From NCBI GenBank assembly GCA_026874595.1, contig CM049308.1:48739327-48803326 (forward strand): 64,000 nt of DNA. The letters run 5' to 3'. Below the pieces are notes generated by a model. The model was not told where the DNA came from. It searched no databases and was given only the letters and a program-made list of their open reading frames with translations. This document shows positions 1 through 64,000 of the stretch, piece by piece; position 1 is the first letter of the stretch, and each line of letters begins with the position of its first letter. The position numbers and the translations under genes are program-made. The DNA comes from Sipunculus nudus. Lineage: Eukaryota; Annelida; Sipuncula; Golfingiida; Sipunculidae.

Positions 1-355
1 TTCCTATAAACACTGCTGAAATAACTTTCATATGCTGTATGTGTATTGATTTAAGCTATTAAATTTGAAAGCAACTTATATATTCAATTGTGTAATATTG
101 CAAATATTAAACTTTAAAAAATTTGATATAATTAAAAAATTAAGAAATAATTGAAATTATATATATTATCTGCTTTGTTTTTCTACCAGTCTGTCTGTCC
201 TTTTTTTTAAATATTAAGTAATTGTGAAAGAACTTTGTTATCCTGTAAGCAATGTTGAATTAAGTGAAAATCCTTTGTATATACACCATAATAATACAGA
301 GATGTTGTAACTCCCATCATTCCCCCCACCACCACCAAGTCCTTGCATATGTGGA
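1..355. other. AT-rich sequence, nothing recognised
   Basis: No exon, repeat terminus or RNA gene is visible. On the P450 strand this lies downstream of the last visible exon, presumably inside the next intron. Confidence 0.5.
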
Positions 356-363
356 CTGGGGAC

Positions 364-755
364 TAGGGTTGAAACAGGTACAAAATTTTGGACTCGAGTA
401 CCCGATAGGCATTACCTGACTCGGACTTGAGTACTCGTTACCATGGAAACACTGTGAAGATAAAACGAACATCTGTTTACCGATGCAAAATATGCATAAA
501 TTTGACGGCTTAACTTTATTGCAATGAAGGAATAGATATATGTCATAACAAGACCTCGGTTAATTTGACTAGCATATGTTTAGAGCCCTACGCCAGGCTA
601 CGACAATGGATAAACAATCCTACAGACTGTCCTAAAATTTGCAGTAAAATACATATATGCATGTACATACAAGAGTACTAGAGTCCAAATCTTGGACTCG
701 AGTACTCGGTAAGTATTACCCGGACTCGAGTACTCGAGTACCCCTTTCAGCCCTA
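364..755. mobile_element. hAT-like MITE with 8-bp TSD
   Basis: This 392-bp element has terminal inverted repeats TAGGGTTGAAACAGGTAC at the left and GTACCCCTTTCAGCCCTA at the right (14 to 15 of 18 pair). It is flanked by perfect 8-bp direct repeats CTGGGGAC at 356-363 and 756-763. The 8-bp duplication and TAGGGTTG-type end are characteristic of hAT elements. Inside are inverted CTCGAGTAC motifs near both ends. It has no coding capacity. Confidence 0.85.
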
Positions 756-1717
756 CTGGGGACATTAGTTGTATTTCAACTGTATACATTTTATAAAAAA
801 AGAAATACATATACCAGTATTAAATAATATATATTATAAAAAATAGATCAAACTGAACAAATTTGTAAACTACTGAACTGTCAACAATTTATCAAAAAGC
901 CAACCAATGATCACGGTAGTAATAACATCTTATGTTCACTAACTGCTCACATGCTTCAATTTTATCATTAGGGAATGCATGGTTTGGTCGCAAAATATTA
1001 TTTGCAACAATATCTTACTCACCAATTAAAACCAATCATGTCAAGCAGCCAACTTTTCCTCTTACTCTTAGACGTAATGTCCATTTGATCTTATTTTAGA
1101 TTTTTACCCTTCAAGGTCAACTTCAGCTGAGCAGAGTGACCGATGGGTCCCTTGTTTTTCTTCTTCTCAGTACAATAGATTATATAATTTATTAAAATAA
1201 ATAGGCAAATAATAAAGAAGGACAGCAGACAATAATCAATGTTTTAGTAAATTGGCTGATAAAGAGACATATCAGTGTAAGGTGAAACTCAAGGCAGAGA
1301 TGGTCAAATGTTTGCCAAAAAGAAAATGGCAAAGTACAGAGATGTGGAAAACAAGTTCATTTTAAAAAAGTTGACAAGGCAAAACAAGCATTCCTCAACT
1401 AGGCACTGAAAGAAAGTTAAAAAAATTCATCAAACAACAACCAGTTGCAGATCCAGGAATTTTTTTTTTTTTTTGGGGGGGGGGGGGGGGCACTTATATG
1501 TCAGAGAGTGTTACTTACTGGCATCCAAAACGTGTGTAAATCTGGGGTAGGAGAAGGCAGAGTGGGGTTAGTGGGAAGGACTTTGTAGCCTAGAATGAAA
1601 TCCTTGCATTGAATAATCTAGCATTTTACTCATGGAATATATAACTATGTAATATTTATAAACTTTCAACTATCATTTAACTATACACAGAGGAACAAAC
1701 TTGCTTATAATAAATAA
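756..1717. other. No gene; RC-1 terminus fragment and a T/G homopolymer
   Basis: Apart from an RC-1-like terminus at about 1120-1162 (CAGCTGAGC followed by GATGGGTCCCTTG and T) and a T15-G16 homopolymer at 1460-1490, I see no exon and no named repeat. Confidence 0.5.
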
Positions 1718-1993
1718 CAAGTGGCCCATGGGCCATTACGCTCAGCTGAACTTGAAAATACAAAGAGTGTATTTTAAGATGTATTTGAAATATAATTAAC
1801 ATCAAATTTTTAAACGTTTTGAGGGGTACTTCTGAGCCCAATAGCTTGGAGAATATGGGTAACAGAGCCCTAATTTCAGGTTTCCACAGAGATATATTCA
1901 TGAACCTCCTTTGATGTCAAGTTAGAAAATTCCAGGTCCAGCGGATAGGAATTGTGCCATGTTAACAGTTGACAGTTTCATTGCAGGTATAAA
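1718..1993 (-). mobile_element. Truncated RC-1 element (3' end portion)
   Basis: It starts on the plus strand with CAAGTGGCCCATGGGC, the RC-1 3' terminus in minus orientation, and abuts a second RC-1 terminus at 1994. The body shares the 'gggtaacagagaccta' type sequence with the neighbouring copy. Confidence 0.6.
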
Positions 1994-2873
1994 CAAGTGA
2001 CCCATGGGTCATGACGCTAAGCTGACTGGGAAAAGATTTGCAAATGAAAATTTTATCATCTGAATGGTAGTATATACCTATTCAACTGAAGCATCAAACA
2101 GATTAACCAACAGGCCAAGATTGTGTCTGTATTTATATATCTCAAAAATTGAGAAAAAAAGTGTAAATTAAAAAAAAAAAATACAGGTGGCTCCACCAGT
2201 CTGCAGAAACTAATAAAAACACTTAATGGTCAATATCCATGCAAAGAATCATGGTGATCTCTGCATTAGTTGTTCAGACACTTCAGCTTTTGCATCAAAT
2301 TTTCCATTATTCTGAGGGATACTTTGAAGTCCTATAGCTTGAAGGATTTGGGTAACAGAGACCTAATTTCAGGTTTCCACAGACCCTTTTCATAGGCCTC
2401 CTTTCATGACAAGAATGAAGATTTTAGGTCCAGTTGTTACGATTTGTACCCTGTTGACAGATAACCTTTAAAGGTCTCAAAAATAGAGAAAAAAATGTAA
2501 AAAATTTTTAAAAATTGAGGTGGCGCACCCAATCTGCAGAAACTGATGGAACACCTCATGATCAATATGTATGCCAAAAATCATGACCATCAGTGTTGTA
2601 GTTAATTAGATATTAAAGTTTTTGTATGAAATTTTTGACTATTCTTGGGGGGTTCCTTGGGGCCCCATAACTCGAAGGATATGGGTAACAGAAACCTTAT
2701 TTCTTGTTTCCAAGGAAATTTTTCATGGACCTCTCAGAATGTCTAGTTACAAGATTCTTAGTCCAACGGTTCATTTGTACCTGGTTAACGGACAGACGGA
2801 CGGACAGACGGACATCAGACAAAGACTCAGTGATTACTTTAGCTCAGATGACTTGCAGTCAGCTGAGCTAAAC
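1994..2873 (-). mobile_element. RC-1 non-autonomous rolling-circle-like element
   Basis: The right end is a near-perfect 13-bp hairpin at 2841-2869 (AGCTCAGATGACT pairing with AGTCAGCTGAGCT). The left end is the palindrome GACCCATGGGTC followed outward by CTTG and T when read on the minus strand. An ACGG/ACAG-rich microsatellite lies at 2788-2815. An inverted relative spans 47804-50883. There is no protein-coding content. Confidence 0.65.
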
Positions 2874-3319
2874 ACGTATCACAGCAGGCTCAGCTGCCAG
2901 TAAATAAACAATTGCATGTTGATTTTATGTTATAAGATCACTTTTTTCATATCCTTGGTGACATTATCTTTGTTTTATATACCTAACCAAGAAATACTGT
3001 ATTCAGAATACCAAGATTTAAGAATAAAGTTAAATTTTCAATACTGAATGTCAGGTTGAGTGAACGGTCTTATCCTACTGATGTACACGTGTGACCGGCA
3101 CAGCTATACTACCTGTTTTTTTTCCCCCAAGAGGCAAGAACCTTTTGCGGGAGCTCAGCTCCCACATCTACCCCCCTGGATCTGCCATTGACACTAACCA
3201 CCACATTTACAGCAAATGCTGCTGAAAACTCAGCGATATGACATAATGGTAAAATACTCGCACGGTAAAGAACTTTTACTAGTGCATACTCTGTCTAGAC
3301 TCAACCTCATAACAACAGG
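2874..3319. other. No gene recognised
   Basis: AT-rich spacer between the RC-1 copy and the gypsy fossil. No exon or clear repeat terminus was seen. Confidence 0.4.
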
Positions 3320-4440
3320 CACCATAGCACTTGAGAGGACCATTCATTTAGTATAAGATGGTCAGACAGGAAACTAGATCAGCTAAACAAAGAGACCAAG
3401 GATTACCCAAAGCTGGGGTAATTGCTTGAAACTGTTAACAAAGGTTGGCCTGAGAAAGTGCTGGACCTACTCAAGTCAGTTTGTGGACACTGGATCTTTA
3501 AGGATTTTATTTCTGTGGAAGTATATCAGTATATACTGATGAAAAGCTAACAAATAACTATTCCTAGTTCTATGCAGAAAGGATAATAATTGAATTGTAC
3601 CTCAGCAACCAAGGAGTTGTGAAAGCTCGCCTCAGAGCAAATACCTGTGTTCATTGGAGAGGCATAGACCAAGATATAGGAGATATTCTTAGTCAGATTT
3701 AAAAAGAAACAATATAAAAAAAGCATGATTCCACATGGCCTTCAGTGTTTAATCTTGGTTCAGACTTATTTTATTTCAATGGTCAAGTCTACCTCATGGA
3801 AGCAAGATGACTTTCATGAGGAAGCTGACCTCTGAAACCAGCAGTGCTTTAATAGAAAAACTTAGGACAATCTTCACAGAGCACAATGTACCTGACCTAC
3901 TCTATGGTGATGGAGGCCCTTTTTATCCCAACCTGAACCATTAATTTGATCGTTAACAAAGAAATCAGTGGTTATTCAAACATGTTTTGTCTTTACCAAT
4001 ACCCATAATCAAGTGGTTTAATGAAGAACTATCCAGACCATCAAACTTGTACACGAGAACGCACAGAAAACAGGCATGGATCCTGAATAAGCCCTGTTGT
4101 GTTTAAGATTTACACCTGTAGCTGACAACATTGGGAGCCTAGAAATTTACCCTATTTGGAACATTTGGATATAGATCTTCCAGTATGAAGGAGAGGATGA
4201 GAATACTCTCTGGATGCCTTAAAAGAGGGGCAAGACTTTCAGGTGGACAAACAAAGGTAATCAAATCTGTAATGAAATGTGATCTTATGTTGTGCAAACC
4301 CTTATGATAAACAGTTTTTTTCATAATAAGTAATTCTTAAAAGACATATCCAGATTGGAAGCCTTCCTGTTCCTTTGAAGAATTTTGGAGTAGTGGATCC
4401 TGAGCCCTCACAGTCAACTAATATCATTGCCAATGACAGT
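3320..4440 (+). pseudogene. Ty3/gypsy retrotransposon integrase fossil
   Basis: Translated fragments across several frames follow the order of a Ty3/gypsy polyprotein end. First comes the region before the integrase (G-W-P-E-K near 3445). Next is the integrase N-terminal block (R-L-R-A-N, then H-W-R-G-I-D near 3630-3680). Then come the catalytic-core start D-L-F-Y-F-N-G near 3765 and a run through E-K-L-R-T-I-F-T-E-H to L-L-Y-G-D-G-G-P near 3860-3925, where the second catalytic Asp is expected. A degraded segment around 3980-4090 corresponds to the third-acid region. Frameshifts and stops are frequent, so it is dead. No LTRs were recognised nearby. It is an old transposon copy, not a host gene. 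Confidence 0.75.
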
Positions 4441-5152
4441 CATTAAACTGTGAAATCTGTTATTACAGTATTTATCATGATTTTCAGACGTTCCTTGAAA
4501 CTGAACATTTTTTCATATATAAGTAACAAATTTAACATCAAAATGAACCAGCTGATTTCTTTTTATAAGAAAAGGGATACAATAGAACTATACTTTAGTT
4601 CTAAACTATTATTTTGTTGTTTGGTGAAGAACCCCTTTAGCCTGCTTCTGCTTTTTATCTGTAATGTGTCACAGTTAGTAGCAGTCAACTAGTAAAGAGT
4701 TTGCTTCATGTTGAGTCTTGTGTGACCTATGTTTGGTATGACTGGACTTGCAAAATAACATTGCAGCAATCTAACTTTATATGGATACTAGAGTGAAAGT
4801 GTTTATCTGGAATGTTCAGATTTGTAATATTGGCTTGCATTTGCTTGGAGACAAATATTCACATAGCAAAACACCACCATTTAACTATTTTAATGCTTGC
4901 TTTCCCAGTGAGAAGCTAGTAAAGAATTTCCTTGTGACAGACAAGTGTAAATTTTAAACCACAGTAATATTTCACTTTTTTCCATACACAGTAAATGAGG
5001 AGCATATGGTCTTGCTTGATCTGTAATAGCTGTTTATCTGGCCAAAGACTGAGTCTCAGTCTGAGACTGATCAACTTATCTCCTTGTCATAATAATTCCC
5101 CATGGGACTATTTTCCATCAGTTCATGTTTGCTTTTTAAAGAGAACACTTAC
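4441..5152. other. Intron or flank, nothing recognised
   Basis: AT-rich sequence downstream of the I-helix exon on the minus strand. The next P450 exon was searched for here and not found. Confidence 0.5.
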
Positions 5153-5215
5153 CTGCCAGGACAAAGGTCAAAAAATCATCAATTACATTCTCTTCTGTGA
5201 AGTCTGGATCAATAT
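5153..5215 (-). CDS. CYP46A1: P450 exon, start of I helix (CYP46A1-like)
   Basis: This small 63-nt exon completes the split Asp codon from the previous exon, encodes 20 residues and leaves one base of a Gly codon. It reads I-D-P-D-F-T-E-E-N-V, then I-D-D-F-L-T-F-V-L-A-(G). This matches the GLLDNFVTFFIAG segment that leads into the I-helix oxygen-activation motif AGxET. The intron interrupts that motif exactly after A-G, phase 1. The acceptor is GATTTGCAG and the donor is GCAG|GTAAGT. The continuation (H/Q-E-T-T) was looked for on the minus strand between 1 and 5150 and not seen, so it should lie beyond the window. Confidence 0.85.
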
Positions 5216-5529
5216 CTGCAAATCAGAATTAGGTATATATGTCATTAATATAATGCCTTGAATATTATTCTCATATACTTTGATGTATCCTTAGAATAAT
5301 GTCTACATTATTAAAATGTCTTTCCCTTGCAAGACTAGTTATATATGAAAACATTGATTATAATCAAAGAATGAATAATACTTTAAAATGTTAAAATGAT
5401 GTGGCACAGCAGCTCTTCCTGTATTTATCAATGATCCCAAAGAAACTACTTATTTAACTGGATTGATCAACTGAGGCTTCCACCATCAGGAACTAACTTT
5501 CACGAAGTAGCCTAGGCTATAGGGGCCAT

Positions 5530-7735
5530 GCCGTTCAGCTGAATTTGACATACAGGTGATGCATATGATTATTAATTATAAATGTTATGATCTGATGAAA
5601 AATATTTGTCAATTGAGGAAATTGATCAATGGATAAAATGTTTTCCAGAGTGCTCAAAAATCAGGTGTTTTGTCCATAGGCCTTAGACTATACGATACAG
5701 TGATCTTATTTAAGGTTTCCAAGAAAATTTTACCAAGAACTCCCTAGATGCTAAATTTTATGTCCAACTGCTACAATTTGTGTCCATCTTACTTTTCTGC
5801 TAATTGTTCACAGAATATGGGTCACAGTGACCTTATTTAGTGTTAATTCTAAGAAGATTTAATTAAATTAATTAAATTAGAAGTTTCTAGGTCCAACTGC
5901 ACCATTTGTGCCCATCTAACTTAAAGAATGCTAAATTCATGTTCACAGAATATAGTAGCAGTGACCTTATTTTGGTTTCCAAGGATACATTTTAATCAAG
6001 TTCCTGGATCCAACATTTAAGATGATGGCCATGTCTGACTTTCTGGGTGCTCAAAATTTGATTTTCCTCTCATACCTCACAGAATATAGTTCATCATGGT
6101 GTTAAAGGAGATTTGCCCAAGACCACCTTGAATAAGGAGGTGGAAGGTTCCAGGTCCAACTGTTATGATTTTAGCCTACCTGACTTTCACAGTACTAAAA
6201 TCATACTTTTTCCTATAGCTCACAAAATATATGTTACAGTGACTTGTATCAAGATTCAGTGCAAAACCTGTTAAGGACCTCCCTAGATTTTACAATGGGT
6301 AAAACAGTTATGATTTGTGCCCTGTGTAATTGTCTGAGTGCTCAGAATCATATTATTTACCAGTAGCTCAGGTAACCATGGCCTAATTTCAGGTTTCCAA
6401 CAAAGGCATTTTGCCTAGAACCTCCCTGGATGTTGTGTATGATGATTCTCGGCCAGCAGGTGCAATGTATGCCCATTTCACATTTAGAGTGCTCAAATGA
6501 TATCTTTTTCCTATAGCTCGCAGAATATAGGCCACAGTTACCTGACTTCATATTTTCATGGACACTTGCGTGGACCTTAATGATACATTAGAAGATTCTG
6601 GGCCTTAAGAATACAATTTACTTCCTGTCTGACTGTCTGGGTGCTCAAAATCATGTTTTTGGCCAATATAGGTATACAGAATATAGGTAAAAATTAACTA
6701 ATTTCAGGTTTTCTAGGAGATTTGCCTAGAACCTCCAAGGATGTCGTGAAAGAAGATTCTAGGCCTGAGAGATACAATTTGTGCTGATCTGACATTCAAG
6801 GTGGTCTTGTGATAATTTTCCTATAGGTTGCTGAATATAGGTCATGGTGACCTAATTTCATATTTGCATGAACATTTGCCAAAGACCTCCAAGAATGTAA
6901 CATTATAACTGAAATTTCTGGCATTGGGGATGCCATAGTATCCCTAGACATATAAAGCATTCCCCTTCTAAAATAGGCACCCTTCTACTGAAGTATAAAT
7001 TGACACATGACAGGGCCAAGGTCACAAATGTTTGAACTTGTCTGATCTCTTGGTGGAGATTGTTGTGTCTAATTTGAATGGAACAGATGCAGTACTTCAA
7101 AATTATGGGGTTGACCAAAATTCTGTTTCCAAAGATTTGAGAACAGATGGCGTCTTTCACATTGACCTTTGACCTTGTGACCCAAAAAATTGATACAAAT
7201 CTTCACCCATATGCTCACCTATATCTATACATATGTAAAGTATGATAAAGATCAGTGAAATTTTTTTTTAGTTTGCCGCTCACAAGATTTTTCTGTGGCG
7301 ACAGCTGCAGGACTATCATGAAACCATAGTAACCCAACTTTGTCTGAGGATACAATAATTTATTTTTAATGGATACAATTTTTGCCCTGTCTGACTGTCT
7401 GGGTGCTCAAAATCTTATTTCTGGCATGAAGGTCTCTGAATATAGGTCACCATGACCTAATTTAAGGGTCCCAAGGACATTTGCCCAGAACCTCCCTGGA
7501 TGTTCTGGACAAATGGATACAATTTGTTCCCTGTCTGACTTTCTGGGTGCTCAAAATTATGTGTTTGGCCCATAGGTTACAGAATATGGGTCACCATGAC
7601 CTCATTTCATGTTTCAAAGGAGATTGCTCCTTGGATGTACAGTTAAAAGTTCCCAAGTCTAACGTTTAGGATTTGTGCTAAGTTTACGGTCTGATTGATG
7701 CAGGACAAAGGGTGATCCTGATCCCTACAGCTCAG
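5530..7735 (-). repeat. Degenerate tandem array in P450 intron
   Basis: About ten diverged units of roughly 150-230 bp repeat the same order: 'gaccta(a)tttcaggtttccaag', 'cctccctggatgt', 'caatttgtgccc', 'tgactgtctgggtgctcaaaat', 'ataggtcacagaatatagg'. The array is bounded on the left by a CAGCTGAATTTGAC-type terminus and on the right by one arm of the RC-1 terminal hairpin, so it is probably an expanded RC-1 body. A degraded RC-4 fragment (6913-7362) interrupts it. Confidence 0.6.
6913..7362 (-). mobile_element. Degraded RC-4 fragment
   Basis: The left part resembles the RC-4 terminus (GGCAT..GATGCC hairpin, then TAGTATCCCTAGACAT). The right part (CTTTGTCTGAGGATACAA) matches the other RC-4 end seen at 63016-63033. 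The middle is largely deleted compared with the 2-kb copy. Confidence 0.5.
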
Positions 7736-7743
7736 TTAACTTA

Positions 7744-8077
7744 AGCAGCATTTCCATGTGCACGTATATGCCTTTATGAGTATATGTGTGAAAAATTGCT
7801 CATATGATTTTGTAACTGGGGTGTTTCAATGTGTCCTTCAGCATATGTGCGTATATGCGTGAAAATCGCCATAGGAGCCATTTTCATGCATAGGGTCTGC
7901 ATGAACTCAGGGATTCAGGGTAAAATGACATCATTTCACCATTTTTGTGGAAGGCCTGCTTGATCCACTGTACAAATATATAGTTTGCCAGTTCATGCAT
8001 ATACTCACACATGGAAACACACCTATTTTTCACACAAATATGCACATACGCATATACAGGCACATGGAAACGCTGCT
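7744..8077. mobile_element. MITE with TTA duplication inside an RC-1 hairpin
   Basis: Terminal inverted repeats begin AGCAGCATTTCCATGTGC and end GCACATGGAAACGCTGCT, and the homology extends about 50 bp inward (CGTATATGC, TGTGTGAAAAA). TTA is repeated at 7741-7743 and 8078-8080. Removing the element restores an RC-1 terminal hairpin, with AGCTCAG on the left and CAGTCAGCTTAGCT on the right. Confidence 0.75.
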
Positions 8078-8172
8078 TTACAGTCAGCTTAGCTAAAAAT
8101 GGATGAAGCTGTGATTTGCCATGGAACCATTATGGACAGTAAAACCATGCTATGCATTATATGGCGATTTTA

Positions 8173-9791
8173 TTAGCGAACCTGTGAGCTTATGCGATGG
8201 CGGGCATCATCCGTCCGCCGTCAGCCATCCAAGGATGGCTGTCCGCCGTCCATGGCTGTAAGTCAGAAACCATCGGAGCAAGCAGCTCCAAATTACCGAT
8301 AAGAATTAGTCACACGTGAAACTTTGTGCTGTAGAGCTTACTATTGGGTATCTGCATTTATTAAGATTTTATAGAGATAAAGCTTAAAAACCTTTAAAAA
8401 TCTATCTCTGAAACTGTCCAGCTAAATTGTCTAATATTTCACAGAAATGATCCCTAGAACAATCTCTCACAAATTTGTTTAAATGGGCTCCAGTTTGGTG
8501 ATTTTTGCCGAGTTACAGGAGGTTTAACTTAGTCATCTGTATTAAGGATACTAAACTTTAAATCTCAGAAACAGCTTGAGCTGTCATCACCAAATTTTAT
8601 TTCAACAAGGCTTACAGGCCTAATGCGAACCTGTGCAAAGTTTGGGAGTATGAATGGACGTTTATTTTTAAAATTTAATATTGATCCTCTTATGTCCTGC
8701 ATATCTACCTTAGGCATTATGATTCCAGCAAAATGGAAGTTTCTGACCTGCAAATTTCAGACTGGGACATTTTAAAACTAGAATTCGGGCAAAAATTGAA
8801 CTGGAGCCATTCAAACAAATTTGCAAGAGATTGTTCTAGGGATAATTTCTGTTATTAATATTTGACAATTTGGCTGGAAAATTTTGGAGAAGAAAATTTT
8901 TATATCTTTTTTAACTTTTCCTGTATGAAATCTAAGAAAATCAATAAATCAAAACCATTTGAACAAATTTGAATTATCAACATCTAAGGATCATTCATGT
9001 GTGAGAATAAAGAATTTGACCAAGTGGTTATTGAGAAGAAGATCTTTGTAGCCACTGAGCGGAAAGAGGCTGCTTTAACATTTGACTATATTCAGCTTCC
9101 CATAACTCGACCAAAAGTCATTGAACAGAGACAATTTGAACACACTTAAGAAAGCACTACCCGAGGAGCATTTCTGTGCAATATTAAATCATTTGGCTTT
9201 ATGCTTTCAGAGAAGTTTTTTGTAACCCTTTGTATGCCTTGGGCACTGTTGACCCCCATACAAAAAGACCAATGCAGGTGGCGCCACCAATACCTCAATT
9301 TCAGATAAGACTCCAGTGACCAACATTAACAAAATATTTGATGATGATAGCTTCAGCCATTTCTGAGACTGTAATTTTAGCATGCAAATGACTAAGTTCA
9401 ACTTTATGTAACTCAGTCAAAATCACCAAACTGGAACCATTTGAACAAACTTGAGAGGGATTGTTCCAAGGAACATTTCTGTGAAATATTGAGCAATTTT
9501 GCTGGACAGTTTCAGAGAAGAAGATTTTTAAAGGTATTTAAACTTTTTCATGATAAAAATTAAATAAATGCAGACACCCAATAATAAGCTCTAGGGCACC
9601 AAGTTTCATGTGTGACCAATTCTTACATGTAATTTGGACCTGCTTGCTCTGACGGTTTCTGACTTACAGCCAACCTTGGACGGCGGACGGACGACACTGC
9701 GCCATCGCATAAGCTCACAGGTTTGCTAAAAATTAACCTCCATTCATACTCTCAAACTTTGCACAGGTTCGCATTAGGCCTGTAGGCCTTG
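8173..9791 (+). mobile_element. RC-2 element interrupted by an inverted RC-2 copy
   Basis: The left end is TTAGCGAACCTGTGAGC. The right end at 9763-9791 is CACAGGTTCGC followed by the AGGCCTGTAGGCCT hairpin and CTTG, then T. The middle is occupied by a complete opposite-strand copy (8606-9735). Confidence 0.6.
8606..9735 (-). mobile_element. RC-2 element, complete minus-strand copy
   Basis: Read on the minus strand it begins TTTAGCAAACCTGTGAGC near 9735, passes an ACGG-rich stretch (ggcggacggacg) and ends at 8606 with the AGGCCTGTAAGCCT hairpin, CTTG and a following T. Internal units repeat 'cacagaaatgat', 'acaatctctc' and 'caaatttg'. It is non-coding. Confidence 0.6.
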
Positions 9792-10873
9792 TTAAAAATA
9801 AGCACTAGCCTTACACCAAGAATTGCAAACGGCCAAGCACCTCAAGAATCTGCATTACAAGGTCGACTTGGTTTAATAAAACTGCAGTAAGGACAACTTG
9901 GCCTTGTGAACAAAATTATCTTTCAGCAACGGATACATCAGGAAATGTACCTAACATTCCATAAGAACACACAGGTAGGTCAGATCCAGAAAGTCAATAA
10001 TCTGACACAGGCTACACCCAAGAACACATCTTTTAATCTATCACAGTTTTATTTTCTGTATTAATTATTTGGTCGATGAAACAAATCAGAACATCTCAAC
10101 TGATATAAGTAATGACACCTTTTGTTAGACCTGTGAGCAATATAACATGACAGTGACACTTGCACAGCCAGTGAGCCTGTCTATCATTGTGCAACAGTTT
10201 CAGGACCAAGCATTTGGTAAGTTTTTGTACAGACAGTATTGGTCTGAGCCATGTTAGAGTTAGCAGGTTCACTATATGCCACAAGCTTAATAAATTTTGG
10301 ACAATTCTGATCTGAAAACCATTTAAAAAAGCAGAATATACCAGCCAATGCTGAATATGGATATTACCATTGACTGAAATTTTCAAGTGTTCACAATATA
10401 TACCCTCAACAAGAAATATATCACAATGGTTTTCATTTTATTTCACTGAAAAGGATCTGTAATTCCTTCACAACACTCCATCCTATGCATCAACAATGCA
10501 TGCAAATCCCAAAATATGCCTGGATTACTATATGAAGTGACTGAAGAATCCACATTTTAGACCATTCCAGTTGTAAGGTTTCATGTTTGAATGATTTTAA
10601 GTTGCCAAGATGGACTTTCATTGTTCATAGTGAATTAAAGTGGATGGATTCAAGTGAATCAAATTTGTCAAAATTATACACTAATTTCACATATTAAAAA
10701 AAAAATGTTCCCTTTATGATTCAGACAGTATCTAATATTTACCTTAAAGTTAGTTTTTTAATTTTTCAAGACCAAATGTTTCCCTGTGATGACAATAACT
10801 AGCTGGCCAACAGTATACTGGTCAATGGGCCCATGCCAATTTGTAACTAATGTTGAGCCCTGTTAAAATTAAA
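9792..10873. other. Intron, no gene or repeat recognised
   Basis: About 1.1 kb of AT-rich sequence without a recognised terminus. A CCAATGGGCCCATG motif near 10823 may be an RC-1 relic. Confidence 0.4.
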
Positions 10874-13511
10874 CAAGGGACCTATGGGTCACGGCGCTCA
10901 GCTGTTATATATGATAAAAAAATATGATTTAGAAATGAGGCACATGCTGGTTTAATGGGGTAATAAAAAAAATTGTATTATGAGTTGTTGTTGTTTAGCT
11001 TATGTATGTTTTGATAGTACCTTTGGAGACAGGAAAGAGGATTAATTTCATTTATTTTATTAACAAATGGAGTGCGATTGTCACACAGATTTTGACTTGG
11101 CCATATAACTTATAAGCAGAACATATAATATAAGAGTTTTACTATTTATTAAAAAAATTATAAATATTGTCCCAAATATAATTTTTTTTTTTAAATAATA
11201 AGAGAATAGTATGATTTTTTCAAATAAAATATAACTGAAATGATTATTAAAATAATATTAAAGAATATATTCATGAATGCATTCATTAATACATTTTGAA
11301 AGTATTTGCACTGGTATTCATATACTTTCATTTTTACCTGAATTCCCATTCTTATGAAAGAAATTTTATAATGGAGTACATATTCATATTCGTGTTTAAA
11401 TACAATTGCAAAGTATTCGCACCATGTCTGGTATTTATTCAGTTTTCACCAAACAATGATGTTGAGAATCCAGAATATACAAAATTCACACATTTAAATA
11501 ATGATCATAAGTATCTGGTTTTATGGCTTTTATTTATATTAAAAAAAAATGTAATATATTCATTTTGGACTAATTTCACATCAATGTACTAACTATAGAC
11601 ACAGTAGGAATCTAGATAATAATTTTATCAACTGCATCTTTGTCTATCATTAATTTCCTTCATATGATCCCTAATGATTAGTAATGAATAATATAATTTT
11701 TTTATCATTAAAATTGAACTGAAAAATACCATAGGTGAATGCATGGTGTTATTTGGAATACGTGACATTCTATCCATCGATACAAGATTCTTATATCATC
11801 GGTAACTGCAAGTTAATTTCCTGTTATTATCAACTAACAAATTCCTTTTCTTTTTTTCTTTAATTTGTTATTAAAAACCAATAAAAATTTATTAATTTAT
11901 TGTTTATTGTTATTTTGTTGGTTAAAACTACTAGATGAGTTGGGTTGGACACCTGGATCAACTGTGGCTGGCCATTATATAATAAGCCGCCTGGAGCCCC
12001 AGTTTATGCCTCGCCTCAAGCATGCATAATTTGCTGAAAGTTCAACAAGGTCAACATACAGGTGACTCAAGAGGTGCTACAGAGAGCCAAGGTCTGACAT
12101 GGTCTCATAAAAACATTAATAAAAGCTACAATTTTTGGCCAATTTCTTTAAGCTTTTTAAACTAAAAAGCTGAAATCTTTATGTGTGCATGATATGAAAA
12201 TTATATCAACAGTGCTCACAGGAAACAAACATGCCATGGTCAAATTTGGGCAAAATTTAAGGTGCTAATTTTAACTTTATACTAATAACTTATAAAATTT
12301 GAAAAATTCAGAACTAATTTTGGGTATTCAATTGAATCTTGATTAAATAATGTTACATCCCTGACAAAAAAATCTCTAGCTTCAGCAATCCTCTTGTTAA
12401 GGGAGTAAATATATTTCTTGATTTTTTACAAAATGCATTATGTTTGGGCACATAACTTAAAACAATTACACAATACTGACATCATTTCTGGCATGTGCAT
12501 AGAGAATGTATAGAAAAATATGTATATTATATATGATTAAAGTCAGATCAGTGGTTTTGATATTAGGCAGTCTTGAAGTGTAACAATGGGTTTTTAATGG
12601 AAAAATAAAGTTTTTCATTAATATCTCATAGGTATTAAGTCCTAATGACCAAATTCTTGGCATGGTAGGGGATTTTTGAGACATCTAATTGCATGCCAAA
12701 TTTTAGTAACTGAGAGCTGAAGCTGGGTAGCTGAGCACTTGCAAACTGCATGACACTAGCTTGATGTAAACAATGTTACATGGTGCTTGAAAACTTGAAT
12801 AAAATCTACAGTTTTTGATCAACTGATTTCATATTTTTGGTATTTACAGACAAAATGCTAAAAAAACAACATGCTGTGAAAATTAAATCCACAGTACTTA
12901 CAGGAAAAAACCTGCCATGGTCAAAGTTGGGCAAAATTTAAGGTACCAATTTTTTATTTTTGTTAATATTTTAAAAATTTTAAAAGATTTTGATCATATT
13001 TTGGGTATACAATTTAATTTTGATTAATTAAAGTTATATTACTGGAAAAAAAGTTTATAGCTTTAACATATTTTGTGTTAAGTGATCAAATATCTTTCCT
13101 GATTTTTTACACAATGCATTATGTCTGGGCCCATAACTTTTTAAATATACATAACACAGACATAATTTCTGGCATGTACATAGGAACTATATAGATGAAT
13201 AATTATGGTAAATATGAGGAAAAACAGATGAGTGGTTATGATATTAGGCAGTCCTGAAGTGTGAAAATAGGTTTTTTAATAAAAAAATGAGGTTTTTCCT
13301 TAATTTCTCAAAAGAAAGAAGTCGCAAAGACCCAGTGTTCGGCTTGGTAGGAGATCTTGGGGACATCTAACATTATGCAGAATTTCGGATTCCTAGGTCT
13401 TACGGTTTCATAATGTGCCACATCTACGAACGGACAGATGGACAGACGGACGGACGACGGACAATGGACCACGACTATAGCTCAGATGACTTATAGTCAG
13501 CTGAGCTAAAA
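10874..13511 (-). mobile_element. Long RC-1 element with ~680-bp internal units
   Basis: The plus-strand left end is CAAGGGACCTATGGGTCAC. The right end is a 13-bp hairpin at 13479-13507 after an ACGG microsatellite (13433-13465). The 3' half holds two diverged units of about 680 bp ('cagtgctcacaggaaac', 'gccatggtcaaa', 'ttgggcaaaatttaaggt', 'aggcagtcttgaagtgt'). The left 750 bp is shared with 59542-60290. Position 12347/12348 is the uninserted counterpart of the RC-4 insertion at 61004-63033. Confidence 0.65.
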
Positions 13512-13893
13512 ATGATCATGTTTAGTGAGCAAATATTAATTTCTGAGTTCTGACAAAATGCATTATGTTTGGGCCCATAACTTGTAAGAAATTACACAAT
13601 TACCAAGCTTCTAGTATGTACATAGGAAATATATAGAGGAATTGATTTTAATGGTTATTTTAAAAAGGATCAATATCAGATCAGTGGTTTTGATATTATG
13701 CAGTCTTGAGGTGTCACAAGGGGTTTTTAATGGAAAATTGAGGTTTTTTCCTTAATATCTAGAAGTAACAAAGTAGTAGTGATCCAAGTTTTTTGTTATG
13801 TAGGAGATTTTGGGGACATCTAACTGTATGCCAAACTGTGTGCCCTTTTAAGGAACAGATGGACAGACAGACAGCACGACAGCTGACGGACAT
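13512..13893 (-). mobile_element. RC-1 tail fragment next to P450 exon donor
   Basis: It repeats the last part of the RC-1 unit ('gcattatgtttgggcccataactt', 'gacatctaactgtatgcc') and ends in a GACAGACAGAC-rich stretch just before the splice donor of the exon at 13918-14074. Confidence 0.6.
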
Positions 13894-13917
13894 TTTTTTC
13901 TGCACAGCCACACTTAC

Positions 13918-14074
13918 CCATGAGCTGAACTAAAGTTGTAAGAACATCTTCAGGCACATGGTCACCAGAAGCTAAAGCTCTTCTTCTGTCCCTTATAGCA
14001 TCTCTTCCAATATCACGCAGATACTTTGTTGCAGCTTTAACATCCTTCACAAACTGTCTCTTGCTTGGTTTAAA
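13918..14074 (-). CDS. CYP46A1: P450 exon, G/H-helix region (CYP46A1-like)
   Basis: This 157-nt exon encodes 52 residues plus one base of a split codon. It opens F-K-P-S-K-R-Q, then D-I-G-R-D-A-I-R-D-R-R-R-A-L, then G-D-H-V-P-E-D-V-L-T. The match to human CYP46A1 ([36 protein letters not shown]) is the strongest in the gene and fixes the subfamily. The acceptor is TTTTCAG and the donor is G|GTAAGT, phase 1. A repeat copy ends at about 13891-13899, only about 20 bases into the downstream intron, so the donor sits almost at the edge of mobile DNA. The donor itself remains consensus. Confidence 0.9.
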
Positions 14075-14552
14075 CTGAAAATAAAATTACTGATATGGTT
14101 AAACCTTGAAGAATTTCATTCATAGAGAAGATGACCAGCCTGAATTTTCATATTACCTTGATCATGTAGCATTTGTGAACCTTATGAAAGTCTGACTGTA
14201 AAATAAGTTCCTGGCCCTTATGATTTGTGCCCAGCTGATGGACAGGCAGCCAGACCGATGGATGTAGGGCAAATATCATTATCTATAGCTGAGCTAATAA
14301 AACCTTCAATAAACAATTCATATAACAAGTTTTTAAAAAAATCTATCAACTGATAATAACAAGATGGGAAAATTGCCATTTCTCCTGTCTCAGAAAGACA
14401 TGAAAAATGTACACAGTTGTTTAAATTGTAGGTGATTCCACCAATCTGGTCAACTTATAAAACTATCTGTGGCAAATTAATAAGTTTCAGGACAATTCAT
14501 TAATCTGAAAGTTGTCATGATTCTTATAATATGGTTATAAAAAAAATACAAG

Positions 14553-15800
14553 TAACAAGTGACCTATTGGTTCATTATGGTCAGCTGGCATGCTTTAACT
14601 ATGACATTAATGGCAAATATTCACAAATGTTATCACATGTTTGCCACTCCCAGTTTGGTACCAATTACATAGGAAGTTCGATATAAATGTCCTAGTCTGG
14701 TTAAAGTGTATCTAATATAACATGATTGTCTAAGACCAAATATATGACAGCTGAGAGATAGGAAGTAATGATTTACTACAGGCCCCCTTTTTCTGAAGCA
14801 TATTTTGACACTTTACAGGGACAGGATCATGAGGATGCATGGTCACAAATTTTCTAACTTTTTTGAAACAATATGTATATCATATTTGACTTAAAAATAT
14901 GCACTACCAAAAAAATCGGAGGTTCCTAAATGTTCTCTGTTTCTGTGAATTGACAATGAAGACCATGGTCAAGGTCAACAATTTTCTAAACTGACTTAGA
15001 TGTTAGTGGAAGAAAATATTTTGCATTACTAAAAAAGTTATGGGGTTCACAGAAATTGTTTCCACAGATCTGGCCTTGTTGGCTAAGGTCACAAGTTTTC
15101 ACACAGGTATGAGTTCTTTGAGGATACAATTTGTATGTCAAATTTACAGAAAAAATATCCAGTACTTGAAAACTTTATTGGGTTGATAGAAATGTTGTTT
15201 CTACATATTTAGCCTTGACGATCCAGGTCAAAGTCACATATTTTCAAACATGTCCGAGATCTTGGTGGAAACCATTATATGTGTATCAATTTTGAAGAAA
15301 AAATATGCAGTGTTTTCAAAAGTTACATGGTTCACAGAAATGCTGTTTCAATAGATTAAGCCTTGATGATTCAGGTTAAGGTCATCAGTTTTAGACATGT
15401 CTGAGTTGGAAACAATTTGTGTGTCAAATTGGAAGGAAAAATATGCAGTTATTGACTTCACAAAAATCAAATTTTTCAACAGATTTTTGTTTTAACCTTG
15501 AAAAGCAAGGTCAGTTTCATCAGTTTTGGAAAATGTTGGAAATCTTGGCAGAAACATTTTGTGTGTCAAATTTGCAGAAAACATGCGGTGCTTTACCATT
15601 ATCCTGGATTTTGGCAGATTTGTAATCCCGGATAAAAGTCAATATGTCTTTGTGTTTCAAAATCTGCAATAACTTACTGCCTGGTATCTTTCATTTTGAT
15701 TCTCAGAACAATACATCCAAGCAATTGAAAAATATGTTTAAGTTTGTTTTTCACCAGATATGTACACATTCAAAGTAAAGGCTACTCTTGTAGTGAAGTC
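14553..15800 (-). repeat. Degenerate repeat array in P450 intron
   Basis: It begins with an RC-1-like terminus (CAAGTGACCTATTGGTTC) and continues with units of roughly 150 bp built on 'aggtcaaagtcac', 'tttcaaacatgtctgag' and 'gaaaaaatatgcagt'. It is strongly diverged. No exon is hidden in it that I could find. Confidence 0.5.
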
Positions 15801-16194
15801 CATGACCTAAATTACATTTGGCTTTTACCTTGACCCATATGTGTGCATGGAATAATATGGAGGAAATCTGTCCATTAATTTATGAATTGCATTGCTCACA
15901 ATATTGTCAAATTGTGGTGATACCAGTCTCCTGTACAAGACAATTCTACCTAAGATCTTCAGTAATTTTCAGGAATAATAACTTATGTTCACAGGAAGTT
16001 TATCTTAGACATTCTTGTTCTCATTCTCTTTCTTAAGACTACGTTTTATGTAAATAAAAACAAAAATATTACACTGCTTCACTGAAAAAGATATAACCTT
16101 TGTTTATTAGAGCAGAGTAGATATAAATGTATTCCCTTAAATGGACTGTAAATAAACAAACACAGTAAATTTGGTTATAGTTGTGTTTACTTAC

Positions 16195-16314
16195 TCTTGC
16201 TAGTGGGTCCTTCCTCAACATTGCACATGCCATTCCCTCTAGAACAGTGAGAACAGCATTCAAAGCATCACTGTTCTCATCCTTCATTGAATCCATATCC
16301 TTACCAAACACTAA
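16195..16314 (-). CDS. CYP46A1: P450 exon, F-helix region (CYP46A1-like)
   Basis: This 120-nt, phase 0-0 exon encodes exactly 40 residues, starting L-V-F-G-K-D-M and ending K-D-P-L-A-R. It corresponds to the AAFGMETSM...LMLEG...LAK part of CYP46A1: the FG(M/K) motif after the E helix and a V-L-E-G-M segment matching human L-M-L-E-G. The acceptor is TTGCTTTCAG and the donor AGA|GTAAGT is consensus. The surrounding open frame runs on past both splice sites but loses similarity there. The F/G region usually shapes the substrate channel and is the least conserved part of a P450, so weaker identity here is expected. Confidence 0.85.
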
Positions 16315-16430
16315 CTGAAAGCAAGTAAATATTGTCAGCACTTTTCACAAATCCCTTTCAATACTTTGGATTTCAAATGGTTACATAAATGATTACTGTT
16401 CACTGTCTTGGAAGCAATTATAATAATAAA

Positions 16431-18489
16431 CTAGATGTGTCGGAACGACACGAATGCCCCCGCCTGGGGCAAATTAGAAACATTTGTTAAATTTTGTAAA
16501 TTTTTTAAGTTCAGGAGGTGTTGTATGGTCAAAAGTAGGTCAAGAAGGGCAAAATGCAAACTCGATCTGAAACGGGTCATTATCAAGCAACACACCAAAA
16601 ATCAGGCCAGTATGCAGGCATTGTGAAAAAAAGTGCGTATACATGTGCATTTTTCATAAAAATTTCTGTCTTTCATGAAATTTTCTATGTTCAGGATCTG
16701 TCATATGGTCAAAAATAGGTTAACTGGGACGAAACGCAAACTTGATCTGTAAGTGGTCATTATGCACCCACAGACCAAACATTGGGCCAGTATCTGTAAG
16801 CTTTGCATTGCGAAACTAGAATATTAGCAAAAGCTGATAATCAGTTATAAATTTAAATCTGAGAGGTATGTACCATGTTTTATAACAATCCACCAAATGC
16901 TTCCTGAGAAATATCCCCCTAAGATTTTTTCTATACTAAGCTCTGTGACCTTGAAAAGTAGGTCAAGACCACCCATCTTTGAACTTGACCAAGATTTTGT
17001 AAATATGATGCAAAAGCACTGAAGTAATGAAGTTCCTTAGTTGAATACCTTTGGAGATATCATGCACAAAAGGCCAAAATTGAAAAATCCGATAAAATTT
17101 CATTAAAAAATCAGAATTTGCAGGTGACACCACCAAAATTGTGCAGCACGTACAGACCATCAGTCCAAATGATCATAGTAAGTTTTGTGAAAATCCACAC
17201 AATGGTTCCTGAGATATAAGCTTCTGAGTGTTTTCTATAATCAGCTCTAAAATGTAGAAAAATGGGTCATGGTCACCCATCTTCGAACTTGACCGAGATT
17301 TTATCGATAAACATCTTCACTGATGAAAAAAATTCCAAAGGGGAATCCTTTTAGAGATATCCCACTCACAAGGTAAAAGTTAACAGATGCGGAACGGACT
17401 GACAGACGGACACCCGACAGACAGATGGGCGGACGGATAAACGGACAGCTTGGGTGACGACAATAGCCCATCAGCCTATGAGCTGAGGGCTAAAAACGGC
17501 TGTACATGTACATTTGTCATGAAAATTTCTATTTTTCATGAAATTTTCTATGTTTAGGAGCCATAAAACAATCAAAAGTAGGTCAACCGGGACGAAACGC
17601 GAACTCGATCTGCAACTGGTCATTATCTGTCTATACACCAAAAATCAGGCCAATATCTGCAGGCATTGCGAAAAAAAGTCAGTACATGTGTATTTGTCAT
17701 GAAAATTTATATTTTTTATGAAATTTTCTGTTTAGGAGCCGTAAAACGGTCAAAAGTAGGTCAACTGGGACAAAACGCGAACTCGATCTGTAACTGGTCA
17801 TTATCTGCATACACACCAAAAATCAGGCCAATATCTGCAGGCATTGCGAAAAAAAGTCCGTACATGTATATTTGTCATGAAAATTTCTATTTTTCATGAA
17901 ATTTTCTACGTTAAGGAGCCGTAAATGGTCAAAAGTAGGTCAACCGGGACGAAACGCAAACTCGATCTGTAACTGGTCATTATCTGGCCACACACCAAAA
18001 ATCAGGCCAATACCTGCAGGCACTGCGAAAAAAAGTCCGTACATGTGTATTTGTCATGAAAATTTCTATTTTTCATGAAATTTTCTAAGTTAAGGAGCTG
18101 TAAAACGGTCAAAAGTAGGTCAACCAGGACGAAACGCGAACTCCATCTGTAACTGGTCATTATCTGCCAAAACACCAAAAATCAGGCCAATATCTGCAGG
18201 CATTGCGAAAAAAAGTCCGTACATGTGTATTTGTCATGAAAATTTCTATTTTTCATGAAATTTTCTAAGTTTTGGAGCTGTGAAACGGTCAAAGGTAGGT
18301 CAACTTGGACGAAACGCGAACTCGATCTGTAACTGGTCATTATCTGCCCACACACTAAAAACCAGGCTAATATCTGCAGGCATTGCGAAAAAAAGTCCGT
18401 ACAACTGTTTGATTTCGGTAGGACGGAAGGACGGAATGACGGACATGGGTAAAACTATATGCCCCGGCTACTTTGTGGCAGGGGCATAA
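16431..18489 (-). mobile_element. RC-5, pearl-like element with ~188-bp tandem core
   Basis: On the minus strand the 3' end is the hairpin GTGTCG-ttc-CGACAC followed by AT, CTAG and T (16431-16450). The other end is a TGCCCC...GGGGCA hairpin at about 18460-18486 preceded by an ACGG-type stretch (18419-18445). Between them lie about seven units of 188 bp with 'gtcaaaagtaggtcaac', 'gacgaaacgcgaactcgatc', 'aatcaggccaatatctgcag' and 'catgaaattttct'. Tandem cores plus an ACGG microsatellite match what is known of bivalve 'pearl' elements. An RC-6 copy is nested inside at 16816-17494. Confidence 0.75.
16816..17494 (-). mobile_element. RC-6 element nested in RC-5
   Basis: The left end (CTAGAATATTAGC) is the minus-strand 3' terminus CTAG, followed by T. 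The right end carries GCCCATCAGCCTATGAGCTGAGGGC, a long imperfect hairpin (the ACGG-like stretch is at 17398-17445). It interrupts the RC-5 unit between 'gcattgcgaaa' and its continuation 'cgtacatgt', which is intact in the other units. RC-6 also occurs at 31007-32034. Confidence 0.7.
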
Positions 18490-18548
18490 AAATGAGAATG
18501 CTTTGTTCAACAGTAAATAATACCTTTAATCTTAAGGTATAGAGTCAA

Positions 18549-18704
18549 TTGTATCTGCTAAAACAGATTTTGCAGATACTGTGTTTTCATGCAGGTTCTG
18601 CTGTTGCTGCTGCCGCATTCATTTCTGGAGCTCTGAATCTCCTGGATGGATTTTTCTAAAACCTGGTATAATTTCAGGGTCACATGTGAACTGGTGCCTA
18701 AAAA
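18549..18704 (+). mobile_element. RC-3 5'-end fragment
   Basis: It starts A|TTGTATCTGC, with the TTTTGCAGATAC partner arm and the 'catttctggag', 'tcacatgtgaactggtgcct' block of RC-3. It is cut off by an RC-1 terminus at 18705. Confidence 0.65.
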
Positions 18705-20060
18705 CAAGTGGCCAATGGGCCATGATGCTCAGCTGAATTCAAGGAGCCTTGAACAATGGGTAAAATGACTGCCATTGTGCTCAAAATCATTCATTTTCCA
18801 ATAGATCTTAGATAAAGGTTACAGTGACCATATTGTACATACAGCTGCTTCCATGTGTGCCCATCTGCCTAACAGGGTGTTAAAATCATGATCCTCCACA
18901 CAGCTTGCAGAAAATAGGTCACATTGACATTTCAGGTCTCCAAGGAGATTAGAAGATTCTAGGCCAAATGGATACAATTTGTACCCCATCTAACTTTTTA
19001 GTGAAAATAACACATATTGCTGGACTTGATCTTGGATCAGCATGAAATTTTGCTTGTTTAGACAAATTTCTTGTACACAAGACTGGTGGCGCCATTGTGG
19101 AGTGGTAAATGTATAAGCCTGTAATTCTGCATGTCTATAGATGTCCTTCTCTTGTATGCAAGTCTGGTTAGGCCACCTACAATTGTTTTTGTGTGTTGTT
19201 CATCTGTGCATCTTTTTTTGTTGTGTGTTGTTCATCTGTGCATCTTTTTTTGTGAAAATCAGGCAACTCTCAGGAGTGGTTTGACTTATAAGCATGAAAT
19301 TTACAAGTCCATCCATCTTGTGTAGCTTTCACATACACAATTAAGACTTGTGGTGCCACCTACAATATCACATATTCATACAATATATCCATGCATTTAT
19401 CTCAGGAGTGGTTTAATTTATTGTCCTGAAAGTTCGCATGTCCATAGATTTTGGAAGGATTATCTTTTATACAAGACTGATGGTGCTACATACAATTAGT
19501 TTTATCTGGCATCCATCTGCATGCTGATGTTTTTGGTGAAAATCATTCAGATCTTGAATTACTTTCTTACACAAGCAGGTGGCCCCACATACAATCATAC
19601 ATTCTTAAAATACATTCATGCATTTATCTTAAGAGTGGTTTCAAATACCAGCTTGTATTTTTGCATGCTCATTGATCTTGGATGGCATAGTCTCTTATGC
19701 AAGATAGGTAGCACTACCTTTTTTTCCATGCTGTCAGTCAGTGTGTCTATATTTGGGAGGAAATCACATATCCCACTCCTGAGTGGTTTAATGTATGAGC
19801 CTGAGTCCAAAGATCTATGATAGCTTTACATATTTTTACATTGTACAAATGACCAGTGGTGCTACCTGCAGTATTTTTTTGTAGTTTGAATTCATCCATC
19901 TGTCCATCTTGGGATTTTTTTTTTTAGAGCCACAAATTTGGAGGGCTGTCATGTCAGAAGACATTGCATGTCTCACTGTATCCATGTCTCTGTGATTTGG
20001 GGATAATTGTAGTCATTTTTCCACTGCCAATATTCTGGTTGTAAATATATTTAATGATTT
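18705..20060 (-). repeat. RC-1 terminus followed by RC-3-like repeat body
   Basis: CAAGTGGCCAATGGGCC marks an RC-1 end. From about 19060 the sequence resembles the RC-3 interior (GGTGGCGCCA.., 'atctcaggagtggttt', 'catccatc'), in units of about 240 bp. No coding potential is supported. Confidence 0.45.
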
Positions 20061-22852
20061 TTTAGCTCAGCTGACTGTAAGGAATCTGGCCATACATTAG
20101 CAGGGCACAAATCGTAACTGCTACTCCTAGAAACTTCTAAGTCAACATCCAAGGAGGTCAATAAAAATTCTCTTTGGAAATCTGAAATTAGGTGACTGTG
20201 ACCTATATCCTCTGAGCTATGGGGCTTGAAAGTACCCCCCCAGAATAATCAAAAATATAATACAAAACCTCCAATATCTTGATAATTAATGCATGAATTG
20301 TCATGATTTTTGCCTTGAATATCAACCATGACTAGTTTTGTCAGTTCCCCAATAGTGGTGGCGCCACCTGTATTTTTTGTATTTTAACAAATATTTTTCT
20401 ATTTTTTTACTATAAAATGACAACAATCATGACAGTTTCTCAGCTGTAATTACATCTAGTGTGCCAAAACCTAGTGTGTTTATTGATCACAAGTGGATGC
20501 CATATAGTTATCACCCTGTCTGTCTGTCTGTTTGTCTGTCCATCCACACAAATTTGTTTCCAGATGATAACTCCAGGTTGTATTGACATATGCATTTCAA
20601 ACTTGACTTATATATGGCCCACCACTAATGCAAGAACCTATATGATTTTGGGGTCATGAAGTCAAAGGTCAAGGTCACAGGACTCACTCATTTTTAAAGA
20701 TTATGGCTGCATTTTAAGCCAAGCTTTTCATCCCAAACTTTCCATTTTGTGCATTTAGCTGACTTGCTAGTATGGGGAGAGCATCAATGAATTTGGGGTC
20801 ATATTGTCAAAGGTCAAGGTCACAGGGGCCATGTGTTCACAAATTAGTTTCCAGATGATAACTCAAGCTTAGTTTGACATATTGGTTTCAAACTTAACTT
20901 ATATATGACTCACCAATAAAGTTAGAATCTTGTTGATTTTGGGGTCCAATGATCAAAGGTCAAGGTCACAGGATTCATTTCTTTAAAAAGAATGCATGTG
21001 TATTGAAGCAAAACTTTTCATGGCAAACCTTCCATCTTCAAGATATTGCTAAGGCCAAAAAAAAAAATGTTCTGCTTCCAATTACATGGACTTTTAAAAT
21101 AGGGTCGGTCGGTCGGAATTTTTTTTTTTTTACAATTTTTTTTATTTTGGCTTTTCTATATTTTAAAGACCATTCTCAACATGACAAACTAAGCAAAAAG
21201 CATAATCATGACAGAATTCATAATAATATTCTCTAAACTCTGTAGTCACCCATTTTAGCCTGGTCGGCATTGGATGCCGACGCCAAGAAGGCACGATGAT
21301 TTGAAAGTTCACTTTTCCTCTTTAAGCTTTGAACAACAAGGCATGACCTGTTGAGATATATATTTAACATAAAACAAGTGATTGCCCATCATTTTGAGCA
21401 ATGAAATATACTATTTACAAATAAAAACGGAAGTCTTATCATCAGCGAGGGCGGTTTCCATGTTGTCAGACCGATCGGCACGCGCCACTGATTTGGCAGC
21501 CATTGAACCATACCTAACGCTCCGCACAGGCACCCAGTATCATACTTGGGTTTCAGAAAAAAATTCACTGTGTGGAGGTTGCCTACAGTCAGAGGTTTTT
21601 TACGGTCGTGTTCTATATTTAGCTTTCGGAACATCGTTGTAATACATGGGAAGCTCTCTGGTGAAAGAAACCGGCATATTCCTGCGAGGTGTTCCAAGTG
21701 CTACCTTCTAAGACATGTTGAAATAAAGCAACTAGTGTCTTCAATAGGCGCAAGGTGCCACCACTCTGAACGCCAGAATGGGTCCATCAACAATGTTTAC
21801 AAATGAAAAAAATGGCTTCAGGGTTTTTATTTTTTTTAGGTAGGGTCAGCGGGGTAGCAATAGGGTCGGTTGGGAACCGGAAGCAGAACATTTTTTTTTT
21901 GGCCTAACCTGCCAATAGGGGAAGATTCTGTTAAATTTTGGGGTCAAGAAGTCAAAGGTCACGGTCACAGTACCCACTCATTATGAAAAATTGTGAGGCA
22001 TTTTAAGCCAAACGTTTTATCTAAAAAATTCCATCTTGCACATATAGACGAGCTGCTAAATGAGGGGAAGAACCTGATTGATTTGGGGGTCACAAGGATA
22101 AAGGTCATGGTCACAGGGGCCCATCTTTCCACATATTTGCTTCTGGATGATAACTCCAGTTTGGATTGACATATTGGTTTCAAATTTTGACTTATATATG
22201 ACCCACCAATAATGTAAGAACCCTTTTGATTTTGGGGTCATAAGGCCAAAGGTCAAGGTCACAGGACCCCCTTCTTTAAAAAGATTGTTGATTTTTTTTA
22301 ACCAAACTTTCTGTCCCAAACCTTCTATCTTCTAGATGTTGCTCACCTGCCAATAGTGGAAGTAACTTATGGATTTTTGGGGTCACAAGGTCAAAGGTCA
22401 ACGTCATGGGGGCCATCTATCCAAAAAAAGTTTCCAGATGATAACACCAGTTTGGTTTGAAATATTGGTTTCAAACTTGACTGATATGTGGCCAACCACT
22501 AAAGTAAGAACTGTTGATTCTGGGTCATGAGATCAAAGGTCAAGGTCACAGGACCCACTACTTTAGAAAATTGTAGATGCATTTTAAGCCAATCTTTTCA
22601 ACTCAATCCTTCCATCATCGACACGTGGTGCACCTGCCAATAGGGGATGTTTCCTTTTGATTTTGGGGTCACAAGGTCAAAGGTTAAGGTCACAGGGCCC
22701 ATCCATTCACAAATTAGTTTTTGGATGATGACTCCAGTTTGGGTAGACAGGTTGGCTTCAAACTGATCAAAGGACCAATATTTTTGAAAACCTCATAAAT
22801 ATATATCCTTATACACAAATGCAGCTGAGCTTCGAGACCCATGGGTCCCTAG
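20061..22852 (+). mobile_element. RC-1 element, plus orientation, with ~410-bp units
   Basis: The left end is TTTAGCTCAGCTGAC. The right end is GACCCATGGGTCCCTAG followed by T, the canonical CTAG variant of the RC-1 terminus. Internal units carry 'ggggtcacaaggtcaaaggt' plus 'tccagatgataactccag'. It is interrupted by a Harbinger-like MITE at 21053-21904. The stretch at 20358-20400 is the uninserted counterpart of the RC-3 insertion at 49532-50698. Confidence 0.65.
21053..21904. mobile_element. Harbinger-like element, TAA duplication, 852 bp
   Basis: Termini GGCC-A(11)-TGTTCTGCTTCC and GGAAGCAGAACA-T(9-10)-GGCC are inverted, with flanking TAA at 21050-21052 and 21905-21907. Subterminal TAGGGTCGGTCGG repeats occur at both ends. 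The interior is clearly richer in C+G than its surroundings and contains the perfect hairpin GTCGGCAT-tgg-ATGCCGAC at 21263-21281. Open frames of 86-102 codons on both strands show no recognisable domain, so I do not call a gene. Confidence 0.8.
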
Positions 22853-22870
22853 TTAAGAATCGTATACATA

Positions 22871-23292
22871 CTGTGGTTGCCTTTTTGTTCACGCGGGTTA
22901 TAATTTCGCTATATTCGCGAATGGGAAATAATCGTGAAAATGAAACCCTCGGGAATTATTGGTCAATTGAGTATGTCCATCTTACTGGGTGAAACCAATA
23001 CTTGTATGTGAATAGGTTAGAACAGTGAAACAATTTTTATAATAAATTACATCCATGCAGGTATAGGGAAAACTTTACCTTAAATTTGAACTAAACTTCC
23101 TGTGCTGTGTGTTCCGGACCATCGTTATATAAGTAGAATATCACAAACTCATGACTTATTCTTATTTTATAATACAAACAGGTATGGCTTTACAAAAGAT
23201 TTGATATAGGTTCTAGTAAGATTGCGAAAATGAAACATTAAAAATTAAGAAATCTCAAAATTACAGCCTCGCGAATATAAAGCCAACCACAG
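22871..23292. mobile_element. Mariner-like MITE with TA duplication
   Basis: CTGTGGTTGCCTTT at the left and its inverted counterpart ending CCAACCACAG at the right are flanked by TA on both sides (22869-22870, 23293-23294). Inverted homology extends inward (TTCGCG, TAATTT). It is non-coding. Confidence 0.65.
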
Positions 23293-23530
23293 TATCATCT
23301 GATACTCTACTGCTTCTCACATGAATACAATTTTTAACTAGAATAACTCTTTAGAGATTAACATTATGCCAACATTTTCAAATTACAATGCCCTGCCCTT
23401 TAATGTCATTGTATAAAAAAAAAAACAGCTCTGGTTGAAATATGTAAGATCATAGAAATGTTCACCATGATTTTTCTCATCCTGAAGTACCAGTGACTGA
23501 AAATTATAATTTATTTTTGCTTTGCCATAA

Positions 23531-24879
23531 TTGTATCAGCCAAAACAAAGTTTTGCGGATACAGTGTTTTTAACCAGATTCCACCACTGTCTCTGCCACA
23601 TTCATTTCTGGAGAACTCCTCTGAGACTAATGGAGGGATTTTTCCGAAACTTACATCAATTATGAGGTCACATGTGAACTGGTGCCTAATCATTTGGTGT
23701 TGACCTCTGACCTTTCCTCTCTGCCCAGCATCAATTTGTGCATCTGTTTCCAAAACATAAATCCACATATCTTGGGAACTGTTTGACCGATCAGAAAATT
23801 TTTTTGTACAAATGTAGCCCTTTGATAACTTTAAAACATACACAAAAAATGGTGGCGCCACCTGCAACCATGTTTGCACAGTGTCCATCTGTTCGTCTGC
23901 CTTGGGTTAAAATCACTCATATCTCTGCAGTGGTTTGACTAATTCACCTGAAATTCGGCATGTGTATATATCCTGGTACATTTCTTGATTTTATGACAGT
24001 TGGCACCACCTACATTCACGTTCACACTGCAGACATCCATGCTTATATCTCCGGACTGGTTTGACGTATCTTCCTGAAAATTTGCATGTGTATAGATCTC
24101 ACATAGTCTGTTTGTCTGCCATGGGATAATATCACTCATATCTCGGCAGTGGTTTGACATCTGCCTAAAATTTTGCAGGTTTAAACATCCTGGACAGCTT
24201 TCTTGATTTTATGACAAGTGGCACCACCTACCTGCTAGTTTACGCAAATTTTGCATGTGTATCTAGATCTCACATAGCTCTTTATCATACTAAAAACTCA
24301 TGGTGCCACGTGCAACCATTTTGGCACAGCATCCATCTGTTTGTCTGCCATGGGATAAAATCACTCATATCTCAGCAGTGGTTTGACTTATCTGCCTAAA
24401 GTTTTGTGTGTTTATACATCTTGGATAGCTTTTATGATTTTTTGGCAGATGGCGCCACCTACATTTATGTTGACACAGCAGACATTCAGGCTTATATCTC
24501 AGGTCTGGTTGGACATATCCCCCTGAAATTTTGCCTGTGTATAGATCTCACATCGCTATTTATCATATACAAAACTGCAATCGCCACCTGCCACCATTTT
24601 TGCACATTTCCTTCAATTTGTCTGCTGTGGGATAAAATCACTCAAATACATGTAGTGGGTTGACTTATCTGCCTTAAATTTTGCATATGTATACAACTTG
24701 GACAGCTTTCTGGAATTTTTGGATATTTGGCACAACCTACATACAAATTTCGGCTGCAGACTTCCATGCAACACACCTCACTCTATTTCCCCTTGCCCCT
24801 CAATCAATGCTTCACTTCACCCGTTCCACTCTGATTTTGGCGGATACATGTAGTCGCTTATTGACTACTTGTATTCTAG
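23531..24879 (+). mobile_element. RC-3 Helitron-like element, complete
   Basis: It starts A|TTGTATCAGCC with inverted partner GTTTTGCGGATAC. It ends with hairpin GTAGTC (24850-24855) / GACTAC (24863-24868), seven bases, CTAG (24876-24879) and a following T. The interior has repeated 'tggcaccacctac', 'gcagacatcca', 'tatctc' and 'ggtttgac' blocks. A 3' hairpin a few bases before CTAG and insertion at A|T are the established Helitron signatures. No Rep/helicase is encoded. Confidence 0.8.
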
Positions 24880-25333
24880 TTAACATAGGAGCTGTGAGCA
24901 TGGTCACCTATGCTTATCCTATTGTGAACATGAACTATGTACATGGTCATATGAGCTGTGCACAAGGTCATTTTAAGTGCTCATTTTACCGTAGGTCATT
25001 TTATGCTCATGTCATAATTAGCATCAGCTATGAACAGAAAGCACGATCATTTTATGCTCTAGACAAGGTTATGAACAAGGTCATTTTATGCTAGTCCTTG
25101 CTTTTAGGAATATAAAACATGTGCTCCTGCCATGGGTTTCCTTCCCTATTTATCAAAGTACTTTTTTTTATTATAAACCAGATTTCTATGACTAGACATC
25201 TAAAAATTATGAAAGACTATAATTATGTTAAAACAAATTAATTCTTCTCAATTTTAACAAGTCAGAGGGCCACAATATAAGATATAGGATATGTGCAGTC
25301 TTTTCTTCTTGAAAGCTATAAAAGTAAAAATAC
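24880..25333. other. P450 intron, nothing recognised
   Basis: It contains a short run of 'aggtcattttatgct' and 'tatgaacaaggtcatttt' near-repeats at about 24890-25095 (roughly 30-bp spacing). The remainder is AT-rich sequence up to the exon donor. Confidence 0.4.
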
Positions 25334-25472
25334 CTTGCTTGCAATATCCAGTGTTATTTTGCAGCAATAATCAGATAAACTGAACACTGTTTTGCCATCT
25401 GCTCTGCCTTTTAAAAGCTCTATCCATTCATCTGCCATCTGATTGAACTGATCCATCATTCCTTTCAGGAAC
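25334..25472 (-). CDS. CYP46A1: P450 exon, D/E-helix region (CYP46A1-like)
   Basis: This 139-nt exon contributes 46 complete codons after the Arg codon shared with the preceding exon. It reads F-L-K-G-M-M-D-Q-F-N, then D-E-W-I-E-L-L, then R-A-D-G-K, ending D-I-A-S-K. It corresponds to the human stretch with [21 protein letters not shown] and the AMDILAK helix. The acceptor is TTTGTTTCAG and the donor is AAG|GTATTT, phase 0. A 36-bp minisatellite begins about 280 bp upstream of it within the preceding intron. Cysteine-rich C-C near residue 36 of the exon is unusual against the human sequence but does not touch a known catalytic position. Collinearity with its neighbours makes the assignment secure at family level. 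Confidence 0.86.
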
Positions 25473-25751
25473 CTGAAACAAATATTACAGTTTAAATTTG
25501 GAACAGAAATCAGTTTAAAATGCTTTATAAAAAGCTTCAGAAGTCCTCTCAAACTGGATTGTTAACAAGCTTGCTCTTTGCCTTGAACAAACCCATCTCA
25601 GTTAACGTACAGGACTGTGACATAATCTGCATCAAATAAAAGGCTTAACATTACATATACATCCACAAATTACTGAAAATAGGTGGGCTATGGAATGTAA
25701 GGCTCTACTGAATGTGAACTATAAATCAATATGAAGGTGAAATGTATAATC

Positions 25752-27509
25752 CAAGACATTGAGCTGGTGGTTCATATTGTCTCAAGCAAGACATTAACCT
25801 GGTGTCATATTGTCTCAAACAAGATATTTGGTTTATAGTGTCATACTGTTTTAAGCAAGACATTAAGCTGATTGTTTCATATTGTCTTAAGCTGGACATT
25901 CACCTGATGGTGTCATATTGTCTCAAGCAAGACATAAAACTGATGGTGTCATATTGTCTCAAGCAAGACATAAAGCTGATGATGTCATATTGTCTCAAGC
26001 AAGACCTTAAAGCTGATGATGTCATATTGTCTCAAGCAAGACATAAAGCTGATGGTGTCATATTGTCTCAAGCAAGACATAAAGCTGATGGTGTCATATT
26101 GTCTCAAGCAAGACCTTAAGCTGATGATGTCATATTGTCTCAAGCAAGACCTTAAAGCTGATGGTGTCATATTGTCTCAAGCAAGACATAAAGCTGATGG
26201 TGTCATATTGTCTCAAGCAAGAATTTAAGCTGATGATGTCATATTGTCTCAAGCAAGACATAAAGCTGATGATGTCATATTGTCTCAAGCAAGACATAAA
26301 GCTGATGATGTCATATTGTCTCAAGCAAGACATAAAGCTGATGATGTCATATTGTCTCAAGCAAGACATAAAGCTGATGATGTCATATTGTCTCAAGCAA
26401 GACATAAAGCTGATGGTGTCATATTGTCTCATGCAAGACATAAAGCTGATGATGTCATATTGTCTCAAGCAAGACCTTATGCTGATGATGTCATATTGTC
26501 TCAAGCAAGACCTTAAAGCTGATGATGTCATATTGTCTCAAGCAAGACATAAAGCTGATGGTGTCATATTGTCTCAAGCAAGACATAAAGCTGATGGTGT
26601 CATATTGTCTCAAGCAAGACATAAAGCTGATGATGTCATATTGTCTCAAGCAAGACATAAAGCTGATGGTGTCATATTGTCTCAAGCAAGACATTAAGCT
26701 GACGATGTCATATTGTCTCAAGCAAGACATAAAGCTGATGATGTCATATTGTCTCAAGCAAGACCTTAAAGCTGATGATGTCATATTGTCTCAAGCAAGA
26801 CCTTAAGCTGATGGTGTCATATTGTCTCAAGCAAGACCTTAAGCTGATGATGTCATATTGTCTCAAGCAAGACATAAAGCTGATGATGTCATATTGTTTC
26901 AAGCAAAACCTTAAGCTGATGATGTCATATTGTCTCAAGCAAGACCTTAAGCTGACGATGTCATATTGTCTCAAGCAAGACCTTAAGCTGATGGTGTCAT
27001 ATTGTCTCAAGCAAGACCTTAAGCTGATGGTGTCATATTGTCTCAAGCAAGACCTTAAGCTGATGATGTCATATTGTCTCAAGCAAGACCTTAAGCTGAT
27101 GGTGTCATATTGTCTCAAGCAAGACCTTAAGCTGATGATAACATATTGTCTCAAGCAAGACCTTTAGCTGATGGTGTCATATTGTCTCAAGCAAGACATA
27201 AAGCTGATGGTGTCATATTGTCTCAAGCAAGACCTTAAGCTGATGATGTCATATTGTCTCAAGCAAGACATAAAGCTGATGATGTCATATTGTCTCAAGC
27301 AAGACATAAAGCTGATGATGTCATATTGTCTCAAGCAAGACATAAAGCTGATGATGTCATTTTGTCTCAAGCAAGACATCAAGCTGATGATGTCATATTG
27401 TCTCAAGCAAGACATAAAGCTGATGATGTCATATTGTCTCAAGCAAGACATGAAGCTGATGGTTTCATATTGTCTCAAGCAAGACATAAAGCTGATGGTG
27501 TCATATTGG
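25752..27509. repeat. 36-bp minisatellite, about 49 units, in P450 intron
   Basis: The unit is 36 bp, with core TGATGTCATATTGTCTCAAG plus CAAGACATAAAGCTGA. Variants include GATGG/GATGA, CCTTAAG and a 37-bp CCTTAAAG form. Units at the left edge are more diverged, and the centre is nearly homogeneous. Because 36 is divisible by three and the unit lacks stops in several frames, long open frames occur on both strands. These are not genes. It lies in the 4.4-kb intron between the exons at 25472 and 29880. Confidence 0.95.
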
Positions 27510-28165
27510 AGAGATGGCCCCTGTTACCTTGACTATTGACCTCATTACTCCAAAATCAATAGAGTTCTTGCTATTGAGGTGGGCCATATATGATTAAAGT
27601 TTGAAATTGAAATGTCAATCCAAACTTGAGTTATCATCGAGAAACAAATATGACAGACATACAGATAGAAGGACAGACAGGGTGATTACTAAAGGGCATC
27701 CGCTTATTCAAGTGGGGCCCTAATCAACACACAAGGTTTCAGAACACTAGATGAAACCACAGTTGCGAATCTGATAATATCAATATAATTTGGCAGTCTC
27801 CAAATCAAGTAAAAAATCTTAAAAATGAGAATAAATGCAGGTGGCACCACCAGTTTTCTTAAACTGTCAATTCTAGTCATGGTCAATATTCAAGGCAAGA
27901 TTAAGGGTAATCCTTGCATCAGTTATAAAGATACTTGGGATATCAAATTTTTAATTATTATGGGTACTTACAAGCTTCATAGGATTAAGATGACAATGAC
28001 CTAATTTCAGGTTTCCAAGGATATTTTTATTGACCTCCCTGGATATTTAATTACAGGTTTCTAGGGTCAGTGGTTACAATTTGTGCCCTGCTAACGATGG
28101 CCAGACAGGCGACTGATAAAGTGCCATTCCTTTACCTCAGTTGACTTTCAGTCAGCTGAGCTAAA
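27510..28165 (-). mobile_element. RC-1-type tail with terminal hairpin
   Basis: After the minisatellite comes an RC-4-like block (CCTGTTACCTTGACTATTGACC). Next is RC-1 unit sequence ('gcaggtggcaccaccag', 'ttgtgccctgctaac') and the terminal hairpin at 28136-28162 (CTCAGTTGACT / AGTCAGCTGAG). Confidence 0.5.
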
Positions 28166-29879
28166 AATGGATCATTATAAACACATGGTTTAAAAATTAA
28201 TGTTCAATTGGAAATTTTTTATAAATATTTAATATTATTTTGTATTCCCAATATCATCAGGATGTCAAAAGATGCATTACATTGTGATATTACAATCATA
28301 TTATTATTGAATCAAACAGCTTTAAGGAGTCTAGCTATTACCATGTTAAATCAGATAAAGGCATTATGACATGCTTAAAACACTGTCTGAAATCTGTATT
28401 ACAGACCTCCATGTTAAGAGGATAAGATTGGTCATTAGAAAAACACAACTGTCCTTAGTGCCAAGGTTAAGAAAAAAACCTTTGTTTCCTAAGAGCAGAC
28501 CCTGTTGACACTGTGTGAGGCTGAATCTATGATAAACATGGTGTTAATTACACCAGATTATCTAGTGCTCCCTGTCTGGAGTTGGAGGAGCTTTTCTATT
28601 AGAGCTTCACTGCAGCTATAATATCATTACAAATGTAGCCCCAAGTATTTTTCTGCCAGACAACAAACAAAAGAAGCACACTGTTTAACTCAAAATCATG
28701 TTATTAAGGTCAATGATGTACCTAGCTGATGAACATATTATTTTGACATACTGACAGAATTACATGTTTAGTCTCATCATACTTGTCTGGCATTCACCAG
28801 CCAATGACCGAAGATGTTCTTAATAGGTAAGTAAGTGTGTTGTAACACATCTCATATTTGGGAGGCTCAGCCCTTGTGTTAGCAACAGACAGGTAAAAAG
28901 CAGAGACACAAGCTGCTGCCTGGTACCGGCTAATACAGCATCATTACTATATAGGTTTAAAGCAAACTGGCTGTCTTTCCCAAATGAATATACAGTCCCT
29001 CACTGCCAGAGGGCCTTTCATCTTCGAACCATTCCCATACACTTCACATGTTCTTGTTGTATTGTTGCTTTTCCAAAGTGACAAGACATTAATTGTACAT
29101 CATTTGCAAGCCATTAAAAACTTGATATGCAACGCCCTATGAGAAAAGAAAACTTGTAAAGGGCTTACGGCAACATTATAGCATCTGAAGAAAAACAATA
29201 TTTGTAAAAGCAGATTTTTTTTTTAACTATTTATTTTTGTTGCCTCATTGTTGATCTTGGGCCAAGCCTTTTTCCATACAAGTTCCTCTTTAATGTTAAA
29301 TGACAAACAAAAAGACCTGCAAAATAAGTTCACATAGAAGGACAGAGTAAAACAATAATTAGCACAATGCATCTGTTGTCTGATGATCGAGGGAATATTG
29401 TTAAAAGTTCTGAGAAGAACTATTTTATTACTATTAGATACAGGGAACTGCACAGTGCTGTTTGAAATGATGTTTTTTCTACATATTGATATTGGACATT
29501 GCTGCCTACAATTATGGTGCAATTTATGTAAAAAGCATTTATTAGGATTCTTGTCTGTGAAGGATGGTGTTGGTTTGCTTATGAATATATTATCGTTTGG
29601 TCATAATTACAATCAAATTATCCAGTCAATGACTGTAAAATTACATATTTGTTTTAAAATATACAGAGAAGCAAAATGGTTTAATACATTTAAGGTAAAT
29701 AAATATCCTTTGTTTAAAGTATGTAAATAGAATAATTAAAATAGAATAACAGAAAGTCTAATAATTATAATAAATATTTATAAATAAAGAACCACTGATA
29801 GGACAATTTCTGCAGCTTTTTTTGGCCATGTTTTGCACATAAATTACTGTTATAAATGATCATGCATGCATGTACTCAC
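28166..29879. other. P450 intron, low-repeat stretch
   Basis: About 1.7 kb without recognised repeats. I looked for exons on both strands and found none I can support. Confidence 0.5.
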
Positions 29880-29966
29880 CTTCGTTGAAAAGCAGGATTG
29901 AAAACCCAGCGTCTTTTATGCCAGGTTCTGTAATCTGTTTCACAAACCAAACCCTTCCCCAGTAAC
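29880..29966 (-). CDS. CYP46A1: P450 exon, C-helix region (CYP46A1-like)
   Basis: This 87-nt internal exon encodes 28 complete codons between a 1-nt and a 2-nt split codon. It reads L-L-G-K-G-L-V then C-E-T-D-Y, followed by the C-helix WxxxR signature (W-H-K-R-R), whose arginine contacts a haem propionate in P450s, and then N-P-A-F-Q-R. The order matches the FGxGLVSE...WHKQRR...AF block of CYP46A1. The acceptor is TTTCACCAG and the donor is a consensus GTGAGT. The split codon AG|G (Arg) joins cleanly to the exon at 25472. A longer open frame over the same bases (29860-30072, minus) is a different frame and not the gene. The upstream exon that should end in the FGER-like motif was not located. 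Confidence 0.85.
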
Positions 29967-30520
29967 CTGGTGAAATACACAACTTCTTGAAATCTAAGCT
30001 ACATGTATATATTAATATATATCCCTTGCAGAAATAAGCATGTATACTGATCATATGATTATGCAGTAACAAAACACAAGCTCATTTTTTGTGTATGAAT
30101 GTGCATGTGTGTGTGTGTGTGTGGGGAGGGAGGTTCTTTGTAGATAGGTAATTAACTATGATAAACAAATTTATATATCCATTATCCTTAACCAGTTTAG
30201 GCTGTATGTGAGAAACAGCTTTATGTAGTAAAAGCATTAAAGATATCTCATGTCTGCAATAATTTGTAACTACAGCATAGGTACAGGAAGTAGGTGGATG
30301 TTGCATGAGAACGGCCTTTACGCGATGTTTGCATGGGCAAGGCTTTTATGAATACATTAATGACAAAACTGACAAACCAGTGTAAATTGTAAAATCTTAT
30401 TCACACCACTTGGATCAGCTGGTTGATCTTTACCAAACAGACCAAGCTGTTCATCATCAAGACGTATTTATACCTCTGACAAGATCCTAATCAGACTTAA
30501 TTTGCTTTCTGCTACACATA
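29967..30520. other. Upstream flank or intron, (GT)n tract
   Basis: A short GT repeat lies at about 30104-30123. On the minus strand 30395-30480 has an open stretch (D-D-E-Q-L-G-L-F-G) that I could not assign to the P450. Confidence 0.35.
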
Positions 30521-30524
30521 CATG

Positions 30525-31003
30525 AGTCACTTTCACCATGGTTGGATCACAGGTCAGCTTTGGGACAAAGCAGCTCCTAATACCAGTGTATTGTTCTAGA
30601 CCACTCCATGGATAATGAAATCACAATGGAATAGGATTATGCAAATTAAAAAAAATATTACAGAGATCCAGATTACAACAAATTTTTATTTGATTTTCCC
30701 CTTGGTCATACCCTAACTCTCCAAAATTTCATTAAAATTTGTTCATAAAGTTTGGATTCAACCTGCCAATGGACAAACAAAAAAAATGAGTCACTTTCAC
30801 CAACTCCATGGTTTGATCACAGGTCAGCTTTAGGATAATGAAATCACAATGAAGAAGAATTGTGCAAATTAAGAAAATATTACAGAGATCCAGATAACCG
30901 TCAATTTTTATTTTATTCCCATTGGTCATACCCTAACTCTCCAAAATTTCATTAAAATTTGTTCATAAAGTTTGAATTCAACCTGCCAATGGACAAACAA
31001 AAT
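30525..31003. repeat. Two tandem ~260-bp units
   Basis: 'gagtcactttcacca', 'gatcacaggtcagcttt', 'attacagagatccaga' and 'caacctgccaatggacaaac' occur twice in order, starting at about 30525 and 30788. Confidence 0.75.
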
Positions 31004-31006
31004 AAA

Positions 31007-32034
31007 CTAGAATATCAGCAGAAGCTGACAAAAGCCCTCAGCCAAAAGAACAGTGTTTAGAGGTGGTAACAGTAAAAAGTACTAAATATGTGTTCTCACA
31101 TGGATGTATATCTGTACATGTCTCAGTTTTAAAATTAAAATGGAGAGGTATGTACCATGATTCACCAAATGCTTCCTGAAAAATAAACTTCTAAGTTTTA
31201 TTCTATTATAAGCTCTGTGACCTTGAAAAGTAGGTCAAACTCACCCATCTTCGAACTTGAACAAGATTTTGTCTATATACATCTTCACCAAAGAAATAAA
31301 ATTCCTATTGTGAATCCTTTTAGAGATAATCCGCTCACAAGGCCAAAGTTGAAAAATCCAAGAAAAATTCATTAAAAATCAGAAATTGTAGGTGGTGCTC
31401 CCAAACTTGTGCAGCAGTTACAGATCATCAGTCCCTATGATCATAGTAAGTATTGTGAAAATCCACCCAATGGTTCCTGAGAAATAAGCTTCTAAATGTT
31501 TTTTCTATAATCAGCTCTAAAATGTAGAAAAACAGGTCAAGGTCACCCATCTTTGAACTTGACCAAGATTTTGTCAATATATATCTTCAACGAAAAAAAA
31601 ATATTCCTACGGTGAATCCTTTTAGAGATATCTCGCTCACAAGCCCAAAGTTGAAAAATCCCATAAAAATTCATTAAAAATCAGAAATTGTAGGTGGCAC
31701 CACCAAACTTGTGTAGCAGGTACAGACTATCAGTCCCAATAATCAAAGTAAGTTTTGTGAAAATCCACTTAATGGTTCCTGAGTAATATGCATCTAAGTG
31801 TTTTTCTATAATCAGCTCTAAAATGTAGAAAAATAGGTCAACGTCACCCATCTTCGAACTGACCGAGATTTTGTCGATATACATCTTTAAAGAGGAAATA
31901 AAAGTCTGACGTTGAATCCTTTTCAAGATATCCTGCTCACAAGGTTAAAGTTAACAGACGCCAGACGGACAGACGGACGGACGGACAGCTTGGGTGACCA
32001 CAATAGCCCATCAGCCTAACGGCTGAGGGCTAAA
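31007..32034 (-). mobile_element. RC-6 Helitron-like element
   Basis: On the minus strand it ends TCAGC-ttct-GCTGA hairpin, TATT, CTAG (31007-31010), then T. The other end is GCCCATCAGCCTAACGGCTGAGGGC after a (GACG)n tract at about 31960-31985. There are three internal units of about 300 bp ('cccatcttcgaacttgacc', 'gaatccttttagagatat', 'gtaggtggcaccacca'). Confidence 0.7.
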
Positions 32035-32046
32035 CACTAAAATGAA

Positions 32047-33566
32047 CAAGTGGCCCATGGGTCATGACGCTAAGCTGACCAGCATGACATTTTAGCCCAA
32101 CATTCACAACAAGAATTTTATCATCTGAAAGCCATATTGAGATAAAATTCCGATGTGATATTGACCTTTGACCTTCTGACACCAAAGTCGACATGATTCT
32201 TCCATAAGTGATTTGTCAAAAATGTGCAGACTGAATCCAATCGGGTTTAATGCAGGTTTTACAAAAGAAGAGTATGATAATGTCAAGATCACCATTTTTC
32301 AAACTCCTCTGAGAACTTGGTTGAAACATTTTTATATCAATTTTAGGATTTAATATAAATTATCACATTTACAAGAAGTCTTAATGATGATGAACTAAAA
32401 TTTGGCTGATTTCACCTAGTAGATCAAGGTCAAAATCACCAGTTTTCCAATCATTCTGAGAATATGGCAGACACAAATGGTTTGTCCATATCTCTAAAAC
32501 ATATGAGGATACCTGAAACTAGATGAAACCACAGCTGAGAAACTGACACCTTGCTGCATGTGATTTGGCAGTCTAAAAATACATGGGAAATATTTGGGAA
32601 AAAAATAGAAAAAAATACAGGTGGTGCACCTCTCTTGGAGAACTGATAAAACTAGTCATGATTAATAAACAATATAAGGTTTCAGGACAATAGATGAAAC
32701 CACAGATGGGATACTGACACCTTTGCTGTAATTTGGCAGTCTACAAATATGTAAGGAAAAATGCTTGAAAAACTGAAAAAAATACAGATGGTGCCACCAG
32801 ATTTAACAAGTGGCCCATGGGTCATGACGCTAAGCTGACCAGCATGACATTTTAGCCCAACATTCACAACAAGAATTTTATCATCTGAAAGCCATATTGA
32901 GATAAAATTCCGATGTGATATTGACCTTTGACCTTCTGACACCAAAGTCGACATGATTCTTCCATAAGTGATTTGTCAAAAATGTGCAGACTGAATCCAA
33001 TCGGGTTTAATGCAGGTTTTACAAAAGAAGAGTATGATAATGTCAAGATCACCATTTTTCAAACTCCTCTGAGAACTTGGTTGAAACATTTTTATATCAA
33101 TTTTAGGATTTAATATAAATTATCACATTTACAAGAAGTCCTAATGATGATGAACTAAAATTTGGCTGATTTCACCTAGTAGATCAAGGTCAAAATCACC
33201 AGTTTTCCAATCATTCTGAGAATATGGCAGACACAAATGGTTTGTCCATATCTCTAAAACATATGAGGATACATGAAACTAGATGAAACCACAGCTGAGA
33301 AACTGACACCTTGCTGCATGTGATTTGGCAGTCTAAAAATACATGGGAAATATTTGGGAAAAAATTAGAAAAAAATACAGGTGGTGCACCTCTCTTGGAG
33401 AACTGATAAAACTAGTCATGATTAATAAACAATATAAGGTTTCAGGACAATAGATGAAACCACAGATGGGATACTGACACCTTTGCTGTAATTTGGCAGT
33501 CTACAAATATACAAGGAAAAATGCGTGAAAAACTGAAAAAAATACAGATGGTGCCACCAGATTTAA
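32047..33566 (-). repeat. Two near-identical 760-bp RC-1 units in tandem
   Basis: 32047-32806 and 32807-33566 are head-to-tail copies, both starting CAAGTGGCCCATGGGTCATG. I count only a handful of differences (for example TCTTAATG/TCCTAATG, CCTGAAAC/CATGAAAC, ATGCTTG/ATGCGTG). Open frames inside are duplicated exactly 760 bp apart but have no recognisable product. Confidence 0.9.
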
Positions 33567-35280
33567 CAAGTGGCCCATGGGTCATGACGCTCAGCTGCCA
33601 AGCATGACCTTCAACATCATGGGTTGAGATTCACAACTTCCAGTCAAAATTCTGAAGAACCTATTTGCCAATTTTGTTGAAACTTTCTATGATTATAGAA
33701 ATATTTATCACATATGTCCGGTTAAAACATAGTGACTTGATAGTTTCAAGCAAAACGTATGATTATTGAGCTACCAGGAATGAATCCCATAGCTTAACTG
33801 ATACCTATCAGTCCAAATAGGAACACCAAAAAGGCTAAATATAAGGTCAACATATAAGGCAAATATTGAAGAAAATCCATGCAGGGATTATTGAGAAATT
33901 GATGCTTCTGTATGAACATTGATGCAATACAAACCAACTTTCATAGAAAATCTTTGACCCCATCCTTTGAAAGATTACATTAATATATGTCCCACTGCGT
34001 TCACTTTAATGTTCTTTAGATAATATGTTCAAAAGGAATTTAAAATAGCTACCTGGTGGCCACATTTGGATTTCTGTCAGGTCTGAATTCTGACAACAAA
34101 CATTCTCTAAAAGGGACCACACATTAAAAAAAATCCCAGAAACTGCACAGACAAAAGGATTTCTAAGGTGGCCACCTAGCAGACATAATGGATTTCTGAC
34201 AAGTCTGACATTTGATATCACACATCCTCCAATAATAGACCAAACTTGTGGCAATTTCTCCAAAGAATGTTACATTAATGAGTGTCCAAAACAATTCAAA
34301 AGACATGACCGGGTTGGACAACTCTTATATTTTTAACATAAAAATGTAAAAAGTGTTAGATCAATATTTTTTAATTATCACCTTGCTTTTTAGTGGGGTC
34401 AGCAGGGTAGGTATACGGCAAAACTCCAGGTGCAGACCCATAAATTATCAGAACAAAACTTGCTGGTATATCTAATGATTTGTGAAAGACTGGAGGTTTG
34501 GGATATACAGTTTAGCTTGAAATATGTTCAAAAACATTTGGGACAATTTAGTACTGTGACCTTGACCTCTGACCTTTTGAACTCAACATCAATAGGGTTC
34601 TTCCCCTATTGGTAGGCCATATAAGATAAATGGAAGTTATAGTTTTAAAAGTTTGCCTTAAAATGACTCCACATAAGAAGTGGGTGTGGTGACCTCAAAA
34701 TTAACAAGTCTTTACCCCTGTTGGTAGAGAAGCGATATGTCAATGCTGGAAGGTTTGGAAGAAAAGTCTAGCTTAAAATGTGTCCACAGCCTTTTTAAAG
34801 AAAAGGATCATGTGACCTTGACCTCTGACCTTGTGACCTCAAAATTATTGTGGTTCTTCCCCTGTTGGTAGGCGAGTCATATGTAAAAGATGGAAGGTTT
34901 GGGATGAAAATTTTGGCTTAAATTGCTACCACAAGCTTTTCAAAGAAGTGGGTCCTGTGATTTTGACCTTGTGACTAAAAAATAATTATGGTTCTTCCCC
35001 TGTTAATAGGTAAGCCATATGTGAAAAATGGAAGGTGTTGGATGAAAATTTTGGCTATAAGAATGAATTCTGAGGGGGTGCACAAACACCCCCGTAACAT
35101 TGAGAATTTAGGTGGCAGTGACCAAATTTCAGGTTTGCCAGGAGATCTTTTTAGAACCTCTAAGACTGCATAGGGTTCATGATCCTAGTTCTCAAGGTTA
35201 CAATTTGTGCCCTGCTAACAGATGGCTGGCCAGATGGCCATATGGACAGATGGAAAGATAACGGACAAATCAAGGTATAT
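33567..35280 (-). mobile_element. RC-1 element, subfamily shared with 44238-47060
   Basis: It begins CAAGTGGCCCATGGGTC immediately after the 760-bp duplication. The body ('gctgccaagcatgacct', 'tatatgtcccactg', 'gtgacctcaaaattat') matches 44238-47060 in order. The right end has a GGACAGATGG-type stretch at about 35240-35270. The stretch near 34795-34820 is an uninserted counterpart of the hAT MITE at 46102. Confidence 0.6.
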
Positions 35281-35699
35281 GATTACTTTTTTCCCTTTTT
35301 TACTCATAAATTCAAATAGGGCTTCAACTGACATGGTCATCACTGTTCAAAATAATGTCTTTTCTGTTATAAACAGTGCATTAAATGTGAGACAGCTTCA
35401 ATATGTTAAAGACTTTTATATATTCAATAATTAATGCATGCAGTTTGAAAAAAAAATATGATGTATAATGCAGGTAATGCATTTTTTTCTGTGCTTGCCA
35501 AAAATGAAGATGCTGGGTATTTTGCGAGGTGATAGGCTGTACTGGAAAGCCAGAAAACAGTTCAGCCTTCAAAAAAACAGAGTTCATCTTAAATGATGAT
35601 AATTCTGAATAAACTTAATAAAATCTTGCATACAGTTTGTCCATTTCTTTAGATGGATTTGTTTGTATGCTAAAGATCATGCTCATGGTATGTTGATTC
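35281..35699. other. No gene or repeat recognised
   Basis: AT-rich spacer with short open frames only. Confidence 0.4.
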
Positions 35700-36555
35700 T
35701 TGTTGTATCTTGTATGTCTTCAGATGTGCTTTTTATGTGCTGAAACTGTACTTCAGGAGTGTTCCAAAATGCTGATTCTGTGCTTCCATGAGTGCTTCAA
35801 CTGTGCTTTTTATGTGCTGAAACTGTGCTTCAGAAGTGCTCAAAATGTGCTTACTCTGTGCTTTCGTGAGTACTTCAGATGTGCTGAAACTGTGCTTCAA
35901 AAGTGATCCAATTATGCTTATTCTGTGCTTTCATGAGTGCTTCAGATGTGCTTCTTATGTGCTGAAACTGAACTTCAAAAGTGGCCCAAAAGTGCTCCAA
36001 AAGTGCTTGTTCTGTGCTTCCATAAGTGCTTCAGATTTGCTGTTAATGTGCTGAAACTGTACTTCAGAAGTGCTCCAATTGTGCTAATTCTGTGCTTCCA
36101 TAGGTGCTTCAAAAGTGCTCCAGGTATGCTTTTTGTGTGCTTCCGTGAATACTTCTCATGTGCTGAATCTGTGCTTCCTAAGTGCTCCTAATATGCTTTT
36201 TCTGTGCTTCCATGAATACTTCACTTGCTGATTATGTGCTAAAAAAGTGCTCCAAGTATGCCTTTTTCTGTGCTTCCATGAGTACTTCTCATGTGCTGAC
36301 ACTGTGCTTCAAAAGTGCTCAAGGTGTGCTTTTTCTGTGCTTCCATGAGTACTTCTCATGTACTGAAAATGTGCTTCAAAAGTGCTCCAGATATGCTTTT
36401 TCTGTGCTTTTTTAGTGCTCCTGCTCAAATATTTTCTAAGTGCCATTTAAATTCCAGTAACATTTAAGTTCACTCTGAATATGCTTCAAAGGTGCTTTTT
36501 ATATGCTTAAGCTGTGCTTAAAGCATGCTCCATTTATACTTCTATTGTGCTTTTT
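35700..36555. repeat. Degenerate GTGCTTC-based tandem repeat
   Basis: About 850 bp is built from GTGCT(T/C) words. A higher-order unit near 65 bp reads 'tctgtgcttccatgagtact' then 'tctcatgtgctgaaactgtg' and 'cttcaaaagtgctcc'. Several overlapping open frames with C-F-R/S-A periodicity result from it and are not genes. Confidence 0.85.
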
Positions 36556-37790
36556 AGCGAACCTGTGAGCTTATGCGATGGTGCACTGTCGTGTGTCTTG
36601 CGTTGTATGTCCTGCGTTGTGCATGGTCTGTACATTAACCATAGCTATCTCAAAAATGGCAGGAGCTAGCATCACCAATTTTTTTGCAAATAATCAGTCA
36701 TCTGAAAAACTCTATCGGATTTTGTTTATTTTTTTTTCTTAATGCATTTTCTGAGATTTTATAGCGAAAAAGCTAAAAAAGCTTTAAAAATCTTCTTCAT
36801 CAAAACTGTCCAGCCAAATTGTCCAATATTTCAAAGAAATGATCCCTGGAACAATGTCTCTCAAGTTTGTTCGAATGGTTCCAGTTCGGAGATTTTTGGC
36901 CAAGTTACATGAAGTTGAACTTAGTCATCTGTCCAAAAAAGCACACTAAAATTAAAAATTCAGTAACGGCTATAGCTATAATCACCAAATTTTATATCAA
37001 TGTTTGTCACATATGTCATATCTGATATTGTGGTATTGGTGGTGCCACCTACATTGATCTGTTTTTTACTAGCGAAAATGTAATTTTAACCTCTTCTTGC
37101 TTATACACTGATTTATGATGAAACTGTTAACCTGATTGGTTTAAACTTTACATGAATTATTCTATGGTAGGGTTCTGCCAGTTTTTCAAGAAAAGATTAG
37201 GTAAATACAGCTTTAAAAAAGCATTGTAGCCAATTGAAAAAGGCTTTCTGTGTTTGAAAACAAATTTGACAACATGCTGAGTTTCAGCAGCCAAGTCAAG
37301 AGATCACTCAGTACAACCAGGTGGGGTCCAGACATCACCATGGCATCTGACCTGGCTCTGGAGGGTGTCTAGACAATGTGTCTACACGTCTAGACACAAT
37401 GTCTAGACGCAGAGTTCCCAGATTATTGGATCTATATCTTTCAGCTATTTGAAAAATTTTGGTTTGCATTTTTAGCAAATCTGTGAGCTTATGAAATGGT
37501 GTGGCTTCGTCCGTCTTCAATCTTCTGTCGTGCGTCATAGCTATCTCAAAAAGGGCAGGAACTAGCATCATCAATTTTTTTGCAAAAGATTTGTCATCTA
37601 AAAAATTATCGGATTTTTAGCGAACCTGTGAGCTTATGCAATGTTGCTGCATCATCCATCGTGCATCAGTGCGTTGTCTAGTTAACTTACCTATCTCAAA
37701 AATGGCAGGAGCTAGCATCACGAAATATTTTTGCAAATAATCAGTCATCAGTCATCATTTGTTTATTTTTTTTTTTTAAATGTATTTCTT
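36553..37790 (+). mobile_element. Three truncated RC-2 5' ends in a row
   Basis: TTTTAGCGAACCTGTGAGC-type ends recur at about 36553, 37467 and 37616, each followed by RC-2 body of different length ('atctcaaaaatggcaggagc', 'tagcatcac'). The third is interrupted at about 37790 by RC-3 sequence. Between 37330 and 37420 lies a separate GTCTAGAC-rich palindromic patch. Confidence 0.6.
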
Positions 37791-38894
37791 TAGATTTTTG
37801 CACAGTGTCCATCTGTTCAACTGCCTTGGGATAAAAAAACATATGAATATCTCTCCATTGGTTGGACCTATCAACCTGAAATTTTGCATATGTATACATC
37901 TTTGACAGCTTTCTTGATTTTATGACAGGTGGCACCGCATACATCACGTTTAAGCTGCAGACATCCAAGCTCATATCTCGTGAACTGATTGACCAGTTGG
38001 GCCAAAAATTTGCATTTCTATAGATCTCCCATAGCTCTTTATCATACGCAAAACTGGTGGTGCCACCTGTTCATCTGCCTTGGGATAAAATCACTCATAT
38101 CTCGGGAGTGGTTTGACTTATCCACTTAAAATTTTGCAGGTTTATACATCCTTGACAGCTTTCTTGATTTTATGGCAAGTGGCGCCACCTACATTCAAAT
38201 TTATGCTGCAGACATCCAAGCTCATATCTCTTGAACCATTTGACTGATTGGGCAAATATTTTGCATGTTTATAGAGCTCACATAGGTCTTTATCATACGC
38301 AAAATTGGTGGCGCCACCTGCAATCAATTTTTGCACAGTGTCCATCTGTTTGTTTGCCGTATATAAAATCACGCATATCTTGGCAGTGGTTTGACTTGTC
38401 TGCCTAAAATTTTGCATGTTTATACATCCTGGATAGCTTTCTGGATTTTGTAGCAGGTGGCGCCACCTACATTTTTGTATACGCTGCAGACATTCAGGCT
38501 TATATTTCAGGTCTGGTTGGACATATCCCCCTGAAATTTTGCATGTGTATAGATCTCACATAGCTCTTAATCATACACAAAAGTGGTGGCCCCACCTGCC
38601 ACCATTTTTGCACTGCGTCCATCTGTTTGTCTGCCATGGGCTAAAATCACTTATATCTCAGTAGTGGTTTGACTTGTCTGCCTAAAATTTTGCATGTTTA
38701 TACATCTTGGACAGCTTTCTGGATTTTGTGGTAGGTGCACAACCGACATACACGTTTTGCCTGCAGACATCCAGGCTATTATGCAACACACCTGACCCTA
38801 TCTCCCCATGCCACTCAATCCATACCTCACTTCACCCGTCCCACTCTGATTTTGGCGGATACAAGTAGTTGTATGTTGACTACCCGTATTCTAA
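37790..38894 (+). mobile_element. RC-3 element lacking its 5' end
   Basis: It carries the repeated RC-3 interior (GGTGGCGCCACCT, 'gcagacatccaagctcatatctc') and an RC-3 3' end: GTAGT/ACTAC stem, then CTAA at 38891-38894 and T. CTAA still fits the CTRR consensus. Confidence 0.65.
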
Positions 38895-39165
38895 TTTTTG
38901 TCTTTAGTCTTCAGGAACTAAAGAAACTGTCCAAGATCAATATGCATGGAAAGAATCATGGCAGTCAATGCATTAGGATATTAATTTAGAAGTTTATTGG
39001 GTCAGCAGTTACAATTTGTGCCCTGTTAAGGGATGACTGGACAGTGGACAAAGGGGAACCATTGTAGCTCAAATGACTTTCTGTCAGATGAGCTAAAACC
39101 TAAATTTTGTTCGTTTTTGCAGTTGCAAAAACAGATAAATGCCTCCCCTTTCCATCCTCAAATAT

Positions 39166-39187
39166 GGGGGGGGGGGGGGGGGGGGGG
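39166..39187 (+). repeat. G22 homopolymer
   Basis: 22 consecutive G bases. Length is likely unstable and possibly mis-assembled. Shorter G runs occur at 1475-1490 and about 57982-57994. Confidence 0.9.
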
Positions 39188-39280
39188 AAATATGAACTAC
39201 TTCAAAAGTTATTGTGTTTACAGAAAACATATTTTTCCACAGATTTGACCTGATTCGATTTCAAACTATCTGAGCACTTA

Positions 39281-39617
39281 GGCCAAAATAAAAAAAAGGT
39301 ATGGTTCTCAGGCACTTTTTTTCAGAAATCAATGCGGGCAGGCGCTTTTTTTATTTTAATTTTTTTTGTATGTTTTGATAAAAATGTCAAATGATAAGGG
39401 AAAAGCATGAAAATAACAGTTTTATTTTGCTCAATAAGTAAAAACACTACAAAACAAAGGAAATTGTATGGTTTTATCTTCTTGAAAGAAATGTCGGAGC
39501 GGCAGCAGCTCATAATTCGAAAGTTTTTAATGAAAATCAAAATAAAAATTTTTGATGCGGGGATTTAAAATTGATGCGGGCGGTGCCTAAGAACCACACC
39601 TTTAATTTTTTTTGGCC
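39281..39617. mobile_element. Harbinger-like MITE, TTA duplication, 337 bp
   Basis: The left end is GGCCAAAATAA.. then GGTATGGTTCTCAGGCAC. The right end is GGTGCCTAAGAACCACACC followed by TTTAA, T-run and GGCC. TTA lies on both sides (39278-39280, 39618-39620). It is the same family as 60333-60636. Confidence 0.8.
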
Positions 39618-39689
39618 TTAGTTGAAACATTTGTTTTATCAAATTGGAGAAAAATATGCAGTAATTCAAAAGTGAGGGGGTCTATAAAT

Positions 39690-40715
39690 TATTTTTTTGG
39701 CTTATGTGACCTTGAAGGTGAAGGTCAAGGGTTTTCAAACACATCCATTTTTTTTGGTAGAAACAAATGTTTATCAAATTTCACAAAAATGTACTGAGTG
39801 GTTCAAAAATGTGTGTGTTCACAAATTATATTTCAGCTGATCTGACCTTGAGGATTTAGGTCAAGGTCACTCAATTTTGTACCAATCTGAGATTCTTGTA
39901 GAAAAAATTCTCTTGTCTCACTATAATGATACTGTGTGGTTCAAAACTTATAGCATACACAAACAATTTCTATTTAGGCTGATATATCCTAAAAGATGAA
40001 GGTCATGGTCACCAGATTTCCAACCTCTTGGCCAACCTGGTTGAAACAACATGTGTATCAACTTGACAACATGTGTATCAACTTGGAAGAAGGAATATGC
40101 AGTGCTTCAAAAGTTATCACATTCACAAGAAATACAGGACACAAAAGCTAGAGTTTGGCTTATTTCAACTTGAAGATGGTCAAGGTCACTGTTTTAAAAC
40201 CCATCTGAGATTTTGGTAGAAGCTATTCACCTATCAAATTTTATGAAAATTATTCAGTGATTTAAAAGGTATTGTGGTCACACAAAAAAAGCTGATTTTA
40301 CCCTGAGAATGAAGGTCAAGGTCACTGTTTTTTCCAACTTGTTGGAAAACTTAGTTGAAACAACTTGTGCATCAAATTTTAGGCAAGAAGTAGCCCTTTT
40401 TTAGATGTATCAATAGTGTATGTTGAGAGTGATTCTGATTCTTTTTAAGTTGTTGTCCTAGAATGATTGTGTCCCTGACCTTGAAAAATTCATCAAGGTC
40501 ATCCCTATTCACACATGTGGTTTGTGTGCTTCAAATTCTTTTCAAAGTACTGCACTAACATCATTTTAGCATGATTGCCTCTGTGACCTTAAAAAATGTG
40601 TCAAGATCATCCATCCTAAAAAATAACAAAGCCCTTCATGTGCTGTAAGTATTTTGACTGTGCCTCTAATTTTTTTCAAGTAACTGCACAAACAGCACGA
40701 TCTCCTCTGGATACA
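39690..40715 (-). repeat. Degenerate ~150-bp tandem array
   Basis: Units carry 'aaggtcaaggtcac', 'ttttccaa', 'gttgaaacaa' and 'gtgtatcaaattt', the same type as 14553-15800 and 47140-47800. It has no coding content. Confidence 0.5.
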
Positions 40716-40795
40716 TGTAACAGGTGAAAATTGAAACCAGGCCCGAATGTGGGTTCGAACCCGTAACCTGTGACACACAAGTCAGACATTCTACC

Positions 40796-41720
40796 ATAGC
40801 CTTGCCTGGGCTTTAGTGTATTGATGTTTACTGCTAAAATGCTTCAAATGAAACGTGATTTCATGTACCGATAGACTCGACGTAACTTAGTTCTAGCTCT
40901 TATCACTAAAGCCCTGTAAAGTCTGTATGGCCATTCCCTTATATTTGCATATTAGGGCGTCACAAGGCTCCTGACGATTCCCTCACATTTGCATATCAGG
41001 CCACCTAGCCTCCTGTGAATGGCATCTTGCTATAAGGAGGCTAACAGCATCCTGTAGGCAATATACAGCTCAGCCCGCTTGATAATATTCGCACTGAAAT
41101 CATGCATGTTTTTAGAAAGTCCATACATAGACCTTCATGTCCTATGATATATCTCTGCTGTTCGAACATACGGTCCATGGGCAAATTTAAATGTATTGTA
41201 GACAATGTTGCATCGATTTTGTTCTGTGTATTTGTTAGTGTTCAAGTTACACATGAAAGTTTTGCCACTGTTGAGTTCCCAACATGCTTAACGTTGTGAC
41301 CGTTTCAGTCAGCCCGTGCATAAATAGCAGTTGTGACTGTGTTCGTCGCGTGTGGACCTGAATATCTCACGCTGATTGGCTGAGCTGGAGACACATTTTA
41401 AACCAGCCTTCTGCGATAAGCAATGGTCTGAAAAACGGTGACACACTGACTCACTGAGGCTGAGGGTTTTATATAGTGTAAAAAATCTTGCCGTACTCAA
41501 ATAGCCGAGGACCTAAACATATTAAGACTGAAAGCCCACAATAGACAGTTACTGAATCAACCATGTTGGTTTTGAGAAAAAGATTCTTGCAAAGACCACT
41601 ATAATTACTCCTTGCGTCACTGGGAAAGACCTTAGTTCAGCCAGGCGGTGATGTGTGGCTTTGACTGTGAGAGCTGTTTGATATCTCTGTCAAAGCAGTT
41701 TCATTGACTGGGCCAGTCTA
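40796..41720. mobile_element. hAT-like insertion splitting the TRIM 3' LTR
   Basis: It is flanked by perfect 8-bp repeats ATTCTACC (40788-40795, 41721-41728). Deleting the 925-bp insert plus one repeat restores a gap-free match to the other LTR. The inverted ends are short and imperfect (TAGCCTTGCC against TAGACTGGCCC read inward). The interior is unique in this window and more balanced in base composition. No transposase is visible. Confidence 0.8.
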
Positions 41721-41918
41721 ATTCTACCGCTTCGCTAATAAAGTAAGCTTCACTAGCAAGGCCAGTAGGAACCCTTTTGTGTGACCGGTTACATTCATCC
41801 CCTCTCCCAGGACGTTCTGTCCCCAGAACGCGGGAATCTATCCCAGGGGTCACACAAGTGAACTGGGTGGGGCATTATGCCACAACACCAACTCCCCTGA
41901 TCCCACCACTGCCACCAT

Positions 41919-42063
41919 TGTAACAGGTGAAAACAGAAACCAAGCCCGAATGTGGGTTCAAACCTGTAACCTGTGACATATAAGTCAGACGTTCTACCGC
42001 TTCGCTAATAAAGCAAGCTTCACTAGCAAGGCCAGTAGGAACCCTTTTGTGTGTCCGGTTACA
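41919..42063 (-). promoter_or_regulatory. LTR with tRNA-like A and B boxes (intact copy)
   Basis: The A box is on the minus strand at 42007-41996 (TAGCGAAGCGGT, against the eukaryotic TRGYNNARNNGG). The B box is at 41964-41954 (GGTTTGAACCC, against GGTTCGANNCC). The 43-base offset equals that of a tRNA gene. T-stem pairing is poor, so it is not a functional tRNA. Transcription is inference. Confidence 0.6.
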
Positions 42064-44237
42064 TTTATAAACTAGAGCAATAACTGAGAAGTCTGATCTT
42101 GATTTATCTGAATATTTACTCATTATGGTAAGACTACACAAATATTAGTAATATTTAAGAAGACATCGTTCAGCCTAACAATATCTCCAAAAGTTTATCA
42201 AAGGGTTGGCACAGAATAACTGATAACATTCATGGGTTGGCTGGATGCAGACCTGGGAATAAGGGCCGAATCACACACAAACAGTGCTCAGGTAATTGAG
42301 AGCATCTTAAGCATGGCCATGATGTGTCCAGATATTCAAGGTTCTACTTTGTATATTATGAATGTTTTTGTTTGCCCTACTTGGTGTGTTACATATTCAT
42401 TTGAAAATTCACTTGACCTGTGTTAATTATTGGTGTATGGATCACTTGTCACCCAAATGTTGCAATGATATACTCCTTAAGCTGGATGCTGCAGTAAAAT
42501 ATATCATATTTAGCCCAAACAATAAATTAACTCTTCAATGCAATTGATGGTTCTATTTTACAAGGATCAAGTTTTTATGAATGAGGCTTCAGAAAAGTTG
42601 CTATTTTTGTTCATAAAGGTATCATAACAAATGGACTAAATTCTGAGTTTCCTACATGTGCCTTTGAACCACATATTGTGTTCTCCCTGAAAGGTTGAAA
42701 CATTTTTCTCCTTTGTCTCTAATAATAAATTTTCATAAAAATAAAAAAAAATACCCCACTCACTCAGTGTTAACCATATATTCTGAAGAATAATTTTTAC
42801 TTGCTGTTGCCTTTTTTATGTATTATTTTGTATTTATTGATTTATTAGAGACATTCCTTAACTGAATTAAGTACCATTATAATTAGCTTATCAATTACAA
42901 AATAAATCACATGATTAACTCAGATATCAGGACAGCCTATCTAGTCCTGGCTGGTCCTGTTTAAATTGGTTAAAGTTATCTTTATTATAATTCATTATGT
43001 GATACTATAAGAGATGCCAATGAGATCTACTTAATATATATGCATTTTGTTGCAATCTGTAGAAAAAAAGGAAGTTTTGCTGATGTTGTATCTGTCTTGT
43101 TCCTTTGGGATCTTATTAAATGAGACATTGGGTATATTGTAAAACATCAGACCCCTGATATCCACTGATGAAATGAAATGCTCATGAAACCTGTTCATCC
43201 ACTGGTGTCATTGCTTCTCTTTTAGTAAAGTTTAGACAATGACTGAGAAGCTGTTTGTCACAGAATACCTGCTCCATCATGTGTGGTGTCAGTGGTTTGA
43301 ACTGAGGCTCTCAGCACCATGTAATGTACCACAGTGTTTGTGTTCAGGGTAATTATGGTACCCACAGGAGATATCTTCCCAAGTATTTTGCAGGAGTTGT
43401 TACATCAAAATATCAGTGTTTACCAAATATAATCATATTTGTAGGCAAATTGTGGTTAATTTGATAAATTTCTCAACAAGGCACATTGTTATTCATACTG
43501 CTAAGTTTAGCTGAAAAAGGTAAAATGATCTGTAATTAACAGATATATCATATTTACAATCCACAAGTCACTTTCAAAGTCTGGATGTCAGAAAAGACGA
43601 GATAATATGGTTTTTACCTGAGTTTAATTACCCACAAAGTGTCCATTTCCCAGAGACAGGATTGCCAAGAACATGTAGAATGGTGAAGTCAAGGACCTCT
43701 AGTTTAAAATTAAATTGTAGGTGGCAAGTTTATATTCTTGCAGCTTCATCATGACAAATAAAAGCAATCTGGCATATATCATAACAAGTTATTTATGTTA
43801 AGATAATAAGACATTTAAATAAAGAGGTAAAATATCAAATATATGTGACCAGGCCTGATTGTATCTCATATGACTGATGATTTGACAAACGTATATAGGT
43901 TCCTTTTTGATATATTACAAATGGCCATGAAAATGGGAAAACAGTTGAAAGGATAGCATCAAAAGTGAATATTTGAATTCATCTGCCTTTTTTGTAATTA
44001 ATGAATGCAAGTGATTTTTTAATTAACACACTCTATAGTCTGGGAGTCTCAAAATTATACCACTAAATATTACCAACAACAAAGAAAATGTAGTTGTGAT
44101 CAATTAAATGTAACTATGTAATTCATGATTAAATTCGAAACAATTTGTCTAGAGGTTTATATCCCCCACTGTAAATGTGTTATATCTTATAATGGGGATG
44201 CTGGACTTGGACAAAAATATCAAATGTAGAATTTTAA
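42064..44237. other. Low-repeat 2.2-kb stretch, no gene proven
   Basis: It is AT-rich and largely free of the repeat families. I searched it for the missing N-terminal P450 exons (hinge P-G-P-P, FGER block) without success. Short open stretches at 42232-42290 (+) and 43240-43350 (+) end near GT dinucleotides but match nothing I know. Confidence 0.5.
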
Positions 44238-47060
44238 CAAGTGACCATGGGTCAAAACGCTCAGCTGCCAAGCATGACCTGTGACATCATGGGCTGAGAT
44301 TCACAACATCCAGTCATATTTTATAAGAACCTATTTGCCAATTTTGTTGAAACTTTCTATGATGACAGAAATATTTATCACAGATCTGGTTAAAACACAG
44401 TGACTTGATGGTCTGAGGCAAAATGTATGGTTGTTGAGCTATCAGGAACTAATCCCATAGCTTAATTGATACCTGTCAGTCTCAAAAGGAACACCAAACA
44501 GGCCAAATAAAAGATCAAAATATATAGCCAAAAAAAATCAAGGAAATCCATGCAAAATTATTGAGAAACAGGTGCAGAATTTTTATTCAATACAAACCAA
44601 CTGTACAGGACTTTCATAAAGGATTATCATATTTTAAAGAAATCTTTGGACAAATCCTTTTCAAGAATACACTAATATATGTCCCACTGTATTCACTTTT
44701 ACAGTTTTTGAGATAATATGTTCCAATCCTTTTCAAGAATACACTAATATATGTCCCACTGCATTCACTTTAACAGTTCTTGAGATAATATGTTCAAAAG
44801 AAATTTAAAGATGGCTACCTGGTGGCTATATTGGATATCTGACAGGTCTGAAATCTGACAACAAACATCCTCTTAAAGAGGCCAAACATTAAAAAAATTC
44901 ACAGAAACTGCACTGACAAAGGGATTTCTAAGGTGGCTACCTGGCAGGCATAATGGATTTCTGACAAGTCTGACATTTGATACCACACATCCTTCAATAA
45001 AAGACCAAACTTTGACAGTTGCTCCAAAAAATGTTACAGTAATGAATGTCCAAAACTATCTAAAAGGCATGATCTGGTTGGAGAGCTCTCATATCAGATT
45101 AATGGACATGCAAATGAAAAAAGTGGAAGTCTAATATTTTTTTAATTATCACCATGCTTTTTAGTTGGGCCAGCAAGGTAGGTAAACTGCAAAACCTGAA
45201 AGAAAAGATATGCAGAAAGCATCACTGTGTCTTGTAAAACAACTAAAGCCATTCTAAATCTAGTTACAGACCCACATATTATCAGAACAAACACTTGCTG
45301 GTTTATCTGATGATTTGTATAATTTTTTTTTAAATATCTAGGAAACTAAGTTTATTGTATATGATTCATTAACATTAACTTCAAAATCTTATAAATCAGT
45401 AGATCAACCTTAATACAATACTTTCATAGTCTTAAGCCAAGTCGAAGCATTTAGTAATACCTCCTCTGGCAACGGAGGGCTTTTGTTATGCACTAATGAG
45501 TTCATATCATTCAAAGGGCTGATACAAAAAGAAGTCATATAGCATGTGTTGCTAACAATTACAGCGAAAAAAGAACCTGTTCAGTGCAAAGTAAGATTTT
45601 ATTGTGAACATCCCTGACCTGTGACCTTGACCTTTTGGCCAAATATCAATTGGATTCTTTTTAGAGCGATTGGTAACTACTAACCACTTAAAACTGGAGT
45701 AATCACTTGGCGACCAATGTGTGAATAACTTTGACCTGCAACCTTTAACCTCCTGACAAGCTGACCCCAAAATCAATAAGTTATTTCTCTAAGCAAAAAG
45801 ACCCATAAATATTAAGTTTGAATCAAATTGAGTGTTGCATAGATGAGGCATATGTGAAGACTGAAGGTTTGGGATGAACAGTTTAGCTTTAAATATGTTC
45901 ACAAGCATCTGATACAATTTAGTACCTTGACCTCTGACCTTTTGAACTCAACATCAATAGGGTTCTTTCCCTATCGGTAGTCAAGCCATTAATGACAGAT
46001 GGAAGGTATGGGTTGAATTGTTTGCCCTAAAAAGCTTGAAGGTTTGGAATGGAAAGTCTAGCTTGAAATGTGTCCATAACCTTATTGAAGAAGTGGATCC
46101 TATATGCTCTTTACACAGCGCTTATCCATAGGCCAACTACCTATATCTTAAGCGCTGTTTGTTATGACCTTGTATCCTGAATCTCTACACCAGAGGGGAG
46201 CACTGTATTTTGGTCCAACCCTGTGCTGCAGACAAAACTGTTTACCAGCCAAGCAAGGAATACAGGAAGCCAATGTTGTTCATTTCGTTTTGAGTGACAG
46301 CTCATGGTCCCGGCGACCGTTTGAACAGGCCACAGGCTCAGACAGAATTGCCCCACACATGGCTTCTGGGTGGAGCCTGATGCCTGTCGAGTATTTGTTG
46401 ACTTGCTTTGGTTGGCTGCTCGTCATATAAGCAGTGTTTTCAGCAGACAGGCTCATGTGCACCACCTGGTGTTTAAGGCATCATAAATGGTCAAAGAAGG
46501 GAAAGGGAAAATCAGTAACTTCTTTAGAAGCACAAAATTTCCGCTGCCTTAGGAGCGTATGGATCCTGTGACCTTGACCTTTAACCCTGTGACCTCAAAA
46601 TCTATAGTATTCTTCTCCCACTTGGTAGGTGAGCCATATTTGAAAGATCAAAGGTTTGGGCTGAAAGGTTTCACTTAAAATGTATCCACAAGCTTTTCAA
46701 AGACGTGGGTCCTGTGACCATGACCTTTTACCTTGTTACCTCAAAATAAAATGGTTCTTCCCCTGTTGGTAGGTGAGCTGTATGTGAAAGTAGAAAGGTT
46801 TGGGATGAAAATTTTGGCTATAAGAATTAATTCTGGGGGTGTAACACACCCCATTACTCGGAGAATATATGTAGCAGTGACCTAATTTCAAGTTAGCAAG
46901 CAGATCTTTTTAGAACCTCTAAGACTGCCTAGGGTTCATGATCCTAGCCCTTATGGTTATGATATGTGCCCTGCTAATGGCCCGCCTGAAGGACAGATGG
47001 AGGGATGATGGACAAAGACCCATCACTAAAGCAGAGCATGACTGAAAGTCAGATGGGCTA
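44238..47060 (-). mobile_element. RC-1 element, relative of 33567-35280
   Basis: The left end is CAAGTGACCATGGGTC. The right end is GAAAGTCAGATGGGCTAAAAAT after a GGACAGATGGAGGG stretch. A short internal duplication ('ttttcaagaatacactaata') occurs near 44660 and 44728. It is interrupted by a hAT-like MITE at 46102-46559. Confidence 0.6.
46102..46559. mobile_element. hAT-like MITE, 8-bp TSD, 458 bp
   Basis: TGGATCCT at 46094-46101 and 46560-46567 flanks an element whose ends pair as TATGCTC/GAGCGTA. It interrupts an RC-1 body. The related uninserted stretch is near 34795-34820. An inverted, longer relative is at 53885-54584. Confidence 0.8.
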
Positions 47061-47139
47061 AAAATCATGTTATAAACTAAATTGTCTGCATAGGAGATGC
47101 CACAGTATCTGCAGGTATTGGGCATACTCCCTTTAAACA

Positions 47140-47800
47140 TACTGTCACTATAAAAGGTCAAAGTCACCAGTGTTTGAACTTAATTCCTAGAACTTTGTTG
47201 AAACAATTTGTGAATCAAATTTGAGCCCTTTACAAAAAAAAACTGTTTTTCAACAGACCTTACCTTGAAGTTCAAGGTCAACAGTTTTCTAATTACTCTG
47301 AGAACTTTGACAAAACAATTTTTTGCTAATTTGAGGGGGGAAAATTTGCAATATTTCACAAAATTTCACAAAGTCAAGTATTTCCACAATTTGACCATTA
47401 AGATTTTGAACATCTCCAACAACTAGGTTAAAACATAGATGTATCAAAATTTAAAAAATGTGCATTACTTCATAGTTATTAGGTTCATTTAATCTAATCT
47501 TTCTTGAAGTACAAGGTCAAGATCACTAATTTTCAAACTACTCTAAGATTTTGATTGCCCTGTTTTGTGAATTAATTTGATCAAGAACTAAGCATCCAGT
47601 ACTTCAAAATGACTTGGGTTGATAAAAATGTTATAACTCCACAGATCTAGCAAAGGTCATAGTCACCACTTTTTGGATATTTTCAAGAATTTGGTTGAAA
47701 CTATAGGTCTACCAAATTTGAGGAAGACATGCAGTACTTAAAGGGTTTGCAACAGTCCTTTTTTTTATTGGCTTGTTGACCTTGAATATCAAGGTCACAA
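47140..47800 (-). repeat. Degenerate ~150-bp tandem array
   Basis: Units carry 'aaggtcaaagtcacc', 'actctgagaactttg', 'gaaacaatttgt' and 'tacttcaaa'. This is the same class as 39690-40715. Confidence 0.5.
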
Positions 47801-47803
47801 TTT

Positions 47804-50800
47804 TTAGCTCAGCTGACTTTCAGTCATGCTGAGCTATAGCGATCACTCTTTGTCCGTCGTCCGTCTGTCCGTCCGTCTGTCTGTCCGTCTGTCCGTTAAC
47901 CTGGCACAAATCATAACCGCTGGACTTAGAATCTTGTTACTTTACATTCTGAGAGGTCAATGAAAAATCTCCTTGGAAACCAGAAATTAGGTCTCTGTTA
48001 CCCATATCCTTCGAGCTATGGGGCCCCAAAGTACCCCCCAGAAAAGTCGAAAAATTTCATACAAAAACTTCAATATCTCATTAACTACTTGACTGATGGT
48101 CATGATTTTTGGCATACATATTGATCATGAGATGTTCCATCAGTTCCTGAGGACTGGTGGCGCCACCTGTATTTTTCAATTTTTTACGAATTTTTTTCTC
48201 TAGTTTTGATACCTTTAAAAATGTGAACATCTGTTAACAAGGCACAAATCGTAACGACTGGATCTAGAATCTTCATTCTCGACATACTGAGAGACCTATG
48301 GAAAGTCTCCATGGAAACCAGAAATTAGGTCTCTGTTACCCATATTCTTTGAGCTATGGGGCCCCAAAGTACCCCCCAGAAAAGTAAAAAATTTCATACA
48401 AAAACTTCAATATCTCATTAACTACTTGACTGATGGTCTTGATTTGTGGCATAACTATTGATCATGAGATGTGTCATCACTTCCTGCAGACTGGTGGCGC
48501 CACCTGTATCGTTGGATTTTTTATGAATTTTTTTCTCTATTTTTGAGACCTTTAAGGATGCTGTCATCTGTTAGCGTGGCACAAATCGTAACGACTGCAC
48601 CTAGAATCTTCATTCTTGACACACTGAGAGACCTATGAAAAGTCTCCATGGAAACCAGAAATTAGGTCTCTGTTACCCATATCCATCGTGATATGGGGCC
48701 CCAAAGTACCCCCCAGAGTAGTCAAAAATTTCATACAAAAACTTCAATATCTCAATAACTACATCACTGATGGTCATGATTTTTGGGATACATATTGATC
48801 AAGAGGTGTTTCATCAGTTCTTGCAGACTGGTGGCACAACCTGTATTTGTTCGGTTTTTTTTTTAACGATTTTTTCCTCTATTTTTGAGACCTTTAAGGA
48901 TGCTGTCATCTGTTAGCGTGGCACAAATCGTAACGACTGGATCTAGAATCTTCATTCTCGATACACTGAGAGACCTATGAAAAGTGTCCATGGAAACCAG
49001 AAAATTAGGTCTCTGTTACACATATCCTTTGAGCTATGGGGCCCCAAAGTACCCCCCAGAGTAGTCAAAAATTTCATACAAAATCTTCAATATCTCAATA
49101 ACTACAACACTGATGGTCATGATTTTCGGCATACATATTTATCATGAGCTGTTCCATCACTTTCTGCAGACTGGGTGCGCCACCTCTATTTTTTTCAAAT
49201 TTTTACGAATTTTTTTTCTCTTTTTTGAGACCTTTAAAGATGTGGTTATCTGTCAACAGGGTACAAATTGCAACAACTGGACCTAGAAACTTCATTCTTG
49301 TCATGCAAAGAGGCCCATGAAGAGTGCCTGTGGAAACTTGAAATTAGGTCTCTGTTACCCATATCCTTCAAGCTATAGGACTCTGAAGTATCCCTCAGAA
49401 TAATGGACAATTTGATACAAAATCTGAAGTATCTGAACAACTAATGCGGAGATCACCATGATTCTTTGCATGGATATTAACCATTAAGTGTTTTTATTAG
49501 TTTCTGCAGACTGATGGAGCCACCTGTTTTTTTGTATCCTCCAAAACAAAGTTTTGCAGATACTATGTTTTTGACCGGGTTCCTCCGCCGCCGCCACGTT
49601 TGTTTCCAGAGAGCTCCTCTGAGAAAAATGGACCGATTTTTCCGAAACTTACACCAATTATCTAGTCACATGTGAACTAGTGCCTAACCAATTTGTGTTG
49701 ATCTCTGACCTTTCCCCTCTATCCAGCGTCCATTTGTGCATCTGTTTCCACACATAAACCCTCATATCTCGGGAACCGATTGACCAATCAGGAAATAAAA
49801 TTTATACAAATGTAGCCCTTGGATTGCTTTATAACATACACAAAAATGGTGACGCCACCTGTAACCATGTTTGCACAGTGTCCATCTGTTCATCTGCCTT
49901 GGGTTAAAATCACTTATATCTCTGCAGTGAATTGACTAATTCACCTGAAATTCGGCATGCATATACATCCAGGATAGCTTTCTTGATTTTATGACAGATG
50001 GCACCACCTACATTCACGTTCAAGCTGATCACATCCAAGCTCATATCTCAGAAACTGTTTGACCGATTGGGCCAAAATGTTGCATGTGTATAGATATCAC
50101 ATAGCTCTTTATCATACGCAAAACTGGTGGCGCCACCTGTAACCATTTTTGCACAGCGTCTGTCTGTTTTTTGCCGTGGGATAATGTCACTCATCTCTCG
50201 GCAGTGGTTTGACTTATCTGCCTAAAATTTTGCAGTTTTATACATCCTGGATAGCTTTCTTGATTTTATGACAGGTGGCGCCACCTACATTCTAGTTTAC
50301 ACTGCAGACATCCGAGCTCATATCTCGGGAACCGTTTGAATGATTGGGCCAAAATTTTTCATGTGTATAGATCTCACATAGGTCAACTGGAGGGGCCACC
50401 TGTAACCATTTTTGCACAGCGTCTGTCTGTTTGTCTGCCCTTGGCTAAAATCACTCATACACATGTAGTGGTTTGACTTTTCTGCCTAAAATTTTGCATA
50501 TGTATACAACTTGGACATCTTTCTGGATTTGTGGTAGGTGGCACAACCTACATACACATTTAGGCTGCAGACATCCATGCTAATATACAACATACCTCAC
50601 TCTATTTCCCCTTGCCACTCAATCCATGCCTCACTTCAACCGTTCCACTCTGATTTTGGCGGATACACTTGGTCACTTGTCGGCTACCTGTATTCTAGTT
50701 TTTAAAGTTTACACATTTTTTCTCTATTTTTGAGATATATATAAATAAAGACTAAATCTTGGCCTGTTGGTTAATCTGTTTCATGCTTCAGTTGAATGGG

Positions 50801-50883
50801 TATATACTACCATTCTGATGATAAAATTTCCTTTAGCAAATCTCTTCCCTGTCAGCTGAGCGACATGACCCATGGGTCACTTG
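47804..50883 (+). mobile_element. RC-1 element with five ~335-bp units and nested RC-3
   Basis: The left end is a TTTAGCTCAGCTGACT hairpin plus a (GTCC/GTCT)n microsatellite at 47852-47896. The right end is TGACCCATGGGTCA, CTTG (50880-50883), then T. Five units begin near 47898, 48235, 48573, 48915 and 49250 ('gcacaaatcgtaacgactgg', 'ggggccccaaagtacccccc', 'ctggtggcgccacctgta'). The last unit is split by RC-3. Confidence 0.75.
49532..50698 (+). mobile_element. RC-3 Helitron-like element nested in RC-1
   Basis: The 5' end is TTGTATCC with inverted partner GTTTTGCAGATAC. The 3' end is GGATACACTTGGT...CTACCTGTATT then CTAG (50695-50698) and T. The left boundary is uncertain by about five bases because of a T run. 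Removing it rejoins the poly-T segment that follows GGCGCCACCTG in every RC-1 unit. GC-rich CCGCCGCCGCC lies near 49580. Confidence 0.8.
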
Positions 50884-52199
50884 TTTAGCTTATCTGACAA
50901 TTTACAAACAGAGATTTAAACTTTCAGTATAAATCATCCATTCTAGAGAAATCTAAAGTTCAGTGTAACTTTCACTGAATATAAATGACCCATAATATAA
51001 AAGAAATTTGTCCATTATTTATTAAACAAGTTTCTGACATCAGAGATACTATAAATATCCCCAGACATTTGGCATACCCCAAATAAAACAGGCCATCTAT
51101 CATTGCTTGCCAGAATCAAAGATATCTGCAAGTATGTTGATCAATTCCGTATGTTTGTTTGGGTGTTTGTCAGTTTGTTTTTGCGCACTCTACAGGCCAC
51201 AATTTTGAACAAATCGCTTTGTTATTCATACAGTTAGATTATAATCAACCATAATAGAAACCTATTGTTTGGGGTTATAACTGATCAAAAGTCAAGGTCA
51301 GGGTCATTGACACCCCTCATAACAGCTTATTTCTTCATAACTCTGTGAAGAATGCTTGTAACGCATTAAAATATAGCTCATAGAATTTGTCATTAAATGC
51401 GCTTTGTCCTTGTTCCAAAACCTACTCATTCTGTTGTAACCATGGTAACACATTTTTGGGGAAATTCTTGAAATTTTAAATTAAAAAAATTTTTTGGGGT
51501 CATTTTTAAAGCTAGGGAGGTCTAGTTTTTTGCAATGTGTCGAGCTTATTAAGAATTGCTTGATTTTCTGCAGATTTATAAAATGGCCACTGGGGGTGCT
51601 GTACGACATTTTTTGCGAAATTTCATAAATGATGCCCTAGAGGCCCCAATTTTGAAGTAATCACTTTAAAACTCATACATAAAATGTAAAATAGAAGTAT
51701 CTTGAAACAATTTTTTTATTTTTCGAATTTAGCCACCTGAGGGCGCTGCAGCTAAAACAGGTCAAAGTATGTTTTTTGTCTAATAGCCTCGAAACTATAA
51801 ATGATGTCAGAATTTTTATTACAGAAACTGAAATTATACTTAATACGCTTATTTCTGGAAACACTTGACCTAATTTTGCGATTACCATGGTGACCTATTC
51901 ACATTCACTGCCCAGCCAAATATTCCCCCAGTGTCAGGGCCTGTAACAGTCTCGGGGAGGTCCAGGTGAGTAAGTTCTAGGTGTTAGATACTGATAACAA
52001 GGGTGTGAAGTCCACCTGGTCCAAGGGCCATAAAACTTGCCTGAATTGTTATACACATGCAGAATTAGGCCTAAAGCCAGCAAAGACTTCAAAGGAAACA
52101 AGCGCAAACAAACACAGATACGCCCTCACATGCACAAATATATATTTATATATAATATATATATATAATATCTAATACTTATAAAAGGAATTCGGTTCA
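50884..52199. other. Mixed diverged repeats, no gene
   Basis: 51026-51110 resembles a degraded RC-4 terminus (ATATCCCCAGACATTTGGC). 51470-51900 shows GGGGGTGCTGTACG and GAGGGCGCTGCAGC, a short diverged pair. 52137-52172 is a (TA)n tract. Confidence 0.4.
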
Positions 52200-53885
52200 C
52201 GTTTGTTCGCAGTGTTCTCTATAACTGCGCTGTGTACAGTATTGTGCCATACATCATTTTAAAGGTTATTATCCCTGCAGTGACATAGGCGATATGAAAA
52301 TAAATAATTTTTAATATACATATAATTTTGAGTGATTTTTCCGGTTTTTTTACCGAGCACAGGCGAACTGCCTTCGGCAATCACCGGAACGCGTGCATCA
52401 TGGTCACTTAACCTCTAACACTAAGGACTATTGTTCATATGAATAACGCTTGCTTTCAATGAGGGATTTAATTGACCCATGTGCGTGGTCAGTAAAAGAG
52501 AAAAACACATGTTTCTTTCTTTATGAAAGAGAGTTCAACCCAGGAGGATTATTAACAAAACCTAATTCTAATTCCCAATTTCTGGAACAGGGCTGGAGTG
52601 GTGTCGGGAGTTTCAGGCCTCAAAATTTGTCTGATACGATGAAATAAAAATTGCGGCGGTTGAAAATGAATACGGACCCTCTGCATGGAGTCCCATTGGG
52701 TCCGCTTCTGCTACTTACGAGGTATGCATAATTCTGTTTCTTTCTTCAGGAACAGTTTCCTTGCAACGTACATTTAATAAGTCTTTCATGTGTTCCTCAC
52801 ATCAACCTATAATCTTTGTACGTCCACCGATAGAATCCAGTCAAATATCATCAAAAACCTGAATGCCCCCGCGTCTCTATCCGGTTCGCAATGTCAGCAC
52901 CCTCACTGGCCAGGTCATCAAGGTTAACATACCGGGCTATAAATTTCTTGCCACGAGGACAGAACCACAAAGTTAATGTTAAAAATATTTGAGCGACTGC
53001 AGGATCACTCACGCACTGTCTCCACCAGGTTATGAGTTTATACGGATGGACGGTATGATGTTAGGGATTCATGTAATTTAAAAGTAAGTGGCAAAATTAA
53101 GTACAAGCAGCTGTACCTAGAAATGTTTTCTTTTCACAGAAGTGTTGTGCCTCAGAGAGGTGCGTGAGTTATTCTGCAGTAGTACCAAAATGTTTATACA
53201 TATCTTAGGGAGACAGTTTCTCACTGAAAACCTATATTTTCTGTTAACTTTTAGAATAAAAAAAATGAGCCAACATTTTTTACATCTCAGTTAATAATTC
53301 TCCCTAACCGTGGTAATAAGCCTGGTATACCGGGTCTATCAGCTAGTGTTTAATATATCAAGAGAGAGAAAATTCATATGTTTACACCAGGACCGGGAAA
53401 ATCCAGCGGTTCACACAATAGCCGCTTCTGTACACACTCTGATGGACCTTTGATATATAAGTGGAAATAATAGATGAAGATTTATAAAACGTCACAGTTT
53501 TTATCATGTATGATCATCAAAGTTCTAATGTCACATTATCGATCTGGTAGAACAGGCGAGGTTTTGTGTCTCACTGTGGTTTATGGTTGCTATTAACTTC
53601 CCAATACCATGTGGAAAGATGGCACTGAGGTTATGTACTAGGTCAAGTAACAAGCGATGGAAAACCGCGCAGGTTCAATCCCCCTTTTTGCTTTTTCTTT
53701 TTTCCTTTTTTTACAAACTTGTATTTTTACTGAAAAACAATGGACCCATGGGTTACTGTGCTCAGCTGAAATCAAATGGAGATAAAGTGTAAGAGGAAGA
53801 GGTAATAAAATCCATGGTTGGTTTATATGATTTGTTTGTATTGATGAGCAAGAAATTGTTGCAAATAATATTATGTGACCAGACC
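52200..53885. other. GC-richer stretch, possible unrecognised exon
   Basis: Base composition and CpG content are higher than in the neighbours. On the minus strand 52851 to about 53070 is open for about 70 codons without a start Met; its end reads G-K-K-F-I-A-R-Y-V-N-L-D-D-L and ends at a TGA. On the plus strand a short frame from 52668 runs to GAG|GTATGC. I recognise neither. It could be part of another gene or an old element. Confidence 0.3.
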
Positions 53886-54584
53886 TACGCTCTCGAGGCA
53901 GCAGAAATCTTACGCTTCTAAAGAAGCAACTGATTTTCACGCTGCCAGCTTTGACTGTTTATGATATATTTAGACACCAGATGGCGGTTCGTTGTCCGCT
54001 GAAAAACACGTGCGTATGATGTGACAAGCAGCCAACCAGATGCCAATAAACAAACACTCAACAGGCATCCTGGCTCCGCCAATAGCTGCGCTTCAAGCGC
54101 TGTTTGAAGACAGTTAACGGTCAAATTTTAATTGCTCCCTCTGCATTCTCGCATCATCAACCAATTTGATTCTGACAGTATGACTGTGTTGGCGTAGCCA
54201 TGTATCCGTTGTCTGCATTACAGAAACCAGCCAGCAATTGTGTGCACGCAGCCTTTGTTGTTACGTTTCGTTTGAATTACAGCTCACCGGCCGGGCATCC
54301 TATGTGCCCAAGGCCCTAAGCAAACCACATCTGAGGAAATTCTCTTCGAGCCTGTGGCCTATTCAGACCATTACCGGGACGATGAGCTGTCACTCAAAAC
54401 GAAATGAACATGATTGGCTCCTTGTATTCCTTGCTTGGCCATGTCTTCCAGCACAAGGTCTCATCTGATTGGACAAAAATACAGTGCTCCCCTCTGGTGT
54501 TGCAATTCAGGATACAAGGTCATAACAAACAGCGCTTACCATATAGGCAATAGGCCTTTAGTTAAAGCGCTGTGTAAAGAGCGT
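53885..54584. mobile_element. hAT-like MITE, inverted relative of 46102-46559
   Basis: It starts TACGCTCTCGAGGCAGC and ends GCGCTGTGTAAAGAGCGTA. The flanks GACCAGAC and GACCTGAC are an 8-bp duplication with one mismatch. Shared internal blocks with the other copy include GAGCTGTCACTCAAAACG (reverse orientation) and the CTCCCCTCTGGTGT stretch. It contains AGCGC palindromes. Confidence 0.7.
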
Positions 54585-54775
54585 AGACCTGACCATGTGT
54601 TTCCTAAAGTTGAAACTGAAGCATGTGAGCAGTTTGTGAACAAATGATCTGTACTATTACCATGATCATTAGTTAGCTTTTTTATTAACTGTTGACATTT
54701 CAGTAGTTTACACATTTGTTCAATTGAACCTATTTTTTTGTTAAATATATATTATTAACTATATATGTATTTTTT

Positions 54776-57352
54776 TAGCGAACCTGTGAGCTTATGCGAT
54801 GGTGTGGCATCGTCCGGCGTCCGGCGTCTGTACATTAACCCATACTATCTTGAAAATGGCAAGAATTAGCATCACGAAATCTTATGCATAAAATTAGTCA
54901 TCTAAAGACCTCTATCGAATTTTGCTTATTTTTTGGCTAACTGCATTTTCTTAGATTTTATAGGGAAAAAGCTTAAAAAATCTTCTTCTCCGAATCTGTT
55001 CAGCCAAATTGTCCAATATTTTACAGAAATGATTCCTGGAACAATCTCTCTCAAGTTTGTTCGAATGGTTTAAGTTCGGTGATTTTTGGCTGAGTTACAG
55101 GAAGTTGAACTTAGTCATCTGTCCAAAAAAGCATACTAAAATTACAATCTCAGAAATGGCTTGAGCTATCATCACCAAATTTTATGCCAATGTTGGTCAC
55201 ATGAGTTATATCTGAAATTGAGGTATTGGTGGCGCCACCTGCATCAGCCTTTTTTGTACCGGGGTCATCAGTGCCCGTATCATACTGACAGCTACAAATA
55301 ACTTCTTCTCTGAAACGAAATGGCCAAATTGTTTAATATCGCACAGAAATGATCCTAGGGTAGTGCTTTCTGAAGTTTGTTCAAATGGTCTCAGTTCAGT
55401 GACTTTTGGCTAAGTTATAGGAAGCTGAATTTAAGCATATGCCATAACAGCCCATTTTAGCTAAGTGGATACAAAAATCTTCTTCTCAAAAACCACTGGG
55501 CCAAATTCTTAAATCTCACACATTAATTATCCTTAGATGTTGATAATTCAAGTTTGTTCAAATGGTCTCAGTTCAGTGACTTTTGGCTGAGTAATTGGAA
55601 GCTGAATTTAGTCATATGCCATAACAGCCCATGTAAGCTAAGTGGCTACAAAAATCTTCTTCTCAAAAACCACTGGGCCAAATTCTTAAATCTCAAACAT
55701 TAATTATCCTTAGATGTTGATAATTCAAGTTTGTTCAAATAGTCTCAGTTCAGTGACTTTTGGCTAAGTTATGGGAAGCTGAATTTAGTCATATGCCATA
55801 ACAGCCCATGTTAGCTAAGTGGCTACAAAAATCTTCTTCTCAAAAACCACTGGGCCAAATTCTTAAATCTCATACATTAATTATCCTTAGAAGTTTTTAA
55901 TTCAAGTTTGTTCAAATGGTTTTGGTTCAATGATTTTTGGCTGAGTTATGGGAAGCTGAACTTTGCCATTTTGCTGTATTTTCCCATATGAGGTATAAAC
56001 CTACAAAACGTTTTTTGACTGATGATACTGAGGCCAGTTTGTTTAATATTTTGCAAGAATAATTCCCTGAATCATTCTAATAATAATTGTCTTTTATGGT
56101 TCCAAAAATGAATTTTGGCTGAATTATAAAGATTGAATTGAGTCATTTTACCATATATGTTAGCTGTGTGAAGCAGACACATCTAACCTAGCACCAGTTT
56201 ATCAGCATCCATTACATCATGCCTCTAGACATTTGGATTTCAGAATATCTATGGAAAATATTGACAAGAATGTTTTTTAAAAGCTTTTAAAAAATGTAGA
56301 TTTATGATATTACATATCATCTGTACACTATTCATAATTTCTCAGGAATAGCAGGAGCTACCATCTCCAAATTTTATGCAATTATCAGTCACATATCAAA
56401 TGTTGATGGATTCAGCTTATTTTTGCTATCTGCATTTACTTAGATTTTACAGGGGAAAAGCTGAAAAAAACTTCCTCTTCTTGTAAAGAGTCCAGCCAAA
56501 TTGTTCAATATTTTACAGAAATGATCCCAGAGGCGAGCCTTCTCAAGTTTGTTCAAATGGTTTGTGTTGGATAAATTTTAGCAGAGTTACATAACAGGCC
56601 ATGATTGTGTATGTTTCTTGAATAGGTTGAGAAACTGCCAACTGTTTCAGATTTGGCAACAGATCAAGATTTCATTCAGTGCAGCTAGATTTAGGTCAAG
56701 AGTTCAATCAGTGCAGCCAAGCACAAGGCATGTGATCACCTCATGGGCAGCATGTGATCATTTCATGGGTAGCATGTGATCACCTCATGAGTATCATGTG
56801 ATCACCTCATGTTCATTCAGTGCAGCCAGGTACAGGTCAAAAGTTCACTCAGTCTAGCCAGGTGCAGGTCAAGAGTTCACTCAGTGCAGTAGCCTGAGCC
56901 AGTAATTTGTCACAGTACACTCGGGGCAACAGCCTTTCTCACCTAAGCCTGGTCAGCCCCGTGCATCAGACTCAAGGAAAGTTTGATGTATTGGCCTGAT
57001 ATTCTGACCTGTCTATGTGTCTTTAATGGCTTTCTCGTTCACAAGACAGGTGTTGCCATCTACAATGACTTTTGCAAAGTGCATGTGCCTGCTTATATCA
57101 GCCTGAAATTGGACATATTTATACATGTCAAATAGCTTTGTCGTATACAAGACTGGTGGTGCCACCTACAATAATTTTTGTGTTGTGTGCACCCATGCCA
57201 GAATTTTAGCAGTGATGTTTGTGTATTGTTTCTTGTTCAAAATGTTTAGTACTTGCATTGTTCATATATATGAAAAGTAGTGGTTCAGCATTGAAGCGTT
57301 ATACCTGGTGTATATCCATATGCACAGGTTCGCATTAGGCCTGTAGGCCTTG
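54776..57352 (+). mobile_element. RC-2 element, complete, 2.6 kb
   Basis: The 5' end is TTTTAGCGAACCTGTGAGC. The 3' end is CACAGGTTCGC, then AGGCCT-gt-AGGCCT, then CTTG (57349-57352) and T. GCGAACCTGTG and CACAGGTTCGC are an 11-bp inverted pair. Between 55390 and 55960 there are units of about 177 bp ('tcagttcagtgacttttggc', 'gccataacagcccat', 'aaatcttcttctcaaaaacc'). A GTGATCACCTCATG motif repeats near 56732-56812. Confidence 0.75.
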
Positions 57353-58200
57353 TTTTATGAAATGTTTACAGATGAAATATAACTAATTAACAACATAAAA
57401 CAGGGCAAACAAAGCCTGATCTCAAATTCTGCTGAGGCAGGAAAATACTGAACAAATGTTTGTATTAAATCCTCATTTTTTTATCACATCCATTTTTTTT
57501 ATAAATTTAAGTTTATAACTATACATTTCCAATATAACATATATATCTAAATATAAAAGTTGATTCATAATTCTCAATTGCATCATCATAAATCTCAATC
57601 TTGTCAGATAACACCACATCATGCATACAAATGTTTATTTATTTTTTTACCACAAAAATATATCTTTTAAATCTGCAAAACAATAAATATCTAAAAATAA
57701 TGCTTGATTTAGATTTCACAATTTTTAATTATGTCTTTATTCATCCATAATGTGCTTCATATTTTATAAATTTAAGCAAACTGATGGGTTCAATTATATT
57801 TGTTAAAATCATTTAAAAAGAAAATTTGATTTCTTTAAAAATGCTACATTACACAATATTGCATCTTCTGGATCACACCTTGAATTACTTTTTCAAGGAA
57901 AGTTTTTGCATATCGGAGTGGAAACACCATTACAATTAAGGAGATACAGTGATAACAATTACTGCATAACACTTGGAGGGTGGGGGGGGGGGGGTGATTG
58001 GGGTGGTGATATGTGAATAACTGTACACCTGTCACAGCAGGGGATCTCCCCCAGGACCTGTAACAAATCAGAAACCCTGGCATAGCTGACTTCCAGTGAC
58101 CTGGAGTGAGACACTGCATCTGTAATCAAAGCAAATGACTACAATAGAGCCTCAAGAAAAAAATCAATAACTAGCTTAATTTTCAAGCTTTTAATTTCAA
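57353..58200. other. AT-rich stretch, nothing recognised
   Basis: It contains a G13 run (about 57982) but no exon or repeat terminus I can support. Confidence 0.45.
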
Positions 58201-58866
58201 ATTTCAAATTTAAACAAATTAAATATTTATGTTTACATGCTGTGAAAATTAAATCAATGGTACTTACAGGAAAAAAGTGCCATGGACAAAGTTGGGCCAA
58301 ATTTGAGGTACTGATTTTATTTTTATGCTAATAACTTAAAATATTGACAAAATTCAGATCTAATTTTTGGTAAACAATTGAATATTAATTAAACATAGTT
58401 ATATACTTGGGAAAATAGACTCTAGTTTCAAAATTGTTCATGTTAAGTGAGTAATAATTTTTCCTGATTTTTTACAAAGTCCATTATGTTTGGGCCAATA
58501 ACTTAAAGAATTTATACTTAACAGACTTAATTTCTGGGATGTACATAGGAACTATATAGAGGAATATTTATGGTAAATATGAGGAAAAACATGCTGTGGT
58601 TTTGATATTAGGCAGTCCTGAAGTATGAAAATAGGATTTTAATAAAAAATTGAACAGAGGAAGGAACAGAGTCGCAAAGACCTAGTTTTCAGTTTGGTAG
58701 GAGATCTTGGGGACATCTAACATTATGCTGAATTTCGGATTCCTAGGTCTTAAGGTTTCAAAACGTGCCACATCTACGGATGGACGGACGGACGAACAGA
58801 CGGACGGACAACAGACAATGGACCACGACTATAGCTCAGATGACTTATAGTCAGCTGAGCTAAAAA
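58200..58866 (-). mobile_element. RC-1 tail with terminal hairpin
   Basis: It matches the second unit of the 10874-13511 copy and ends with an ACGG microsatellite (58780-58810) and the hairpin at 58833-58861. Confidence 0.65.
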
Positions 58867-59541
58867 TTACTTTTTTGCTTTTCATTATGAACAAAGTGAT
58901 TCTACCAATCATTTTAATTAAAAAATTGTATTATCTCTATTACACACAGTCATAGAGTTATTTACATACCGAGGCGATAGCATGATGCAGTGGACCTCGT
59001 CACTGTCACTGTCAAACAAAGCCAGGAATTATACGAAAATTGCGAGTGATCAAAGTGTAACCTAATATGATCAACTCTAGGGCTTATGATATAATACTAT
59101 ATTATGGATTGTCTGAAAGTCAATATTGGGGATGTCTATGGTGAATTCCAAAGTTCAGTTGGGATTGTCGGTATACTAAAGGGCCAACATGTTCCGCAAG
59201 TGATTGTCCGAGTTTGCTTTCAGAATTTTACGATTTACACTTGCACTTATTGGCAAAGGTACTTACACATGCATATTACTATCTCTCAATATATAGGATA
59301 CGTGAAATAACTCCAAATAAGCGAAACCAATAATATGCAGTCGCGTTCTGATTACCCTGCCGATCTGTGTGTCAGGCATGTGGCACGTGCCCTATTGTTG
59401 TTGATTGCGCAACAGGCTGTCCTCGCGGGACAATAAACTTGAATGACCTCACGCCTCGCTATCTTGAGTTCACACCTAAGGTTTCACACCTTGGTCTCAC
59501 CAGCGGTAAAGTAAGTGGCCAAAATACGCCCAAATATAAAA
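58867..59541. other. Low-repeat stretch, no gene proven
   Basis: A minus-strand segment F-D-S-D-S-D-E-V-H-C runs into a consensus donor G|GTATGT at about 58976. Two short plus-strand frames (59104-59310, 59367-59582) have balanced composition. None is recognised. Confidence 0.3.
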
Positions 59542-60332
59542 CAAGGGACCTATGGGTCATGGCGCTCAGCTGTTATATATGATCACAAAATATGATTTGG
59601 GATATGAGGTAGGCAAAGGCTGGTTTTGTGAGGTAATATAAGCTCTATTATGAGTTGATAGTGTTTACCTCAAGTTATGTAAGGTTTTGATAATATCCTT
59701 GGAGACAGGGAAGAGGATTGATGTCATTAATATTATTTACAGTTGGAAATGGTGTGCACATAGGTTTTGACTTGGCCATAAAACTTTACCTCGGTGCAGC
59801 AGAATTATTTGAAAAGTTAAACTATTTATTAAAAATTAATAAAAATTATTATGTCAAATATAATTTAAATTAAAAATAATAACAGTATCATGTTTTTTTC
59901 ATCAAAGATTTTTTTAAATAATATTATGGAAATGATTGTTATTAATAATATTATAATCATAACAAATAATATTATAGAATATATTCATGAATGCATTTGT
60001 ATTCAAACACTTTCATTTTTACCTGTATATCTATCCTTATACCTGAAATTATGGAGTTCATATTTGCATTCAAATACATTTGCAAAGTACTGCACCATGT
60101 CTGGTATTTATTCAGTTTCAGCCAAACAAAGTTCTTGAGAATCCAGAATAAACAAATATCACAAATTAAAAAAATGATCATAAGTACCTGGTTTTATGAA
60201 TTTTATTTATATTTAAAAATAAAACTATTATATTCACTTTGGACTACCTTCACATCAATCTACACACTAGACATAGCAAGAGTCTTATGACAATTATTAA
60301 CATTAAAGAAATCATAATAAGAACTTGTCTAA

Positions 60333-60636
60333 GGCCAAAAAAATAAAAGGTATGGTTCTCAGGCACCGCCTGCATCATTTTTAGCCCCCGCATCAAACAA
60401 TTTTATTTTGGTTGTCATCCTTCTAGAAGATAAAATAATACAATTTTGATACAATTTTCCTTGTTATGTAGTTTGTTTACCTGTTTAACAGAAAGAAATG
60501 TTATTTTCATGCTTTTCCCTGACCATTTGACATTTTATCGATTGATACAAAAAAAGGTAAAAAATAAAATACCGCCCGCCCGCGATGATTTCTAAAAAAA
60601 AGTGCCTGAGAACCATACCTTTTTATTTTTTTGGCC
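60333..60636. mobile_element. Harbinger-like MITE, TAA duplication, 304 bp
   Basis: Inverted ends of about 34 bp: GGCC-A7-TAAAAGG then TATGGTTCTCAGGCAC, mirrored at the right with one indel. TAA lies at 60330-60332 and 60637-60639. The family is shared with 39281-39617. Confidence 0.9.
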
Positions 60637-61003
60637 TAAGATCTGATGAAAGAATCTCAGCTATGAAACCATTCTATGTGTAAAAAATAACCCAAGCATC
60701 AGAATACCCTATAAATTATACAAGGAGAAAACTAGAGATGGGCAAGTTTAATTTTATTAATGAAATATAGGAACCAGTAATATAAATTTTGATTATTTAC
60801 ATAGTCTTGTGACAGCTGTGACTTTGGCCAATTTCTTTCAACTTTCAAAACTAAAAAGCTGAAATCCTTATTTCTGCATGTTATGAAAATTATATCAACA
60901 GTGCATACAGGAAACAAACATGTGATGATCAAAATAAGGCAAAACTTAAGGGTACTGTTTTTATATTTATGCTAAAAACTTATACAATTGAATCTTGATT
61001 AAA

Positions 61004-63033
61004 CTAGACATTTCTTGGCACCGCAGGTGCCAGAGTATCCCCAGACATAGTAGCCCCCCCCCTTTCAGAATAGACCCCCATTTTTAGCAGCATATACTGA
61101 CACTTGGCAAATTTATTGTTTCTTCCATCTAACAATCCACAATCTTGTTGAAGATGTTGGTCCCGTGACCTTGACCTTTTTAAAGATGTGACCTGTGACC
61201 TTGACCTTTGACCTCATGTCCCCAAAATCAATTTGGATCTTGCTTATCCAATGGGACATATGCAAGTCAAGTTTGAAATCTATACATCAATAAAGCAGGA
61301 ATTATAATCGAGAAACTAATTTTTTTGGACAGATGGCTCCTGTGACCTTCACCTTTGACCTTGTGACCTCAAAATTGATAGTGTTCTTCCTCTCTTGGCA
61401 GGAGAACTATATGTGCAAGATGAAAGATCTGAAATGAAATGTTTGGCTGAAAATGCATCCACATCTTTCTAAAGATGTGTCCTGTGACCTTGACCTTTGA
61501 CCTTATGACCCCAAAATCAATTTTGGTCTTGCTTTTCCAATGGGACATATACAAGTCAAGTTTGAAATCCATACATCAATAAAAGCAGGAATTATCATCC
61601 AGAAACTAATTTTTGGACAGATGGCTCCTGTGACCTTCATCTTTGACCTTGTGACCTCAAAATTGATAGGGGTCTTCCACTCTTGGCAGGTGAACTATAT
61701 GTGCAAGATGAAAGATCTGAGATGAATTGTTTGGCTGTAAATGTATCCACAATCTTTTTAAAGAGGTTTCCTGTGACCTTGACCTTTGACCTCATGACCC
61801 CAAAATCAATTGGAGTCTTGCTTTTTTAATGGGACATATATAAGTCAAATTTGAAATCAATACATCAATAAAAGAAGGAATTATCATCCAGAAACTAATT
61901 TTTGGACAGATGGCTCCTGTGACCTTCACCTTTGACCTTGTGACCTCAAAACTGATAGGGGTCTTCCTCTCTTGGCTGGTGAACTATATGTGCAAGATGA
62001 AAGATCTGAGATGAAATGTTTGGCTGAAAATGCATCCACAATCTTTTTAAAGATGTGTCCTGTGACCTTGACCTTTGACCTCATGACCCCAAAATCAATT
62101 GGAGTCTTGCTTTTTTAATGGGACATATATAAGTCAAATTTGAAATCAATACATCAATAAAAGCAGGAATTATCATCCAGAAACTAATTTTTGGACAGAT
62201 AGCTCCTGTGGCCTTGACCTTTGACCTTGTGACCCCAAAATTTATATGGATCATCCACTATTGGCAAGTGAGCTATATATTCAAGACGGAAGACCTGGGA
62301 TGAAAGTTTGGCTTAAAATGCATCCACAGTATCTTTTAAAATGCCAGTCCAGTGACCTTGACCTTTGACCTCATGACCCTAGAACCTATAGGGTTCTTAC
62401 TTTAGTGGTGGGCAATACATAAGTTATGTTTGAAATCCATATGGCTATCAACACTGGAGATATCATAAGAGGTGCGTGATTTTCACCATATATGGCAATA
62501 TTCAAGGTCAAGGCCACTATCATAGGAAAGCTCATGACCCTAATTTAAAAAAACATCATCCCATAACCCATACCTATGTATATGCATAATATAAAAGAAA
62601 TCTGTCCATTAGTTTTTGACTTATAATGCTCACAGTACTGTAAGGTGGCAATTTTGGGGGTATTAAACGGCACGAAAAGAAGTATAGAATAATAGGTGGC
62701 GCCACCAGTTTCTGGAACATGAAAACCCTATCCATGATCTTCCATCAACTTGATTTTGGGATAAATCCATGCAAGATTTCTTGAGATATTAAAGAATTTG
62801 TGTGATTTTCCCCAAAATTGGACCTATTCAAGTCCAAGGACACTCTCCTAGTAAAGGTCATGACCTCATTTTAAATAGGCGTTGTCCTCTTACCCATATC
62901 TATACATATACCAAGTTTGGTAAAGTTCCGTGAAATATTTTTTGGGTTATCGCCCCAACAAGATTTATATGCAGCGGCGGCCGCGGGACCGGTATGAAAA
63001 CATAGTATCCCCCGACTTTGTCTGGGGATACAA
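61004..63033 (-). mobile_element. RC-4 Helitron-like element, complete, 2030 bp
   Basis: On the minus strand it begins TTGTATCCCCAGACAAAG (63033) and ends GGCACC-tgc-GGTGCC hairpin, nine bases, CTAG (61007-61004), then T. The insertion site is A|T. Flanks rejoin to GATTAAATAATGTTA, identical to the related uninserted copy at 12341-12355. Four internal units of about 293 bp each carry TGACCTTGACC(T)TTGACC-type strings. No Rep/helicase is encoded. Confidence 0.88.
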
Positions 63034-64000
63034 TAATGTTATGTCCCTGACAAAAAAAAGTCTCTAGCTTCAGCAATTTTCATATTAAGGGAGTTAATAT
63101 TTTTCTTGTTTACAAAGTGCATAATGTTCGGGCCCATAACTTAAAACAATTTCACAATACTCACATCATTTCCAGCATGTGCATGGAGTATAAATAGAAG
63201 AACATGTATATTTTATATGATCACGGTCAGATCAGTGGTTTTTGATATTAGGCAGTCTTGAAGTGTAACAATGGGTTTTTAATTGAAAATTAGAGATTTT
63301 TCTTAACATCTCAAAGGAATGAAATTCTAGTGACCAAACTTTTGGTATGGTAGGGGGGTTTGGGGGACATCTAACAGTAAGCCAAATTGGAGAGCTGAGG
63401 GCTGGCCTGGGAAGCTGGGGAGCTGAGCTCTTGCAAACTGCATAACACTTGCTTGATCTAAACAATACTTTACATGGTGCTTGAAAACTGGAATAAAATC
63501 AACAGTTTTGATCAACTTGTTACAAATTAAAATGTTTAGAGATGAAATGCTTAAGGTAACATGCTGTGAAAATTAAATCCACAGCAGTTACAGGAATAAA
63601 ATGTGCCATGGTCAAATCTGGGCAAAATTTAAGGTACTGATTTCATATTTATGCTAATAACTTATTAAAATTTCAAAAATTCAGATCTAATTTTGGGTAT
63701 ACAATATAATCTTGACTAAATATAGTTTTATACCAGAAAGAAAGTCTCTGGTCTTAGCAATTCTCAAATTAAGGGAGAAAATATATTTCCTGAATTTTTA
63801 CAAAGTGCAATATATTTGTGCCAATAACTTCAAGAATTTTAAAAATATTAAACTAATTTCTCGTATGTACATAGGAAATATAGAGAGGAATTAATATATC
63901 AAAATTGCTCAATATCAGGTTAGTGGTTTTGATATTAGGCAGTCTTGAAAGTAACAATGGGTTTTTAACGGAAAACAGACGTTTTTCCTTAATAATTCGA

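Follow-up and report, generated by a model that had tools for sequence, protein, structure and literature searches.

Helenus elements are defined as TRIMs with tRNA-derived sequences in their LTRs (Kojima 2024, PMC10886601). According to the available portion of that paper, they range across six animal phyla, fungi, and a plant; the animal members include 51 families in pteriomorphian bivalves and others in fish, wasps, nemerteans, a brachiopod, and a ctenophore. Animal Helenus elements have 4-bp target duplications and Gypsy-like primer binding sites (PBSs), which are of the Lys, His, Ile, Pro, Glu, and Ser types in bivalves and of the Leu type in wasps and vertebrates. The same source aligns molluscan members with tRNA-Lys-TTT, notes solo LTRs as well as tandem arrays, and describes Pol III transcription as unvalidated.

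Cassandra, a plant TRIM of 565 to 860 bp, carries a 5S rRNA-derived Pol III promoter in its LTRs (PMC10886601, available portion). In bivalves, biv-TRIM (Satovic et al. 2019, PMC6934838) is reported, in the available part of its description, to have TDRs of 202 to 218 bp, an interior of 77 to 80 bp, a polypurine tract (PPT) that is mostly GGGGAGA, and no clear PBS; that part makes no mention of Pol III boxes. PbTRIM of the harvester ant (PMC3532108) is also an animal TRIM, and the available part of its paper does not mention a tRNA-like part in the LTR.

We analyzed an element in a 64,000-nucleotide stretch of Sipunculus nudus DNA (the window) that a first-pass annotation had presented as a new architecture for an animal, namely, a TRIM with tRNA-type Pol III boxes in its LTRs. 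This architecture has already been published as Helenus, as the available text of PMC10886601 makes clear. Judged by its sequence, the window element is very probably a Helenus-type TRIM (TRIMp3), preserved here as an old and damaged copy, in which a tRNA-Lys-like LTR stretch is a likely internal Pol III promoter. We file the family as a Helenus member on its sequence-level features and claim no extension of the known range of Helenus.

An old TRIM copy interrupted by an unrelated repeat

The 415-bp element lies on the minus strand of positions 40716 to 42063 and consists of 145-bp LTRs and a protein-less interior of 125 bp. Repeat comparison of 40716 to 42063 returned two direct repeats, of 80 nt (90%) and 77 nt (96%), that together make up the 145-bp unit. 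The first unit, at 41919 to 42063, is the 5′ LTR (TGTAAC...GTTACA), supported by the direct repeat and by genome matches. The second is the 3′ LTR, which the direct repeat places in two parts: its first 65 nt at 41729 to 41793 and its last 80 nt at 40716 to 40795, the latter also marked by the motif of a B box, GGTTCGAACCC, at 40751 to 40761. The two parts are separated by a 925-bp unrelated repeat (40796 to 41720), which is delimited by genome matches and by an 8-bp duplication, ATTCTACC, at 40788 to 40795 and 41721 to 41728. The annotation's description of the 145-bp repeats as gap-free therefore holds with the insert left out, but not for the LTR as it stands at 40716 to 41793, and the A and B boxes of the 3′ LTR are now far apart.

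The remaining parts that had been described for the element, the TG...CA ends, a PBS one base off the LTR, and an abutting purine tract, are present on the minus strand. The noncoding interior, delimited by genome matches and interior lengths, spans 41794 to 41918. Its 18-nt PBS of the tRNA-Leu type lies one base past the 5′ LTR (41900 to 41917), and its PPT, GGGAGAGGGGATGAA (41794 to 41808), adjoins the 3′ LTR. Within the 5′ LTR, motif matches mark an A box, TAGCGAAGCGGT, at LTR positions 57 to 68 (41996 to 42007) and a B box, GGTTTGAACCC, at 41954 to 41964. A TTTT downstream of the B box, at 41930 to 41933, is a possible Pol III terminator.

Between the two LTRs of this copy there are 10 differences in 145 sites, including a C-to-T difference within the B box, and no target duplication was found at its outer ends (minus-strand flanks ataaa and tgtat). 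Because the LTRs have diverged to this extent and no target duplication is left, we consider the window TRIM an old, damaged copy.

A multicopy family with 4-bp target duplications

The 1.43-Gb genome (153 contigs) was searched with the LTR and with the interior. Its 15 large contigs of noted length (61 to 111 Mb) suggest about 17 contigs of chromosome size. Searches for Egg_lysin and Haemocyan_bet_s, meant to place the host, gave no match, nor did any control, and the bivalve host implied in the first pass was not confirmed. The LTR search gave 746 first-look candidates, of which 40 were scored, and 42 matches; the interior search gave 275 candidates, of which 40 were scored, and 40 matches. 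Both match counts include the window copy, and both candidate counts are rough. The 46 loci that we fetched comprise every remaining locus of the LTR list (26) and 20 additional ones found with the interior. Four interior matches (C1:12981414, C2:21783407, C3:23134953, and C5:81844861) were left out, and a TRIM/gypsy chimera at C5:83869283 (L053) stands outside this count.

An LTR-interior-LTR arrangement, under 1,000 bp and protein-less as in Helenus, was present at 41 of the 46 loci. In 36 of these a single interior lies between two LTRs, some of them truncated; the other 5 (L015, L016, L025, L038, and L046) are tandem or compound. Solo LTRs make up 3 loci (L008, L011, and L021), and one LTR is missing at 2 (L032 and L035). 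Among the 26 loci found via the LTR alone, 23 had the full arrangement and 3 were solo. Of 48 interiors measured, 40 were 124 or 125 nt long. A tRNA-complementary PBS beside the 5′ LTR and a PPT beside the 3′ LTR, also shared with Helenus, were exact in 43/48 interiors (all 18 nt) and in 42/48 (ending in AGAGGGGGTGAA), respectively. LTR pairs within one locus diverge by 0 to 12.9%, with no difference in 6 of 33 pairs. The TRIM family is multicopy, and the window copy is one old member of it.

Target duplications of 5 bp had been expected; those found are 4 bp long, as in animal Helenus, and were exact at 27 of the 37 loci whose outer LTR ends are complete. Exact duplications of 3 or 5 bp occurred at 0/37 loci, and the 10 of 6 bp were all TATATA. 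The 27 duplications were TATA (19), TACA (2), TATG (2), ATTC (1), CATA (1), TAAG (1), and ACTG (1). A partner-shuffled control gave a mean of 13.4 exact 4-bp duplications, a high value because the sites are TA rich; outside pure TA flanks, duplications were exact in 18/25 cases. The 10 loci lacking an exact 4-bp duplication were L002, L004, L005, L007, L011, L012, L023, L025, L035, and L044; three of these (L002, L025, and L035) have a purine tract as their 5′ neighbor and are therefore tandem or partial copies. Two of the three solo LTRs (L008 and L021) also have exact target duplications.

An alternative reading of these repeats would be that a tRNA-derived SINE or a tandem repeat merely resembles an LTR element, as the tRNA-like boxes and the five tandem or compound arrays might suggest. 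We regard this as extremely improbable. The LTRs are paired and accompanied by a PBS and a PPT, the 4-bp duplications lie outside both LTRs and recur at two of three solo LTRs, no A-rich tail follows the solo LTRs, and some copies contain a captured tRNA primer (see below). The pattern that the first-pass annotation had named as contrary to its reading, a 145-bp unit dispersed alone with an A-rich tail, was thus absent, and we rejected identity with a tRNA-derived SINE, which would consist of one unit ending in an A-rich or LINE-like tail, without an LTR pair. LTR/PBS/PPT structure, 4-bp duplications, solo LTRs, and tandem LTR-interior arrays are, on the evidence of the aligned copies, properties of this family. 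Solo and tandem forms are also known for biv-TRIM, a TRIM of bivalves, but identity with biv-TRIM was rejected on dimensions (145 and 125 bp here versus 202 to 218 and 77 to 80 bp in the available description).

Pol III-type boxes and tRNA likeness of the LTR

The A box TAGCGAAGCGG (LTR position 57) and the B box GGTTCGAACCC (LTR position 100) start 43 nt apart, the spacing noted in the first pass along with the single changed base in the other LTR. Among 100,000 dinucleotide-shuffled versions of the LTR, scored on both strands, a strict A-plus-B pair arose once and a loose pair 9 times. Conservation was evaluated in 88 LTRs (86 from the loci and 2 from the window), which were chosen by similarity to the window copy and many of which are young. 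A strict A box and B box 30 to 60 nt apart were present in 75 of the 88, the B box GGTTCGANNCC was present in 82, and the spacing was 43 in 81 of 84 measured LTRs. The boxes are those of Helenus, an A box (TRGCY, YGG) and a B box (GGTTC), with the fifth letter of the A box mostly G instead of the Y of TRGCY. Copies across the genome thus support the proposal that the LTRs carry a tRNA-type Pol III promoter sequence that is kept between copies. The analysis independently confirms that such a sequence inside LTRs is genuine and has been copied repeatedly in an animal-like genome.

The two boxes differ in conservation. Only 4 of 135 LTR segments, the B box itself included, match the conservation of the B box. 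The A box block falls below most of the LTR (3.5 versus 2.5 minority letters per column), with 115/134 LTR segments equaling or exceeding its conservation. This shortfall comes mainly from a single A/G site (64 to 24) at which the motif is preserved.

To what extent the LTR resembles a tRNA was assessed by alignment. Against the genome's own tRNA-Lys(TTT) (L106), tRNA positions 7 to 72, the LTR scored 39, compared with 16 for the antisense strand and 37 for the best of 300 shuffles, a narrow margin with many mismatches. Of seven tRNAs compared, three outscored every one of their own shuffles, namely tRNA-Lys, tRNA-Thr (from contig C121, 36 against 35), and tRNA-Met (32 against 30); the four others did not. 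A tRNA-derived LTR sequence is the defining Helenus trait, and here it takes this diverged form. ARAGORN detected no tRNA in the window, and Rfam searches of the window, of 41700 to 42100, and of 7 loci found no tRNA, the only matches lying far under the family cutoffs. By ARAGORN or Rfam, then, the tRNA-like part is not a working tRNA. Its predicted fold in the window copy was no better than that of shuffles (z, −0.47), and a tRNA-Thr pattern search gave no match.

tRNA genes themselves were encountered in several clusters. Contig C9 (40605435 to 40699894) holds 46 of 63 scored tRNA-family matches, mostly about 1.67 kb apart; the one locus of this cluster that was examined, L106, is the tRNA-Lys(TTT) gene with an adjoining tRNA-Met. 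The small contigs C115 and C121 (L099 and L103) contain dense tRNA clusters and may be bacterial contamination or symbiont DNA, because their tRNA genes end in an encoded CCA.

The poor fold, the many mismatches to tRNA-Lys, and the weak conservation of the A box block all speak for an account in which the TRIM is transcribed by Pol II and its tRNA-like stretch is an inert relic of a SINE that inserted into the LTR long ago. This account is unlikely in our judgment, since AATAAA/ATTAAA and TATA(A/T)A occur in none of the 88 LTRs, while the A and B boxes are kept together in 75 and the B box is among the most conserved stretches of the LTR.

Under the preferred reading, in which the boxes are an internal Pol III promoter, transcription would start near LTR position 45 to 50 in the 5′ LTR. 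TTTT follows the B box in 87/88 LTRs, 30 or 31 nt from the B-box start in 84 of the 87. One TTTT per 270 nt arises in about 40% of shuffles, so that one per unit is common by chance, and the LTR antisense strand also has one; the TTTT count alone was accordingly dropped as a terminator mark. The motif could still act as a weak Pol III stop. Because it is also present in the 5′ LTR, a full-length Pol III RNA would need read-through: some transcripts would pass the 5′ LTR TTTT and stop at that of the 3′ LTR, and from such a start and stop an R region of about 85 to 90 nt would follow. A gypsy-type element would supply Gag, RT, and integrase in trans, and the TRIM RNA would be converted to DNA and then inserted. 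Like Cassandra as described in the available text, the window family has a likely Pol III promoter in its TRIM LTR and is predicted to have a short R region that recurs at each end of the RNA, but the promoter here is tRNA-like, whereas that of Cassandra is 5S rRNA derived. Consistent with this difference, Rfam gave no 5S match, as would correspond to the 5S part of Cassandra or Ajax, at the gathering score in the window or at E values up to 10 in 41700 to 42100 and 7 loci.

Copies that captured the tRNA-Leu primer

The PBS, TGGTGGCAGCGGTGGGAT, is exactly complementary to the last 18 nt, at the 3′ end, of tRNA-Leu(AAG) plus CCA, and ARAGORN identified a tRNA-Leu(AAG) gene in L060. In this respect the family is unlike bivalve Helenus, the available text giving tRNA-Leu for wasp and vertebrate members (PMC10886601).

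An exact-pattern search for LTR/PBS junctions found 62. The TRIM interior, in its usual or a variant form, follows at 57 of them (one such junction, on C13, was checked individually), tRNA-Leu sequence at 4, and a gypsy-type element at 1. The 62 are not a full census, because the pattern demands an exact LTR end and PBS; it is also blind to families whose fifth base past the PBS is C. In L022 (46/47 nt) and L085 (45/47 nt), tRNA-Leu sequence continues past the PBS and is followed by the interior from its position 29; in L025 (57/58 nt) and L084 (50 nt), it is followed by other DNA.

Reverse transcription of a tRNA primer usually stops at m1A58. As read from their junctions, the four tRNA-Leu-bearing copies record a primer copied past this usual A58 stop and thereby show the primer directly: tRNA-Leu(AAG) is, on this evidence, the primer really copied. 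L084 consists, at its positions 443 to 640, of a lone TRIM LTR, the PBS, and 50 nt of tRNA-Leu complement followed by the other DNA, with no clear duplication, and resembles an integrated plus-strand strong-stop product.

A different PBS occurs in 3 of 48 interiors (first 24 nt), TGGTGTCAGAAGTGGGAT in L016 and L040 and TGGTGTCAGTCGTGGGAT in L026; perhaps another tRNA-Leu isoacceptor serves as primer for these. In a separate observation, a search with the 3′ half of a tRNA-Leu gave 62 matches, 52 of which share one 46-kb cluster on contig C5 (52590729 to 52636326); this cluster is therefore probably a tandem tRNA-Leu gene array.

A TRIM/gypsy chimera and candidate helpers

A PBS pattern built to exclude ordinary TRIM copies hit 64 places, at least 3 of which were still TRIM variants. 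Two LTR families, groups A and C, share the PBS and the TGTA...GTTACA ends of the TRIM. Group A has a 335-bp LTR, most copies of which lie at a distance of about 5.65 kb from each other; its search gave 105 first-look candidates, of which 40 were scored. Group C has an LTR of about 1.18 kb, and in most pairs the distance is about 9.65 kb; its search gave 34 candidates and 37 matches. It encodes a zinc-knuckle ORF followed by RT, RNase H, and integrase domains, the order typical of gypsy elements. Exact 4-bp duplications were present in 8 of 9 group C copies examined, none of the 8 being TATA; the 6/6 examined in group A were ATAT (4), ATAC, and GTAT, a different phase from the TATA of the TRIM. 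With respect to mobilization by gypsy, a trait of animal Helenus, the PBS, the TGTA/TACA ends, and 4-bp duplications are common to the TRIM and two LTR families, one of them shown to be gypsy type, while target preference differs.

The chimera, at about C5:83859530 to 83870580, has a TRIM interior and a TRIM LTR between a group C 5′ LTR and a group C interior. Both borders fall at the 18-nt PBS common to the TRIM and group C. The TRIM part is 99.0% (interior) and 97.9% (LTR) identical to the nearest fetched TRIM copies. Because the outer 4-bp duplications match (TTAT) and the chimera's LTRs differ at only 1 site in the last 488 bp compared, the composite looks integrated as a unit.

The simplest reading suggested by the chimera is that a TRIM and a group C element were reverse transcribed together, with strand transfer at the PBS. 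Taken with the tRNA capture copies, it may be one of several frozen reverse transcription products of a TRIM packaged with group C gypsy RNA, primed by tRNA-Leu(AAG), and recombining at the PBS during strand transfer. We give this combined reading an even chance; if true, it would be physical evidence naming a helper of an animal Helenus.

The chimera could instead have arisen at the DNA level, when a gypsy copy already integrated recombined with a TRIM circle or array, in which case it would say nothing of copackaging. This is plausible, although we lean against it. Only a single chimera event was found, and none of the 62 junctions joins group A despite its shared PBS and its more numerous LTR candidates (105 versus 34). 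The target duplications also fit, being TATA in 19 of 27 TRIM cases versus 0 of 8 exact group C cases, a disparity that counts against group C as the usual helper. DNA-level recombination accounts less readily for two borders that both fall at an 18-nt identity, a natural strand transfer site, and for the apparent integration of the composite as a unit. Group A was itself considered as a helper and set aside, given its absence from the 62 junctions and its ATAT-type duplications.

Neither primer capture copies nor a TRIM/gypsy chimera is mentioned in the available text of PMC10886601, and we found no account of PBS template switch chimeras or tRNA primer capture in the literature, which is weak evidence of their absence from print. 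Together, the capture copies and the chimera provide a concrete helper candidate, so that packaging of Pol III-type TRIMs becomes testable.

Other repeats in the window

The 925-bp repeat that interrupts the 3′ LTR is dispersed, with 2,486 first-look candidates in the genome; of 40 scored, 39 begin at base 1 to 3 of 40796 to 41720. The window also contains a 36-bp tandem repeat of 48.8 copies at 25752 to 27508 and other arrays at 17502 to 18403, 47895 to 49443, and 61176 to 62379.
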